This document shows, piece after piece, positions 1-64,000 of a stretch of DNA of 64,000 nt. The first letter of the stretch is position 1. Every line of letters starts with the position of its first letter. Under the pieces are notes generated by a model. It worked only from the letters and a program-made list of their open reading frames with translations. It was not told the DNA's origin and did not search any database. The position numbers and the translations under genes were made by a program. Source of the stretch: Pararhodobacter sp. (lineage in GTDB: Bacteria; Pseudomonadota; Alphaproteobacteria; Rhodobacterales; Rhodobacteraceae); NCBI GenBank assembly GCA_020832665.1, contig JAFIEG010000001.1:60608-124607 (forward strand), in the 5' to 3' direction.

Positions 1-2
1 AG

Positions 3-371
3 ACATTTCTGCCGTTGGCGAACATCCACAACGACTACCTGATTGATCGCGCCTCGCAAGCAACCGAGACAATGACCGGGATCGCCGGGTTGCGCATGCA
101 GGACGTCGCCGTGCAAGAGGATATGGGCGGTCCTATTGCACAGCGTCATCGAGAAAAACTGGGTTCGACCGATCTCGCCATCGTCATGATGCGGCGCAAG
201 CTTCTGGCCACAGTAAACGCTATGTTGAACGGTCAGGAGCCTCCGCAACCCGGCAATGCCGCCGCATTCAATTGCCGGTCGGTTTTCGCAGAAGAAAGCT
301 CGACGAAATCCTGGCAGGAGGTTTTTGCCGAAGCCCAGCCAGGCGGAAACGCTCAGGCTCTTGATGCCTGA
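3..371 (+). CDS. aromatic ring-hydroxylating dioxygenase alpha subunit, C-terminal fragment (5' end outside window)
   Basis: Frame open from window edge; NIHNDYLIDR...TGI.GLRMQDVAVQEDMGGPI..R..E.LG.TD.AI..MRR matches C-termini of phthalate-dioxygenase-type Rieske oxygenases. Confidence 0.75.
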   Translation, partial: TFLPLANIHNDYLIDRASQATETMTGIAGLRMQDVAVQEDMGGPIAQRHREKLGSTDLAIVMMRRKLLATVNAMLNGQEPPQPGNAAAFNCRSVFAEESSTKSWQEVFAEAQPGGNAQALDA

Positions 372-395
372 GGTGCCGCTAGTCTAGAAAAACGT

Positions 396-419
396 GCCGG
401 GCGCAAGGTCGCGCCCGGC
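396..419. other. perfect 9-bp hairpin gccgggcgc-aaggtc-gcgcccggc between oxygenase and GntR genes
   Basis: arms read directly; no T-run, so terminator function uncertain. Confidence 0.5.
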
Positions 420-443
420 CCACGCCTTCACCGAAAGGACGCC

Positions 444-1091
444 ATGGAGCCCGTCAGCCGCAAAAGCGGTCAGAGCAGCGCCGAAGTGGTCGAGTCGATC
501 CGCGAGGCCATCCGCGCGGGCGAATTGCTGCCAGGCATGCATCTGAAGCAGGCCGAATGGGCGGTTCGACTGGGCGTAAGCCGGGTACCAGTGCGTGAGG
601 CATTGGGTATTCTGGAATCCGAAGGGATCCTGATTCACGAACCGCATCAAGGCTATTCCGTAGCGCTGTTGTCAGACAGTGAAATCCGGCAACTCTATTT
701 GCTGCGGCGCCTTATCGACCGAGAAATTGCTGCTGCGCTGACCTGGCCAGACGAAACCCGAATGGCACAATTGCGTATGTTGGGTCAGGCAGCCGAGTCG
801 GCAATTGCCGCGAACAATGCCGCGGAATGGTTGTCTTGCAATGATCGCTTCGTAATAGCGGTTTACCGGCTTTGTCCGTTGGAAATTCTGGTGGGCGAGG
901 CCATCAAGCTGTGGCGCAGGACTGAAACCGTCCGTTCGGGGAGGGTGCGCTACGAATGGACCACCCTGAGCCCCGAAGCGATCCGCCAGACTGTCAGTCG
1001 CATTCTCTCGACGCTTGAAGACCGGGACCGGCCGGCGCTGAAGTCCGCTCTTGGGCGGCTGACACGTCTGCCCCGACGTGCGGCGCCGTAA
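444..1091 (+). CDS. GntR family transcriptional regulator
   Basis: 215 aa; N-terminal wHTH (SIREAIRAGELLPGMHLKQAEWAVRLGVSRVPVREALGILESEGIL). Confidence 0.88.
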   Translation: MEPVSRKSGQSSAEVVESIREAIRAGELLPGMHLKQAEWAVRLGVSRVPVREALGILESEGILIHEPHQGYSVALLSDSEIRQLYLLRRLIDREIAAALTWPDETRMAQLRMLGQAAESAIAANNAAEWLSCNDRFVIAVYRLCPLEILVGEAIKLWRRTETVRSGRVRYEWTTLSPEAIRQTVSRILSTLEDRDRPALKSALGRLTRLPRRAAP

Positions 1092-1097
1092 TGCGCG

Positions 1098-1811
1098 CTA
1101 CACTTCTGGCAGATTGCCGGGCGCGGTACCCAACTGGACAGACAGGGCCACAGCCTCGCGCAAGGCAATGCGCGAGTATGTTTTCCGCTCCTTTGGGCCG
1201 AAGCGATTTTTCGGGCCGCTGATCGTCAACGATCCGATCAGTTTGCCCCTCATTCCAAACACTGGCGCTGCGACAGCGGCCATGTCCGGATGACGTTCGC
1301 CAATCGAGCTGAACATCAGTTCGTCAGCCTTGGCCGAATGGGGCAAGCCACCCTGGAACGCGGTAATTGCTTTTCCGCTGGCACCTTGTGTTGCCTCCAA
1401 GGCATCACCCACTCGAATATGGTCGCGGATCATCTGGGCGGCTTCGCTTCGGAACAGGCAGATGCGTTTGTCCCCCTCGGGAACATAGAACGACGCATTC
1501 TCGTTTGTCTCGGCAACAATCCGGTCGAGGACAGGTTGCACATGAACCTCGAGGTTGAACGAGCCGCGATAGACAGCCCCGAGTTCAGCTAGTGTCGGAC
1601 CCAGCGTATAGCTGCCGTTATCCAGTCGGCGGACATAGCCAAAAGTTTCCAGCGATCCAAGAAGTCGCAGGATCGTGCTTTTGTAAAGCCCCGTACGTTC
1701 GGACATTTCCTTGAGTGACAGCGGTCCCGAGGTGCCGCGAAATACATCAAGGATCGTCAACGCCCGGTTGACAGCCAGAACACCCATCGCCGATTTTGGT
1801 TTTTCACTCAT
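1098..1811 (-). CDS. IclR family transcriptional regulator
   Basis: 237 aa; VNRALTILDVFRGTSGPLSLKEMSERTGLYKSTILRLLGSLETFGYV plus C-terminal effector domain. Confidence 0.9.
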   Translation of the reverse strand: MSEKPKSAMGVLAVNRALTILDVFRGTSGPLSLKEMSERTGLYKSTILRLLGSLETFGYVRRLDNGSYTLGPTLAELGAVYRGSFNLEVHVQPVLDRIVAETNENASFYVPEGDKRICLFRSEAAQMIRDHIRVGDALEATQGASGKAITAFQGGLPHSAKADELMFSSIGERHPDMAAVAAPVFGMRGKLIGSLTISGPKNRFGPKERKTYSRIALREAVALSVQLGTAPGNLPEV

Positions 1812-1871
1812 AGCATGGCAGCCCGACTCCGTGATACCCGATCAGTTCATAGTCGCATTCTTCTGTGCGGT

Positions 1872-3107
1872 CTATCTGGCAGTGATGATGCCTTCACGTT
1901 CAAGTGCCGCTATTGTCGCGGGTGCGATGCCGATGGATTCAAGGATCGCCGCGGTATGCTCGCCCAGTCGGGGGGGCGGTGTTCGTGCGCCGGGTTCGCT
2001 GTCTGATAGCCTGTAGCCCGCGCGCATCACGCGTGTATGCGTGTCTTGCCCTTTTTCGTCGGCCAGATTCTGAACCAGCCGACGGCCGGTGACTTGCGGA
2101 TGTGCCAACGCTTGCGGCACGGTCAGGACCGGGCCGGCCGGCACCCCCAGCCGCGTCAAGGCCGCGACCCAATGCTCGACGGTATTCCCCGCCAATGCCC
2201 CGTTGATCTGAATGTTCAGATCAGCGCGGTTGCGCTTGCGTGCCTCGCGATCGCAAAATCGCGGATCTTCCGGCAGGTCAGGTCGGCCAAGCAGTTCGCA
2301 GAGCCGTGAAAACTGTTCATCCTTGTTGGCGGCAATATTCAATGGCCCATCCGCAGCATGGAACGTCCCCGAAGGTGCGGCGGTCGTGTTCTCGTTGCCA
2401 ATAGGTGCAGGATGCACACCTGCGGCAAGAAAATTTGAAACAGCCCAGCCCATCGAGACGATTGAGGAATCCAGCATCGAAACGTCAATGAACTGCCCCT
2501 TGCCTGTCCGCGCCCGCGCAAACAGGGCGGCCAGCGTGGCGAAGGCACCCGTCAATCCGCCAATCGTATCCGCCACCGGATACCCCACGCGCAGCGGGGC
2601 GGTTTCGGGTGATCCTGTCACCGACATGATCCCTGACATCCCCTGAATGATCTGGTCATAGGCCGGGTTGTTTCGCAGCGGACCATCCTGACCGAATCCC
2701 GAGATGGCACAATATACCAATCCAGGATTGATCTCGCGGAGTGCCGCATAGCCGAGTTTCAGTCGTTCCATCACGCCCGGACGGAAATTCTCGACGACCA
2801 CATCAGCCGTACGCACGAGGTCGCGGAACAATTGGCGACCCAGGTCGTTTTTCAGATCAAGCGCCAATGAGCGCTTCCCGGCGTTCTGCGCCTGAAACGA
2901 CGCCCCAACCAGCTGTTCGTTGAGTTCCGCCGAGGCCCCAAGCCGCCGAGCCAGATCCCCTCCATCAGGGTTTTCGACCTTGATGACATCCGCGCCAAGT
3001 AGCGCCATCTGATAGGTGCAAAACGGCCCGGACAGGACATTGGTCAGGTCCAGAACACGCACACCTTGCAGCAGCGCGGCGGGGGGCAAGGTGTCAGGGT
3101 GCGTCAA
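1872..3107 (-). CDS. CaiB/BaiF family CoA-transferase
   Basis: 411 aa; GVRVLDLTNVLSGPFCTYQMALLGADVIKVENPDGGD and VENFRPGVMERLKLGY signatures. Confidence 0.92.
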   Translation of the reverse strand: MTHPDTLPPAALLQGVRVLDLTNVLSGPFCTYQMALLGADVIKVENPDGGDLARRLGASAELNEQLVGASFQAQNAGKRSLALDLKNDLGRQLFRDLVRTADVVVENFRPGVMERLKLGYAALREINPGLVYCAISGFGQDGPLRNNPAYDQIIQGMSGIMSVTGSPETAPLRVGYPVADTIGGLTGAFATLAALFARARTGKGQFIDVSMLDSSIVSMGWAVSNFLAAGVHPAPIGNENTTAAPSGTFHAADGPLNIAANKDEQFSRLCELLGRPDLPEDPRFCDREARKRNRADLNIQINGALAGNTVEHWVAALTRLGVPAGPVLTVPQALAHPQVTGRRLVQNLADEKGQDTHTRVMRAGYRLSDSEPGARTPPPRLGEHTAAILESIGIAPATIAALEREGIITAR

Positions 3108-3121
3108 GGCATCCTCCAGTG

Positions 3122-3136
3122 TTCTATTAATCAGAA
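3122..3136. promoter_or_regulatory. operator-like site upstream of CoA-transferase gene
   Basis: TTCTATTAATCAGAA, same TTCTAT-N-AGAA pattern as 5775-5809; a further TTCTAAATAATTAAA half-match follows. Confidence 0.5.
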
Positions 3137-3170
3137 CGATGTTCTAAATAATTAAAGGCACGCACTTCTG

Positions 3171-5705
3171 TCAACCCGTCGCGCTGATCCGGTTGCGCGC
3201 CAGCGAGAAAACGCCACCCGCGCGGATCCAGTCCAGCTCGGTTGGAGTGTCGATGCGGCACAAGCCTTCGCGCTCGATCGGCGCCTCGCCCGGAGTGGTC
3301 AGCGTAACGGTTACCCGTGCATGCAGCCGGTTCATATTGGCCAACCCCCGGATGCAGACCACCGTACCAGCGTTTACTCCTGCTTTCGATGCGATGTCAT
3401 CGGGCACCTCGACAGGCAGAACGCCCGCAGCCACTAGATTGGTGCGATGAATGCGTTCGAACCCCGATGCCAGCACTGCGCGCACGCCCAGCATGCGGGT
3501 GCCCTTTGCGGCCCAGTCGCGCGCCGAGCCCATGCCATAGCGCTCTCCCGCCAGCACTACCGTCGCCACGCCTTGGGCACGATAATGCACGCTGGCGTCA
3601 AAGATATCGACGGTTCCCAGCCTCTCTACCTCGGTCCTTGGGCCCTGACCTGGCGCCAGGCGGTTGGACAGCAACGGATGAGCAAAGGTGCCACGCGCCA
3701 TCACCTCGTGATTGGCACGGTAGGCGCCGTAAGAACCCGGGGCAGTCGCTCCGGGCGACGAGCAGATCATCCGCCCTGCAGGCGATTGCGGATCTATCCG
3801 CCCAACCGGCGAAATATGATCGGTTGTCACGCCATCGCCCAGAGCCAGCAAGATGCGGGAATCGTGCAGATCCAACAGGGGCAGGGGGGCTTCGTCAAAG
3901 AATGGCGGCGGCTGCAGAAACAAGCTTTCCTTGCGCCAGGGATAAAGCGGCTCGGTCGGTGCGGTGATCGCTTGCCAGCCGGTTTCCGCCATGAGTTCGG
4001 TATCGCGTGTCAATCCGATTTCGGCCTTGCGCAGGACCTCGTCAATTTGCGCATCACTGGGCCACAAGTCAGCCAAGGTCACACGCTTTCCGTCCGGCGC
4101 TATCGTCACGGCACCCCGATCAAGACGGTTCTCCAGCCGTCCGGCCAATGCCGCCACGACAACCAATGCAGGAGAGGCAAGCCAGTTGCTTTTGATTTCG
4201 GGATGAATCCGCCCCTCGAAATTGCGGTTTCCAGACAGAACCGCACAAAGCTCTGCCCCAGTGGCACGCAGGGCCTTGGCTGCGGGGAGCAGTTTGCCCG
4301 AGTTGCCAACGCAGGTGGTGCACCCAAACCCCACCACCTGAAACCCCAATGCATCGAGGTCGGCCTGCAACCCACCGGCCCGCAGCAAAGCCGCAATCCT
4401 GCGCGAACCCGGAGCCAGCGACGTTTTCACATGGCCAGGCACGGTCAAACCCCGCGCCCGCGCCGCACGGGCTACCAGACCGGCAGCAATCATGGAGGCG
4501 GGATTGGCGGTATTCGTGCAACTGGTGATCGCGGCAATGACAACCGGATGATGCGCCGTCCCGGTTACTTCCAGAATCTCAGGAATATCGGCCAAGGCAT
4601 GCCGGTCATGCGGACGCGACGGCCCAGCCATGGACAAACCGAACTCTGACAAATTAATGGAAATTTGTCTTTGCCACAGCCGGTGTTCGTGATCATCGCG
4701 CCAAAGCCCGGTTTCGCGCGCATACGCTTCGTGACGCGCCAGTTCCTCGGGGCTGCGCCCCATCTGTGCAAGGTAGTCCAGCGTCGCCTGATCGACGGGG
4801 AACAAGCCGCAAAAGGCCCCATACTCAGGCGCCATGTTGGCGATGGCGGCGCGGTCGGGCAAGGAAAGTTCCGACAGTGCCTGCCCCCCGAACTCGATGA
4901 ACTCAGAGACCACACCCGCAGCCCGCAGCGCTTGCGTCACCCCCAATGCCAGATCGGCGGCCGCAACGCCCGGTTGACGGCGGCCTGTCAGCTCAACCCG
5001 TGTCATGCGTTGCGCCGCCAGGGCTAGCGGCTGGCCCAGCGCCGCGACCTGCGCTTCCATTCCTCCGACGCCCCAACCCAGAATCCCCAGTGCATTGATC
5101 ATTGTGGTGTGGCTGTCGGTACCAATGACAGAGCCATTGACCGCCATGCCCCGCGGACCCGTCACGGCGATCTGTGCCAGTTGTTCCAGGTTGATCTGAT
5201 GGCAGATCCCCTGCCCGGGGGGGATGACACGCAGATTGACGAACGTGCTTTCGGCCCATTTGAAAAACCCGTAGCGTTCGACATTGCGCTTCATTTCGGT
5301 CGCCATGTTGCGGGCCAGCGCATCGGCGGTTCCCGCGTGTTCGACATGCACGGAATGATCAATCACAAGGTCGATTGGAAGTGCCGAATCAACCCCTTCC
5401 GGTGCGAGGCCAGCGCGTGAAGCCGAATCGCGCAGCGCTGCAAGGTCAGCCAAGGCGGCAACACCGGCCGTGTCTTGCATCAAGATGCGCGTGGGGTGGA
5501 ACGGCAGCTCACCAGGATCTGCGCCACCCTGCAACCAGGCACCGAATGCAGCCAGAACAGGGCCGGGCTGTTCAGAAAAAGAAGCAATGTTTTCAGCAAG
5601 AAGATAAGCCGGCCGGGGCATTTTTCGCGGATCAACACCGCAAAGGTAGGTCACCATAGCTGCCGGGCTTCTGTGTGGGATCTTTTCGGCAATGTCAGTC
5701 GGCAT
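3171..5705 (-). CDS. aconitase-superfamily hydratase (AcnA-like paralogue)
   Basis: VIGTDSHTTMINALGILGWGVGGMEAQ, SCTNTANP and GFGCTTCVGNSG cluster-ligand motifs, C-terminal swivel domain; start placed at MPTDIAEK. Confidence 0.88.
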   Translation of the reverse strand: MPTDIAEKIPHRSPAAMVTYLCGVDPRKMPRPAYLLAENIASFSEQPGPVLAAFGAWLQGGADPGELPFHPTRILMQDTAGVAALADLAALRDSASRAGLAPEGVDSALPIDLVIDHSVHVEHAGTADALARNMATEMKRNVERYGFFKWAESTFVNLRVIPPGQGICHQINLEQLAQIAVTGPRGMAVNGSVIGTDSHTTMINALGILGWGVGGMEAQVAALGQPLALAAQRMTRVELTGRRQPGVAAADLALGVTQALRAAGVVSEFIEFGGQALSELSLPDRAAIANMAPEYGAFCGLFPVDQATLDYLAQMGRSPEELARHEAYARETGLWRDDHEHRLWQRQISINLSEFGLSMAGPSRPHDRHALADIPEILEVTGTAHHPVVIAAITSCTNTANPASMIAAGLVARAARARGLTVPGHVKTSLAPGSRRIAALLRAGGLQADLDALGFQVVGFGCTTCVGNSGKLLPAAKALRATGAELCAVLSGNRNFEGRIHPEIKSNWLASPALVVVAALAGRLENRLDRGAVTIAPDGKRVTLADLWPSDAQIDEVLRKAEIGLTRDTELMAETGWQAITAPTEPLYPWRKESLFLQPPPFFDEAPLPLLDLHDSRILLALGDGVTTDHISPVGRIDPQSPAGRMICSSPGATAPGSYGAYRANHEVMARGTFAHPLLSNRLAPGQGPRTEVERLGTVDIFDASVHYRAQGVATVVLAGERYGMGSARDWAAKGTRMLGVRAVLASGFERIHRTNLVAAGVLPVEVPDDIASKAGVNAGTVVCIRGLANMNRLHARVTVTLTTPGEAPIEREGLCRIDTPTELDWIRAGGVFSLARNRISATG

Positions 5706-5774
5706 GGGAGTTCCTGTCTGCTGGGTTTTTCGCCTGCGCCCCGGGGCGTTGACAACGTGGGCCCTCTTGCCATA

Positions 5775-5809
5775 TTCTATTTGAAAGAACAATATTCTAT
5801 CAAATAGAA
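5775..5809. promoter_or_regulatory. tandem palindromic operator-like sites between divergent acnA-like and FAH genes
   Basis: TTCTATTTGAAAGAA (5775-5789) and TTCTATCAAATAGAA (5795-5809), 20-bp centre spacing. Confidence 0.6.
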
Positions 5810-5821
5810 CAAGAGGCATAC

Positions 5822-6718
5822 GTGAAGCTCGCCAGATTTGACGCAGGACCCGTAAAAAGCCGCATAGGCGTGGTCACGGGTTCGCAGATTGTCGACGTGA
5901 CCGAGGCCGCAGGCGTCGATCCTGCCGAATGGCCACCGATTGGTCCCACACGGTTGCTTGCCGATTTCGACCGCCTGCGCCCCGGCCTGGAACGCGCCGC
6001 TGCGCAGGGCGAGCCGATCCTGCTGTCGCAGGTCACGCTGCTGACACCTGTGCCCTGGCCGAACAAGGTTGTCGCCTTCCCGGTGAATTATCATGCCCAC
6101 GGGGCGGAAATGGGTGCGGGCTATCGCGCGACAAATCAGGGGTTCTTCCTGAAGCCGAACTCATCCCTTTCAGGCGCCGGTGAGCCCGTGGTGCTGCCCG
6201 AAACTCCTGGCCGCGAGGTGCATCACGAAAGCGAACTGGCCATTATTATCGGCAAGCAGGGCCGAAATATCGCGCGTGAAAACTGGCATGAGCATGTCTT
6301 TGGCTATGCCTGCCTTCTGGATATGGTCGTGCGCGGCCGTGAAGAGCGCGTCGCGCGCAAAGCCTATGATACATTCTGTCCGGTGGGGCCATGGATCACC
6401 ACCGCAGACGAGGTGCCCGACCCGGCAAATCTGCAAATGAAACTGTGGGTAAACGGCGAGTTGCGGCAGGATGCCAACACCCGCGACCTGGTGCTCGACA
6501 TCCCCGGCATGATCGCGATGGCTTCCGCCGTGATGACCCTCTATCCGGGCGACATCATCGCCACAGGCACGCCCGAGGGCGTCGGCCCGGTGCGCGGCGG
6601 CCAGACCATTCGTATCGCGATCGACCATTGTGGCGAGATGAGTGTCCCGGTGGTGCAAGGCACCGGCGGGTCTACCGAGATTTTCTCCGATCCCTATCAA
6701 CTTGTGAAAATGACGTGA
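5822..6718 (+). CDS. fumarylacetoacetate hydrolase (FAH) family protein
   Basis: 298 aa; KVVAFPVNYHAHGAEMG, HHESELAIIIGKQGRNI, TGTPEGVGPVRGGQTI. Confidence 0.9.
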   Translation: MKLARFDAGPVKSRIGVVTGSQIVDVTEAAGVDPAEWPPIGPTRLLADFDRLRPGLERAAAQGEPILLSQVTLLTPVPWPNKVVAFPVNYHAHGAEMGAGYRATNQGFFLKPNSSLSGAGEPVVLPETPGREVHHESELAIIIGKQGRNIARENWHEHVFGYACLLDMVVRGREERVARKAYDTFCPVGPWITTADEVPDPANLQMKLWVNGELRQDANTRDLVLDIPGMIAMASAVMTLYPGDIIATGTPEGVGPVRGGQTIRIAIDHCGEMSVPVVQGTGGSTEIFSDPYQLVKMT

Positions 6719-6726
6719 GCCCGGCC

Positions 6727-7665
6727 ATGACCAGACCGCAATCCCTGGACGATCTCTATTCGCGCTTCGACGGCATGCACATGGAAGGCGGTTGGCATCG
6801 AAAGTTTCCGGCTCTCTGGCCGGTGCCCGAGGAAAATTTCCTTCCCTATGTCTGGCACTATGCCGAGGTCCATCCGGCACTTGATGCAGCTGGAGATCTG
6901 GTCAGCACCGAATTTGCCGAACGCCGGAACCTGACCATGCGCAACCCCGCCGAGGGGAACCGCTATGCCACGGTTCGAACCTTGGTTGCTGCCTATCAGA
7001 TGGTCAAACCCGGCGAGATCGCAAAGTCGCACAGGCATACCCCCAATGCGCTGCGGTTGATTCTGGACGGGCAGGGCACCACGACCACCGTTGACGGCAA
7101 ACGGGTCAATATGCGCCCGGGCGATGTTCTTCTTACCCCGAACTGGGCATGGCACGCGCATGAAAACGCGGGCACCGAAGATTGCTATTGGCTGGACTTC
7201 CTTGACGTTCCGGCGGTGCATTTGCTCGAGCCAATGTTCTTCGAACGCCACCCCGACGGGCTGGAAGACGTTGTTGAGGACGTCGAGAACTCGCCCATCG
7301 CCTTCCGCTGGGAGGACAGTCTTGCGAGCTTGGGGCGCAGCACGGACGACGCGGGCGGGCTTTGTGCCGCGCAGATCGAAATGGGAAGCCCGGCGCTGGA
7401 AACTATCGGGCTCTACATGCAGAGGTTGGCGGCCGGTTCGACCAAGGCAATGCGGACCACGGCCAACAGCCTTTTTGCAGTGATCGAAGGGCAAGGCCAG
7501 ACTGTGGTTGGTGACGTTGCCCTGCCTTGGGCGCGTGGCGATGTCATCGCCGTTCCTGCATGGCGTGCCTATCGACACGAAGCCGGTGGCGATGCTGTCC
7601 TGCTGCGCGTCACGGACAAACCGATCTTCGAAAAACTGGGCTGGCTGCGCGAAGAGATCGCCTGA
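6727..7665 (+). CDS. gentisate 1,2-dioxygenase-like bicupin (copy 1)
   Basis: 312 aa from MTRPQSLDD; LVAAYQMVKPGEIAKSHRHTPNALRLILDG, WHAHEN metal ligands, second cupin. Confidence 0.85.
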   Translation: MTRPQSLDDLYSRFDGMHMEGGWHRKFPALWPVPEENFLPYVWHYAEVHPALDAAGDLVSTEFAERRNLTMRNPAEGNRYATVRTLVAAYQMVKPGEIAKSHRHTPNALRLILDGQGTTTTVDGKRVNMRPGDVLLTPNWAWHAHENAGTEDCYWLDFLDVPAVHLLEPMFFERHPDGLEDVVEDVENSPIAFRWEDSLASLGRSTDDAGGLCAAQIEMGSPALETIGLYMQRLAAGSTKAMRTTANSLFAVIEGQGQTVVGDVALPWARGDVIAVPAWRAYRHEAGGDAVLLRVTDKPIFEKLGWLREEIA

Positions 7666-7695
7666 TCGCCGCCGATACAAAAGGGTTTCCTGTCC

Positions 7696-8895
7696 ATGTC
7701 CCAACCCCGCCCTGTCCTGATCGCCGGCTCCGGAATAGGCGGTGCCGCCGCGGCGCTGGCTTTGCTGAAAAGAGGCTTTGATGTTGAAGTCTATGAACAG
7801 GCCCCCGCGCTGACCGAAGTTGGCGCGGGGGTGCAGATCAGCCCCAACGGTGCCCGTGCGCTGGATTCCCTGGGCGTGTTCCAGCACCTCAGCGAGTTGT
7901 CGTGCAAGCCAGAGAAAAAGCAGTTCCGACTTTGGAACACAGGCCGTGCCTGGCCGATGTTCGATCTGGGCGATGCTGCCCTTGCGCGCTATGGCTATCC
8001 ATACCTGACCGTTTATCGGCCCGATCTTCTGGATGTCCTCGTCGAAGGTGTGCGCAGGATAAAACCTGACGCCGTGCATCTGGGAAAACGTGCCACGGGT
8101 TATACCCAAGACCCGGATGGCATGACACTATATCTTGACGACGGCTCAACCGTGCAAGGCACGGCGCTGATTGGCGCGGACGGGGTGCGGTCCACAATCC
8201 GTGAGCAGATGTGGGGCGGGGAAAAACCTGCGTTCTCGGGCATGGTGACATGGCGCGCGGTGATCCCGATGGAGACACTGCCGGATCATTTGCAGGCCAT
8301 GATTGGCAACACATGGATTGGGCCGGGCGGCCACGTGGTGACCTATCCGTTGCGCGGTGCCAAACTGCTGAACTTCGTCGCAACCATCGACCGCTCGGAC
8401 TGGCAGGAAGAAGGTTGGAACATCCCCGGCACGCCCGAGGAATGCGCTAACGATTTCAAGGGCTGGCACCCTGACATCCACGCAATCATCGCCTGTGCTC
8501 CGGCCTTGTTGAAATGGGCGCTGATGGTCCGTGATCCGATGCCGGCCTGGACACAAGACCGTGTCACCCTGTTGGGTGATGCCTGTCACCCGACGTTGCC
8601 TTTTCTGGCGCAAGGCGCCGTAATGTCGATCGAGGATGGGGTGGTTCTGGCCCGCTGTCTGGAAGCCACTGGTGGGGACATGGCCGCTGGGTTCGCACGC
8701 TACGAGGCCGCGCGGATCGACCGCACCAGCCGGATGGTTCTTGGCGCCCGCGATAATACCGACCGGTTCCACAGCAGCGAGTTGGGCACCGAGGAGGGTG
8801 CACAAGCCTATCTGGAACGCGAATGGGGTCGCGCACCGATCCGTGAGCGTTACCACTGGCTCTATGATTATCAGGCCGACACTGTCGCCATCTGA
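7696..8895 (+). CDS. FAD-dependent aromatic monooxygenase (3-hydroxybenzoate 6-hydroxylase/salicylate hydroxylase type)
   Basis: 399 aa; GSGIGGAAAALALLKRGFDVEVYEQA, GADGVRSTIRE, VTLLGDACHPTLPFLAQGAVMSIEDG. Confidence 0.88.
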   Translation: MSQPRPVLIAGSGIGGAAAALALLKRGFDVEVYEQAPALTEVGAGVQISPNGARALDSLGVFQHLSELSCKPEKKQFRLWNTGRAWPMFDLGDAALARYGYPYLTVYRPDLLDVLVEGVRRIKPDAVHLGKRATGYTQDPDGMTLYLDDGSTVQGTALIGADGVRSTIREQMWGGEKPAFSGMVTWRAVIPMETLPDHLQAMIGNTWIGPGGHVVTYPLRGAKLLNFVATIDRSDWQEEGWNIPGTPEECANDFKGWHPDIHAIIACAPALLKWALMVRDPMPAWTQDRVTLLGDACHPTLPFLAQGAVMSIEDGVVLARCLEATGGDMAAGFARYEAARIDRTSRMVLGARDNTDRFHSSELGTEEGAQAYLEREWGRAPIRERYHWLYDYQADTVAI

Positions 8896-8908
8896 GGAGA
8901 CGCGGCGC

Positions 8909-9883
8909 ATGTCCGACCTTCCGAAATCCGTCTACCTGAACGAGGAAGGCCCGCGCGAGGGGTTCCAGATCGAAGCGGAAACAATCCCGACTGCTCGCAA
9001 GATCGAACTGATCGACCGACTCGCGCAGACCGGGTTGCGCCATATCCAGGTGGCGTCCTTCGTGAACCCCCGGGCGGTGCCGGGCATGGCCGATGCCGAC
9101 ATGGTCGTGAAGGGTTTCCGGCATGTTCCGGGGGTCGAGTTCACGGCGCTCTGGCTGAACCAGAAGGGATTTCAGCGCGCACTCGGCCATTCCGGGCGAC
9201 TGGCAATCAATGGCTCACTGAACCTCTATGCGTCTGATGCGTTTCTAATGCGCAATCAGAATCGTATCCCCGCCCAACAGCGCGCCGCCCAGCATGAATT
9301 GATCGCCATGTATCAGGCGGCTGGCGTTCGGGTGAAGCGCGGTTTCATATCGGCGGCCTTCGGTTGCAACTTCGAAGGTGACATAGCGCCAGCTCATGTG
9401 GTCCGGCTGGTGGGCGAATTGCTGCACATAGCGGCGGAACACGGCGAGACAATCGACCATATCGGGCTGGGCGATACTATGGCATGGGCCACGCCAAGGA
9501 GTATCAAACGCGTCGTCGGCGCCGTGCGCGAGGCATATCCAGACCAGCACCTGTTGCTGCATCTGCATGATACGCGCGGAATGGGTATCGCCAACGCTTT
9601 CGCCGGTCTGGAAATGGGCGTGCGAATGTTCGACAGCGCGGTGGCCGGGTTGGGCGGCTGCCCCTTTGCCGGACATCAAGGCGCGGCGGGCAATGTCTGC
9701 ACAGAGGATCTGGTTTTCATGTCCGAAGAGATGGGCATTGCCACCGGCGTCGATCTCGATGCGCTGATCGACTGCGCCAGACTGGCCGAGGACATCGTCG
9801 GCCACCCCCTTCCCGGCGCCGTAATGCGTGGTGGCGGGCTGAAGAAGTACCGCACAGCCCTTTCCGCCTCCAGGAGCTCCTGA
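8909..9883 (+). CDS. HMG-CoA lyase-like (DRE-TIM) lyase
   Basis: EEGPREGFQIE, GLGDTMAWATP, SAVAGLGGCPFAGHQGAAGNVCTEDLV; overlaps next gene (TGATG). Confidence 0.85.
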   Translation: MSDLPKSVYLNEEGPREGFQIEAETIPTARKIELIDRLAQTGLRHIQVASFVNPRAVPGMADADMVVKGFRHVPGVEFTALWLNQKGFQRALGHSGRLAINGSLNLYASDAFLMRNQNRIPAQQRAAQHELIAMYQAAGVRVKRGFISAAFGCNFEGDIAPAHVVRLVGELLHIAAEHGETIDHIGLGDTMAWATPRSIKRVVGAVREAYPDQHLLLHLHDTRGMGIANAFAGLEMGVRMFDSAVAGLGGCPFAGHQGAAGNVCTEDLVFMSEEMGIATGVDLDALIDCARLAEDIVGHPLPGAVMRGGGLKKYRTALSASRSS

Positions 9884-10872
9884 TGACTGACCCGTTGCCA
9901 CAAGCCGACGCCATGCCCGGGCTGAACACCGCGCTTGATCTGGATGCACTTTATCCGATCCTGCATGCCAACCACTATACAGCGGGATGGAACAAGAAAC
10001 GCCGTTCACTTTGGCCGCAGCCCGCCAGCGATTTTTCACCGATGCACTGGCGTTATGCCAATGCAAGGCGCGCGCTGGCCAAGGCGGGCGACTGGATCGA
10101 CACCGATCTGGCCGAGCGCCGGAATCTGCTGATGTTCAACCCCGTGGGCGACAATGACTATGCATCGCTTCGGACCTTGGTTGCGGCTTATCAAATGGTC
10201 AAGCCCGGGGAGTACGCACGCGCGCATCGCCATGCGCCCAACGCGTTGCGGATGGTTCTGGATACCCCGCCCGGATTGTTCACGGTGGTGAACGGCGTGC
10301 AGTTGCCCATGGTGTCCGGCGACATCCTGCTGACCCCTGGGAACTGCTGGCACAGTCATTTCAGCGACGCAGCAACGACCGAAGGGGCGCAGTCTTTCTG
10401 GATAGACATCCTCGATGTACCGCTTGTCCAACTTCTGGAACCCATGTTCTATGAGGAGTATCCAGGCGGCATTCAACCGGTCCAGATCAGCCCGACCCAG
10501 TCTGAATTCTGGTTTCCGTTCGACAAGACCCGACTGCGTCTGGCAGAGCAGGAGCCCGACGAAAATGGCTTGCGGCGGGTAACCCTGGCGTCGCAAGGGC
10601 ACATCCCGACGATGGCGCTCTGCTATCACCAGGTACCGGCGAGCGCGAAGTCAGGAACTCTGCAATCGACCGAAAATCGCCTTTTCGCGGTCTCCGAAGG
10701 TCATGTGGTCATCACGACCCCATCCCTGCGCGCCAATGCGCGGCGCGGGGATGTGATCGCCGTTCCCACATGGACCCCCTTCAGCATCGAGGCCACGACC
10801 GACAGCTATGTTCTTGAGGTGTCGGACGCACCGGTACAAAGGATGCTGGGATTTCATCGCGTGGCAGAATAG
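9883..10872 (+). CDS. gentisate 1,2-dioxygenase-like bicupin (copy 2)
   Basis: 329 aa; LVAAYQMVKPGEYARAHRHAPNALRMVLD, WHSHFSD; clearly paralogous to copy 1. Confidence 0.85.
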   Translation: MTDPLPQADAMPGLNTALDLDALYPILHANHYTAGWNKKRRSLWPQPASDFSPMHWRYANARRALAKAGDWIDTDLAERRNLLMFNPVGDNDYASLRTLVAAYQMVKPGEYARAHRHAPNALRMVLDTPPGLFTVVNGVQLPMVSGDILLTPGNCWHSHFSDAATTEGAQSFWIDILDVPLVQLLEPMFYEEYPGGIQPVQISPTQSEFWFPFDKTRLRLAEQEPDENGLRRVTLASQGHIPTMALCYHQVPASAKSGTLQSTENRLFAVSEGHVVITTPSLRANARRGDVIAVPTWTPFSIEATTDSYVLEVSDAPVQRMLGFHRVAE

Positions 10873-10974
10873 CCGGTTCTGGCAGCCGTCCCCGCTTTTA
10901 GCCTCAATACAGGCGGTAGTTCGATGGCAGGCAGCCACGGAGTTTTTCCTGTGCGTCCATAGGGAGGCCAAGGT

Positions 10975-11155
10975 TCCCAATGACATCAGGATGATGGACA
11001 CCAGGGCGGGCGCGATCATTGAGGCGAGGACGAAAGGCGCGTCACACTACGACCTGCGCGATGCCGTCGGCCACCGCCAGCTTTCCACCACCGATCGCTA
11101 CGCCAGAGACAGATCGGTGGGCAGCAGCAAGGTGCTGAAACTCCGCCGCTCGTGA
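10975..11155 (+). pseudogene. tyrosine recombinase/integrase C-terminal remnant
   Basis: VPNDIRMMDTRAGAIIEARTKGASHYDLRDAVGHRQLSTTDRYARDR resembles integrase C-termini; no upstream catalytic domain in any frame. Confidence 0.65.
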
Positions 11156-11170
11156 ACGAAGAAGAAACCT

Positions 11171-11200
11171 CGTTACAACTTTCGTTACAACTAGTTACAG
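11171..11200. repeat. short direct repeats CGTTACAACT x2 plus GTTACAG between integrase remnant and tRNA-His
   Basis: copies at 11171-11180 and 11183-11192, partial at 11194-11200. Confidence 0.5.
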
Positions 11201-11259
11201 CCGCCCTTGTGGAAAGATCAGGCGAACCGTCGAAACCAAAACGAGATCAAGAGGTTGGA

Positions 11260-11336
11260 TGGTACCGCCTCCCCGGCTCGAACGGGGGACCCCCAGATCC
11301 ACAATCTGGTGCTCTAACCAACTGAGCTAAGGCGGC
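11260..11336 (-). tRNA. tRNA-His (anticodon GTG)
   Basis: complete 77-nt cloverleaf: GCCGCCT/AGGCGGT acceptor, CCAGA-TTGTGGA-TCTGG anticodon arm, encoded ACCA 3' end. Confidence 0.95.
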
Positions 11337-11490
11337 ACTGGGGGCGATTTAGCGCCAGCGCCGCACGAATGCAAGAGCCGCGATTGCACGAAGCAGGCCG
11401 GGAAGCCTGCTCGGAGCGGGCTTGAAACGGTGCCGGCGCTGGCGTATCGCTGCGCGCGGGCTTGTGCGCCCGCCAGCATGGGAGTGCGTC

Positions 11491-11745
11491 ATGGGGATCG
11501 ACAAGGAAAGCGACATCGCTGCGAACCTGCAGATCGGGCCGACGACACTGGGCATGGTGCGGATTTATATCGAGGGCGACGGGCTGCAATTGCCGCTCGA
11601 TTTCGACCCAGACGAGGCCGAGGAGATTGCCGAGGAAATTCTCGGCGCAGCGCGTGTGGCGCGCGAATCCGCCGCCACTGCCGGCAAGGCGGGCGGGCGC
11701 GGCAAGGGCGGAAACGGCAAGGCCAGGGGCAAGCCGAAACGCTGA
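11491..11745 (+). CDS. small conserved protein (DUF6324-like)
   Basis: MGIDKESDIAANLQIGPTTLGMVRIYIEGDGLQLPLDFDPDEAEEIAEEIL; family recalled from related Rhodobacterales proteins. Confidence 0.65.
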   Translation: MGIDKESDIAANLQIGPTTLGMVRIYIEGDGLQLPLDFDPDEAEEIAEEILGAARVARESAATAGKAGGRGKGGNGKARGKPKR

Positions 11746-11789
11746 GCCTTTCAGGCCTACGGCGTGCAGGTCATCGAGCCGAGGAAAAG

Positions 11790-11888
11790 AGGTGAGAGGC
11801 CGGACACGACCCAAGCGGGTCTCGCTGCGGCTGCTTCCTTCCGGACCTGACCGGGTTGGCAAGGTGCCTGCCCGCGCCGACCTCTCGC
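11790..11888 (-). ncRNA. ffs: signal recognition particle RNA (small bacterial type)
   Basis: minus strand contains GGTCAGGTCCGGAAGGAAGCAGCC and complementary ends GGCGAGAGG.../...CCGGCCTCTCACC. Confidence 0.9.
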
Positions 11889-11998
11889 CGCCCATCTATG
11901 CCCAGAAACGGCGCGATGCAAGACGGATGCGCAAGCTTGTTGCCACGCGCCCGACAGCGATTGCGCCGGCGGGCCGGGGCATCGTCCCATTGCCCGGC

Positions 11999-13366
11999 TC
12001 AACCCTCGATCAGCTTCGCGATCTGGATGATGTGGCCCTGCAGCTTTCCGCCGCGGCTTTCGGCGTTCAGCCTGACCACTGGCTCGGTGTTCGAGCTGCG
12101 CAGGTTGAAGCGCCAATCGCCCATGTCCAGGCTGATGCCGTCGGTCTGGTCCACGGCGCGGGCGGCGGGTTCGAAGGCGGCGCGCACGCGGGCAATGGCG
12201 GCGGCCGGGTCCGCAGGGTGGAAATTGATCTCGCCCGACGAGGGAAAGGCCGCCCGCCTTGCCGTCACCAGATCGGCCAGCATGCCCTTGCGGCTGATCA
12301 GCCCGGCGATGACCAGCCAGGGAATCATGCCACTGTCGCAATGGCAGAAATCGCGGAAATAGTGATGCGCGCTCATCTCGCCGCCATAGATGGCGCCATG
12401 ATCGCGCATCGCCTGCTTGACGAAGGCATGGCCGGTGCGCGCCATCACCGCGCGCCCACCGGCGCGGGCCACCACATCGAGCGTATTCCAGATCACCCGC
12501 GGGTCATGCACCACGGTGCCGCCGGGCTCGCGCTCGAGAAAATATTCCGCAAGCAGCCCCACCACATACTCGCCATCGACAAACTCGCCGTTGTGATCGA
12601 ACAGGAAGCAGCGGTCGAAATCGCCATCCCAGGCGACGCCCATATCGGCCCCCTCGGCGCGCACGCGCTCGGCGGTGGGGGGGCGGTTCTCGGGCAGAAG
12701 CGGGTTTGGAATGCCGTGTGGAAAGCGCCCGTCGGGCTGGTGGTGCATGCGGACGAAGCGAAGCGGCGCACCACGCGCGGACAGCGCATCGGCAATGGCA
12801 TCGAAGGTCGGCCCGGCGGCGCCATTGCCGGCATTGACAACGATCTTCAAGGGCTTCAGCGCCACGATATCGACGAAGGAAAGTACCCGCGCCACATAGG
12901 CCGCGCGCGCCTCGCCGGCCACATCAAGCAGGTTTCCGCCCGGGCGGGCGGTGCCAAAATCATCGGCCTCGGCAAGCGCCCTGATGCTGGCCAGCCCGGT
13001 TTCGGCATCCAGCGGCGCCGAGCCCGCGCGCACCATCTTCATGCCGTTGTAATCCATCGGGTTGTGCGAGGCGGTCACGCAGATGCCGCCATCGGCCCCA
13101 AAATGGCTGGTGGCGAAATACATCTCCTCTGTGCCCGATAGCCCCAGATCGAGCACCTCGCAGCCCTCGGCGATCAGTGCGCGCGTCACCGCCTCGGCCA
13201 GCGCCTCGGACGAGGCGCGCACATCGCGCCCCAGCACCACGCGCCGCGCGCCCAGCGCCCGCGCGAAACCGCGACCGATGCGAAAGGCGATGGACTCGTC
13301 AAGCTCGGCCCCCAGCCGCCCGCGGATGTCATAAGTCTTGAAACAATTCAGTGTCACCGGCGCCAT
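11999..13366 (-). CDS. phosphomannomutase/phosphoglucomutase
   Basis: 455 aa; FKTYDIRGRLG, TASHNPMDYNGMK, GDFDRCFLFD, GEMSAHHYFRDF. Confidence 0.93.
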   Translation of the reverse strand: MAPVTLNCFKTYDIRGRLGAELDESIAFRIGRGFARALGARRVVLGRDVRASSEALAEAVTRALIAEGCEVLDLGLSGTEEMYFATSHFGADGGICVTASHNPMDYNGMKMVRAGSAPLDAETGLASIRALAEADDFGTARPGGNLLDVAGEARAAYVARVLSFVDIVALKPLKIVVNAGNGAAGPTFDAIADALSARGAPLRFVRMHHQPDGRFPHGIPNPLLPENRPPTAERVRAEGADMGVAWDGDFDRCFLFDHNGEFVDGEYVVGLLAEYFLEREPGGTVVHDPRVIWNTLDVVARAGGRAVMARTGHAFVKQAMRDHGAIYGGEMSAHHYFRDFCHCDSGMIPWLVIAGLISRKGMLADLVTARRAAFPSSGEINFHPADPAAAIARVRAAFEPAARAVDQTDGISLDMGDWRFNLRSSNTEPVVRLNAESRGGKLQGHIIQIAKLIEG

Positions 13367-13787
13367 TACCCTTTCGCCACTTGCCCGCTTGCATGGACAT
13401 CACCAAGGCGGAGGTTGTCATCCTTGCCCAGTTGGGTGCCGATTTGCACCTTGATCAGCACCACCGGCACCGACCGGAATATAGACCGACCGGTCATCCT
13501 TCACCAGTTGCGCTTCGGTGCGGATGATCGCCAGGTGTGTGCCCTCCGCCGCCTCCCGGCCGCCCGGATCAGACCATGCCCTGCCACAGGGCGCCATCGA
13601 AAGTTTGCCCGCCCCCGCCAGCCGCCGCGCCGGCGCTGGCCGCATGCAGGTGCCGCGCTTGAAACCGACAGGTTCCTTCACTCCCCTCGCGCAACCCGCG
13701 CCTTGCCCGGTACCGTCATTGCAGGCATTGTCGCTTGACAGGTGGCAGCCATGCAGCTTGCATGCGCCCCTCGGGCGGGAGGAAGAT

Positions 13788-14303
13788 TTGCTGAAGGCTT
13801 TTCTGCGGTTTTGCCGGGCGCTGGACAGGCTGACACTCGTGACTTGCGCCGCCGCGGCACTGTTGCTGGCGATCATGGTGCTGGTCAATGTCGTGCTGCG
13901 CTACAGCTTTGGCTGGGGGTCGATCAAGCTGCAGGATCTGGCCGCCTATGCCTTTGCCGTCTTTCTCATCACCAGCCTGCCGGTCTGCCTGGCGCGCGGC
14001 GGGCATGTGCGTGTCGAGGTGTTTTCCGAACGCATGCCGCCGGGCTACATGCGCGCCGCCGATGCGGTGGCGCTGGTGCTTTTCCTGACCCCTGTCTTCG
14101 GCCTGATCATCTGGGCGGGGTGGAATGATCTTGTCTATGTCTGGGGCATCCGCGAAGGATCGGTCACGCCGGGCGGTCTGGGCGGACTCTATCTGGTCAA
14201 GACGGTGCTGCCGGCGGCTTCGGGGCTGATGATCCTGCAAGGGCTGGCTGCCGTGCTTGGCCCGCAAGAAAACCGCGACGAAAACGGCGAGAGCGCGGCA
14301 TGA
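13788..14303 (+). CDS. TRAP transporter small permease
   Basis: four TM segments, DctQ-like; TTG start after GGGAGGAAG; overlaps next gene. Confidence 0.8.
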   Translation: MLKAFLRFCRALDRLTLVTCAAAALLLAIMVLVNVVLRYSFGWGSIKLQDLAAYAFAVFLITSLPVCLARGGHVRVEVFSERMPPGYMRAADAVALVLFLTPVFGLIIWAGWNDLVYVWGIREGSVTPGGLGGLYLVKTVLPAASGLMILQGLAAVLGPQENRDENGESAA

Positions 14304-15844
14304 GCGCGCAGGAAATCATCCTGCTGGTGATGTTTGCCGCGCTGTTCACCGCCATCCTCAGCGGCATTCCCGCCATGCTGGCCATTGCCGGCGTGCCGCT
14401 GGTCACGGCGTTCATCGCCGGGCAGTTCGGGCTGTTCAACCTGAATTTCCTTGAATTCTTTCCGGCCCGCGTATGGGGGGTGATGACCAACACGCTGCTG
14501 ATGGCGGTGCCGCTCTTCGTGCTCATGGGGGTTCTGCTGGAACGCTCGCAGCTGGCCGAGAGAATGCTGAAGATCCTGGCACGGATGATGGGCGGCAGCC
14601 CGCTGGGCATGGCGCTGTCGGTGCTCGCCTTCAGCGCCATCATCGCCGCTTCGACCGGCATCATCGGCGCCACGGTGGTGATGCTGGTGCTGATCAGTCT
14701 TCGGCCGATGCTGGAAGCCGGCGTGCCGGCCACGCAGGCTTCGGGGCTGATCTGCGCCTCGGGCACGCTGGGGCAGATCATCCCGCCCTCGATCCTGCTG
14801 GTGCTGCTGGGCGACCAGATCGGCAACACCTATCTTGATGCCCAGCAGCGCGCCGGCAACTTCGCGCCGCAGCCGGTTTCGGTTGCCGATCTGTTTGCCG
14901 GGGCCTTGTTCCCGGGGCTGATGCTGGTGGGGCTTTATTCGCTCTGGCTGCTGCTGACCCTGCGCCCGAAACGCGGCGCGCCGCCGCCTGCGCCCGGCGA
15001 GCGGGTGGCGCCCGGTGACATCCTCTTCACCTTCCTGCCGCCCTTGCTGCTGATCCTCGCCGTGCTGGGCTCGATCCTTGGCGGCATCGCCACCGCGACC
15101 GAAGCGGCCGGGCTGGGCGCGGTGGGGGCGCTTCTGATGGCGGCCTTTGCCACCACGCGCAGCACCGCAGCGCGGTTCGTGATCGGCGCGGCGGGGCTGT
15201 CGGCCTTTGCGCTGGTGGCGCTGCGCATGGCCGGGCTGGGGCGCGCGGCCATCGATACGCCGGCGGGCATGCTGGCGGCACTGGCCACCGCGCTGATCGG
15301 GGCCGGCCTGCTGCTGGCCGGGGCAAGGCTGTGGCAAAGGCGGCTGCTTCAGGGCGCGCTGGTGGAAACCATCCGCATTTCGGGCATGGTCTTCGGCATC
15401 GTCATCGCCGCCTCGATGCTGGCGCTGGTGTTTCGCGGCTTCGGCGGCGACCGCACGGTGAACGCGCTCATGGCCGGCCTGCCGGGCGGCGAGATGGGCG
15501 CGCTCTTGCTGGTCATGCTGGTTGTGTTCGTGCTGGGTTTCATCCTCGAGGCGGTCGAGATCATCTATATCGTGGTGCCGCTTCTGGGCCCGGCGGTGCT
15601 GATGGGCGATGTCTCGCCGGTCTGGTTCGCGGTGCTGCTGGCCATGAACCTGCAGACCAGTTTTCTGACGCCACCCTTCGGCTTCGCCCTTTTCTATTAC
15701 CGCTCGGTGGCGCCGCGCAGCATTGCCACCACACAGGTCTATCGCGGGGTGATACCCTTCGTTCTGCTTCAGCTTCTGGCGCTGGCGATTCTCATCCAGT
15801 TCCCGGCGCTGGCGACATGGCTGCCATCACGCATTTTCGACTGA
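14300..15844 (+). CDS. TRAP transporter large permease
   Basis: 514 aa; IPAMLAIAGVPLVTAFIAG, GTLGQIIPPSILLVLLGDQIG, NLQTSFLTPPFGFALFYYRS. Confidence 0.93.
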   Translation: MSAQEIILLVMFAALFTAILSGIPAMLAIAGVPLVTAFIAGQFGLFNLNFLEFFPARVWGVMTNTLLMAVPLFVLMGVLLERSQLAERMLKILARMMGGSPLGMALSVLAFSAIIAASTGIIGATVVMLVLISLRPMLEAGVPATQASGLICASGTLGQIIPPSILLVLLGDQIGNTYLDAQQRAGNFAPQPVSVADLFAGALFPGLMLVGLYSLWLLLTLRPKRGAPPPAPGERVAPGDILFTFLPPLLLILAVLGSILGGIATATEAAGLGAVGALLMAAFATTRSTAARFVIGAAGLSAFALVALRMAGLGRAAIDTPAGMLAALATALIGAGLLLAGARLWQRRLLQGALVETIRISGMVFGIVIAASMLALVFRGFGGDRTVNALMAGLPGGEMGALLLVMLVVFVLGFILEAVEIIYIVVPLLGPAVLMGDVSPVWFAVLLAMNLQTSFLTPPFGFALFYYRSVAPRSIATTQVYRGVIPFVLLQLLALAILIQFPALATWLPSRIFD

Positions 15845-15880
15845 CCAACCTACTGATCCAACCTGAGGAGGAGACGACCA

Positions 15881-16945
15881 ATGAAACGCAGAACCTTTCT
15901 GGCCTCCGGCGCCGGGCTTGGCGCCGCCGCCCTTGCCGCCCCGGCCGTGGCCCAGGGCCGCATCGAATGGGACATGCCCTCGGCATTTCCCGCCCGCGCG
16001 CCGGGCGTGGGCACCAACTCGGCACGTTTTGCCGAACTGGTGGCGCTGATGTCCGATGGCCGCATGAGCCTGACCGTGCATGGCGCGGGCGAACTGGTGC
16101 CGCCCTTCACGGTCGAGGATGCCGTGCAGCAGGGCACCGTGCCCATCGGCCACAACACGCCCTATTACGCCGCTTCGCGAAACGCGGCGCTGCACTGGTA
16201 TACCGGTGTGCCCTTCGGGCCCACCGTCGGCGAGCATTACGCCTGGCTGCGCTGGGGCGGCGGGCAGGAATTGTGGGACGGCATCTACGCCCAGCGCAAC
16301 CTCAAGCCCATCTACAGCGGCAATTCCGGTGTGCAGGCGGGTGGCTGGTTCAAGGAGCGTATCGAAAGCCTCGACGACCTGCAGGGGCTGAACATGCGCA
16401 TCGCCGGTCTAGGCGGCGAGATGATGCGCAAGCTCGGCGTCAACGCGGTGCTGATGCCGGCCACCGAAATCTTCCAGGCGCTGCAATCGGGCGCGCTCGA
16501 CGCTGCCGAATGGGTGGGCCCGATGCTCGATCAGGCCTTCGGGCTGCAGCGCATCACCAACCTGTGCTACACGCCGGCCTATGCCGAACCCTCGGCGGCG
16601 CTCGCCATCGTCTTCAACCGCGATGCGTGGGAGGAACTCCCCGCTGATCTGCAGGCGATCTGCGAAGCCGCGGCGATGCAATGCGCGATGGAGACGCTGG
16701 GCCAGTTCGACTATTACAACGTCACCGCCATGACCCAGTTGGCGGAAGGGGGCGTTGAGTTCCTGGCCTTTCCCGATGACGTGGTCGCCGCCATGCGTAC
16801 CGCATGGGACGAGGTCAATGACGAGCAAAGCGCCGCCAGCGACGATTACGCGCGCGTGCGTGAAAGCGTCGAGGCCTTCACCGCTCAGGCCATCCCCTAC
16901 AGCGCCGCCTTCATGGAGCGCTATCTCGCTTCGCGCCACGGCTGA
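15881..16945 (+). CDS. TRAP transporter substrate-binding protein (DctP family)
   Basis: 354 aa; MKRRTFLASGAGLGAAAL signal, LQGLNMRIAGLGGEMMRKLGVNAVLMPATEIFQALQSGALDAAEWVGP. Confidence 0.92.
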   Translation: MKRRTFLASGAGLGAAALAAPAVAQGRIEWDMPSAFPARAPGVGTNSARFAELVALMSDGRMSLTVHGAGELVPPFTVEDAVQQGTVPIGHNTPYYAASRNAALHWYTGVPFGPTVGEHYAWLRWGGGQELWDGIYAQRNLKPIYSGNSGVQAGGWFKERIESLDDLQGLNMRIAGLGGEMMRKLGVNAVLMPATEIFQALQSGALDAAEWVGPMLDQAFGLQRITNLCYTPAYAEPSAALAIVFNRDAWEELPADLQAICEAAAMQCAMETLGQFDYYNVTAMTQLAEGGVEFLAFPDDVVAAMRTAWDEVNDEQSAASDDYARVRESVEAFTAQAIPYSAAFMERYLASRHG

Positions 16946-17069
16946 GGCGCCGGCGGCCCAAAGGGGGGCGGCGGAAACCTGTCGCCCCTTCATCTTGCTA
17001 AAAAACTCCGGGGGGAGTCCTGCCCCGGGGGCCGGACGGGGGGCGGCGCCTCCCTTGCCTCTGGCCGGT

Positions 17070-18251
17070 TCAGTCCATCCGGTCGCGGGAGAAGGCATAA
17101 ACAGCACAGCCGGCCAGCAAGAGCAGCCCGAAGAACAGGAAAATTGCGCCATAGGGCGCCTCGGCCGGGCTGGCGGGTGCCACCTCATAGACCCGGCGCG
17201 AGACCACCTGCAACACGCCCACCCCGCCGATCGAGAACATGTTCAGAAGCGTCACGCCGCGGCCCAGCAGATGCGGCGGAAAGAAGCTGCGCCCATGGGC
17301 CATCAGGAGCGGAAACGAAACCCCCAGCAAGCTCACGGCAGCCAACAGCACCGCCGAGGGCCAGAAGCCGGCGGCAGGCGACCACCACAGTGCCAGCAGG
17401 CAGGCGCCGCCCAGCAGGTTACCCGCCAGCACCACCCCCTTGCGCGTGCCGAACACCCGGTCGAGCGGGCCATAGGCAAACGAGCCCACCACCATTGCAA
17501 AGGCCATGACCAGCGTCACATGCCCGATGGCGATTGAGTCGGCGGCATAGACGGCTTCGTAATACGGCCCCACCCAAAGCCCGCGCAGCCCCGCCGCCGG
17601 AGCGTAGTTGACAAACAGCAAGGGCATGATCAGCCAGATCGCGGGAATGCGCAGCACATCCATGAGCGAGCCGCGCTCGCCGTTTTCATCGCCTTCGGCC
17701 GCCGGCGGGTCCTGCACGAGGCGCAGGATGGCCAGCCCGTTGATCAGCGTCAGCACCCCCAGCACCCCGACCGTCTCGCGCCAGCCAAAGGTTTCAGCCG
17801 CCCAGGCCAGTGGCCAGGCGCCGGCGATGTTGCCCAGCGTGCCAAAGCCGATGATCGCCCCGGCCAGGGTTGCGAAGACCGCCACCGGAAAGAGCCGGCC
17901 GAAAATGTAATACGAAGCCATCAGCACCGGCGAGCACCCGATGCCGATCAGCACCATTGACAGATGTATATGCCACGGCGCGGTGGCCAGCGCGAAGACC
18001 AGCGCCCCACCACCGCCGGCAATGGCCAGCAGCCAGGCCGCGGTGCGGCGCGGGCCCAGCGTATCGAGCGCCCAGCCCACCGGAAGCTGCATTGCCGCGA
18101 AGGCCAGGAACCACAGCCCCGACGAGATCGCCAGATCGTCGGGACCGGCGCCGACCTCGCGGCCCAGCACCGGTGCCAGCACGGCGAGGAAGGCGCGGTA
18201 GAACTGGCTGAGCACATAGCCCAGCACGAGCATGGCGATGCCCATTTTCAT
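17070..18251 (-). CDS. MFS transporter
   Basis: 393 aa, 12-TM pattern, GWALDTLGPRRTAA loop. Confidence 0.85.
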   Translation of the reverse strand: MKMGIAMLVLGYVLSQFYRAFLAVLAPVLGREVGAGPDDLAISSGLWFLAFAAMQLPVGWALDTLGPRRTAAWLLAIAGGGGALVFALATAPWHIHLSMVLIGIGCSPVLMASYYIFGRLFPVAVFATLAGAIIGFGTLGNIAGAWPLAWAAETFGWRETVGVLGVLTLINGLAILRLVQDPPAAEGDENGERGSLMDVLRIPAIWLIMPLLFVNYAPAAGLRGLWVGPYYEAVYAADSIAIGHVTLVMAFAMVVGSFAYGPLDRVFGTRKGVVLAGNLLGGACLLALWWSPAAGFWPSAVLLAAVSLLGVSFPLLMAHGRSFFPPHLLGRGVTLLNMFSIGGVGVLQVVSRRVYEVAPASPAEAPYGAIFLFFGLLLLAGCAVYAFSRDRMD

Positions 18252-18393
18252 GCGATGTGTCTCACAAGTGAAATTTCGCCGCGACCTTGGCGCAAATGCT
18301 CGGTGAGGTCCAGAGGGGGCTGGGGGGTGCTGCCCCCGTCAGGCGAATATGGGGCAAGGTGAAGGGGCGGGTAAGGTTGCTGTCAGTCCGCCT

Positions 18394-19251
18394 TCAGGTT
18401 GGGGCCAGGCGCCAGATGAGGTAGCGATTGGCGGCAATGAACTGCGCCGCAGAGCGGTCGCGCCCGTCGAGCCGCGCGCGCAGGCGCTCGCGCCGAGGCC
18501 GGTTCAGCATCAGCCTGACCAGCCCGGCAATGGCCCGCCGCTGCAGGGGTCTTTGCTCGCGCAGCGCGGCATCGATGCGGTCGATGGCGTGGCCGATGAC
18601 CATGTAAAAGCCGCGCTCCAGCTCGATCGAGGGGGCCACGGCCTCGGTGATGTCTTCCTCGGCCAGCACGGCCAGCCCCTGCCGCGCAATCTCATCGCGC
18701 ATCAGCGCCAGGTCATGGCCACCGCCGGGCGGTCGCTGGCCGGGCTCGGCATGTGCCGTGCCGATGCGAAAGCAGTCGCCGATCAGGATCTCGCCGCCGC
18801 TTGCGAGCAGCGCGCGTGCCTTTCCGAGTGCGTTATCAGGCGCGATATACTGGAAGCTTTCGGAAAACAGGCACAGATCGAAAGGGCCGGTGCCGCTGAA
18901 TTCCTCGAAGCGGCATTCATGCACGTTGGCCTCTGGCGCGTTGTGCCGGCAGCGTTCGGCGTGAAAGGCCGAGGGCACGACGATCTCGACTTTGTGGCCC
19001 ATCAGGGTGAGCTTGCGCGCGGTCTCGCCGGCGCCGCCGCCGATATCGAGAATGCGCTGCCCGGCCCCCGGTTTCATGTGGCCCAGCAGCCGGGCGGTAT
19101 AGGCTTCCTGCGCGGCGAGGGTATTGGCGGCCGTGACCTCGAGCCCGGTCCAGTCGCCGTAATGCAGGTTCTCGGCGCCGGTCAGCCAACGGCTGAAGGC
19201 AAGTGCCACATCAAGCCCGATGGTGCGTGTGTCGATCTTGCTTGCGGGCAC
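18394..19251 (-). CDS. class I SAM-dependent methyltransferase
   Basis: GAGQRILDIGGGAGETARKL motif I. Confidence 0.82.
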   Translation of the reverse strand: MPASKIDTRTIGLDVALAFSRWLTGAENLHYGDWTGLEVTAANTLAAQEAYTARLLGHMKPGAGQRILDIGGGAGETARKLTLMGHKVEIVVPSAFHAERCRHNAPEANVHECRFEEFSGTGPFDLCLFSESFQYIAPDNALGKARALLASGGEILIGDCFRIGTAHAEPGQRPPGGGHDLALMRDEIARQGLAVLAEEDITEAVAPSIELERGFYMVIGHAIDRIDAALREQRPLQRRAIAGLVRLMLNRPRRERLRARLDGRDRSAAQFIAANRYLIWRLAPT

Positions 19252-19281
19252 GGCCTCTCTCCACCCTTGCGGCTGGCTTGG

Positions 19282-19824
19282 CTAGTGACCGGCGCAGCCG
19301 CTTGCATCGCCAACAGTGCCATGCGCCTCGCCGGCAAGCCAGGGGCGAAAGGCTCTCATGACCTGCTCATAGGCGGCGCGCTTGAATGGCACGATCTCGG
19401 CAAGCATTTGCGCCGCGCCGATCCAGCGCCAGCGGCTGAACTCGGGGTGCTTGCGCCCTTCGATGTCGATCTCGCTGTCATCGCCGAGAAAGCGCATAAG
19501 GAACCAGAGTTGCTTCTGTCCGCGAAATCGCCCGCCCCAGATGCGCGGCACGATTTCGGCGGGCAGGTCGTAGCGCAGCCAATCGGGCGTTTCGGCAAGT
19601 ATTTCGACGCGCCCGGCGCTGATACCTGTTTCCTCTTCCAACTCGCGCAGCGCCGCCGCGCGTGGGGTTTCACCCTCGTCGATACCGCCTTGCGGCATCT
19701 GCCAGGCCGGCGCCCCGCTGTCGATGCGTTGGCCAACGAATACGAGCCCCTCGCGGTTGATCAGCATTACCCCCACGCAGGGCCGGTAGGGCAGGGCGGC
19801 GATGTCGGTTGGCGCCCCTTCCAT
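19282..19824 (-). CDS. rppH: RNA pyrophosphohydrolase (Nudix)
   Basis: [23 protein letters not shown]; Nudix box [23 protein letters not shown]. Confidence 0.9.
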
Positions 19825-21158
19825 CAGCGACCGTTCATGGTGGCCAGGCCGCGCAGGATGTCGAGCGCATAGGCGAGTTGGTAGTCCTCGCGCCGCAGGC
19901 GGGCCACTTCCTGCGCGGCGCGCTCTTCCTCTTCCATCATGCGCCGCTCGTCATCCGAGATGGTCTCGGCGCCAAGCGCGCCGCGCAGGCTGGATTCGGT
20001 GCGCGGGGGGCGCGCGGGGCCTTCTTCCTCGCCCGCGTTCTCGGCGCGCGGTGGCTGCACCACCACGATATCGGGTGACACGCCCAGCGCCTGGATCGAG
20101 CGCCCCGAGGGTGTGTAGTAAAGCGAGGTGGTCAGCCGCATCGCGCCGTCGCCGCGAAGCGGGATCAGCGATTGCACCGAGCCCTTGCCGAAGCTGCGCG
20201 TGCCCACCACCACGGCGCGGCGGTGATCTTGCAGCGCGCCGGCGACAATTTCCGAAGCCGAGGCCGAACCGCCATTGATCAGCACCACCATCGGGCGGCC
20301 CTCGATGAGATCGCCCGGCGAGGCGTTGTAGCGCTCGCCCTGATCCTCTTCGCGCCCGCGGGTCGAGACGATCTCGCCGCGGTCGAGGAAGCCATCGGTG
20401 ACCCGGATCGCCTGATCGAGCAGCCCGCCGGGATTGTTGCGCATGTCCAGCACCACGCCGCGCAGATTGTCGATGCCTCCCAGATCGTCGATGGCCTCTT
20501 CCAGCCCCGAGACTAAGTTGGGATAGGTCTGCTCGTTGAAGGTGGTCAGCCGCAGCACCACGATATTGCCCTCGGTGCGCGCGCGCACCGCCTGGATGCG
20601 AATGGTGTCGCGGATGATCGACAGATCGAAGGGTTCGCTCACCCCCTCGCGCACGATGGTGATGATGATTTCCGAACCCACCGGGCCGCGCATCATGTCG
20701 ACGGCCTCGGGCAGGTTCATGCCAAGCAGCGATTCGCCATCGACATGGGTGATCAGATCGCCCGCCTCGACGCCGGCGTGATAGGCGGGGGTGTCGTCGA
20801 TGGGGGCGATGACGCGCACATAGCCGTCCTGCTGGGTGATCTCGATACCCAGGCCGCCGAAGGCGCCGCGGGTCTGCACCTGCAGATCCTCGAAATCATC
20901 TGGGGCAAGGAAGCTGGAATGCGGATCGAGCGAACTGAGCATGCCGTTGATCGCCGCCCGGATCAGATCGCCGGTATCGACCTCGGTGACATACTGGGCG
21001 CGGATCCGCTCGAGCACATCGCCAAACAGGTCGAGCTGCTGATAGACGGTGCGGTTGCGATTGGTCTCTTCGGCAATCAGCGGGCCGGCCAGCTGCGTGC
21101 TCACCAATGCGCCGGCGAGAATGCCCGCGAATGCTGCCAGGATATACTTTCGCATCAT
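19824..21158 (-). CDS. S41 family carboxyl-terminal processing protease
   Basis: PDZ plus [44 protein letters not shown]. Confidence 0.93.
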
Positions 21159-21265
21159 CTCTTCCCATTCTCGGGCCCCTTGCGGTGCCCGTCTTGCATC
21201 TGCCTTGCCCGCGTCCCCGCCTGTCGCCTGGAGGCGAGCCATCGCAAAGGCGCTTCAGGTGCGAT

Positions 21266-22498
21266 TCAGGGGCCAGTGAAATCGAACCAGGGTTCGGGGT
21301 CAATGGCCGTGCCGTTTTCCCTGATCTCGAGATACAGGGTTTCGCCGCGCCCGGCCAGCGCGGCAGAACCGCTCCTTTCGGGTAAAAACTCCTCGGCCCC
21401 GATCGCGGCGCCGGGCATCAGCCCGAGCGCGGTGTCGGTTCCGACCACCTCGCCGGGCTCAACATAGACCGTTCCCAGCCCGGCCAGAACCAGAAGATAG
21501 CCCTCGGCGGGTTCGATCAAGATCACGTTTGCGTAGTCCAGAAGCGGGCCGCGATAGCGCACCGTGCCGGGCCAGGGGGAACTGACCAGCGCGCCGGGCT
21601 CGGTGGCCAGCAACAGCCCCGGCCGGGTGGTGCCGGCGGCGTCGGTCTCGCCGGCGCGGCGCAACAGCGCGCCGCGCACCGGCAGCGGCAGGCTGCCGCG
21701 CGCACTCTCGAAGCCCGGTTGCGCCACCTCAAGCGCGCCCGGCAGGCCCTCGATACCGCGCGCCATCTCCTCGAGCGTTTGCGCGGCGCCCAGAAGCGTC
21801 AGCATGCGTGCCTCGTCATCGGCCAGGCGCGGCGGCAGTTCGCGCCGGTCGGCCATGGCCTGGCTGAGTGCGATGCGCGCTTCCTGCAGGCTTTCAAGCC
21901 CGGCGGTGATTGTGTCCTCGGCGGATTCCTGCAGGCGCCTGAGCAATTGCAACTCGCCCAGAAGCGCGCCAAGGGCATCGGCCTCGGCCTGCATGGCGGG
22001 GGCGAGATCGGCCAGCATCATGCCGGCGCGGGCGGTGGCCAGCGGGCCATCGGGGTGCAGCATAAGCGCCGGCGGCTCGATGCGCTCGACCGCCATCATG
22101 GCGCCAAGCACGCGCGCCAGATCGCCCGCCTGACTGTCGAGGCTGCGCCTTATCGCGGTCTCGCGCAGCGCCGCAGTGCGCAACCCGGCGCGCAGGGCCG
22201 AAAGCCCTTCTTCATGGGCGCGAATCGTCTCGGTCAGCGCCGCCACCCTGTCGCGGGCGCGTTCGGCCCCGGCCAGCCCGTCGATGGCGTCGAGCAGCGC
22301 CAGCGCGGCGGTACGGGCGCCGGCGGCGATGTCATGGGCGGCGTCATGAGCGCCGGTCTCGGCGCGCGCCGCGCCCGGCAAGTCGCCGGTGATCCCGCCC
22401 ACTGAGAAAGGCACCGCAGCCAGCGCCGCAGCCAGCGCCAGCGCCGCCGGCAACCGCCGTGAAGGGCCGTTCGGGCCAGGCTGTTCACGCCCGCCCAT
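21266..22498 (-). CDS. murein hydrolase activator EnvC-like (M23/LytM domain)
   Basis: coiled-coil N-terminus, PGTVRYRGPLLDYANVILIEPAEGYLLVLAGL; overlaps gpmI stop. Confidence 0.8.
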   Translation of the reverse strand: MGGREQPGPNGPSRRLPAALALAAALAAVPFSVGGITGDLPGAARAETGAHDAAHDIAAGARTAALALLDAIDGLAGAERARDRVAALTETIRAHEEGLSALRAGLRTAALRETAIRRSLDSQAGDLARVLGAMMAVERIEPPALMLHPDGPLATARAGMMLADLAPAMQAEADALGALLGELQLLRRLQESAEDTITAGLESLQEARIALSQAMADRRELPPRLADDEARMLTLLGAAQTLEEMARGIEGLPGALEVAQPGFESARGSLPLPVRGALLRRAGETDAAGTTRPGLLLATEPGALVSSPWPGTVRYRGPLLDYANVILIEPAEGYLLVLAGLGTVYVEPGEVVGTDTALGLMPGAAIGAEEFLPERSGSAALAGRGETLYLEIRENGTAIDPEPWFDFTGP

Positions 22499-24039
22499 CA
22501 GGTGCGAATCAGGCTGTGCCCGGTCATCTCGGGCGGCGGCGCGATACCCATCAGCGCCAGTACGGTGGGCGCGACATCGGCCAGCCGCCCGCTTTCCAGC
22601 CAGGCGCCTATTGGGCCGCCGATCAGCGCCACCGGCACCTTGTTGGTGGTATGCGCGGTATGCGGCCCGCCGGTTTCAGGGTCGATCATCTGCTCGCAAT
22701 TGCCATGATCGGCGGTCAGCAGCATGGCCCCGCCCGCCGCCTTCAACGCCTCGAGTGCGCGGCCCAGCCCCGCATCCACCGCCTCGCAGGCGCGGATGGC
22801 GGCGCCCAGGTCGCCGGTATGGCCCACCATGTCGGGGTTGGCGTAGTTGACCACGATCAGGTCATAGCCCTCGCCGATGGCCTGCACGAGCCTTTCGGTC
22901 ACCTCGGCGGCGGCCATCTCGGGGGCAAGATCATAGGTGGCCACTTTGGGCGAGGGTGGCATGAAGCGGTCCTCGCCCTCCTCGGGCTCTTCCTTTCCGC
23001 CATTAAGAAAGAAGGTCACATGCGGGTATTTCTCGGTCTCGGCCAGGCGGAACTGGCGTAGCCCCTGCGCCGCCACCCAGCAGCCCAGCGTGTTGTCGAT
23101 CACCCGGCGCGGAAAGGCGGTCTGCATGAAGCCGTTATGGGCATCGGAATATTCCACCATGCCCAGCAGCATCGCCCAGTCGATCTTGCGCCCGGTGTCG
23201 AAGCCGTTGAACGAGGGCGCGCCGATCGCGGCCATGATCTCGCGCGCGCGGTCGGCGCGGAAATTCAGGCAGAAGAAGCCGTCGCCGCCCTGCGCCCCGG
23301 CATGGCCCTCGATCACGGTGGGGGTGATGAATTCGTCGGTCTCGCCGCGGGCATAGGCCGCAGCGACGGCGGCGGGGGCGTCCGGCGCCGTTTCCTCGCC
23401 GCGCCCGCGGATCATCGCGGCATGGGCGCGCTCGACCCGCTCCCAGCGCGAATCGCGGTCCATCGCCCAGTAGCGGCCCACAACCGTGGCGATGTGCGCC
23501 CCGCGCGGCAGCCAGCCGGCCATATCGGCGATAAATGCATGCGCCGATTTCGGCGCCACGTCGCGCCCGTCGGTGATGGCATGGATGGCCACCGGCACGC
23601 CGGATTCCACCAGCGCCGTCACTGCCGCCTTGAGATGCGTGATATGGCCATGCACGCCGCCATCCGAGACCACCCCCATCAGATGCGCCGTGCCGCCGGT
23701 CTTGCGCAGCCGATTGATGAATTCGCGCAGAACCGGGTTGCGCGCAAAGCTGCCATCCTCGACCGCCAGATCGATCTGGCCCAGATCCATCGAAACCACG
23801 CGCCCGGCGCCGATATTGGTGTGGCCAACCTCGGAATTGCCCATCTGCCCCCTGGGCAGCCCCACATCGGGGCCGTGAGTGACAAGCGTGGCATGCGGGC
23901 AGGTTTCGATCACGCGGTCATAGTTCGGGGTGGCGGCCTGCGCCACGGCATTGCCCTCGGGCGAGGGGTTGAGCCCCCAGCCGTCAAGAATGCACAGCAC
24001 CACCGGCCCCGTTGTCTGCCTGCCCTTGCTGCCCGTCAT
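22498..24039 (-). CDS. gpmI: 2,3-bisphosphoglycerate-independent phosphoglycerate mutase
   Basis: 513 aa; VVLCILDGWGLNPSPEGNAVAQA, MGNSEVGHTNIGAGRVV, TADHGNCEQMID. Confidence 0.96.
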   Translation of the reverse strand: MTGSKGRQTTGPVVLCILDGWGLNPSPEGNAVAQAATPNYDRVIETCPHATLVTHGPDVGLPRGQMGNSEVGHTNIGAGRVVSMDLGQIDLAVEDGSFARNPVLREFINRLRKTGGTAHLMGVVSDGGVHGHITHLKAAVTALVESGVPVAIHAITDGRDVAPKSAHAFIADMAGWLPRGAHIATVVGRYWAMDRDSRWERVERAHAAMIRGRGEETAPDAPAAVAAAYARGETDEFITPTVIEGHAGAQGGDGFFCLNFRADRAREIMAAIGAPSFNGFDTGRKIDWAMLLGMVEYSDAHNGFMQTAFPRRVIDNTLGCWVAAQGLRQFRLAETEKYPHVTFFLNGGKEEPEEGEDRFMPPSPKVATYDLAPEMAAAEVTERLVQAIGEGYDLIVVNYANPDMVGHTGDLGAAIRACEAVDAGLGRALEALKAAGGAMLLTADHGNCEQMIDPETGGPHTAHTTNKVPVALIGGPIGAWLESGRLADVAPTVLALMGIAPPPEMTGHSLIRT

Positions 24040-24404
24040 GCCTGCCTCCGCTTCTGGCGCCTATCTATGCGCTGGCGCGCGGCTGGGCAATGCCGGGGCA
24101 CCGGCGGGCGGCATGGGGTTGCCGAGATCGGGGTGGCACCGGCGGCGGCTTTCTGGCGCAAGGGCAAGGGCATTGAGGCCGCTGGCGGAATTTGCAAGGG
24201 TCGGTAGAGGCTAACCGCCGGCATGCGAGTGCAGGGCAACCGCATCGTGCGACGAAGCGCACTTCGCAGCCGAGATACTCGCTTCGTGGCGTGAGAGCTG
24301 TCGCTTAAGCGCCCGAATGCGGCGCTGCAGCGACGGCAGCGCTGAAGGGCCCGTGCGACCCACGGCATGGGGAGCGAGATGCGCAGCGCGGGAAAGGTCG
24401 TGCC

Positions 24405-25709
24405 ATGATCAAGGTGTTCTCCGGTGTATGGCCCCTGTTGCTGGGGATCGTCCTTATCATGCTGGGCAACGGCATGCATTTCACCCTGATCGGCCTGCGC
24501 GGTGGCATCGAGGGGTTTTCCGCCACCGAACTGGCCATCGTGACCTCCGGCTATTTCCTCGGCTTCCTGTCGGGGGCCCGCATAACCCCGCTTATGATCC
24601 GCCGGGTCGGGCTTGTGCGCGTCTTTGCGGCACTTGGCAGTTTCATGTCCGCGGGGCTGATCGCCTTTCCCCTGCTGACCGAGCCCTGGGCCTGGACGAT
24701 TCTGCGCTTGCTGATCGGGTTCTGCATGTCGGGCATCTATGTTGCGGCCGAGAGCTGGCTGAACAACGCCGCCACCAACGACACGCGCGGCAAGATCCTG
24801 TCGGCCTACATGATCGCGCAGACGCTGGGCATCATCGGCGCGCAGGGGCTCTTGACGCTGGGCGACGCGGCGACCTCGGTGCTGTTCATCGGCGCCTCGA
24901 TTCTGGTGTCGATCTCGTTCGGGCCAATCCTGCTTTCGGCAACCCCGGTTCCGGCCACCGAGGTGGCGCGCGCCATGTCGTTGCGCAAGCTGTTTGCGGG
25001 CTCGCCGCTTGGCACCGTGGGCATTTTCCTGCTTGGCAGCGTCTATGCCACCCAATCCGGCATGGGCGCGGTCTTCGGCAGCCAGATCGGGTTGACGGCT
25101 TCGCAGATCGCGCTGTTCGTGGCGATGCTGTTCGCCGGGGCGCTGGTCTTTCAATACCCCATCGGCTGGCTGTCAGACTGGATGGACCGCCGCAAGCTGA
25201 TCTTCGCCGCTGCCGTTCTGGGGGCGATCTCATGCGCGCTGGGGTGGTTCACCGGCGGCGGGCTGTGGTTTCTGATGGTATCGGCCTTCTTTGCCGGCGG
25301 GATGACAACGCCGCTCTATGCGCTGTTTCTGGCCTATACCAATGATGCGCTTGCAACCGAAGACATGCCGGCGGCATCCGGCGGGCTTGTCTTCACCTTC
25401 GGGCTGGGCGCCATCGTGGGGCCGCTGATTACCGGCTGGGCGATGCAGGGGCTGGGCCCGTTCGCGTTCTGGCTGGTGCTTGGCGCGACCTTCGCCGCCA
25501 TCGCGCTTTATGCGGCCTATCGCATGACCCAGCGCGCCAGCACCCCGGCCGAGGAGACAGAGCGCTATCTGGGGGTGCTGCCAACCAGTTCCCCCGTTGC
25601 TGTCGAGGCCGCGGCCAACTGGTCTGCCGAACTGGCCGAATCCGACCGCGAAAGCGCCGCGCAATCGCCTGCCGGGGAGCCGGGCGACGACCAGGCGCGT
25701 GAGGGCTGA
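24405..25709 (+). CDS. MFS transporter
   Basis: 434 aa; YFLGFLSGARITPLMIRRVGLVRVFA and YPIGWLSDWMDRRKLI. Confidence 0.88.
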   Translation: MIKVFSGVWPLLLGIVLIMLGNGMHFTLIGLRGGIEGFSATELAIVTSGYFLGFLSGARITPLMIRRVGLVRVFAALGSFMSAGLIAFPLLTEPWAWTILRLLIGFCMSGIYVAAESWLNNAATNDTRGKILSAYMIAQTLGIIGAQGLLTLGDAATSVLFIGASILVSISFGPILLSATPVPATEVARAMSLRKLFAGSPLGTVGIFLLGSVYATQSGMGAVFGSQIGLTASQIALFVAMLFAGALVFQYPIGWLSDWMDRRKLIFAAAVLGAISCALGWFTGGGLWFLMVSAFFAGGMTTPLYALFLAYTNDALATEDMPAASGGLVFTFGLGAIVGPLITGWAMQGLGPFAFWLVLGATFAAIALYAAYRMTQRASTPAEETERYLGVLPTSSPVAVEAAANWSAELAESDRESAAQSPAGEPGDDQAREG

Positions 25710-26077
25710 TTGTTTGGGGGAATAACTGTGACTTGTTGGAGGGCAGGTTGAGTTGTGGCACCAACGCAGGCACCGGCGAAGGGGCGAACGGGCTGGTTCT
25801 CATGCCCCTCATCCGAAATCCGCTCAATCGATTCGGATACCTTGGCCTGTATGCCCTCGCGTGCCTTAGCCCGTGCAATCAACCGGGCCTGACATGAAGG
25901 ATTTCCTGCGCTTCCCAGCGCGACGGTTCACTGCGAAAGCCGCGAAGGGGGGCGGATGTTCGCCTTGCGGGACTGGGCGGACATATCGCTGAGCGGGCGA
26001 GATTTGCGTGCGCAGATCCGGCATCACGACGTGGCGGGCGGGAAGTGTGAGTTCGCTGCTGCATGAACAGATATCCG

Positions 26078-27100
26078 TTATCCTTGGGCAACCAGACGCC
26101 CCGCCTGTTTCTTCGTGATGTGCCCGGCGCGGAAAGCCCACTGACAGGTGTCAACGAGTGTCTCTCGCAAGTCGCGTGGCGCAAAGCCGAGATCGGCCAC
26201 CGAGGCGCTGTCATCCGTTCGCACGTCCCACGCGATGGCGTCGAAGCCCTCTTGGCTTACCGGCAGCCGCAGCGGCAGCACTCGCTGGAGCAGCCCGGCC
26301 GCTCGAACCGCGGGGCGCATGCTCCACGGCGGCAGGGTAAGCCGGAAGATTTTCCGCCCGGTAAGTTCGCTCATCGTGTCAATAAGATCGGCAAAGGCAA
26401 TTCGGGTACCGCCAAGAAGATAGCGCCGCAGCCCGCGTTTGATCGAGAACATCCGGGCGAAGGCTTCGGCGAGGTCGCGCACATCGACGATCGAGAGACC
26501 GCCGCGCGGGATCATCGGAAATTTCCGGGAGAGGATATCGCGCACCAGCCTGGTGCTTTCGCCGAAATGCGGATCGTTCGGGCCGAAGACAACGCCCGGA
26601 TAGCCGATTGCAACAGGCGCACCTTCCTCTTGCAGGGCTCGGGCTATTCGTTCGGCATCCGCCTTGGAGGCCGAATAGGCGCCGCGCGGATGTTTGACTT
26701 CCTCGGAAACCGAAAGGAGATTCGCTTCTGTAGGGAGCAGAACGACATAGCTTGAAACATAGACAATCGGGTCGAATCCGCGCTCGCACGCGACTCGCAA
26801 GACCGTATCTGTGCCTTCCACATTGACGCGTCGCATGATTTCCGCGTCGCGGCCATCAAGCGAATACACCGAGGCGGCGTGCAGTATCGCATCGCACCCT
26901 TGCGCAGCACGTTCCACCGAGGCCCGATCCGTCACGTCTCCGACGGAATGGGGCGGCGGTTCAATACCCAATGGCTCGAACGCTGGCGCGATTCGGTCCG
27001 GATTACGGACGAGAAGGCGCACCTCAAAGCCATGCCGAACCAGTTCAGCCGCGCAGTGCGATCCTACGAAGCCGGTTCCCCCGGTCACCAGAACACGCAT
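26078..27100 (-). CDS. NAD-dependent epimerase/dehydratase (extended SDR)
   Basis: MRVLVTGGTGFVGSHCAAELVRHG; YSASKADAERIA. Confidence 0.88.
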   Translation of the reverse strand: MRVLVTGGTGFVGSHCAAELVRHGFEVRLLVRNPDRIAPAFEPLGIEPPPHSVGDVTDRASVERAAQGCDAILHAASVYSLDGRDAEIMRRVNVEGTDTVLRVACERGFDPIVYVSSYVVLLPTEANLLSVSEEVKHPRGAYSASKADAERIARALQEEGAPVAIGYPGVVFGPNDPHFGESTRLVRDILSRKFPMIPRGGLSIVDVRDLAEAFARMFSIKRGLRRYLLGGTRIAFADLIDTMSELTGRKIFRLTLPPWSMRPAVRAAGLLQRVLPLRLPVSQEGFDAIAWDVRTDDSASVADLGFAPRDLRETLVDTCQWAFRAGHITKKQAGRLVAQG

Positions 27101-27212
27101 TCCATACATCCTTCCCTCGCCGGTGGACCCGGCATTGCGCAGAACAATGCCGTTGAAGCAAAGCTGCGATATTGCGGATGAGCGAAGTGTTCATCCATTT
27201 CCTTGTCGCCGA

Positions 27213-27812
27213 TCACAGGAATATCGAGATTGACACCAATGAAGCGACGATAACGAGGACAGTGGTGGCTGTCAGCGGATGCAGGATATAAGTACGCCAT
27301 CCAGTTGGTCCGGGCGGCGGAGGCAGGCTTTCGGGTTCACCGGCCGACCGACGCGCCAGTTCCAGGCGAAGGCTTTCTTCCCCCCGTGCCATTGCCCATC
27401 GATGGTTCGCCGCGAATACCGGATGCAGTATCAAGGAGAGCCAACGCAGGAGCGGCTTTTCTGCCCGTAGCCGCCAATCATAGGTGATATCGACACAGCC
27501 GCCATCCTGCTTCAAGGACCATTCGCCGCGTCCCACCAGATCACCCCACGATTCAAGGGCAAAGCCGTGCGGATAGTCGGATTCACTGACGCGAAACTGC
27601 CAGCGCAATGTGTATGGCAGCCAGCCCTTGGTATAGAGCGCGATCTCCCGGCCGATACCATTATCGTCGCCGGGACGGAGTTCTTCGGCGGCAATGTAGA
27701 CCGACGGCCACCAGCGCGGTAAATCCGTCGCATCCGCCAGAATCTCGGCGGCTTCCTCAACGGTTCCGGGCACCCGCCAGCGGGTGACGATATGATATTC
27801 GTTCAAGCCCAT
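27213..27812 (-). CDS. SRPBCC superfamily protein with C-terminal TM helix
   Basis: EYHIVTRWRVPGTVEEAAEILADATDLPRWWPSVY and terminal hydrophobic segment. Confidence 0.7.
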   Translation of the reverse strand: MGLNEYHIVTRWRVPGTVEEAAEILADATDLPRWWPSVYIAAEELRPGDDNGIGREIALYTKGWLPYTLRWQFRVSESDYPHGFALESWGDLVGRGEWSLKQDGGCVDITYDWRLRAEKPLLRWLSLILHPVFAANHRWAMARGEESLRLELARRSAGEPESLPPPPGPTGWRTYILHPLTATTVLVIVASLVSISIFL

Positions 27813-27833
27813 GCCAAACCCGTCCCGGAATCC

Positions 27834-28688
27834 TTACCGGCTTGCGCCGGATTCGCCATATGCAGCTGCCCGATTCTTGTAAGTGGAGGCGACCAACACG
27901 AGTATGGCGATCAGGCTGGCTGTGAAGGTCCAGCTTCCAGGATGGCCCCAATCGAGATCGTCACGAGCGACAAATATGGCCAGCAGCATCAGGACAGCAG
28001 CAAATGCCAACGCCTGAAGCAGATATCGGGCACCTTCCCAGCGGCCGTCATAGGCAATGGCCAGGCTCACCAGACCGGGCAGCACATAGATGGCAGACAT
28101 CAACCGGGCGGTAAGTGGCGTCAAAGTCCAGGGCCAGAGCCCGATCATGAAATCAGGAACCACCAGCAGAAGGAAACCTGCGACAACAAGAACCGCGCCC
28201 AGCAACGCGAAGACCCCTCGAGTGTATATGCCAAGTGACGCCCGGCGGTCGGCACTTCCCCCCGCTACTCGGCGCCAGTTTCGATACCACAGGATCGGAA
28301 GAATGAGAGGAACCGCAAAATACAGAAATGCCCACAGTTGAAAGCCGATCCGGTCATGCGCAAAACGATCCCAATGCAATATGGTGACAAGGCCCAGCGT
28401 TGCTGCGAAGGCAGTGATGGGCCAGAACCCCAGCCGCACTTCAGACCATCTGCGGAAAAGGAGAACGACGAGGAAGAAATACGCGCCGCTCATATAGGTC
28501 GCGCCAAGAATCATGGCCGTTATTTTCGGCCTGACCGGCCAGGCAAAAAGGTCAGCGCCTGCGGTTTCTGGGTAGATATAAAGCAGAACGAACGCTGCAA
28601 CCAGAATCGGAATCAGAATGGCGGAGAGCGCAGTGAGCAGCTGATCGACCTGATCCGCCTCGGTTCCGGCATTTCCTTCATCTCTCAT
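27834..28688 (-). CDS. hypothetical multi-TM protein
   Basis: 284 aa, about eight hydrophobic segments; codirectional with SRPBCC and epimerase genes. Confidence 0.6.
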   Translation of the reverse strand: MRDEGNAGTEADQVDQLLTALSAILIPILVAAFVLLYIYPETAGADLFAWPVRPKITAMILGATYMSGAYFFLVVLLFRRWSEVRLGFWPITAFAATLGLVTILHWDRFAHDRIGFQLWAFLYFAVPLILPILWYRNWRRVAGGSADRRASLGIYTRGVFALLGAVLVVAGFLLLVVPDFMIGLWPWTLTPLTARLMSAIYVLPGLVSLAIAYDGRWEGARYLLQALAFAAVLMLLAIFVARDDLDWGHPGSWTFTASLIAILVLVASTYKNRAAAYGESGASR

Positions 28689-28799
28689 CTTTGCCCCCGA
28701 TGGATTACGATCGCCTTCTGATGTTCATGCCGCACTGCACGCGCTTAGGTGCTTGGTACCTCGTTCTTTGTTTGGCTCTGCTACTCAGCGGAAATGCGG

Positions 28800-28945
28800 T
28801 TGACCTTCTGGGGCGCAAATGTCTCACCTCCGGGCCAAATTTGTCAACGCCGGAGTCAAAATCGACCATTGGCCATTGAAAGAGCTGGTCACTACGGGCT
28901 TGGGCATGACGCGCCAGGGGGGCGGCGGCCGGAAAGCCGCGATCC
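28800..28945. mobile_element. possible IS end remnant (IS21-like terminal repeats), left
   Basis: repeated units GGGCGCAAATGTCTCACC / GGGCCAAATTTGTCAACG / CGGAGTCAAAATCGACC, then CGCCAGGGGGGCGGCGGCC. Confidence 0.3.
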
Positions 28946-29211
28946 CCATATAGCTGGTTCTGCGCAGCTTCGAGCGAAGGCCCTCGTCTAATCGGACCAT
29001 CCCTAACAGCACCGGGTGTTCGATGGCGAGATTCCCAGCCCAACCTTGGGATATCCCAGCGATCAGCGCTTCGCGAAAACGGCCTGATCGGCTATCATCG
29101 GGACCGGATCTGCGAAACATTTGGGGAATATCGGGTCACGCTCTTTCAGCGCCGGGTATGAACATGCCAGCGCTGCACACGTCCAGGAGGCACACACTCA
29201 AGGAGAGCAAG

Positions 29212-29661
29212 ATGACAAGAACTGGTTTTCCAGCCATGGCTGCGGCCCTGATAGGTGGAGCCGTGCTTATGTTCGGATCGGATTTGGCGTCGGCCACAGC
29301 CCTGCCTGTTTCTGCAGTCGCAACGCCAAGCGCCAAGGAATTTGGCACCACTGGATTGGTCAAAGAGGCCCGGAACCAAGGTAACGGGGGTAATATCCTG
29401 CAGTATGACCGGCGTCGGCACGGGGAACGACACCAGTACCGAAGGCCAGGATTCACGTATCACTACGGAGGCTACTATTACTCCAATCCGTGGTGGTTGA
29501 GGCCCGGGGTCGGTAGTGGCGTGGCGCCGCCAACACAGCTACCTTCAGCTCATGTGGAGTGGTGCTCGGACCGCTATCGCTCGTATGATGTGGCGACGGA
29601 TACATACGTTCCGCGAATAGGCGTGCGAGCCCGCTGCGACAGCCCTTATTTGACGCGGTAA
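29212..29661 (+). CDS. BA14K-like secreted protein
   Basis: signal peptide; C-terminal HVEWCSDRYRSYDVATDTYVPRIGVRARCDSPY. Confidence 0.75.
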   Translation: MTRTGFPAMAAALIGGAVLMFGSDLASATALPVSAVATPSAKEFGTTGLVKEARNQGNGGNILQYDRRRHGERHQYRRPGFTYHYGGYYYSNPWWLRPGVGSGVAPPTQLPSAHVEWCSDRYRSYDVATDTYVPRIGVRARCDSPYLTR

Positions 29662-29739
29662 TCGACACAGACAACGCCTCAAAGGCAACCTTCCACCGGA
29701 TTCTCCTTATAGTTCCGCGAGCGAGTGTTGAGTCAGTAG

Positions 29740-29835
29740 GTTGTGCCAACGGCAGAGAAAAATCCGGCCATTGGGTGACGAACAAATTGGCCACTTTGGG
29801 TTTGTCTATGGAGCACGCCGGGGGCGGCGGCCAGT
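29740..29835. mobile_element. possible IS end remnant, right (diverged direct copy of 28848-28940)
   Basis: TTGTGCCAACGGCAGAGAAAAATCCGGCCATTG...GCACGCCGGGGGCGGCGGCCAG aligns to left copy with scattered mismatches. Confidence 0.3.
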
Positions 29836-30024
29836 CAATCGCGCTCCCTCAGATAGTTGGCGGTTGATCGCCGACCCGAACGCCCCTTCGCAACAGCGCG
29901 GGGGATCGGATTTCCGCTCGGGCCGAGGCCGGTCGTCTGCGGCTGCGGCATCCGAGACAGCTTCGAACGTCCGCTCCGGGCTCAAGGCCGCCTTGCCCTT
30001 TTCGTTCCCGCGCACGCATCCCCG

Positions 30025-30495
30025 TTAAACCCGATGATACGGCCCCCCCGCCAGGATCGAGGCGGCGCGGTAAAGCTGCTCGGTCAGCATCACCCGCACC
30101 AGCATGTGCGGCCAGACCATCGCCCCGAACGAAAGCGCCATCGCCGCCTGGTCGCGCAGCGCAGGGGCCAGCCCGTCGGCGCCGCCGATGAAGAAGGCCA
30201 GATCATTCGCGCCCCCATCGCGCCAGCGCGCCAGACGGTCGGCGAATTCGGGCGAGCTGAGCACCTCGCCTCGCTCGTCCAGCGCCACGCTCAACGCGCC
30301 GGCGGGGCAGGCGCGGCGCAACAGCGCCGCCTCGGCCTCGATGCCGCCGCCGCGTTTGTCCTCGATCTGGTGCTCGGAAAGCGGGCCCAGCCCCAGCCCC
30401 CGACCGGTGCGGTCGAAGCGCTGGGCGTAGTCATCGACAAGCGCCCGCTCCGGCCCCTTGCGCAGCCGGCCCACGGCGCACAGATGCACGCGCAT
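30025..30495 (-). CDS. rlmH: 23S rRNA (pseudouridine1915-N3)-methyltransferase
   Basis: [44 protein letters not shown] overlap with rsfS. Confidence 0.93.
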
Positions 30496-30962
30496 CAGGC
30501 GGGGCTGCCCCCGGCGCCGCTCATCTGCCACATCTTTTCAAGCTGGTAGAACTCGCGCACCTCGGGGCGAAAGACATGCACGACGACATCGCCGGTGTCG
30601 ATCAGCACCCAGTCGCCGGTTTCCCTGCCCTCGGCGCGCGCGCTCAGCCGGAAATTCTGCTTCAGCCGGTCGAGCAGCTTTTCGGCGATGGCGACAACCT
30701 GCCGCGACGACCGGCCCGAGCAGATCACCATGTGATCGGCCATCGCGGAACGCCCGCGCAGATCGATCTGCACGATGTCCTCGGCCTTGTCGTCATCGAG
30801 CGATTGCAGGACCAGCGCCAGAATGTCATCGCCCGTATAATCTGCGGGCGCGGTGTTCGGGGCGGGGGCCACGGCGGTGGCCTGGTCTATGTAAGACAGA
30901 ATGCTGTCCTCCTGCGTGACGGTACTGTCGTCAAATGTAGCATCGGCCAGGACATATCTCAA
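30495..30962 (-). CDS. rsfS: ribosome silencing factor
   Basis: [50 protein letters not shown]; start (TTG) uncertain. Confidence 0.88.
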
Positions 30963-32356
30963 CGTGCCGCGCCAGTTTCCGGGCCGGTGTTGGCGGGATT
31001 GTGCGCTTGCGGCCCGCGCGCCGGATCGCCCGGCCCGGTTTCGCCTGCGGGGCCATGCGGCGGCGTGTCCAGCAGCTTTACCTCGCGCTGCGGGAAGGGG
31101 ATGGTAATGCCGTGTTCTTTGAACGCATCCCACAGCGCCAGATAGATCTCGCCGCGCACGCTGGCCAGGCCGCGCGTGGCATCAGCGATCCAGAAGCGCA
31201 GCAGATAATTCACCGAATAATCGCCAAACCCGGTGATGTGGCAGCGAACCTGCCGATCGGCCAGAACGCGGGGCACCGTGCGCGCGGCCTCCACCGCAAT
31301 CCGCCGGACCAGATGCGGGTCATCGCCATAGGAGGTGGCGAAGGCCAGATCCAGCCGCACGAATTCGTCCGAATGCGACCAGTTCACCATCTGCCCGGTG
31401 ACCAGATCCTCGTTGGGGATCAGATATTCGCGCCCGTCGCGGGTGACCACCGAGACATAGCGCGCACCCAGCTGGTTGACCCACCCGAAGGTGCTGCCCA
31501 GGCTGATCACGTCACCCGGCTTGATCGACTTGTCGAGCAGGATGACGATACCCGAGAAAAGGTTCGACACGACCTTTTGCAGGCCAAAGCCGATGCCCAG
31601 CCCGATGGCGCCCGAGATTACCGCCAGCGCCGTCAGGTCGAAACCCAGCGCCCTGAGCCCGATGACGATGGCCAGCGAGAACAGCACCAGCTGCACCGCC
31701 TTTCCCGCCAGCACGCGGCTGGAGGGCGAAAGATCCTCGTATGCCTCGATACGGTTGACGGCGATACGGGTCAGCAATCTGGCCAGGAAGATCAGCAGCC
31801 CGGTGAGCAGCAGCGCCACGATCACCGTCAGCAGGGAAAGTCGGAAATCCTCGACGGTGATGGCGATGCTGTCCAGAAAGTTGGCAGCTTGTTCCAGAAA
31901 ACCCAGAAAATGCAGCGCGATATAGATCCATGCCGCCCAGGTCAGAATCCGGCGCAGCGGGCGGTTGCGGATAAGCTGACCGGCAAAGCTGACCAGAACC
32001 CATGCGCTGGCGATGACCGCCCAGACCTCGATGACGTAATTTCTCGCCTCGGGGGCCAGATCCTCCAGCACCAGGTAAAGGCTCCACGCCAGTACCACGA
32101 AAATCACGCCGCGCAGCCGATTCTCGACAATGATGGCCAGCCGCAAGCGCCAGCGTGGCCAGCCCTCCCTGGCGCGCACGCGCTCCAGCAGACGCGGGCC
32201 CAGCCAACGGCGGATCAGATGCGCGGCGCCAAAAAGCGCCAGCAGGATGGCCGCCTGGTAGAACTGCCAGGGCTGCGCCATGTCGCGCAGAAAGGTCTGC
32301 GCCTGCTCGAAAAGCTGCTGACCTGCATCCAGCAGGTCGGGGTCGATCTGCTCCAA
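30959..32356 (-). CDS. MscS family mechanosensitive ion channel
   Basis: ISGAIGLGIGFGLQKVVSNLFSGIVILLDKSIKPGDVI. Confidence 0.92.
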   Translation of the reverse strand: MEQIDPDLLDAGQQLFEQAQTFLRDMAQPWQFYQAAILLALFGAAHLIRRWLGPRLLERVRAREGWPRWRLRLAIIVENRLRGVIFVVLAWSLYLVLEDLAPEARNYVIEVWAVIASAWVLVSFAGQLIRNRPLRRILTWAAWIYIALHFLGFLEQAANFLDSIAITVEDFRLSLLTVIVALLLTGLLIFLARLLTRIAVNRIEAYEDLSPSSRVLAGKAVQLVLFSLAIVIGLRALGFDLTALAVISGAIGLGIGFGLQKVVSNLFSGIVILLDKSIKPGDVISLGSTFGWVNQLGARYVSVVTRDGREYLIPNEDLVTGQMVNWSHSDEFVRLDLAFATSYGDDPHLVRRIAVEAARTVPRVLADRQVRCHITGFGDYSVNYLLRFWIADATRGLASVRGEIYLALWDAFKEHGITIPFPQREVKLLDTPPHGPAGETGPGDPARGPQAHNPANTGPETGAAR

Positions 32357-32667
32357 GGCCGGTCTCCGTTGCGGCGCCTGAGCGCTCTTGTGCCCGTGGC
32401 CAGCCTACCTTCAGCGTGGCGACTGTCCAGCGGCAATGGCGCCATCGCCATTGCCACGGCGCCGATTCGCGCGTATCTAGCAGGCCATGCCGCGTTATTT
32501 CGACATGACCGACCACGCTCGCCTGCCGCAGCGCTTCGACCGCGAAACCCGGTCGATCCTCGCGCGACTTCGCTGAGCGCGCGTTAACGCCCGCATAACG
32601 CGCCGGCCCGCACCGACAGGCGCCCGCCCACTTCCTGACAGTTTCCAATTAGCCGAGAGAACGAGCC

Positions 32668-34086
32668 ATGACCGCTCCGAAAACCCTCTATGACAAGATC
32701 TGGAATGCTCATCTGGTTGATGAACAGCCCGATGGCACCAGCCTCATCTATATCGACCGCCACCTGGTGCACGAGGTCACCAGCCCGCAGGCCTTCGAGG
32801 GGCTGCGCATGTCGGGGCGCAGGCCGCGCGCGCCCGAAAAGACCATCGCCGTGCCCGATCACAACGTGCCCACCACGGAAGGCCGCGACGAGCATATCGA
32901 AAACGAGGAAAGCCGCATCCAGGTCGAGGCGCTGGATCGCAATGCCCGCGAATTCGGCATCCACTACTACCCGGTCAGCGATGTTCGCCAGGGGATCGTG
33001 CATATTATTGGCCCCGAACAGGGCTGGACATTGCCGGGCATGACCATCGTCTGCGGAGACAGCCACACCGCCACGCATGGTGCCTTTGGCGCGCTGGCGC
33101 ACGGCATCGGCACTTCGGAAGTCGAGCATGTGCTTGCCACGCAGACGCTGATCCAGCGCAAGGGCAAGAACATGAAGGTGGAAATCACTGGCAAGCTGCC
33201 GCCCTGGGTCACGGCCAAGGACATCACGCTTTCGGTCATCGGTGCCACCGGCACTGCCGGCGGCACCGGCCATGTCATCGAGTATTGCGGCGAGGCGATC
33301 CGCGAGCTGTCGATGGAAGGGCGCATGACGGTGTGCAACATGGCCATCGAGGGCGGCGCCCGCGCTGGGCTGATCGCGCCCGATGAAAAGACCTTTGAAT
33401 ACGTCAAGGGCCGGCCGCACGCGCCCAAGGGCGCGGCCTGGGAGGCGGCGCTGGCATACTGGCAGACGCTGAAATCCGACGAGGGCGCGCATTGGGACAA
33501 GGTCGTCACCCTGCGCGCCGAGGATATCGAGCCCGTGGTCACCTGGGGCACCTCGCCCGAGGATGTGCTGCCCATCACCGGCGAGGTGCCGGCCCCGGAA
33601 AGCTTCTCCGGCGGCAAGGTTGGCGCGGCGAAGCGCTCGCTCGAATATATGGGGCTTCAGCCGGGCACGAAACTCACCGAAATCCCCATCGACGCTGTGT
33701 TCATCGGCTCGTGCACCAATGGCCGCATCGAGGATCTGCGCGCCGCGGCCGCCGTGCTCAAGGGCCGCAAGCTGGCGCCGGGCGTGCGCGGCATGGTGGT
33801 GCCCGGTTCGGGGCTGGTGCGCGCCCAGGCCGAGGAAGAAGGGCTGGCGCAGATCTTCATCGATGCCGGGTTTGAGTGGCGCCTCGCTGGTTGCTCCATG
33901 TGTCTGGCCATGAACCCTGATCAGCTTGCCCCGGGCGAGCGCTGCGCGGCCACCTCGAACCGCAATTTCGAGGGCCGCCAGGGCCGCGGCGGGCGTACGC
34001 ATCTGATGTCGCCCGCCATGGCCGCTGCCGCCGGCGTCACCGGCCAGCTGACCGATGTGCGCGAGCTGATGGGCGAAACGGTCTGA
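32668..34086 (+). CDS. leuC: 3-isopropylmalate dehydratase large subunit
   Basis: 472 aa; [45 protein letters not shown]. Confidence 0.97.
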
Positions 34087-34115
34087 GCTTCATCTTGCCA
34101 GAAATACGCCGGGGC

Positions 34116-34152
34116 GCCGGCTGGTGCGCCACTGGTTCAAGCACCAGCCGGC
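34116..34152. repeat. perfect 12-bp inverted repeat between leuC and leuD
   Basis: GCCGGCTGGTGC (34116-34127) / GCACCAGCCGGC (34141-34152), 13-nt loop. Confidence 0.8.
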
Positions 34153-34193
34153 GCGGGCAGCGCCCCTACCCGGCCTCTCCGAAAGGGAAATCG

Positions 34194-34799
34194 ATGGAAA
34201 AATTCACCACCCTGACCGGCATCGCCGCGCCGCTGCCGCTGGTCAATATCGACACCGACATGATCATCCCCAAGCAGTATCTGAAGACCATCCAGCGCAC
34301 AGGGCTGGGCAAGGGGCTGTTCGACGAGATGCGCTATGACGACAAGGGCAACGAGATCGCCGATTTCGTGCTCAACCAGCCGGCCTACAGGCAGGCGGAA
34401 ATCCTGGTCGCCGGTGACAATTTCGGCTGCGGCTCTTCGCGCGAGCACGCGCCCTGGGCGCTGATGGATTTCGGCATCCGCTGCGTGATCTCTACCAGCT
34501 TTGCCGATATCTTCTACAACAACTGCTTCAAGAACGGCATCCTGCCGGTGGTGCTGCCGCAAGATGCAGTGGACTACCTGATGGAAGATGCGCGCAGGGG
34601 CGCCAATGCCCGCATCGCCGTCGATCTCGAGGCGCAGACCGTCACCGCCTCGGACGGCACCGCCTTTCACTTCGAGATCGACGCGTTCAAGAAGCACTGC
34701 CTGCTCAACGGGCTCGACGATATCGCGCTGACGCTCGAGAAAGTCTCTGCAATTGACACTTTCGAGACGCGGACGAAAACGCTCTATCCTTGGGTCTGA
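34194..34799 (+). CDS. leuD: 3-isopropylmalate dehydratase small subunit
   Basis: [50 protein letters not shown]. Confidence 0.97.
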
Positions 34800-34824
34800 C
34801 AGGCAGCGTTACACAACATGTTGT

Positions 34825-34852
34825 GGCGCCCCGCCGGGGCGCCATTTTTTTT
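34825..34852 (+). terminator. rho-independent terminator after leuD
   Basis: GGCGCCCC-GCC-GGGGCGCC-A-T8. Confidence 0.9.
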
Positions 34853-35053
34853 CCGCAAAGTTGATGCAAAGCGGCGACAGTTTTTCCTCGAAAAAGCACC
34901 GCGGCTTGAAGACACTTCCCTCAGCTATTGCGGGATGCGTCGGAAATGGGCAGAATTGTGGCAAAACTGAGGCAGGCCGTCATCTTTCGCGGCCGGCACG
35001 GGCACAAGAACAACGAAGCCCCCGGCGAGAACTGGCGGGCCAAGAGCAGGTAT

Positions 35054-35905
35054 ATGGGCAAAACCGGGGCGAATGCCAATCTTCCCGGCGCGGTGCTCCG
35101 CGCTGTGTGCGTGGCCGGGCTGGTCATGCTGCCGGCGCTGGTGGTGCCAAGCGTCGCTCCCGAGGTGGCGCAACTTTCAGTGCTGCTGGCGATCTTCGCC
35201 GGCGGGGTCATCCTTGCCGAATACTCGTCGGATTACCCCGGCATCATCGAATTCCGCTTTGCAGCACCCTTCAACCGAACCCGTTTTCTGCTGGTGGCGA
35301 TGATGGTGCTGATGCTGGCGCTCATGTTGCGCCATGATGCAATGCCGGGCCCGGCCGGGGCGATGGCGGCGGCGCTGGCCGCCGGCTGCGGCCAGATGCT
35401 GGATTTCGCGCTCTCCCCGGTGCGGTTGCTGGTTGCCGCGCTGCCCGAGGGGTTGGGCGCGGCGCATCTGGCGGCCGTGCATGATGGCGCCGCGCTTGCC
35501 ATGGTGCTGGGCGTGACCACGGTGCTGGGCTTCGTCACCGCAATCAGGCTGAACTACTGGCCGATGGGGCATGGCCCGTTCAATGTCTGGATAAACCTGC
35601 CTACCTTCGACCCCACGGCGGGCAATGACGTGGTGGAAAGGCTGCTGCGCACAGCCCGCATTAACATTCTGTTAGGGCTCGTCCTGCCATTCCTGTTGCC
35701 GGGGGTGATCATCGCCTCGGCGGTACTGGTGCAGCCGCTGACGCTGGAATCGCCCATGGGCTTCGTCTGGGGGATCGTGCTTTGGGCCTTCGTGCCGGTC
35801 AGCCTGGTGATGCGCGGCGTGGCCATGATCCGCGTGGCACGGATGATCCGCGCCAACCGCCGCCGCTTCGCCGATTCCGAGGGCAACGCCTTCGTCACCG
35901 TCTGA
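35054..35905 (+). CDS. hypothetical multi-TM protein
   Basis: ORF in leuD-asd interval with several TM segments; start uncertain. Confidence 0.65.
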   Translation: MGKTGANANLPGAVLRAVCVAGLVMLPALVVPSVAPEVAQLSVLLAIFAGGVILAEYSSDYPGIIEFRFAAPFNRTRFLLVAMMVLMLALMLRHDAMPGPAGAMAAALAAGCGQMLDFALSPVRLLVAALPEGLGAAHLAAVHDGAALAMVLGVTTVLGFVTAIRLNYWPMGHGPFNVWINLPTFDPTAGNDVVERLLRTARINILLGLVLPFLLPGVIIASAVLVQPLTLESPMGFVWGIVLWAFVPVSLVMRGVAMIRVARMIRANRRRFADSEGNAFVTV

Positions 35906-35955
35906 AACGCCGCCCGCTGTTTCCGCCATTCCCTTTCCGGCCCGGCGCGCTGATC

Positions 35956-37026
35956 GTGCTTGCCGTGCTGGCGGTGGCAATGCTTGCCCTGCAAGCCGCA
36001 GCCCCAAGGGCGCAAACGGCACAGCAGGCGGCGCAATCCCTGCGCCTGGCCGTTCATCACACCGAATTGCGGCGCGACGGACCCGGCCTTTTGCTGCGCG
36101 ACATCCGCCGGCAGGCGCCCGATGTGCTGGCGGTGCGCGACACGCTGGCGGCCGCGCGCCCCGATGTGGTGTTGCTTCTGGGGTTTGATTACGATCTCGA
36201 CGGGTTGGCGCTGGCCGCCTTTGCCGCGCTTCTGGCCGAGGCCGGCCACCTCATGCCACACCGCTTCGCGCTGCGCCCCAATCGCGGCATGGCAACCGGG
36301 ATCGACCTTGACGGCGATGGGCGCACCGGCACGCCCGATGACGCCCAGGGCTGGGGCCGTTTTACCGGCGCCGGCGGCATGGCGATCCTGTCGCAGCTGC
36401 CCATCCGCCACGGTGGCGTGCGCGATCACTCGGATTTCCTTTGGCGCGACCTGCCAGGCGCCATGCTGCCAAGCCATGACGGGCGCCCCTTCCCCTCGGC
36501 AGAGGTTTTCGACATCCAGCGCCTGGCCAGCACCGGCTACTGGCTGGTTCCCGTGGCGCTGCCCGGTGGGGGCGAGATAACGCTGATGAGCTGGCATGCC
36601 GGCCCGCCCGCCTTTGGCGGCCCCCATGGCCGCAACCGGCTGCGCAACCATGACGAAAACACCTTCTGGGTGCATCTGCTCGACGACCGCTTGCCGATGG
36701 CGCCGCCCGCGCCGCCCTTCGTGCTGATGGGCAACGCCAATCTGGGCCCCGAGCGCGGTGAGGGCATGCACCGGGCCATGCGCCGCCTGCTTGCCCATCC
36801 GGCGCTGCAAGACCCCAGCCCCACCGGTCGCCGCCCCGGCGGCCCGGCAGAACCCGACACCGCCACCGCCCATTTCCCGCGCGGCCCCGGGGTGCTGCGC
36901 GGCAGCTACATCCTGCCCGATGCCGGGCTGCATGTGCTGGACAGCGGGCTGATCTGGCCGCCCGAACCGGCGCGCCATGCACTGGTCTGGGCCGATATCG
37001 CCTTGCCCGGCGCCGCGCCGCGCTGA
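35956..37026 (+). CDS. endonuclease/exonuclease/phosphatase family protein
   Basis: LRLAVHHTELRRDGPGLLLRDIRRQAPDVL, ...RTGTPDDAQGWGRFTGAGGMAILSQLPI; start uncertain. Confidence 0.75.
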   Translation: MLAVLAVAMLALQAAAPRAQTAQQAAQSLRLAVHHTELRRDGPGLLLRDIRRQAPDVLAVRDTLAAARPDVVLLLGFDYDLDGLALAAFAALLAEAGHLMPHRFALRPNRGMATGIDLDGDGRTGTPDDAQGWGRFTGAGGMAILSQLPIRHGGVRDHSDFLWRDLPGAMLPSHDGRPFPSAEVFDIQRLASTGYWLVPVALPGGGEITLMSWHAGPPAFGGPHGRNRLRNHDENTFWVHLLDDRLPMAPPAPPFVLMGNANLGPERGEGMHRAMRRLLAHPALQDPSPTGRRPGGPAEPDTATAHFPRGPGVLRGSYILPDAGLHVLDSGLIWPPEPARHALVWADIALPGAAPR

Positions 37027-37141
37027 GCCGGGCGCGAGGCGCGCAACCGGCCCGCAGGCAGGGAGCGAATCGAATCCCGCCCTTTCCCCCGGCGCGCGGC
37101 TGATGTATGGCCCGCCCCACATGCCTTTGAAGGAGTGAAGC

Positions 37142-38164
37142 ATGGGCTATCGAGTCGTCGTTGTTGGCGCCACGGGCAATGTGGGCCGCGAAATGCTGAG
37201 CATTCTTGCCGAGCGGGAGTTCCCGGTCGCAGAGATCGCCGCGCTGGCCTCGCGCCGCAGCCTTGGCACCGAATGCAGCTTTGGCGACAAGACCCTCAAA
37301 TGCCAGGATCTCGAACATTTCGATTTCACCGGCTGGGATATTGCCTTTTTCGCCATCGGTTCGGAGGCGACGAAGATCCACGCCCCGCGCGCGGCAAAGC
37401 AGGGCTGCGTGGTGATCGACAATTCCTCGCTCTACCGCTACGACCGCGATGTGCCGCTGGTGGTGCCCGAGGTGAATGCCGAGGCCGTCGATGGCTACGC
37501 CAAGAAGAACATCATCGCCAACCCCAACTGCTCGACCGCGCAGATGGTGGTGGCGCTCAAGCCGCTGCATGACCGCGCGCGCATCAAGCGGGTTGTGGTG
37601 AGCACCTACCAGTCGGTTTCGGGCACCGGCAAGGATGCGATGGACGAGCTGTGGAACCAGACCAAGGGCATGTATGTGCCGGGTCAGGAGGTGGCGGCCT
37701 CGGTCTATCCCAAGCAGATCGCCTTCAATGTCATCCCGCATATCGACAGCTTCATGGAAGACGGCTCGACGCGCGAGGAGTGGAAGATGGTCGTTGAGAC
37801 CAAGAAGATCCTCGACAAGTCGATCAAGCTGACCGCGACCTGCGTGCGCGTGCCGGTCTTCGTGGGCCATGCCGAGGCGATCAATATCGAATTCGAGGAT
37901 CACCTCGACGAGGAAGAGGCGCGCGACATCCTGCGCGAGGCGCCGGGGATCATGGTCGTCGACAAGCGCGAGCCGGGCGGCTACATCACGCCGGTCGATT
38001 GCGTGGGCGATTTCGCCACCTTCATCAGCCGCATCAGGCAGGATTCGACCATCGAGAACGGGCTCAACCTGTGGTGCGTTTCCGACAATCTGCGCAAGGG
38101 CGCGGCGCTCAATGCGGTGCAGATCGCCGAGGTGCTGGGCAAGCGCTGCCTGAAGAAGGGGTGA
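37142..38164 (+). CDS. asd: aspartate-semialdehyde dehydrogenase
   Basis: MGYRVVVVGATGNVGREMLSIL; NPNCSTAQMVVALKPLHD. Confidence 0.97.
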   Translation: MGYRVVVVGATGNVGREMLSILAEREFPVAEIAALASRRSLGTECSFGDKTLKCQDLEHFDFTGWDIAFFAIGSEATKIHAPRAAKQGCVVIDNSSLYRYDRDVPLVVPEVNAEAVDGYAKKNIIANPNCSTAQMVVALKPLHDRARIKRVVVSTYQSVSGTGKDAMDELWNQTKGMYVPGQEVAASVYPKQIAFNVIPHIDSFMEDGSTREEWKMVVETKKILDKSIKLTATCVRVPVFVGHAEAINIEFEDHLDEEEARDILREAPGIMVVDKREPGGYITPVDCVGDFATFISRIRQDSTIENGLNLWCVSDNLRKGAALNAVQIAEVLGKRCLKKG

Positions 38165-38185
38165 AGGGGGCCTGCATTTGGCGAC

Positions 38186-38212
38186 GCATGATGGGCACTA
38201 TAGCCCATCCTA
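38186..38212. repeat. small REP-like hairpin (GATGGGC-ACTATA-GCCCATC-CTACG)
   Basis: inverted repeat in asd-cca convergent intergenic region. Confidence 0.5.
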
Positions 38213-38291
38213 CGATGGCCGGGCCGCTGCTTTTTAATGCGGTCAGTTCGGGCGAAACCGGTGAAGCGATATGTCCCGCCCGTGCCGCCAG

Positions 38292-38366
38292 GCACGGGCA
38301 GCGCCCGACCCGCCCCCCAGGGGCAGGCGCTTCTCGCTCACCCCTCGGGTCGGGCGCTGCCCGTGC
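38292..38366. repeat. perfect 21-bp inverted repeat between convergent asd and cca genes
   Basis: GCACGGGCAGCGCCCGACCCG (38292-38312) / CGGGTCGGGCGCTGCCCGTGC (38346-38366), 33-nt loop. Confidence 0.9.
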
Positions 38367-38408
38367 TTAAGCTGTCACAATCAATCGGCTGTGGCAGCGA
38401 ACCCGAAA

Positions 38409-39617
38409 CTATGCTGGCCGTTCGGTGGATGGGCTGGACAATGCAAGTTGCACCAACTCATCCCGCCCCGGCGCGAAATCCTGCGCGATCCAGTGCTCCT
38501 TGGCACGCTTGAGTGCCGCGCCCAGCGCCGCGCCCTGCAATTGCGGCATCAGGTCGACCGGGCGCAGCGGAAATTCCGCCGCCGCGCCACGCTCGATTGC
38601 CGTTTCCCATCCATCGGCCAGCGCCGTGCCCGCCTGTGCCGCGCGCGCCAGCGCCGCATCGCGCCCCAGCGCCGCGCCCAGCCGGTAGCCCAGCTCGGCC
38701 GGCCCGGCCTTGCCCGTCATCGCCGCGCGCAGTCGCTGCAGATCCTGCGCCGCCGTGCGTGACAGGCGCAGGCGCTCGGCCGCGCCTTCGCCGCCCAGCG
38801 CCGCCAGCCGTCTGATCCAGCCGCCCGCGCCAACCCCCGCGCCACCCGCTGCCGCTTCCAGCGCCACCAGCCGCGCCAGCGCGTCGGGCGCGGCGCCGGG
38901 CAGCACATGCGCCAGCACCCCGGTTTCTTCCATCGCCGCCACCGAGGGCGCCGGATCGGGCGCGCCCAGAAGCCGGCGCATCTCGGCGCCCACGCGCTCG
39001 CGCGAAAGGTTTTCCAGCTGCGCCGCATGCGCCGCGCAGGCCGCCACCGCTTGCGGATCGAAGCCCTGCGCCGGGTCGCCATATTGCGCGCAGAAGCGAA
39101 AGAAGCGCAGGATGCGCAGGTAATCTTCTTCGATGCGGTTCTCGGCGGTGCCGACAAAGCGCACCCGGCGCGCGCGCAGATCGGCCAGCCCCTTGCCCAG
39201 CGGGTCGATCACATGCCCGTCAGCGCGCGCATAGAGCGCGTTCATGGTGAAATCGCGCCGCGCAGCATCGGCGCGCAGATCGATGCTGAAGGCCACCCGC
39301 GCGTGGCGGCCAAAGGTTTCGATATCGTGGCGAAAGGTGGTGACCTCGTATCCGGTGCCGCCCGACACCACAGTGACGGTGCCATGCTCGATGCCGGTGG
39401 GCACGGCGCGCAGCCCGGCCAGATCGGCCAGCGCGGAAACGGTTTCGGGCAGCGCATCGGTGGCGATATCGACATCGCTCACCGGCACGCCCAGAAGCGC
39501 GTTGCGCACGCAGCCGCCCACGCAAAAGGCGTGAAAACCGGCCCTGGCCAGCATGGCAAGAACCGCCTGCGTGTCCTCGCTGTGCAGCCAGTCGCCGCTG
39601 ACCCGGGGCGCGTTCAT
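38409..39617 (-). CDS. CCA tRNA nucleotidyltransferase
   Basis: FCVGGCVRNALLGVPVSDVDIATDA; RRDFTMNALYAR. Confidence 0.93.
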   Translation of the reverse strand: MNAPRVSGDWLHSEDTQAVLAMLARAGFHAFCVGGCVRNALLGVPVSDVDIATDALPETVSALADLAGLRAVPTGIEHGTVTVVSGGTGYEVTTFRHDIETFGRHARVAFSIDLRADAARRDFTMNALYARADGHVIDPLGKGLADLRARRVRFVGTAENRIEEDYLRILRFFRFCAQYGDPAQGFDPQAVAACAAHAAQLENLSRERVGAEMRRLLGAPDPAPSVAAMEETGVLAHVLPGAAPDALARLVALEAAAGGAGVGAGGWIRRLAALGGEGAAERLRLSRTAAQDLQRLRAAMTGKAGPAELGYRLGAALGRDAALARAAQAGTALADGWETAIERGAAAEFPLRPVDLMPQLQGAALGAALKRAKEHWIAQDFAPGRDELVQLALSSPSTERPA

Positions 39618-40243
39618 CGCCTTTCCCCCGCCCCGGCATCGCGCAACCCCTCGGCGAGCGCGCGCAGCATCCGCGCGGTGGCGCCCCAGATGTAATACGG
39701 CCCCCAGGGCACGGTGTAATAGGCCCGCCACTGCCCCAGCCAGCGCCGCCGTTCCACCCGGTAATTCGCCGGATCGGCCAGATGCGCCAGCGGTACGAAA
39801 AAGGCTTCCTCGACCTCGCCGCGCTCGGGCACGGGGCGGAAGGGGGCGCCCAGAAGGCCCAGAACCGGGGTCACATCATAGCCGGTGACGGTTTCATGCG
39901 GCGGCAGATGGCCGATCACCCGCACCAGCGCCGGGTCGAGCGCCACTTCCTCATTCGCCTCGCGCAGCGCCGCGGCGGTGGCGTCGGCATCATCGGCGTC
40001 GATCTTGCCGCCGGGCAGGGCGATCTGCCCGGCATGGTGGCGCAGCCCCGAGGCGCGCTTGGTCAAGAGCACCGACAGCCCGCCCGCGGGCCGCTCGGCC
40101 AGGGCCACCAGCACCGCCGCGGGGCGCAACGCGCGACCTGCGGGCGGGCGGTAGCCTGGGTTCAGATCGAAATCCGACGAGGGTTTGGGACGCGCATTGA
40201 GCCGCGCGCAGGCGCGCGCCAGCGCCTCAGCCGCGCTGCTCAT
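39614..40243 (-). CDS. CoA pyrophosphatase (Nudix)
   Basis: LPGGKIDADDADATAAALREANEEVAL Nudix box; LTKRASGLRHHAGQIALPGG. Confidence 0.88.
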   Translation of the reverse strand: MSSAAEALARACARLNARPKPSSDFDLNPGYRPPAGRALRPAAVLVALAERPAGGLSVLLTKRASGLRHHAGQIALPGGKIDADDADATAAALREANEEVALDPALVRVIGHLPPHETVTGYDVTPVLGLLGAPFRPVPERGEVEEAFFVPLAHLADPANYRVERRRWLGQWRAYYTVPWGPYYIWGATARMLRALAEGLRDAGAGERR

Positions 40244-41231
40244 CGCCGCTTCCGCCCTGGGCCTCGAAGCCCACGGTTGCCGGATCGAGCACATAATGCG
40301 CGCCGCAGAACTGGCAATCGGCGGTGACCGTGCCCTCGGCTGTGGTCATGCTGGCGATATCGCGCGCCGAATAGATCGACAGGCTCTGGCGCACCCTGGC
40401 TTCCGAGCAGGTGCAGCCAAAGGCCAGCGGCTGGGCATCGAAGACGCGCGGCGCCTCTTCGTGAAAGAGCCTGAGCAGCAGGTCGGTGGGTTGCACCGCC
40501 GGGCCCAGCAGCTCGTCCGGTTCCACCGTGTCGAGCAGCAGATTGGCGCGGTTCCAGTTCTCGGCCTCGTCGCCTTCCAGCATGTCGGTGGCGGCCAGAA
40601 GCCCGCCCTCGCCGGTGGCATCGCCCTGCGCATGTGGCGAGGCCTTGGGCAGATGTTGCAGCATCACCCCGCCGCCGCGCCATTTGCGCCGCTCGCCCTT
40701 CAGGGCTTCGGGGCCGAAGCTGACGGCAAAGCGGGTCGGCAACTGCTCGGATTGCGCGAAATAGGTCTCGGCACAGGCGCAAAGCGAGCCCCCGGCGATG
40801 GGGGTGATGCCCTGATAGGGCTGCATGTCGCGCCCCTGATGGATGATGATGGCGAAATAGCCCTCGCCGATCAGCGAAAAGGGCTCGGCGCTTTCGTCCA
40901 TGCGCTCTGAATCGAAACTGGCATAGGCGCGCAGCTGCGCCGGCGCGCCCTCGCTGGCCGGGGCGAAGTAATCGGTGGCGATCAGCCGCGCAGGCCCGTT
41001 GCCCCTGATTTGCAGCGACAGCCGCCAGCGCAGCTTCAGCGTCTGGCCGATCATCGCGGTCAGGAGCGCGGCCTCGGCGACCAGCGCCTCGATCGGCGCG
41101 GGATAGTCGTGCTGCGCAAGCAGGCGCTCGAGCGTGCTGTCGAGCCGGGCAACCCGCCCGCGAATGTCGCTACGGTCAAGCTGAAAGGGCAGGACGGTAT
41201 CGTCCCACGCGATCTGCGCGCTCAGGGTCAT
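40227..41231 (-). CDS. hslO: Hsp33 family redox chaperone
   Basis: FGCTCSEARV and TADCQFCGAHY zinc-binding cysteines. Confidence 0.92.
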   Translation of the reverse strand: MTLSAQIAWDDTVLPFQLDRSDIRGRVARLDSTLERLLAQHDYPAPIEALVAEAALLTAMIGQTLKLRWRLSLQIRGNGPARLIATDYFAPASEGAPAQLRAYASFDSERMDESAEPFSLIGEGYFAIIIHQGRDMQPYQGITPIAGGSLCACAETYFAQSEQLPTRFAVSFGPEALKGERRKWRGGGVMLQHLPKASPHAQGDATGEGGLLAATDMLEGDEAENWNRANLLLDTVEPDELLGPAVQPTDLLLRLFHEEAPRVFDAQPLAFGCTCSEARVRQSLSIYSARDIASMTTAEGTVTADCQFCGAHYVLDPATVGFEAQGGSGDEQRG

Positions 41232-41352
41232 GCTGTGCCTTTGCTCATCGGTCCCGGCGATCGGGCACCCGGCCTTGGCCCCTGTATATGGGAAGCCTGG
41301 CCAAAGGTCCAAGGGGCGGCGCCTGCCGGGTTCGAGCCCGGCGGCTGGAATC

Positions 41353-41895
41353 TCAGCTGGTGGCGCCGCTTCCGGCGCGCGGCGCGCCGGTGGTCAGTGT
41401 CCACCAAAGCTTGCCGTTCGGATCCTGATGCCAGGCAAAGCCGATCTCGCGCATGTTCGGGTCCAGCAGGATGGAACGGGTTTCGCGGTTCTCCATCCAG
41501 GCGGTCAGGGTTTCCAGCTCGGTCTCGTAGGTTTCCGAGACCAGCTCACCCAGAAAGCGCCCCGAATAGCCGACACGGTTGACCCTTTCGAGAGGGGTGG
41601 AACCATCCGAGCCGAAATGCCATGGCCGCGACTGGCGCGACATGTCGCGCGAGTGCGTCGCCGCCGCCGAGGTCAGCTCGGTGTTCAGCTCGACCGGGGA
41701 CAGCCCGCGCTGTTCGCGAACGGCATTGATGCCGTCGCGCATGCGCGCACGTACACGCGGCTCATCGCTGGCGCTGATGCGATAGACCACTGGCATGGGG
41801 CGGCCATCGGGGCCGATGCGGGTGGCCGTGTTCGCGGTGGCGCAGGCCGAAAGAGCGGCAAGTGCGGCGAGGGCGGGAATAAGATGTCTGCTCAT
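41353..41895 (-). CDS. CAP-domain (SCP-like) lipoprotein
   Basis: lipobox LAALSAC; INAVREQRGLSPVELNTELTSAAATHSRDMSRQ. Confidence 0.85.
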   Translation of the reverse strand: MSRHLIPALAALAALSACATANTATRIGPDGRPMPVVYRISASDEPRVRARMRDGINAVREQRGLSPVELNTELTSAAATHSRDMSRQSRPWHFGSDGSTPLERVNRVGYSGRFLGELVSETYETELETLTAWMENRETRSILLDPNMREIGFAWHQDPNGKLWWTLTTGAPRAGSGATS

Positions 41896-42283
41896 GACTG
41901 TCCTGCAAGGTTTCCCAGCGCTTTAGCGGTTCGGTAGCAGGAATACAAACCCAACTGATCGTGAACGGTCAAGTTCGGCCTGCATCGCGGTTTTCCTGCC
42001 ATAGCGCCTGCCATGCTGCGAATCAACCTGCGTTGCCGAACAGAATACCCGGCGGCGCGGTTGGCGCTCCACCGCGCGATTGTTCGCCTTACCGCGATTC
42101 GGTGCTGCCAAATCGCCACGGTGTTGCTGATTTGACGACATTGCACGCGAACTGACCCCGAAAAGAAAGCTCACCCGTTGCAATTGAACGAACAAGATGC
42201 TTTCAGACTCGATACGAGGCATCGTCTTGGATGTGCGTCCCCGGGCAAACGAATCGGGGGTTGCGCGATTACTGGAGGGAAAC

Positions 42284-42460
42284 ATGAAGAAACTTGCACT
42301 CGCCGCGCTGTTCGTGGTTGCCGGTACCGCTGCCATGTCCGGCACCATCATTGAACCGATCGTGGAGCCGGAAGTGGTTGTGGCGCATTCGTCGTCGTCG
42401 GTCGGCGGCATCGTCGTGCCGCTGCTTCTGTTGCTGGCGGTTGGTCTGGTTCTGCGCTGA
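42284..42460 (+). CDS. 58-aa small exported/membrane protein
   Basis: MKKLALAALFVVAGTAAMSGTIIEPIVEPEVVVAHSSSSVGGIVVPLLLLLAVGLVLR; SD-like GGAGGG; followed by terminator. Confidence 0.75.
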   Translation: MKKLALAALFVVAGTAAMSGTIIEPIVEPEVVVAHSSSSVGGIVVPLLLLLAVGLVLR

Positions 42461-42487
42461 TTGCGCAACCAACGACTGGAAATGGAA

Positions 42488-42516
42488 AACGGGATGGGCT
42501 TGCCCATCCCGTTTTT
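42488..42516 (+). terminator. rho-independent terminator
   Basis: AACGGGATGGGC-TT-GCCCATCCCGTT-TTT. Confidence 0.92.
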
Positions 42517-42556
42517 CTTTTTCCGTTTTGTCGTTAGAAAATAATGTCGCCGGCGT

Positions 42557-43648
42557 TCAGCGCAGCCAGCCGGCCAGGTTTTCCTCGATCACCGCGCACA
42601 GCGCCGTGACATGCGCCTCTTCGGCGTTCAGGCACGGAACATAGGTGAATCTCTCACCGCCCGCCGCCTCGAAACTTTCACGGATTTCCTCGTTGATCTC
42701 TTCCAGCGTCTCGATGCAGTCGGCGGAAAAGGCCGGCGCCACTACCGCCAGCCGCTTCACACCCTGCCGCGCCAGATCGGCGACGTGATCGACGGTATAG
42801 GGGCGCAGCCATTCCTCGGTGCCGAAGACCGACTGAAATGCGGTCTGGATGCGCCCTTCCTCCCAGCCCAGCCGCTCGCGCAGAAGCCGCGTGGTTTTCG
42901 CGCATTGGCAGTGATAGGGGTCGCCCTCCATCAGGTAGCGTTTGGGCATGCCGTGATAGCTGGCCACCAGCATCTCGGGCTTTTCCTCGGCCGCCTCCCA
43001 GGCGCGACTGACCGATTGCGCCAGCGCCTCGACATAAAGCGGATGATCGAAATAGGCCGGCACGGTGCGCGCCGCAGGTTGCCGGTTCTGCGCCATCAGC
43101 GCGCGGAAGAACTGGTCGTTCGCCGTGGCCGTGGTGGCGCTGGCATATTGCGGATAAAGCGGAAAGAACAGGATGCGCTCGCACCCGGCGGCGACCATCT
43201 CGCCCACCCGGTCGGGCGTTGATGGATTGCCGTAGCGCATGCAGAAATCCACCATCACCTGATCGCCGAAACGCGCCTGCATGCGCGCGGCAATGGCGGC
43301 GGTCTGTTCCTTGGTGATGGTCATCAGCGGGCTTTCGCCCTTGTCGTGGTTCCAGATGGATTTGTAGTTCGCGCCAGAGGTGAAGGGGCGCTTGGACAGG
43401 ATGATGAGCTGCAACAGCGGCTGCCATTTCCAGGCCGGGTAGTCGATCACCCGCTTGTCCGAAAGGAATTCGTTCAGATAGCGCCGCATCGACCAGTAAT
43501 CGTAATTGTCGGGCGTGCCCAGATTGGCCAGCAGGATGCCGGTTTTCGCCCGCGCCACCGGCGGGTGGTCGGCCGGGGCATGGGCCAGGCGGCCCTCGCC
43601 GGGCCTGTCCTGGGCAACCGGGCGGCTTGCGGGCTTTGCATCATGCAT
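42557..43648 (-). CDS. hemH: ferrochelatase
   Basis: KTGILLANLGTPDNYDYWSMRRYLNEFLSDKRVID; SYHGMPKRYLMEGDPYHCQC. Confidence 0.96.
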   Translation of the reverse strand: MHDAKPASRPVAQDRPGEGRLAHAPADHPPVARAKTGILLANLGTPDNYDYWSMRRYLNEFLSDKRVIDYPAWKWQPLLQLIILSKRPFTSGANYKSIWNHDKGESPLMTITKEQTAAIAARMQARFGDQVMVDFCMRYGNPSTPDRVGEMVAAGCERILFFPLYPQYASATTATANDQFFRALMAQNRQPAARTVPAYFDHPLYVEALAQSVSRAWEAAEEKPEMLVASYHGMPKRYLMEGDPYHCQCAKTTRLLRERLGWEEGRIQTAFQSVFGTEEWLRPYTVDHVADLARQGVKRLAVVAPAFSADCIETLEEINEEIRESFEAAGGERFTYVPCLNAEEAHVTALCAVIEENLAGWLR

Positions 43649-43703
43649 GGCTTGCGTCCTTTGCGGCGGGTTCGGCCCTCACTTAGCGGCCCGGCAAGCG
43701 GGG

Positions 43704-44570
43704 TCAATCACTTCCGGTGCCCCGGGGCTTTCCGGGCACGGGTTCGAGCGGGGTTTCGGTGGTGCCCAGCGCCTCGGCCAGCCGCGCGGTGGCCGAACCG
43801 GGGCGCAGCGGTTGCGGCTGGCTCTCGGCCGGGGCCCAGCCGGTGAGGAAGAGCGTTTCCACCGTAGCCGGCAGGCGCCCCTCGGCATCGGCGAAGTGCT
43901 CGCGATAAAGTGCTTGCGCGCGCGCCCATAGCGCGCGCGGCATTGGCGCGCGGCGGCGCGCGGCAAGGGTGTTGCTTTCGCCCATGGCGCGCAGATCGGC
44001 GACCAGCGCGCCGAGGTCGCGATAAAGCACCTGCGTCAACTGGCGGTCGGCCACGGGCAGCGCCAGCCCGGCGCGCTGCAGCAAACCGCCAGCATCGCGG
44101 ATATCGGCCATCGGCAGCACCCGCGGCGACAGCGTGCCATAAAGGTCGCTCTCGGCCTGGGCCAGCACCGCGCGCAGCTCATGCAGGCTGCGCCCGCCGA
44201 AGAATGCGGCGATGAACAGCCCGTCGGGCCTGAGCGCGCGGCGGCACTGGATGATCTGGCCCAGCGGATCATCAGACCAGTGCAGGCACAGCGCATGCAC
44301 CACCAGATCATGCGCGCCCGGCTCAAGCGCCAGCACCGCCTCGTCGGGGACGATGCGCGCGCCGGGCAGCAGATCGGCCCAGGGGGCGGGCGTGGGCTGT
44401 GCCGTCACTACCGCGGGGGCCGTAAAGCTTCTGTTAACCTCGCTGAGTCTTTCCTTGATCTCGGCAGCGGTAGCCTCAAGCAGGAAAAGCGCCGGCGCGC
44501 GCGCGGCGCGGGCGCGAAAGCGCGCGAGGGCGGCGCGGTCGGTCAGGGGGGCGGGCATGGCGGCAGACAT
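43704..44570 (-). CDS. SAM-dependent methyltransferase (BioC-like)
   Basis: HDLVVHALCLHWSDDPLGQIIQCRRALRPDGLFIAAFFGGRSLHELR. Confidence 0.82.
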   Translation of the reverse strand: MSAAMPAPLTDRAALARFRARAARAPALFLLEATAAEIKERLSEVNRSFTAPAVVTAQPTPAPWADLLPGARIVPDEAVLALEPGAHDLVVHALCLHWSDDPLGQIIQCRRALRPDGLFIAAFFGGRSLHELRAVLAQAESDLYGTLSPRVLPMADIRDAGGLLQRAGLALPVADRQLTQVLYRDLGALVADLRAMGESNTLAARRRAPMPRALWARAQALYREHFADAEGRLPATVETLFLTGWAPAESQPQPLRPGSATARLAEALGTTETPLEPVPGKPRGTGSD

Positions 44571-44663
44571 GGCGGAGAATTCGGCGCAGGGCGGCGCGAT
44601 GTCAAGCCGGCGGGCGCGCACAGGCGCCTTGCCGCTGCCGGGGCGGCGGCGGGTTCGGCGCTG

Positions 44664-45386
44664 ATGCGCGTGATCTATCCGCCCGCCTGCCTTAGCTGCG
44701 CCGAGCCGGTGGCGGAACCGGGCGCGCTCTGCGCCCGATGCTGGCGCGATACCCCCTTCATCCACGGCCTGGCTTGCGACAAATGCGCCTCGCCGCTGCC
44801 GGGCGACGGGGGTGGCGAGGCCGGCAACGAACGGCTCTTGTGCGATGATTGCCTGCGCATCGCCCGCCCCTGGAGCCGCGGCCGTGCGGTAATGGTTTAT
44901 GATGAAGCGGCGCGGCGCATGGTGCTGGGGCTGAAATACCATGACCGCCACGATCTGGCCCGCCCCGCCGGGCGCTGGCTGGCGCAGCGCGTGGCGCCGC
45001 TGGTGCGCCCCGATACGCTGGTCGCGCCGGTGCCGCTGCACTGGTGGCGGCTGCTGCGCCGGCGCTACAACCAGTCGGCGCTGCTGGCCGCGGCGCTGGC
45101 GCGCGAGATCGGCCGTCCGCACTGCCCCGACCTGTTGCTGCGCCGGCGCTTCACCGGCACGCAGGACGGGCGCACGCGCGCGGGCCGCATGCGCAACCTC
45201 GAAGGCGCGATCGCCCCGCACCGGCGCCGTGCCGGCCTGCTTGATGGGCGGCATGTGCTGCTGGTTGATGACGTGATGACCTCGGGCGCCACGCTGGCGG
45301 CCTGCGCCGAAGCCTGTTTTGCCGCCGGTGCCGATGATGTCGATGTCGCGGTGCTGGCGCGGGTGATGCGTTTCGAGGATGGCTAG
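44664..45386 (+). CDS. ComF family phosphoribosyltransferase
   Basis: CLSCAEPV...LCARCW; HVLLVDDVMTSGATLAACAEAC PRPP motif. Confidence 0.92.
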   Translation: MRVIYPPACLSCAEPVAEPGALCARCWRDTPFIHGLACDKCASPLPGDGGGEAGNERLLCDDCLRIARPWSRGRAVMVYDEAARRMVLGLKYHDRHDLARPAGRWLAQRVAPLVRPDTLVAPVPLHWWRLLRRRYNQSALLAAALAREIGRPHCPDLLLRRRFTGTQDGRTRAGRMRNLEGAIAPHRRRAGLLDGRHVLLVDDVMTSGATLAACAEACFAAGADDVDVAVLARVMRFEDG

Positions 45387-45546
45387 CGCAGCGGGCGGGC
45401 GCCAGCCCGCCTTCCGCGTTGCGAGGGTATCTTGCCGCCGCCGCAGCAAGCCGGAGGTTCACAGCCGGGGAAAAGAACATTACATCGGGGGCGAGCCGAT
45501 GCATTGGCCCCTTTCCTGGTCCCGAACCCGCCCCCGAGGAACGCGT

Positions 45547-45816
45547 ATGACACAAATCGAGATCTACACATCGCCCCTGTGCGGCTACTGCCACATGGCC
45601 AAGCGGCTGCTGAAGGCCAAGGGTGCCGAATTCACCGAGATCAATGTCTGGGCCGATCCCGGCCGCAAGCCCGAGATGATCGAGCGCGCCGGGGGGCGGC
45701 GCACCGTGCCGCAGATCTTCATCGACGGGGTGCATGTGGGCGGCTGCGACGAGTTGCACGCGCTAGAGCGTGCCGGCCGGCTGGATTCGATGCTGGCCGC
45801 CGGGCAGGAGGGCTGA
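45547..45816 (+). CDS. grxC: glutaredoxin 3
   Basis: IEIYTSPLCGYCHMAKRLLKAKGAEFTEINV; RRTVPQIFIDGVHVGGCDEL. Confidence 0.95.
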   Translation: MTQIEIYTSPLCGYCHMAKRLLKAKGAEFTEINVWADPGRKPEMIERAGGRRTVPQIFIDGVHVGGCDELHALERAGRLDSMLAAGQEG

Positions 45817-45821
45817 GGCCG

Positions 45822-46664
45822 ATGCGCGCGGGGTTGTTGCAGCTGAGCGTCGGCGATGAGCCGGCGGAAAACGTTGCCCCCGTGCGCGAAGCGGTCCGGC
45901 AGGCGGTGGCCGGCGGCGCCGGCTTCGTGCTCACCCCCGAGGTGACGAACTGCGTTTCCGCCAGCCGCAGCCATCAGGCGCGCGTGCTTAGCCCTGAGGC
46001 GGGCGATCCGGTGCTGGCCATGCTGCGCGACGAGGCCGCGCGCGCCGGCATCTGGCTGCTGGCCGGTTCGATGCTGTTCAAGACCGATGACGCCGAGGGC
46101 AGGCTGGCCAACCGCTCGCTGCTGATTGGCCCCGATGGCGCCATCGCCGCGCGCTATGACAAGATTCACCTCTTTGACGTGCAGATCTCGGCCGAGGAGA
46201 CCTATCGCGAATCGGCCGCCATCCGCCCCGGCGAGCGCGCGGTGCTGGCGCGCACGCCCTTCGCCACGCTGGGGTTGACGGTTTGCTATGATGTGCGTTT
46301 CGCGCATCTCTACAGGGCGCTGGCGCAGGCCGGGGCGCAGGTGTTGTGCGTGCCTTCGGCCTTCAGCCCGATCACCGGCGCGGCGCATTGGGAGGTGCTC
46401 TTGCGCGCGCGGGCCATAGAGACCGGCTGCTATGTTCTGGCTCCGGCGCAGACCGGCCTGCACAAGGCCGGCCGCGGGCGCCAGCGGCGCAGTTGGGGCC
46501 ATGCGCTGGCCGTTGATCCCTGGGGCGAGGTGCTGGGTGATGCCGGCACCGAGCCCGGTATCATCCATGTCGATCTCGACATGGCGGCGGTGGCCGGCGC
46601 CCGCGCCCGCGTGCCCTCGCTGGAGCATGACCGCCCCTTTGCCCCGCCGGAGGAAGGCGCGTGA
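45822..46664 (+). CDS. carbon-nitrogen hydrolase (nitrilase superfamily)
   Basis: YDKIHLFDVQI, LTVCYDVRFAHLYRALAQAGA. Confidence 0.92.
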   Translation: MRAGLLQLSVGDEPAENVAPVREAVRQAVAGGAGFVLTPEVTNCVSASRSHQARVLSPEAGDPVLAMLRDEAARAGIWLLAGSMLFKTDDAEGRLANRSLLIGPDGAIAARYDKIHLFDVQISAEETYRESAAIRPGERAVLARTPFATLGLTVCYDVRFAHLYRALAQAGAQVLCVPSAFSPITGAAHWEVLLRARAIETGCYVLAPAQTGLHKAGRGRQRRSWGHALAVDPWGEVLGDAGTEPGIIHVDLDMAAVAGARARVPSLEHDRPFAPPEEGA

Positions 46665-47104
46665 AACAACCGGCCGAAGATCTTGCGGTGGCGCTGTTTG
46701 CCGAGCTGTTCATGGCCGAGCAACTGTCGCGCGCGCGGCTGTCAAAGGCGCTGCCAAAGGGCATGGAGCTGTCGCATTTCAGCGTGCTCAACCTGCTGGC
46801 GCGCAGCCAGGACGAGCGAAGCCCGGCGCAGCTTGCCAGAAGCCTGCATGTCACGCGCGGGGCGATGACCAACACACTCAACCGGCTGCAATGGGCCGGC
46901 TATGTCCATATCAGGCCCGACTGGGACGATGCGCGCCGAAAATTCGTTTCCATCAGCCCCGCCGGGCGCGCGGCGCGCGATGCCGCATTGCAGTCCATCG
47001 CGCCGGTGATCACCGGGCTGGCCGAGAAGCTGGGCACCGAGCGCCTGCGCGCCGCGCTGCCGGTGCTGCGCGCCCTGCGCGCCGAACTGGACCGCGAGGT
47101 GTGA
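46661..47104 (+). CDS. MarR family transcriptional regulator
   Basis: 147 aa; PAQLARSLHVTRGAMTNTLNRLQWAGYV; ATGA overlap with upstream gene. Confidence 0.88.
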   Translation: MKQPAEDLAVALFAELFMAEQLSRARLSKALPKGMELSHFSVLNLLARSQDERSPAQLARSLHVTRGAMTNTLNRLQWAGYVHIRPDWDDARRKFVSISPAGRAARDAALQSIAPVITGLAEKLGTERLRAALPVLRALRAELDREV

Positions 47105-47182
47105 TGCCGGCTTTGGTTGAACATTTTGCCATGACGGGGCAGCGCCCCTCGCCGCCGGCGAGTGTGCAACGGGGATGGCGGA

Positions 47183-47230
47183 GTGAACCTCGCCCTACAA
47201 CCCGGCGTGCGCCCGTAGGGCGGGGTTCAC
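47183..47230. repeat. REP-like inverted repeat
   Basis: GTGAACCTCGCCCTAC (47183-47198) / GTAGGGCGGGGTTCAC (47215-47230), one mismatch. Confidence 0.75.
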
Positions 47231-47270
47231 CCGGCCGTGATTGTTCGATCCGGCAAGGGTGACTTGAGGA

Positions 47271-48389
47271 TCAGACGCGGGCTGCCTTGCGCTCGGCGGC
47301 CTCGATCAGCCGCGCGGCGAGCTTGCCATAGGTCTCGGCAATGGCATCGTGGCCCAGGGCGACGGGCTTTCCGGTATCGCCGGCCACCCGCACATCGAGG
47401 CTGAGCGGAATCTCCGCCAGTAGCGGCAGGCCCAGCCTGTCGGCCTCGGCGCGCACGCCGCCATGGCCGAAGATATGCGCCTCATGCCCGCAATTGGGGC
47501 AGATATAGGTGGACATGTTCTCGATCAGCCCGATCACCTCGGTGCCCAGCTTGGTAAAAGCCACAAGCGCCTTCTTCGCATCGAGAAGCGCCACATCCTG
47601 CGGGGTGGATACGACCAGCGCGCCGGTGACATCGAAATAGCTGCACAGCGTCAGTTGTATGTCGCCGGTGCCCGGGGGCATGTCGACGATCAGCACGTCA
47701 AGCTCGCCCCAGCGCACATCATTCAGAAGCTGCTGCAGCGCGCCCATCAGCATCGGGCCGCGCCAGATCACCGCCTCGTCCTTGGGCAGCAGCAGGCCGA
47801 TGGACATGAATTTCACCCCATGCGATTGCAGCGGGATGATGGCCTTGCCGTCGGGCGACATGGGCGGCTGGTCGAGCCCCATCATGCGCGGCTGGCTGGG
47901 GCCGTAGATATCGGCATCCAGCAGCCCCACGCTCCAGCCCTGCCGCGCCATCGCCACCGCCAGGTTGGACGAGACGGTGGATTTGCCCACCCCGCCCTTG
48001 CCCGATCCGATGGCAAGAATGCGCTTGACGCCGGGGATGGATTTCGGCTCGGGCCGGCCGGTGGGGTGGCGGCCAACTTCCAGCTGTGGCGGCTCGCCCT
48101 GCCCGGCACCGCTGGCCGGCTGCTGCGGCGGCGGTGCTTTCGCCTCATGCGCGGTCAGCACGATCTGCACGTCGTCGACGCCATCCATGGCGCGCAGCGC
48201 CGCTTCGGCGGCCTTTTGCACCGGGGGCAGGCGGCGGGCGGTGGCGGTATCGGGGGCCTCGATCACGAAGCGCACCTGCCCGCCATCGACCTGCAAGGCG
48301 CGCACCATGTCGGCGCTGGCCAGGGTGCCGCCATCGGGAAGGGGCACGGCATTCAGCCGTTCGAGGATCGCTTCCTTGGTAACCGGCAT
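47271..48389 (-). CDS. Mrp/NBP35 family Fe-S carrier ATPase
   Basis: [49 protein letters not shown]. Confidence 0.95.
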
Positions 48390-48415
48390 TCGGGATTTCC
48401 TGTGTTGCTGTATCG

Positions 48416-48922
48416 TCATTTCGCGCGCTTGCGCCTGCGCCGCAACCATAGCAGCGCCAGCGCCAGCGCCACCAACCCGGCCAGAAGCGCCAGCCATTCC
48501 ATTGCCCTGCGCGCACCGCTGGGCGGGTATTGCGCATGCAGCCAGTCAACGATCACCGCATGCTGGCCGCGCTGCAGGCCGGCGCCGCTGAACATATCCA
48601 TCCGCCAGACGGTGGCCTGCCAGCCCAGCCAGCCGAGATCGGCCTCGCGGTAGCTTTCGGGCCCGTGGCAGGCGGCGCAGCGCGCCTCGACCAGCCTTTC
48701 GCCAAGGGGGCGCGCGGCCAGGCGTTCAGCCTCGATGCGCTCGGCCTCGGCGCGGGCGCGCTCGGCAGCGATCTCGTCGGCGATGCGCGCGCGCAAGGCG
48801 TCGGCCTCTTGCGGGCTCAGATCGCTGGGCGGGGTTTCGTAATCTTCGAAACTCATCTCGGCCTGCGCCGGCGGCGCCGCGACATGCAGCGCCAGGGCAG
48901 CAACGACAAGAAGCAGGGGCAT
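48416..48922 (-). CDS. monohaem c-type cytochrome with signal peptide and C-terminal TM anchor
   Basis: 168 aa; single RCAACHGPE haem motif, C-terminal [26 protein letters not shown]. Confidence 0.8.
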
Positions 48923-49022
48923 GCAAGGTCGCGCCGACACCGGTTTCACGCCGCGCCTGGGTGCCGCAGCAAGGGCCGCGCCCGGGCGGCAATGGCGGCC
49001 GTATCGTCGCAGCGATCGCGCG

Positions 49023-49889
49023 TCATGCCTTCGCCGCCTGCCCGGCAACCTCATCGGTATCGCCGCGCGCGCGCCGGGCGGCGAATGCGGCATCGCTCCA
49101 GCCCTCATTGGCGGCGACGTGATCCCATGCCAGCCCGGCCTGTTCCAGCTTATAGGCGATTTCGGCCAGATCCTCGGCCGAAGGCTTGCCGATGCCGCGT
49201 GCCGAACCGGGCGGCAGGCCGGCACCGGCGGGCAATTCCTGAACCTTGGCACCGCCGCGCGCCTGCTCGACCCCCAGCCACATTATGCGGCCAAGATGCT
49301 CATAGGCGCGATTGAGGCCATGTTCGCTGCAGGCCTTTTCCAGATCGCGCAGGAAGGGCGTGATCCAGCGCGCCGGGTAGCGGGCGATGAAGGCTTCGGC
49401 CTCGGACAGATAGGCGCGCGCCTCGATATCCTTGCCCGCCATGGCGTGATCGCCGGCGCGGGCATAGAGGAAGGCCAGCATTTCCAGTTGCAGCGGCACG
49501 GTGTCGTGGAAATCGCGAAGGGTTTCGCTTTTTTGCAGCCCGTGGCGGGCGATAAAGGCGCGCAACTCCTGCTCGATCTGGCCGGTCTTGCCGCCCTCCA
49601 TGTAGAAGCCGGCATTCAGCATCACCGGCGTGGGCGGCGCCAGGAACAGCCTGGAATAGAGCCGCAGTAGATCGACCGGCGCGCCGATGGCGGCGGCGTC
49701 GCGGCGCAGCGCGGATATGTCTTCGCCCGCCATGAGGCCGATCTCGTCGCTGATTGCTTCCAGATCGTCGGCGAGGCTGGCGGTAAAGGCCTGGTGGAAC
49801 TCGTCGCCTTGCGGTTGGCCGAAGGCGCGCGCCAGGCACAGCCAGAAATCGCGCCGGGAATGGCTTGTCGCCGCGAGGTTGTCGGTCAT
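49023..49889 (-). CDS. arxD: TorD/DmsD-family chaperone (ArxD-like)
   Basis: SRRDFWLCLARAFGQP, YSRLFLAPPTPVMLNAGFYMEG, ETLRDFHDTVPLQLEMLAFLYARAG; adjacent to Mo enzyme operon. Confidence 0.75.
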   Translation of the reverse strand: MTDNLAATSHSRRDFWLCLARAFGQPQGDEFHQAFTASLADDLEAISDEIGLMAGEDISALRRDAAAIGAPVDLLRLYSRLFLAPPTPVMLNAGFYMEGGKTGQIEQELRAFIARHGLQKSETLRDFHDTVPLQLEMLAFLYARAGDHAMAGKDIEARAYLSEAEAFIARYPARWITPFLRDLEKACSEHGLNRAYEHLGRIMWLGVEQARGGAKVQELPAGAGLPPGSARGIGKPSAEDLAEIAYKLEQAGLAWDHVAANEGWSDAAFAARRARGDTDEVAGQAAKA

Positions 49890-49986
49890 TGGCCTGTCGC
49901 TCCTGCTTGTGTGGCCGGGGGAAAGCGCCCGGGATGCGACAGGGCGGCATGAAGCCGCCCTGCGCGTCGGTCTGTCAATGCACCGC

Positions 49987-51174
49987 TCAGGCGGTTGCTT
50001 CGCGGCCGCTGGCTGCCGGCAGATCGTCGGGCATGGCCGAGAGGTTGAGGAACCGCTCGCCCGCTGCGTAGAGCGCGAACAGCATCGCCGAGCCCATGAT
50101 TGTCAGTGCCCATTCAGTGAGCGAGGGCGTGTATTCGATAAGCCCCCATTCCCAGGTGCCGCGAAAGAGCGGCACTACCTGCCCGCCGACAACGAAGAAG
50201 TAGCGCTCGGCGAAGAGCCCGGCAAAGACCGCCATCGATACCAGCACCTGGATGCCCGCATTGGCGCGCAGCCCGGCGATGAGCATGATCACGAAGGGCA
50301 CCACGATCCCCAGCCAGAGCGAGGCCTGATAGACGGGCGAGGCGAACAGGTAATCACGCCACACCAGATAGATCTCGGGATTATTGGTGTAGAGCCCGGT
50401 GATAGCGCGCACTGCGATGAACAGCACTGTGCCGCCCAGCACCGCCGCGAACAGCCGCGGCAGCGAGCCCGCGAACATGGCGCGCATCGGCGCGGGCATG
50501 GCGGAGCGGTTGAAGCCATAGGCGAGGTAGGTGAAGAACACCACCGCCGCCAGCCCGCTGGCCACCGCCGTGAGGTAGAAGTAGATCGGCATCAGCCCGT
50601 CGAACCAGAAGGGCCGCATGCTCATCATGCCGAAGATGAGCGCCAGGTTGCCGCTGGCCAGCAGCACCGCCAGGAAGGACGCGATACCGATCTGGCGGCT
50701 GGTCTTGCTATCCCATTCCTTGCCTTCCATCTTCTGGAATTTCCACAGCAGGAACAGCAGATCGGCGATATAGAACACGCCCATCCAGAACATCGCCGAC
50801 TGGATCTGCATGTTCAGCGGCATCACCCAGAGCATGCGGAAGACATGGCCCAGCTCCATCGCCAGCACCGCCATCCCCGAGATCAGGATGATGAAGGCCA
50901 GGTAGATCGAGCGCTTGGCGAGCGGGTAGAACTGCTTGAAGCCGAATACCAGCGGCAGCGCGGCTATCATGCCCAGCCCCGAAGAAGCCAGCGCGAAGTA
51001 GAGATAGGTCGCGATCGGCTGGCCCCAGGGCATCTGCGACGAGGTGTTGAAGCTGCGATGGCCCACCGCCATCAGGTCCATCATCGCATAGGCGAAGGCG
51101 GCGATGGCCACACCCGCCGACACGATGAGCAAAAGGATGCCGAGCGGCCCCTTGAGGATGTTTCCGTTGTTCAT
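49987..51174 (-). CDS. arxC: NrfD/PsrC-type quinone-interacting membrane subunit (ArxC-like)
   Basis: 395 aa, multi-TM; codirectional with arxA/arxB-like genes. Confidence 0.8.
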   Translation of the reverse strand: MNNGNILKGPLGILLLIVSAGVAIAAFAYAMMDLMAVGHRSFNTSSQMPWGQPIATYLYFALASSGLGMIAALPLVFGFKQFYPLAKRSIYLAFIILISGMAVLAMELGHVFRMLWVMPLNMQIQSAMFWMGVFYIADLLFLLWKFQKMEGKEWDSKTSRQIGIASFLAVLLASGNLALIFGMMSMRPFWFDGLMPIYFYLTAVASGLAAVVFFTYLAYGFNRSAMPAPMRAMFAGSLPRLFAAVLGGTVLFIAVRAITGLYTNNPEIYLVWRDYLFASPVYQASLWLGIVVPFVIMLIAGLRANAGIQVLVSMAVFAGLFAERYFFVVGGQVVPLFRGTWEWGLIEYTPSLTEWALTIMGSAMLFALYAAGERFLNLSAMPDDLPAASGREATA

Positions 51175-51188
51175 CTCTCAGCCCTCCT

Positions 51189-51938
51189 TCAGCTGTCGGA
51201 CGGGGGATTGTAGGCGGGCACATCGGCGCCCGAGCCCAGGTAATAGACCTGTGGGCGGTTGCCGGTGTGATCGCGCAGGCGCACGCCGCGCTGATCGGCG
51301 ATCAGCCGGTTGACCTCGGATTCGGGGTTGTCCAGATCGCCGAAATAACGCGCCTTGGGCGGGCAGGTGCGCACGCAGGCGGGCACGTATTCCTTGGTTT
51401 CCGGGTTGTCCTCGTCCAGGTCGGCCACGCCTTCGGGCGCCTGGCTGACCTTGTGGTAGCAAAAGGTGCATTTCGACACCACGCCCTTGGGCTGGATGCC
51501 GATGCCGCGCCGCGCGTCGCTTTCGGGGCTTTGATAGGGCGGCGCCCAGAGTTGCCCCTCGCCCGGGAACACGTCGCGCACATCGGGTTCCACCACTGGC
51601 TGCTCGTCGGCATAGAAGCGCACGCCATAGGGGCAGGCGATCATGCAGTACTTGCAGCCGATACATTTGTTCCAGTCAACAAAGACGATGCCGCCGGCAT
51701 CCATGTCCTTGTAGGTGGCGCGTGTCGGGCAGACCGTCACGCAAGACGGGTTCTCGCACTGCATGCATGGCCTTGGCAGCCATGTCAGCTTGGCGGTCGG
51801 ATAGGTGCCCTCGTGATAAAACAGCACGTCCTGCCAGTTCTCGCCGGGCAGGGTGTTGTTTTCCATCGCGCAGGCGGTCGTGCAGGCCTGACAGCCGGTG
51901 CACTTGTCCAGGTCGATGACCATTCCCCATTTCGTCAT
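51189..51938 (-). CDS. arxB: four-[4Fe-4S] electron-transfer subunit (ArxB-like)
   Basis: CTGCQACTTAC, CMQCENPSCVTVCP, CIGCKYCMIACPYGVR, CTFCYHK..CVRTCPPKAR. Confidence 0.85.
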   Translation of the reverse strand: MTKWGMVIDLDKCTGCQACTTACAMENNTLPGENWQDVLFYHEGTYPTAKLTWLPRPCMQCENPSCVTVCPTRATYKDMDAGGIVFVDWNKCIGCKYCMIACPYGVRFYADEQPVVEPDVRDVFPGEGQLWAPPYQSPESDARRGIGIQPKGVVSKCTFCYHKVSQAPEGVADLDEDNPETKEYVPACVRTCPPKARYFGDLDNPESEVNRLIADQRGVRLRDHTGNRPQVYYLGSGADVPAYNPPSDS

Positions 51939-51967
51939 TGTCTCAATATCCTCTCATGCGCCTGGGA

Positions 51968-54517
51968 TCAGGCCCGCTCCAGGGTGACCTTGCCGGTGTA
52001 ATAGCTGGCCAGCCCCGAGATTGGGTCGGATACGTTTGCGGTGACATCGCCGGAATGGCCCGGCAGGCGCCCCTTGGCCCAGCGGCCCTGCGCCCAGTGG
52101 CCGTGCTCCATCGGCAGCACGATTGTGTCGCGCCGGTGCGCCGGCACCAGGCGGCAATAGGCCTCGATCGAGCCGATATCCGAGCGGATGCGCACGCGGT
52201 CGCCATCACGGATGCCGCGAGCGCGCGCGGTGTCGGGGTGAACTTCCAGGTAAACGGTGTTCTTGCCGCCCACCATGGGCTGGTGAATGGCGATGCCGTG
52301 CGGGATGTTGCCCGAGCGGCCCTCGGCATGCATCGGTGTTTTCGGCGAGACGAAGTAGAGATCGCCCGCGCCGCCGGTATGCACCGGCTCCACCCACTGG
52401 ATCAGCCCCACGCGATCAGCCGGGATGCCCATTTCGCGCTCGATGTAGTCGGCGTGCTGCTCCAGAAAGCCCGAGCGAAACTCGAACTTGCCCGAGGGCG
52501 TGCGCAGAAGCTTCTGCTTCACCTCCTCCTCGGTCATCTCGATATTGTAGCCCTCGCCGTCCCATTCGTAGAACTTCCCGCGGCGGTGGTGCCAGTGATA
52601 GGGCTTGCGGTACCACACGCCCTTTTCGGCCCAGCTTTCAAAGCTGTTCACGCCATTGTCGCCGGGGTTGTCCTCGAAGCCGCGGGCGCGGTGGCGCAGC
52701 ACGTTCTCGACATTGTCGATCTCGCGATAATACTCGCCCATCGGCCCGTCGATGCGCTTGCCGATCTCGATCAGCGTATCGCCGAAATGCTTGGTGTCAT
52801 AGATCGGGTCCACTGCCGGGACGCGCAGGGCGGTCATCGGCCAGCCTTCGAACGGATAGGTCGGGCTGTCCTGCCAGCGTTCCAGATAGGTGTGATCGGG
52901 CAGGATGATGTCGGCGTACATCGCCGTCTCGCCGGGGAAGGGCGAGGTTTCGATGATGAACACATCCTTGAGCGCCTCTTCCCAGACCTGCGGGTTGGGC
53001 GCCGTCCAGATCGGGTTGGTGTAGTAGAACATGGCGGTGTCGAGCTTGTAGGGATCGCCCGCCAGATGGTTCGGACCGGCCTCCTGCATCATGTGGGCGG
53101 TCATCGGCCAGCGCTCGGTGCGCGCCATGTCGATGCGCGGTTGTTCCTTCCAGGCGCCGTCGCGCGCCCAGTCGTCCAGGTAGTCATCGGCATTCACCGG
53201 CAGCCCGCCATAGGGCACGCCCATCTGGTAGAACATCCCGCCACGTTCGGCGAACAGGCTGCCCACCAGCGCGTTGAGCGCGTGAATGGCCATGCCGTTA
53301 TAGGTGCCATTGGTGTGCGAGGTGGGCCCGCGCTCCATGATTGCCATTGCCGGGCGGGTGGTGCCGAATTCGCGCGCAACGGCGCGGATGGTCGAGGCGG
53401 GCACCTCGGTAATGCTTTCGGCCCATTCCGGGGTACGGTCCTTCAGCTCCTCGTTCCACCAGTCCACCAGACCGTGGGTCCACAGCTCGACAAAGCCGCT
53501 GCCCTCGGCCGGCTGCGTGGTGACCTCGCCGGTCTCGGGGTCGGTCACGGCCATCTGCGCGGCGGCGCTGATGGTCTCGCCGGTGGCAAAATGGTTGCGG
53601 CCATCGGCGAAGTCGCCGACAAATTCGCGGTCCCACAGCCCCTCGGTAAGGATTACATGCGCAATGGCCAGCGCCATCGCGCCATCGGTGGCGGGCTTGA
53701 TATAGACCGCGCGGTCCGAGGCCGCCATGGTGGGGTTCATGCGCACATCGATGGTGGTGATGCGCGTCTGCGGGCTTTTCGAGCGCATCTTGCCCCACAT
53801 CTGCATCAGATAGTTGTAGGGGCGGAAGGCCTCCAGAAAGCTGGCGCCGAAATTCAGGATGTAGTTGGTGTTGGCGTAGTCATAGGAATTGTAGGAATCG
53901 TTGCCATCGGTGGCGCGCTTGGCGCGCTTCGAGCCTTCCGCGCACATCGAGGCATGGCCGATGGCCGAATTCGGCGTGCCGTACAGCTTGCCCCAGTCGC
54001 CATAGAGCCCGGCATCGGTGGGCCCCCAGCCGCGGCCGTAGAAATGCGCGAAGCGGTGGCTTTCGCCGCGCGCGCGCAGATCATTCAGCCGCTCGGCGAC
54101 GATATCCAGCGCCTCGTCCCAGCTGATCGGCACGAAGCCGGGGTCCTCGTCGCGGCCCTTGTTGGGGTTGGTGCGCCGCATGGGGCCGCGAAAGCGGTCT
54201 GGGTCATACAGGAAATAGGTGCCCAGATGGCCCTTGGGGCACAGCTTGCCGTTCGAGATCGGGTTGCCGACATCGCCATAGATCGCGTGCACCCGCCCGT
54301 CGGTGGTGTAGACATCAATGCCGCAGCGCGCCGGGCACTGGGCGCAGATGTTCTTGGTGATCCGCGTATTGGGCCGGCGCGCCTGCGCCTGCGCCGGGGC
54401 GGGCTCGCCGCGCGGGCCGTTCAGCCCAACGGTGACCGCCGCGGCGGTCAGCGCGCCGGTTGTCCCGGTGGTCGCCAGGAACCGCCTGCGGCTGATGCCG
54501 GTATTTGCCTTGTCCAT
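51968..54517 (-). CDS. arxA: Mo-bisMGD oxidoreductase catalytic subunit, Arx-type arsenite oxidase
   Basis: TAT signal SRRRFLATTG; CAQCPARC-X27-C cluster motif; FYGRGWG motif reported as characteristic of ArxA; arsenic-gene context. Confidence 0.82.
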   Translation of the reverse strand: MDKANTGISRRRFLATTGTTGALTAAAVTVGLNGPRGEPAPAQAQARRPNTRITKNICAQCPARCGIDVYTTDGRVHAIYGDVGNPISNGKLCPKGHLGTYFLYDPDRFRGPMRRTNPNKGRDEDPGFVPISWDEALDIVAERLNDLRARGESHRFAHFYGRGWGPTDAGLYGDWGKLYGTPNSAIGHASMCAEGSKRAKRATDGNDSYNSYDYANTNYILNFGASFLEAFRPYNYLMQMWGKMRSKSPQTRITTIDVRMNPTMAASDRAVYIKPATDGAMALAIAHVILTEGLWDREFVGDFADGRNHFATGETISAAAQMAVTDPETGEVTTQPAEGSGFVELWTHGLVDWWNEELKDRTPEWAESITEVPASTIRAVAREFGTTRPAMAIMERGPTSHTNGTYNGMAIHALNALVGSLFAERGGMFYQMGVPYGGLPVNADDYLDDWARDGAWKEQPRIDMARTERWPMTAHMMQEAGPNHLAGDPYKLDTAMFYYTNPIWTAPNPQVWEEALKDVFIIETSPFPGETAMYADIILPDHTYLERWQDSPTYPFEGWPMTALRVPAVDPIYDTKHFGDTLIEIGKRIDGPMGEYYREIDNVENVLRHRARGFEDNPGDNGVNSFESWAEKGVWYRKPYHWHHRRGKFYEWDGEGYNIEMTEEEVKQKLLRTPSGKFEFRSGFLEQHADYIEREMGIPADRVGLIQWVEPVHTGGAGDLYFVSPKTPMHAEGRSGNIPHGIAIHQPMVGGKNTVYLEVHPDTARARGIRDGDRVRIRSDIGSIEAYCRLVPAHRRDTIVLPMEHGHWAQGRWAKGRLPGHSGDVTANVSDPISGLASYYTGKVTLERA

Positions 54518-54569
54518 CGTCTTCCTCCCTTCGTGAGGTGGTCGGTCAGGCGCCCCGCCGGGCGCAAAT

Positions 54570-55676
54570 TCAGGCCCCGTAGGGCACTTGCTTGCGCCGC
54601 ATCAGCCCGAAGGCCGCGGCGGCAAGATCGTTGTCCTTGTGGCAGCCGTCGCAGATGCGCTGGCCTTCGCTCGGCGCGTAGCGGCGCAGGCATTGCGGGC
54701 ATTCGGCCATCGCCCGGCTGATCAGCGTTTCCGGCCCGGTATGGCTGCCTTGGCCGCGCCTGTGCAGCGCCAGCCCGCCGGCCACCTCGCAATCGCCGCA
54801 GTCCAGGCATTGCGCGGCATCGAAGACCAGCCGATCGGCGCTGGCTTCCTCATACAGGGTCAGCGCCCGGGTCGGGCACAGGCTGGCGGCGAGGCGCAGA
54901 TCGGGCTCGCCGGTCACCGCCAGTGCCGGGAAGAACTCGGCGGGCAGGTCGCCGGCGCCGTGCAGGGTGCGCAGATTTTCGCGCCTCGCCAGCAGCGCCG
55001 GCGCATCGACCTTGCCTGCAAAAGGCTGGGCGGTGGTGACACGGCTGCGATCGGGCGCCGGCGGGGGCGTGGTCAGTCGGCGGAAAAGCTGGCGGCGCGA
55101 ATAACCCTGCTGGCGGGGGCGGCTGGGTGGCGGTGCCGGCTGCGCGCGATCGAACGGCAGCGGCGCATCGATGACCAGAAGGTGCCCTGCGGCACGGCCA
55201 AGATGCGCCAGATCGCTTGCCACCGACTGCACGGTATCTGCCCAGGGCTGCGCGCACCCGCCCGAGGAGCAATCGGCGCACCAGCCGCGATCAACCAGAG
55301 TGACGCTCGCACCGGCTGCGAGCAGGCCCAGAAGCCGCGCCGCGCTGACCCCGCCCAGGCAGGGCACGATCTGCGCACCCTCTGCCCGGTCGGCCTTGGC
55401 GACGCGGCTGCATTCCAGCGTGGCGGATAGGGCATCATGCGACGGGCGCACGCCCGGCAGGTCCAGCGCGCCGGTCGGGCAGGACGCGACGCAGCGCGCG
55501 CAGCCGGTGCACAGGTCGTGATCGATCTCGACCGCGCGCGTGTCGATGCCGATGGCCTGCGCCGGACAAATCGCCGCGCAGGCCTCGCAGCCCGCATCGG
55601 GGCGGCGGATCGTCAGGCAGGCCGCCGCATCCAGCGACAGCCTCGCCGGCAGGTCCTGATCTCCATGCTCGCGCAT
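54570..55676 (-). CDS. multi-[4Fe-4S] ferredoxin-like protein preceding arxA (ArxB'-like)
   Basis: CEACAAICPAQAIG, CTGCARCVASCPTGAL, CLDCGDC, CPQCLRRY/CDGCHKD; start MREHGDQD. Confidence 0.7.
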   Translation of the reverse strand: MREHGDQDLPARLSLDAAACLTIRRPDAGCEACAAICPAQAIGIDTRAVEIDHDLCTGCARCVASCPTGALDLPGVRPSHDALSATLECSRVAKADRAEGAQIVPCLGGVSAARLLGLLAAGASVTLVDRGWCADCSSGGCAQPWADTVQSVASDLAHLGRAAGHLLVIDAPLPFDRAQPAPPPSRPRQQGYSRRQLFRRLTTPPPAPDRSRVTTAQPFAGKVDAPALLARRENLRTLHGAGDLPAEFFPALAVTGEPDLRLAASLCPTRALTLYEEASADRLVFDAAQCLDCGDCEVAGGLALHRRGQGSHTGPETLISRAMAECPQCLRRYAPSEGQRICDGCHKDNDLAAAAFGLMRRKQVPYGA

Positions 55677-55765
55677 GTTTCCCCCCTGGCTGGAATCCGG
55701 CGCTGCCCGCTTTTGCGAGTTTCCCCGGCCGGATTCTGGCTTTCCATGACAGGATAGGGCAGGTC

Positions 55766-55782
55766 GCATGCCAAGGCATGCC
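55766..55782. promoter_or_regulatory. palindromic element upstream of arxB'-like gene
   Basis: GCATGCC-AA-GGCATGC(C) on plus strand; minus strand also reads TTGGCATGCGACCTGC (sigma54-like GG-N10-GC). Confidence 0.4.
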
Positions 55783-55838
55783 GACGAGACATCAGCGGAC
55801 TCGAAGTAAGATACTGATTAAGCGTAGATTTTTACGGC

Positions 55839-55888
55839 GTTCGGATTTCCAGACAGACTACTCCGGGTCCTGTTCGGATTTCCGGACA
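55839..55888. promoter_or_regulatory. pair of 17-bp direct repeats upstream of arxB'-like gene
   Basis: GTTCGGATTTCCAGACA (55839-55855) and GTTCGGATTTCCGGACA (55872-55888), 33-bp period, one mismatch. Confidence 0.65.
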
Positions 55889-57126
55889 TCCGCGTCGGGG
55901 CGCTGCATGCCCAGCTTCTGCATCTTCTCCCAAAGCGTGGTGCGGCCGACGCCAAGCAGCCGTGCCGCGCCGCTCGTGCTGCCCTCGCTGCGGTCGAGCG
56001 CGCGCCGGATCTGCAGGCGCTCGGCCCGTTCGCGCGCCTCGGTGAGGGTAAGAAAACTCGTGTCCGGGGTAACCTGCGCCTCGGGGAAGAGATCGGTCGG
56101 CATGATCATCTCGCCCTGGGCCAGCGCCATCGCCTGCGCCAGCCGGGCGCGGATCTCGCGGCCGTTGCCGCGCCAGTCGTGGCGCAGGGCCAGCGCCTCG
56201 GCCTGGGCCGAGATGCCCTTGAGCGGCGTTGCCCGGCGCCGGTTCATGCCGTCGAACATGCGCGCAAGCATCCATAGCGCATCCTCGGGCCGCGCGCGCA
56301 GGGGCGGGATGGCCAGTGTCAGCGGGCTGAGGTGAAAGAAAAGGTCCGGGCGCAGCTTTGCCTGCGCGTCATCGCCATCGGTGGCGATCAGCCGCGGGCC
56401 ATCGCTGCCCGCCTCCCAGATCGCGGCGAGCAGTCTTGCCTGCACCGACTCGCGCGCCTCGCCAATGCGCTCGATCAGCACGACACCGTCGCCGGCCTGC
56501 CGCCAGGCCGCGCCGGGGCCGAAGAGCCGTGCTTCGTGCTCGCCGGCCTCGATCCGCGACAGATCGAGCGCGACGAGTGGCGCGGCCGAGCGATCCGAGC
56601 GCGCATGCAGCCGCTCGGCGGCGGCGCGCTTGCCGGTGCCGCTTTCCCCGACAATCAGCACCGGCCCTTCCTGCGCGGCAAGGCGGGCGATCATCTCCTC
56701 GATCTGGCGCGCCTGTTTCGAGGGGCCGAACAGCGGCCCGTCGCTTTCGAACCCCGGCGCGATCAACAGCGACAGCCGCTCAAGCATCTGGCCCATGTCA
56801 AAGGGCTTGGTCAGGTAATCAGCCGCGCCTGAGCGCAAGAGCCGCACCGCCTGGTCGGCGCTGGCCTGCCCGGTCATGAACATGAAAGGCGGCGGCACCG
56901 AGGTTTCGCACAGCTTCAGAAACAGATCCTCGCCCGAGCCATCGCCCAGCCGGATATCGCAGATCACCGCATCGAAGGGGCGGTGCGGGGTGCGCAGCCC
57001 CCCCAGCGCGCGGTGAAAGCTCTTGAACCAGACCACGCGCGCCCCTTCCAGCCGCAGCCGCTGTTCGAGCGAGCCGCCCATGATCTCGTCATCCTCGACG
57101 AGCGCGATGTGGCGCCCTTCAAGCAT
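55858..57126 (-). CDS. arxR: NtrC-family response regulator (ArxR-like) lacking GAFTGA
   Basis: REC domain (EDDEIM, CDIRLGDG, YLTKPFD), Walker A GESGTGKR, Fis-type HTH GAARLLGVGRTTLWEKMQKLG. Confidence 0.8.
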   Translation of the reverse strand: MLEGRHIALVEDDEIMGGSLEQRLRLEGARVVWFKSFHRALGGLRTPHRPFDAVICDIRLGDGSGEDLFLKLCETSVPPPFMFMTGQASADQAVRLLRSGAADYLTKPFDMGQMLERLSLLIAPGFESDGPLFGPSKQARQIEEMIARLAAQEGPVLIVGESGTGKRAAAERLHARSDRSAAPLVALDLSRIEAGEHEARLFGPGAAWRQAGDGVVLIERIGEARESVQARLLAAIWEAGSDGPRLIATDGDDAQAKLRPDLFFHLSPLTLAIPPLRARPEDALWMLARMFDGMNRRRATPLKGISAQAEALALRHDWRGNGREIRARLAQAMALAQGEMIMPTDLFPEAQVTPDTSFLTLTEARERAERLQIRRALDRSEGSTSGAARLLGVGRTTLWEKMQKLGMQRPDADVRKSEQDPE

Positions 57127-58546
57127 CGCGCCCCCCTTCGGCTGCGAGCGGCAGTTGCACGCGGATCTCGTTCAACCCTTCGGGCGAGCGCCCCAGGCTG
57201 ATCTGCCCGCCCATGCCCTGCACCAGCTCGCGCACCAGTCGCAGGCCGACGCCGCCACCCGGCTCGACCGGGGCATCCGACAGAAGCCTTGCGCGCAGGT
57301 GATCGGGCAGGCCGGGGCCGCTATCCTGTATGCCCAGCATGATCGCATCGTCCTCGCGCGCAAGGCGCAGGCCGATCTTGCCGCCATATCCGGCCGCCGC
57401 ACTGGCGTTGAGCAGCAGATTGAGCGCGATCTGGCGCACCGGGCCTGAAGGCAAGCCGTCGATGGCGCCCTCGGGCAGGGAAACCTGCCAGTGCAGATCC
57501 TGCCCGCGCCGTTCGGCCTCGGGGCGGATAAGCAGGCTCAGATCGTCGAAATCGGCGCGCGACAGCGCCGTGGCCTCGGGCGCGGCGCGGTGCGTGTCGA
57601 GCGTTGCGCGCACCACGTCGCGCATGTGCCGCAGGCCGCGATCCAGCAGATCGGCCGAGCTTTTCACCACATCGGCGCGTTCCGGATAGGTGCGCAGGGT
57701 GTCCACCGTATTCAACAGCCCGCCCAGCGGATTGTTGACCTCATGCGCCAACGTGCCCGCCAGCCGCCCCAGGCTGACGAAACGCTCGCGCTCGGCCAGC
57801 CGCTTTACCGTTGCGTTGCGCTCTTCCACGGCATGAACAAGGCGGTTGTAGTTGTCGTAAAGCTGCGCGATTTCCGGATTGCGCCGGGGAATGGATTGCT
57901 CGGGGATGGGTTGCAGCCCGTCGGTGCCTTGCCCCATCGCGTTTGTCAGGCGCGCGATCGGGCGCAGGACGCGGCGCATCACCATGAACCCGACCAGCGC
58001 GGCAAAGAGCGAGGCCAGGGCATTGCCGATCACCAGGAAGGTGACCGTTCGCTCGCGTTCGGCGACAAAACCGGTGGTGTCGAAATCGATGATCAGCTTG
58101 CCGAGTGCACGCTCCTGATAATGCAGCACCTGTGACAGCGCGACTTCGCCATCGGCGAGATCGTAATGCTCGGCGGTGACCGATGTTGCCGCCGCGATCA
58201 TCTCGGTGCGCTGGGCGCCAATCGGGTGCAGCCGGGGATCGGATGACACGATGACCCGCCCCAGCGGATCGATCAGCGTGGCGCGAAGCGGGCGCAGCGA
58301 GCCCTCGCGGCGCGTCACGCGATCCAGCAGGTCGAACATTTCCCAGATGTCGTCGCGCACGACGAAGGGGCCGACCGTGGCCTCGATCCCGGCGAATTCC
58401 AGCAGCGCCATCTCGCGCAGATGGCGTTCCTGCGTGGCCACCAGCGTTCGCAGCACCAGTTGCGAGGCCAGCAGCCCGACAAGAACCAGAAGGCCCGCCG
58501 CCAGAAGCGGGCCTTTCACCATGATCGGTAGGTAGAGCGCGCGCAC
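57119..58546 (-). CDS. arxS: sensor histidine kinase (ArxS-like)
   Basis: two TMs and periplasmic loop, LAGTLAHEVNNPLGGLLNTVDTL H-box, LLNASAAAGYGGKIGL, DSGPGLPDHLRARL; start GTG 58546 or ATG 58522. Confidence 0.82.
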   Translation of the reverse strand: MRALYLPIMVKGPLLAAGLLVLVGLLASQLVLRTLVATQERHLREMALLEFAGIEATVGPFVVRDDIWEMFDLLDRVTRREGSLRPLRATLIDPLGRVIVSSDPRLHPIGAQRTEMIAAATSVTAEHYDLADGEVALSQVLHYQERALGKLIIDFDTTGFVAERERTVTFLVIGNALASLFAALVGFMVMRRVLRPIARLTNAMGQGTDGLQPIPEQSIPRRNPEIAQLYDNYNRLVHAVEERNATVKRLAERERFVSLGRLAGTLAHEVNNPLGGLLNTVDTLRTYPERADVVKSSADLLDRGLRHMRDVVRATLDTHRAAPEATALSRADFDDLSLLIRPEAERRGQDLHWQVSLPEGAIDGLPSGPVRQIALNLLLNASAAAGYGGKIGLRLAREDDAIMLGIQDSGPGLPDHLRARLLSDAPVEPGGGVGLRLVRELVQGMGGQISLGRSPEGLNEIRVQLPLAAEGGRDA

Positions 58547-58550
58547 CGGT

Positions 58551-59408
58551 TCAGCCCCGTTCCGCGACGATCCGCATGCGCGCCGCGATCCGCTCGAAGC
58601 TGTGCGCCTCGGGAAGGACGAAACCGTCGAGCTGCAGCATTGCCAGCGCCTGCTGCCCGGCATCGGTTCGCGGCATGGCTTCGAGCGCGGCCAGAAAGCG
58701 CTGGCTTTGCGCGGTTTCCAGGGCGTCGCGGGAAACGACGATCGGCGGGAAGCCGAAATCCTCGGATTCCCAGACGATGCGGGTCTGATCGACCAGCTCG
58801 GGCTCGTGGCGGCGCATGACATCCCAGACATAGCCATCCACGCTGCCCGATTGCGCGAGCCCGCGCGCCACGGCGCGCACCACGTTGCGATGGCCATAGG
58901 TGAAGAAGCTGCGCGCGAAGAACTCCTCGGGGCGGTGCTGGCGCCGCAGCAGTTCGGACAGGGTGACCAGATGGCCGGAATTGGAATCGGGGTCGGAATA
59001 GGCGTGGATATCGCCGCGCAGATCGCCCAGATCCTGCGCCGCGCGCCCCGCCGAGGTGATGACCCGCGAGCGGTAGAGCGGCGCGCCCTGCCACAGCGGC
59101 AGGGCCAGCGCGGCCAGCCGCTCGCGGTTTTGCAGCAGGGGAAAGCCGCACAGCCAGGCGGCATCGAGATCGCCCATCAGCAACAGGGCGGTGACTTCCT
59201 GATAGGTGCGTCGCTGCACGAATTCGATTGGCCGGCCCATCTCGGCGCGCAAATGGCTGCGCAGATGTTCCAAGAGTTGCCAGTCATTATCGAGAAAGAC
59301 CGGGGTCAGGCCAAAGCGGAACGCAGCCGGCTGCGCGCGCAGCACCGCCGGCGCGCCCAGCATCGAGGCCGTGAAGCCGGCCATGAACATTCGCCTTTTC
59401 AACCGCAT
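58551..59408 (-). CDS. arxX: PhnD-like periplasmic substrate-binding protein (ArxX-like)
   Basis: signal peptide; FRFGLTPVFLDNDWQLLEHLRSHLRAEMGRPIEFVQRRTYQEVTALLLMGDLDAAWLCGFP; directly upstream of kinase. Confidence 0.75.
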   Translation of the reverse strand: MRLKRRMFMAGFTASMLGAPAVLRAQPAAFRFGLTPVFLDNDWQLLEHLRSHLRAEMGRPIEFVQRRTYQEVTALLLMGDLDAAWLCGFPLLQNRERLAALALPLWQGAPLYRSRVITSAGRAAQDLGDLRGDIHAYSDPDSNSGHLVTLSELLRRQHRPEEFFARSFFTYGHRNVVRAVARGLAQSGSVDGYVWDVMRRHEPELVDQTRIVWESEDFGFPPIVVSRDALETAQSQRFLAALEAMPRTDAGQQALAMLQLDGFVLPEAHSFERIAARMRIVAERG

Positions 59409-59529
59409 GGCGGCAAGACGCGCCGGCCCGGCCCGGCCGGAGGGGTATTCGCGCACCATCGCATGCCTTCCATCGCATTTGCCTTGGGCAGGATATACCG
59501 GCGCGCAAATTCTTGTGCCTTGACCTGCG

Positions 59530-59928
59530 TCAAGCTGTCCGCGCCATGTCTTCGATCAGCGCCCTGATCCTCTCGCGCGCGCTGCGGAAGGCGGCGATGG
59601 TGCCCTCGGCGGCGGGGTCGGGGATCGGCCAGTGCAGGCGTTTCACGGGGCCGGGGATATAGGGGCAGACCTCTTCGGCGCAAAGCGTCACGATCACGTC
59701 GGCCGATTCCGGCGCCACCTCGGAAAGCGACTTGGCGCGTTGCCCCAATATGTCGATGCCTGCCTCGGCCATCGCCTCGACAGCCAGCGGGTGCAGGCGG
59801 CCCGGGGCCGAGCCCGCGCTGGCTACCGCGACCCCGGCTGGCAGGATCGTGCGCGCCAACCCCTCGGCCATCTGGCTGCGCGAGGAATTGGCAACGCAAA
59901 GGAACAGGATGCGCATGGCTTCAGCCAT
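59530..59928 (-). CDS. arsC: low-MW-phosphatase-type arsenate reductase
   Basis: P-loop [29 protein letters not shown] second/third Cys. Confidence 0.88.
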
Positions 59929-60775
59929 CAGTCTTTCGCAGCGGCACCATCAGCACCGGCCGGCGCGCGATTTCACACAGGGCGGCGGCGGTGGAGCCGA
60001 TCACCATGCTTTCCACCCAGTTCGCGCCATGCTTGCCCACGACAATGAGATCAGCATCGCGCTCGGCGGCCAGCCGGGCGATCTGCTCGGAGGGTTTGCC
60101 CTCGGCCAGATGCCGTTCGGCCTTGCCCCCGGCAGCTTCGATCTCATGCGCGAGGTTGTCGAGCGCGGCGCGCGCCATCACTTGCCAGCGCGTGTAGCGC
60201 CCGGCCTCGGCGGGGCTGATGACATGGACGATATCGACGACGCCGGCGCGCGGGGCCAGCATGGTTGCTGCCGCCTCGGCCGCGCGCGCATGGGGCGAGA
60301 AATCGCTGGCCAGAAGCATCCGGCGCAGCCCGGCATGGCAGGCGCGCTCGCACGCCTCCGCGCCATTGACCTCGATCCATTCCAGCCGCACCGGCAGCGT
60401 GCTTTTGCGGATCACCTCGCGCGCCACCGAGCCCAGGAACAACCCGCGCAGCATGGTCTGCCCGCGCGAGCCGATCACGATCAGATCGGCGCCATGATCG
60501 GCGGCGGCTTGCAGGATATCCGCCGCCACATCGCCGGCGGCGCGAATGTCGATCTCGACATCGAGCCCGGCCTCGCGCAAGGGCGCGGCGCGCGCGGCGA
60601 GCCACGCTTCCAGCGCCTCGCGGTTGGCGTATTCCGCGCCCTGGCCGTAACCCAGCCTGACGACATGCGCCAGAATCACGCGGGCCACGCCCATGTTGCG
60701 CAGATCGGACAGGCAGTCGATGAGCGGGCCCTGCGCGGCGGAATGGTCAAGCGCAATCAATGCCGTGCGAAACAT
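59921..60775 (-). CDS. universal stress protein (tandem UspA domains)
   Basis: [32 protein letters not shown] and [39 protein letters not shown] overlap with ACR3 gene. Confidence 0.88.
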
Positions 60776-61851
60776 CAGCTCTGTTCCTTCCTGCGCGGGG
60801 CGCGGATCGGGGTTTCCTCGGCCGGGAACCAGTGGCGCGTGCGGTTGGCAAACCACACCAGCGACAGCATCACCGGCACCTCGACCAGCACGCCCACCAC
60901 GGTGACCAGCGCGGCGATCGAGTTCAGCCCGAACAGACCGATGGCCACCGCCACCGCCAGCTCGAAAAAGTTCGAGGTCCCGATCATCGCGCAGGGCGCG
61001 GCCACCTTGTGCGGCACGCGCCATGCCCTGGCCGCCCAATAGGCCATGGCGAAGATCCCGTAGGACTGGATCAGCAGCGGAATCGCGATCATCACGATCA
61101 CCAGCGGCCGATCCAGGATCACCTCGCCCTGAAAGCCGAAAAGCAGCACCACCGTGGCCAGAAGCCCCACCACCGAGAACGGCTTCACCCGCGCCGTGAA
61201 GGCGGCCACCGTGGCCTCGCCCTCGGCCGGGTTGGCGGCATTGCGGGTCAGCCGCAGCCTTGTGATGACGCCGGCAATCAGCGGCACCACGATGTAAAGC
61301 ACCACCGACAGCACCAGTGTTTCCCAAGGCACGGTGATGTCGGTCACGCCCAGAAGCAGCGCCACGATGGGGGCGAAGGCAAAGATCATGATCACGTCAT
61401 TGAGCGACACCTGCACCAGCGTGTAGTTCGGATCGCCCTTGGTGAGCTGCGACCACACAAACACCATCGCCGTGCAGGGTGCGGCCCCCAGCAGGATCAT
61501 CCCGGCGATGTATTGCCCCGCCGTGCCCGGCTCGATGAAGGGCGCGAAGACGTATTCGAAAAACAGCACGCCAAGCGCGGCCATGGTGAAGGGCTTGATC
61601 AGCCAGTTCACCGTCAGCGTGATGATCAGCCCCTTGGGCCGTTCATGCACCCGCGCGAGCGAGGAGAAATCGACCCCCACCATCATCGGATAGACCATGA
61701 ACCAGATCAGGATGGCGACGACGAAATTGATCGAGCCGTATTCCAGCGCGGCAAGAAAGCCGACAAGCCCCGGCGCGATCTGGCCGATCGCGAGGCCGGC
61801 GATGATCGCCAGCGCCACCCAGACCGAGAGATAGCGTTCAAATGCGGACAT
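60775..61851 (-). CDS. ACR3-family arsenite efflux permease
   Basis: [60 protein letters not shown]. Confidence 0.92.
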
Positions 61852-61943
61852 TGGTTTTGCGGTATCCTTGCTTTGCGGCCTGTGTCAGGCGCGGGCGCCC
61901 CTGATGAAGCCGGGGCGGTTGCGGGGGTGCATCGGCTGCCGCA

Positions 61944-62324
61944 TCAAGTAGCGGCCTGTGCGGAACCGCCGCGTTGCGGAATGTAGCAGGCGGGGGGCTC
62001 GCCTTGCGGCGTTTCCCGCGCCTCGATCCGTCCGATCAGCGCGTGCAGGGGCGCCAGCGCCGCCGGGTCGAGCGAATAGCAGATCCGCGGCCGCTCGATG
62101 GTGCCGACAACCAGCCCCGAGGCCTTGAGAATGCGCAGATGCTCGGAAACCGTGGACTGCGCCAGCCCGATCTCGTCGACGATATCGCCGCCAATGCATC
62201 CCGGCCGCGACAGCAGCAGCGCGATGATCCGCACCCGCGCCGGATGCGCCAGCGCCCTGGCAACCGAGGCGATCTGCTTGGCATCCGGTGTCACCGAGGT
62301 TTCTTCCATGACGTCACCCGACAT
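61944..62324 (-). CDS. arsR: ArsR family metalloregulator
   Basis: LAHPARVRIIALLLSRPGCIGGDIVDEIGLAQSTVSEHLRILKASGLV. Confidence 0.88.
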   Translation of the reverse strand: MSGDVMEETSVTPDAKQIASVARALAHPARVRIIALLLSRPGCIGGDIVDEIGLAQSTVSEHLRILKASGLVVGTIERPRICYSLDPAALAPLHALIGRIEARETPQGEPPACYIPQRGGSAQAAT

Positions 62325-62361
62325 GAGGAATCCTTTCGCATTCGTTGCTCGACGGCATATC

Positions 62362-62379
62362 TATCGTTTATCGACGATA
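62362..62379. promoter_or_regulatory. palindromic operator-like site upstream of arsR
   Basis: TATCGT-TTATCG-ACGATA. Confidence 0.5.
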
Positions 62380-62498
62380 CAAGGAGAATTTTGCCTGCCC
62401 CCCCAATGCTCAAGCCCATGCGCGGGCAACCGGCGCCATCGACAGAGCCCCTCCGGGGGCAGGTCGGACTCGACTCGCGCAGCGCTCTGGCCTAGATG

Positions 62499-62513
62499 GA
62501 ACATATAAAGAAC
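62499..62513 (+). promoter_or_regulatory. LexA (SOS) box
   Basis: GAACATATAAAGAAC = reverse complement of alphaproteobacterial GTTC-N7-GTTC. Confidence 0.85.
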
Positions 62514-62536
62514 ATATGCCGGAATCCGGGGGTGGC

Positions 62537-64000
62537 ATGGCGAATGGCATGACGGGCGGCATGACGGGCGGCAGGACGCGGCACATCCTGTCGCTATGGC
62601 TGCCGCGGCTGGCCAGCGAGCACGCGCTCAGGCGGCTTGGCGGCGCCGGCGGGGCCTTTGGCGGGGCCGCCGATGTGCCCTTTGCGGTCATCGCCCGGCA
62701 GGGCGGGGCCGACCGGCTGCTTTGCCTGAACCCGGCTGCCGCCGCCGCCGGGCTGCGCCCCGGCCAGCCGCTTGCCGAGGCGCGCGCGCTGGTGGCCGGG
62801 CTGATCACCCGGCCCGACGCCCCGGCCGAGCGGGCGCGGTTTCTGGCGGCGCTGGCGCGCTGGGCCTGGCGCCACGCGCCCTGGGTGGGACATGAGGGCG
62901 AGGACGGGCTGGTGCTGGACATCACCGGCGCGGCGCATCTGGCCGGCGGCGAGGCGGCGCTGGCCGCGCAGATGCACGCGGCGCTGGCGGCGGCGGGTTT
63001 CAATGCGCGCCTGGCGGTGGCGCCGACGCGCGGCGCGGCCTGGGCGCTGGCGCGTTACGGAGGGCAGCCGGTGCGGCTGGTTACGCCCGAGGAACTGCGC
63101 GCCGCGCTCGAGCCGCTGCCGCTGGCGGCGCTGCGGCTGGAGGAAGAGACCTGCGCGGCGCTGGCGCGGCTGGGCCTGCGGCAGGTGGGCGATCTGCACC
63201 GCGCCTCGCGCGCCTCGCTGGGGCGGCGCTTCGGCCCCGCGCCCTGGCTGCGGCTCGATCAGGCGCTGGGCGCGCTGGCCGAGCCCGTCGCCCCGCTGCC
63301 GCCGCCCGCACCGGCTGCGGTGCGGCTGACCCTGCCCGAGCCGATCGGGCTGAAGGCCGATGTCATGGCCGGGCTCGAACGGCTGCTGGCGCGGCTTTGT
63401 GCGCGGCTCGAAGCCAGGGGCGAGGGCGCACGCCGGCTGCGGCTGGAATTGCGCCGCGCCGAGGGCGGGCGCGCCGAGACCGAGGTGCTGTTCGCCCGCG
63501 CGATGCGCGATGCGGCAGCGATGGCGCCGCTCTTCGAGCGCGGCATCGAGGCGCTGGAGGCGGGTTTCGGCTTCGATACGCTCAGGCTCAGCGCGCCGCT
63601 GGTCGAGCCGATGGCGCCCGAGCAGCTATCCGCCGGCCCAAACCCGGCCTTGCGCCCGGCGTCTGGTGCGGCGACGGGTGAAGCGGCGGGCGCGGCGGTT
63701 GCGGGTGGCCCGGCGGGGGCGCTGGCCGATCTTCTGACGCGGCTGGGCAACCGGCTGGGCGAGGCGGCGCTGATACGCTTTCGCCCCGCCGACAGCCATA
63801 TCCCCGAGCGCGCCTTCCAGCGCGTTTCGGCGATCTGGGCCGATGCGCCGGCACCGGGCGAGGGCTGGCCGCCGGCGGGGCGGCTGCGGCCGCTGCTGCT
63901 GTTTGCGCCCGAGCCGGTGGCGGTGGCCGGCGAGGGGGCGCCGCCCCGCCGCGTTTGCGGGGGCCGGCGCGGGGGGCCGGTGGGGGGCGCCCCCCGCCCC
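62537..64000 (+). CDS. imuB: ImuB-like Y-family DNA polymerase homologue (3' end outside window)
   Basis: HILSLWLPRLASEHALRR...LNPAAAAAGLRPGQPLAEARAL; absent from ORF track because frame is open to window end; start uncertain (62516/62537/62549). Confidence 0.85.
   Translation, partial: MANGMTGGMTGGRTRHILSLWLPRLASEHALRRLGGAGGAFGGAADVPFAVIARQGGADRLLCLNPAAAAAGLRPGQPLAEARALVAGLITRPDAPAERARFLAALARWAWRHAPWVGHEGEDGLVLDITGAAHLAGGEAALAAQMHAALAAAGFNARLAVAPTRGAAWALARYGGQPVRLVTPEELRAALEPLPLAALRLEEETCAALARLGLRQVGDLHRASRASLGRRFGPAPWLRLDQALGALAEPVAPLPPPAPAAVRLTLPEPIGLKADVMAGLERLLARLCARLEARGEGARRLRLELRRAEGGRAETEVLFARAMRDAAAMAPLFERGIEALEAGFGFDTLRLSAPLVEPMAPEQLSAGPNPALRPASGAATGEAAGAAVAGGPAGALADLLTRLGNRLGEAALIRFRPADSHIPERAFQRVSAIWADAPAPGEGWPPAGRLRPLLLFAPEPVAVAGEGAPPRRVCGGRRGGPVGGAPRP

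Follow-up and report, generated by a model that had tools for sequence, protein, structure and literature searches.

Loss of the sigma-54 contact loop in a Rhodobacterales AioR/ArxR clade and a probable switch of arsenite oxidation promoters to the housekeeping sigma factor

Introduction

How is an arsenite oxidation operon switched on when the regulator encoded next to it belongs to a family of sigma-54 activators and lacks the loop that contacts sigma-54? The locus that raises this question is located on contig C118, part of a Rhodobacterales genome of 4.19 Mb, in a stretch of 64,000 nucleotides that is analysed here as a whole and denoted the window. The genes arxX-arxS-arxR-arxB'-arxA-arxB-arxC-arxD follow each other in this order on the minus strand, all co-directional. 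ArxR is encoded after a PhnD-type X protein and a histidine kinase S, beside arxB2ABCD, the arrangement expected of an AioR/ArxR regulator of an XSR cassette.

58551-59459, minus strand: arxX, homologue of the PhnD-type periplasmic arsenite-binding protein (Pfam PF12974 and homology)
57119-58600, minus strand: arxS, sensor histidine kinase (approximate start; the open frame extends to 59164)
55858-57126, minus strand: arxR, response regulator of 422 aa, with a receiver, an AAA+ domain without L1/GAFTGA, a lid and a Fis-type HTH
56467-56526, minus strand: site of the L1 deletion and degenerate Walker B (IER), residues 201-220 of ArxR, LFGPGAAWRQAGDGVVLIER
54570-55676, minus strand: arxB' (arxB2), 4Fe-4S protein, first structural gene
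51968-54517, minus strand: arxA, molybdopterin arsenite oxidase subunit
51189-51938, minus strand: arxB, 4Fe-4S subunit
49987-51174, minus strand: arxC, NrfD-type membrane subunit
49023-49889, minus strand: arxD, TorD/NarJ-type chaperone

The arxB' gene starts with the ATG at 55674-55676, and a Shine-Dalgarno-like sequence is present upstream. Genes for an ACR3 arsenite efflux protein and an ArsR/SmtB regulator lie near the arx cluster (60775-62324), which makes this an arsenic island. The same genome encodes three more enhancer-binding proteins without GAFTGA (L003, L005 and L006, on C86 and C125), of the NtrC-like (Walker B IDG), NtrX-like and DctD-like types, and still carries one RpoN.

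Results

ArxR lacks the GAFTGA loop and the Walker B acids

The Pfam domains of ArxR are Response_reg, Sigma54_activat, AAA_lid_14 and HTH_8, and the Sigma54_activat match is partial (53.5 bits, profile positions 2-117 of 168 only). In alignments with the PDB entries for NtrC1 and NtrC4, the gap falls exactly on the GAFTGA loop, and in a MAFFT alignment of 83 sequences, approximately 12 columns, those of L1, are absent from ArxR. Both approaches agree that ArxR contains no GAFTGA equivalent, as an earlier note on this DNA had proposed; its placement of the site is exact, residues 201-220 mapping to 56526-56467. The note had also described a good Walker A followed by a Walker B in which LDE became IER, and both features are seen in the 83-sequence alignment: Walker A is kept (GESGTGK), and Walker B reads VVLIERIG vs the canonical LFLDEIG, with the D-E pair changed to E-R. 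The receiver is intact. The predicted structure (mean pLDDT 87, pTM 0.55) retains the AAA+ fold and resembles the AAA+ domains of NtrC1 and PspF, with a TM-score of about 0.8 to NtrC1 by target length.

An artefact of sequencing, frameshift or assembly was ruled out as the source of the gap, because five further arx loci, all in other genera, have the identical deletion and the dN/dS of ArxR between the window and Alkalilacustris brevis is about 0.13. By this sequence-based measure, ArxR is under purifying selection.

The deletion marks a Rhodobacterales clade

The sampled loci comprise arx loci, Rhodobacterales relatives of ArxR, alphaproteobacterial aio loci and named plasmid records; some of them are MAGs, and phage records yielded generic NtrC-family matches only. 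L1 is deleted, and both Walker B acids are lost, in all 6 Rhodobacterales ArxR found and in all 28 aligned Rhodobacterales AioR of the main clade, whereas the GAFTGA-type loop and the Walker B D and E are kept in 27 of 27 beta- and gammaproteobacterial ArxR and in the 12 other alphaproteobacterial regulators scored. The Rhodobacterales clade shows no variation (34/34) in the receiver residues D/D/D/T/K or in the P-loop G..G.GK. Whether the deletion is specific to a lineage had been left to an alignment of homologues. It is linked to a lineage, although it is not peculiar to this ArxR, being common to the Rhodobacterales AioR/ArxR clade.

In a tree built with the trait columns removed, the Rhodobacterales set forms one clade (support 100/100), and ArxR falls within the alphaproteobacterial AioR group (100/99), the arx regulators nesting beside the AioR of roseobacters. 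The GAFTGA trait changes at least four times on the best tree, and well-supported branches alone require two changes. The Rhodobacterales relatives of ArxR are encoded directly upstream of aioBA, that is, as aioXSR-aioBA. On this phylogeny, the ArxR of the window originated in the Rhodobacterales AioR branch and is not a descendant of the gamma/beta ArxR.

The enzyme has a different history. The closest arx relative of the window is that of A. brevis, with ArxA 95% identical; the ArxA of the window shares 79% identity with the protein of an Azoarcus MAG and about 64% with that of Cereibacter ORIO, but its ArxR is 65% identical to the Cereibacter ORIO protein and only about 36% identical to the Azoarcus one. 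Accordingly, we infer that a transferred arx operon came under the control of a locally descended XSR cassette of the aio type, a picture comparable to that reported for other taxa (PMC5908839). One AioXSR of the clade without GAFTGA (L174, G950:C107) comes from a genome without aioA; the next gene, on the opposite strand, encodes an ArsA-type ATPase, and a search of this locus for the operator palindrome found none.

The loss of catalytic residues could also signal that the AAA+ domain of ArxR is decaying and the gene is becoming non-functional, and indeed Walker B, the arginine fingers and the neighbours of Walker A vary widely among the AioR members. Decay is nevertheless highly improbable and already disfavoured, given that conservation over dozens of genera extends to the receiver, P-loop, HTH, operator and promoter geometry and that dN/dS is about 0.11 in the AAA+ part.

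The AioR operator is retained

AioX-AioS-AioR signalling and the AioR operator are known from published work, and the sequence GTTCGGATTTCCGAAC was identified by DNase I footprinting of the Agrobacterium AioR (PMC5335332). A de novo motif search recovered the matching palindrome GTTCGGANNTCCGAAC in alphaproteobacterial loci, with or without GAFTGA in the regulator, and GTTACCNNNNGGTAAC in beta- and gammaproteobacterial arx loci. Two such palindromes, with 1 and 2 mismatches to the consensus, are present in the window, along with an A-tract that, in the column profile, is conserved in position across the clade.

55872-55887, minus strand: distal operator GTCCGGAAATCCGAAC, within the last arxR codons
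55839-55854, minus strand: proximal operator GTCTGGAAATCCGAAC, 33 bp from the distal operator
55829-55834, minus strand: A-tract just downstream of the operator

In a genome-wide scan with a relaxed consensus, the two operators of the window are the sole perfect match and one of five single-mismatch sites, so the ArxR regulon looks small. The recognition helix tracks the operator (HTH at approximately 55890-56040 of the window): RTTLWEKM occurs with GTTCGGA half-sites in Alphaproteobacteria, and RKNLWEKM with GTTACC half-sites in Beta- and Gammaproteobacteria.

The -24/-12 element is rare where GAFTGA is missing

The sigma-54 promoter element was sought in the 250 bp that precede the first structural gene, with at least 9 of 11 matches and with GG and GC required. 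By this simple consensus count, as opposed to a trained matrix, the element was found at 34 of the 39 loci with a GAFTGA-bearing regulator (22/27 arx and 12/12 aio) vs 1 of the 35 loci without (0/7 arx and 1/28 aio), the loci in these counts not being phylogenetically independent. On the tree, two to three pairs of trait and promoter are independent; most agree and none disagree, a number too small for significance. At GAFTGA-bearing loci, the operator and -24 are between 48 and 116 bp apart, the distances differing in approximately helical steps.

A published survey counts against the abandonment of sigma-54, since it reports -24/-12 elements in all 12 of the examined aioBA operons with aioXSR, from strains that include Rhodobacter sp. 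SW2 (PMC3834237). The window itself contains a degenerate candidate.

55758-55773, minus strand: -24/-12-like sequence TGGCATGCGACCTGCC, 8/11, possible relic

This is the best such site upstream of arxB' (shuffle p 0.10), located at a helically plausible offset of 81. It may be a relic, or it could still be used: the arx promoter would then remain dependent on sigma-54, with another, GAFTGA-bearing activator or a mixed oligomer containing ArxR acting in place of ArxR alone. GG and GC are correctly spaced, the site is common to A. brevis (L026) with a near-equivalent in L070, the offsets of 81-82 correspond to a phased position of sigma-54 loci, and RpoN is encoded in the genome. Continued use of sigma-54 is nonetheless quite unlikely considering the shuffle result, the lack of such a site at L019, L058 and L060 and at the aio loci of the clade, where TANNNT is invariant instead, and the lack of any other regulator linked to the arx locus.

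The sequence TGGCATGCGACCTGCC and an inverted repeat, GCATGCC-TT-GGCATGC, overlap immediately upstream of the -10 element described below (55758-55781), and GGCATGC is found again in several arx promoters of Rhodobacterales.

A TANNNT element lies at a fixed distance from the operator

55751-55756, minus strand: putative -10 element TATCCT, 98 bp from the start of the proximal operator, with a predicted transcription start near 55744

At 32 of 32 loci without GAFTGA in the discovery set, TANNNT (element consensus GCTAtcCT) is present 97-100 bp downstream of the proximal operator, against a mean of 0.87 and a maximum of 5 in 1000 shuffles. A new draw of genomes gave the same result at 15 of 15 usable loci, so that the combined count, from sequence only, is 47/47 (40/40 for non-redundant loci); at GAFTGA-bearing loci, TANNNT occurs at this distance in only 1 of 12. 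The spacer between operator and TANNNT is no more similar among the 40 non-redundant loci than background (identity 0.31 vs 0.285 expected), and the start codon follows TANNNT at anywhere between 31 and 82 bp, indicating that TANNNT follows the operator, not the gene.

A first pass over the new loci had given 15/16; the operator initially assigned at L225, with four mismatches, was false, and the true one fits the spacing. Left out of the new-locus counts were L236, the same locus as L208, and L209, where an IS3 lies between the regulator and aioB; L237 and L240, with fused frames, were also set aside. At L241, where GAFTGA is degraded, the palindrome was sought and none was found. A weaker second conserved block, TTGCCGC..TGCaGC, occurs at offsets 45-60 from the operator start at many aio loci without GAFTGA.

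Several loci outside the main clade bear on the association. L239, from the same GTDB family and with GAFTGA, has two operators and a 9/11 -24/-12 element, and no TANNNT at 97-100 bp. The L181 regulator lacks GAFTGA but keeps FLDEVA, and its locus contains no strong -24/-12 and has TAAACT at 99 bp. Neither L104 nor L198, both without GAFTGA, has a -24/-12 element, and on inspection L198 also has no TANNNT at 97-100 bp. The AioXSR-like cassette of L181 (G1018:C10) precedes neither aioBA nor arx but a gene for a sulfite-oxidase-family molybdoenzyme (PF00174 and PF03404), and two palindromes are located upstream of 7467-8801 on the minus strand; this could be a new target or an oxyanion system.

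The column profile of the loci without GAFTGA shows no -35 consensus upstream of TANNNT, so the assignment to RpoD depends on the -10 element. Housekeeping -10 elements usually have TANNNT as their core. The missing -35 consensus would also suit recognition by an alternative factor of the sigma-70 family, such as a heat-shock or ECF factor, but the same profile contains no conserved ECF or RpoH -35 motif, and with a housekeeping core in the -10 we regard such a factor as unlikely.

The geometry also bears on the sign of regulation. In principle, the ArxR/AioR of the clade could be a repressor or anti-activator relieved by arsenite at an otherwise constitutive promoter, given that relatives without GAFTGA can repress, as Caulobacter NtrC does at CtrA-activated genes (PMC10274813). 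The core promoter, however, does not include the operators, which are found about 100 bp upstream of the -10, and the rigid spacing and the lack of a -35 consensus suit activation; repression is thus very unlikely.

The reading that we prefer is that the Rhodobacterales AioR/ArxR clade, including the ArxR of the window, no longer uses sigma-54 and activates RpoD-dependent transcription at promoters of fixed spacing (probability roughly 0.82). The suggestion of the earlier note that arx may be controlled without sigma-54 thereby gains independent evidence in cis, because -24/-12 is gone upstream of the loci without GAFTGA and TANNNT is found at a fixed distance from the operator instead.

Discussion

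A possible course of activation can be outlined for the window. By analogy with the family, ArxX and ArxS would phosphorylate the intact receiver of ArxR upon exposure to arsenite, and the Fis-type HTH of the phosphorylated protein would then bind 55872-55887 and 55839-55854, the predicted counterparts of the footprinted Agrobacterium site. The AAA+ domain most likely binds ATP without hydrolysing it and serves as a scaffold for oligomerisation, since the P-loop is kept, whereas the sigma-54 contact loop and both catalytic acids of Walker B are lost. Instead of remodelling a sigma-54 closed complex from a variable distance, ArxR would contact the RpoD-RNA polymerase; the predicted start lies about 103 bp downstream of the operator centre, and the rigid spacing between operator and -10 suggests a direct, phased contact that replaces enhancer looping. 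The conserved A-tract beside the operator may aid DNA bending.

With moderate confidence, we propose that an ancestral Rhodobacterales AioR/ArxR and the promoter it controls changed sigma factor jointly, apparently again in lineages such as that of L181. The sigma-54 loop and ATPase residues would have been lost and the operator kept, so that a flexible enhancer became one half of a rigid, phased pair and the AAA+ protein a class-I-like activator of the housekeeping polymerase.

The binding sites of Rhodobacter capsulatus NtrC are remote upstream. This regulator, which the earlier note had named as a precedent, works with RpoD and is reported to bind ATP without hydrolysis, as cited in PMC10274813 and PMC6925177, which agrees with its use as a precedent for a regulator without GAFTGA acting with the housekeeping sigma factor; the literature likewise describes the L1/GAFTGA deletion that it shares with the ArxR of the window, from the same bacterial order. 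It differs in controlling nitrogen, not arsenite, genes and in belonging to a different regulator family, so that GAFTGA was lost in parallel; for AioR/ArxR, the present analysis adds a constant 97-100 bp geometry that holds over tens of genera. Caulobacter NtrC and Vibrio VpsR are also enhancer-binding proteins without GAFTGA at sigma-70 promoters (PMC10274813), but in Caulobacter NtrC the Walker A and Walker B residues are still required, and VpsR reportedly does not need ATP.

Among the arsenite regulators, AioR of Agrobacterium/Pseudorhizobium (AioXSR) shares with the window the XSR order, the co-directional oxidase operon, the palindromic operator and the same receiver and HTH (42-45% identity to ArxR), but it has GAFTGA and LFLDEIG and is sigma-54-dependent; unlike the window, the NT-26 and A. 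tumefaciens promoters contain perfect (11/11) -24/-12 elements. ArxR of the beta/gamma type (that of A. ehrlichii) regulates the same arxB2ABCD enzyme (PMC5908839, PMC6683785) but retains GAFTGA and Walker B, has -24/-12, is usually divergent, and differs in the operator, GTTACCNNNNGGTAAC, and in the recognition helix, RKNLWEKM vs RTTLWEKM.

Thus, enhancer-binding proteins that work with sigma-70 without GAFTGA are already known, namely, R. capsulatus NtrC, Caulobacter NtrC and VpsR. For AioR/ArxR, a literature search found no report of such a mode of action, of a concomitant loss of the cis element or of a fixed operator to -10 geometry, and no report of a transcript start, binding or expression for any member without GAFTGA. 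Exact promoter coordinates are now available for testing, and dozens of genomes provide comparative material, including operators, promoters, intermediates and controls. What had been an isolated case, R. capsulatus NtrC, thereby becomes a general comparative question of how an AAA+ activator of sigma-54 turns into an activator of sigma-70. In existing descriptions, AioR and ArxR are regulators of the sigma-54 type and arsenite oxidation depends on RpoN; a large lineage of Alphaproteobacteria probably differs, its arsenite oxidation genes probably being switched on by the housekeeping machinery.
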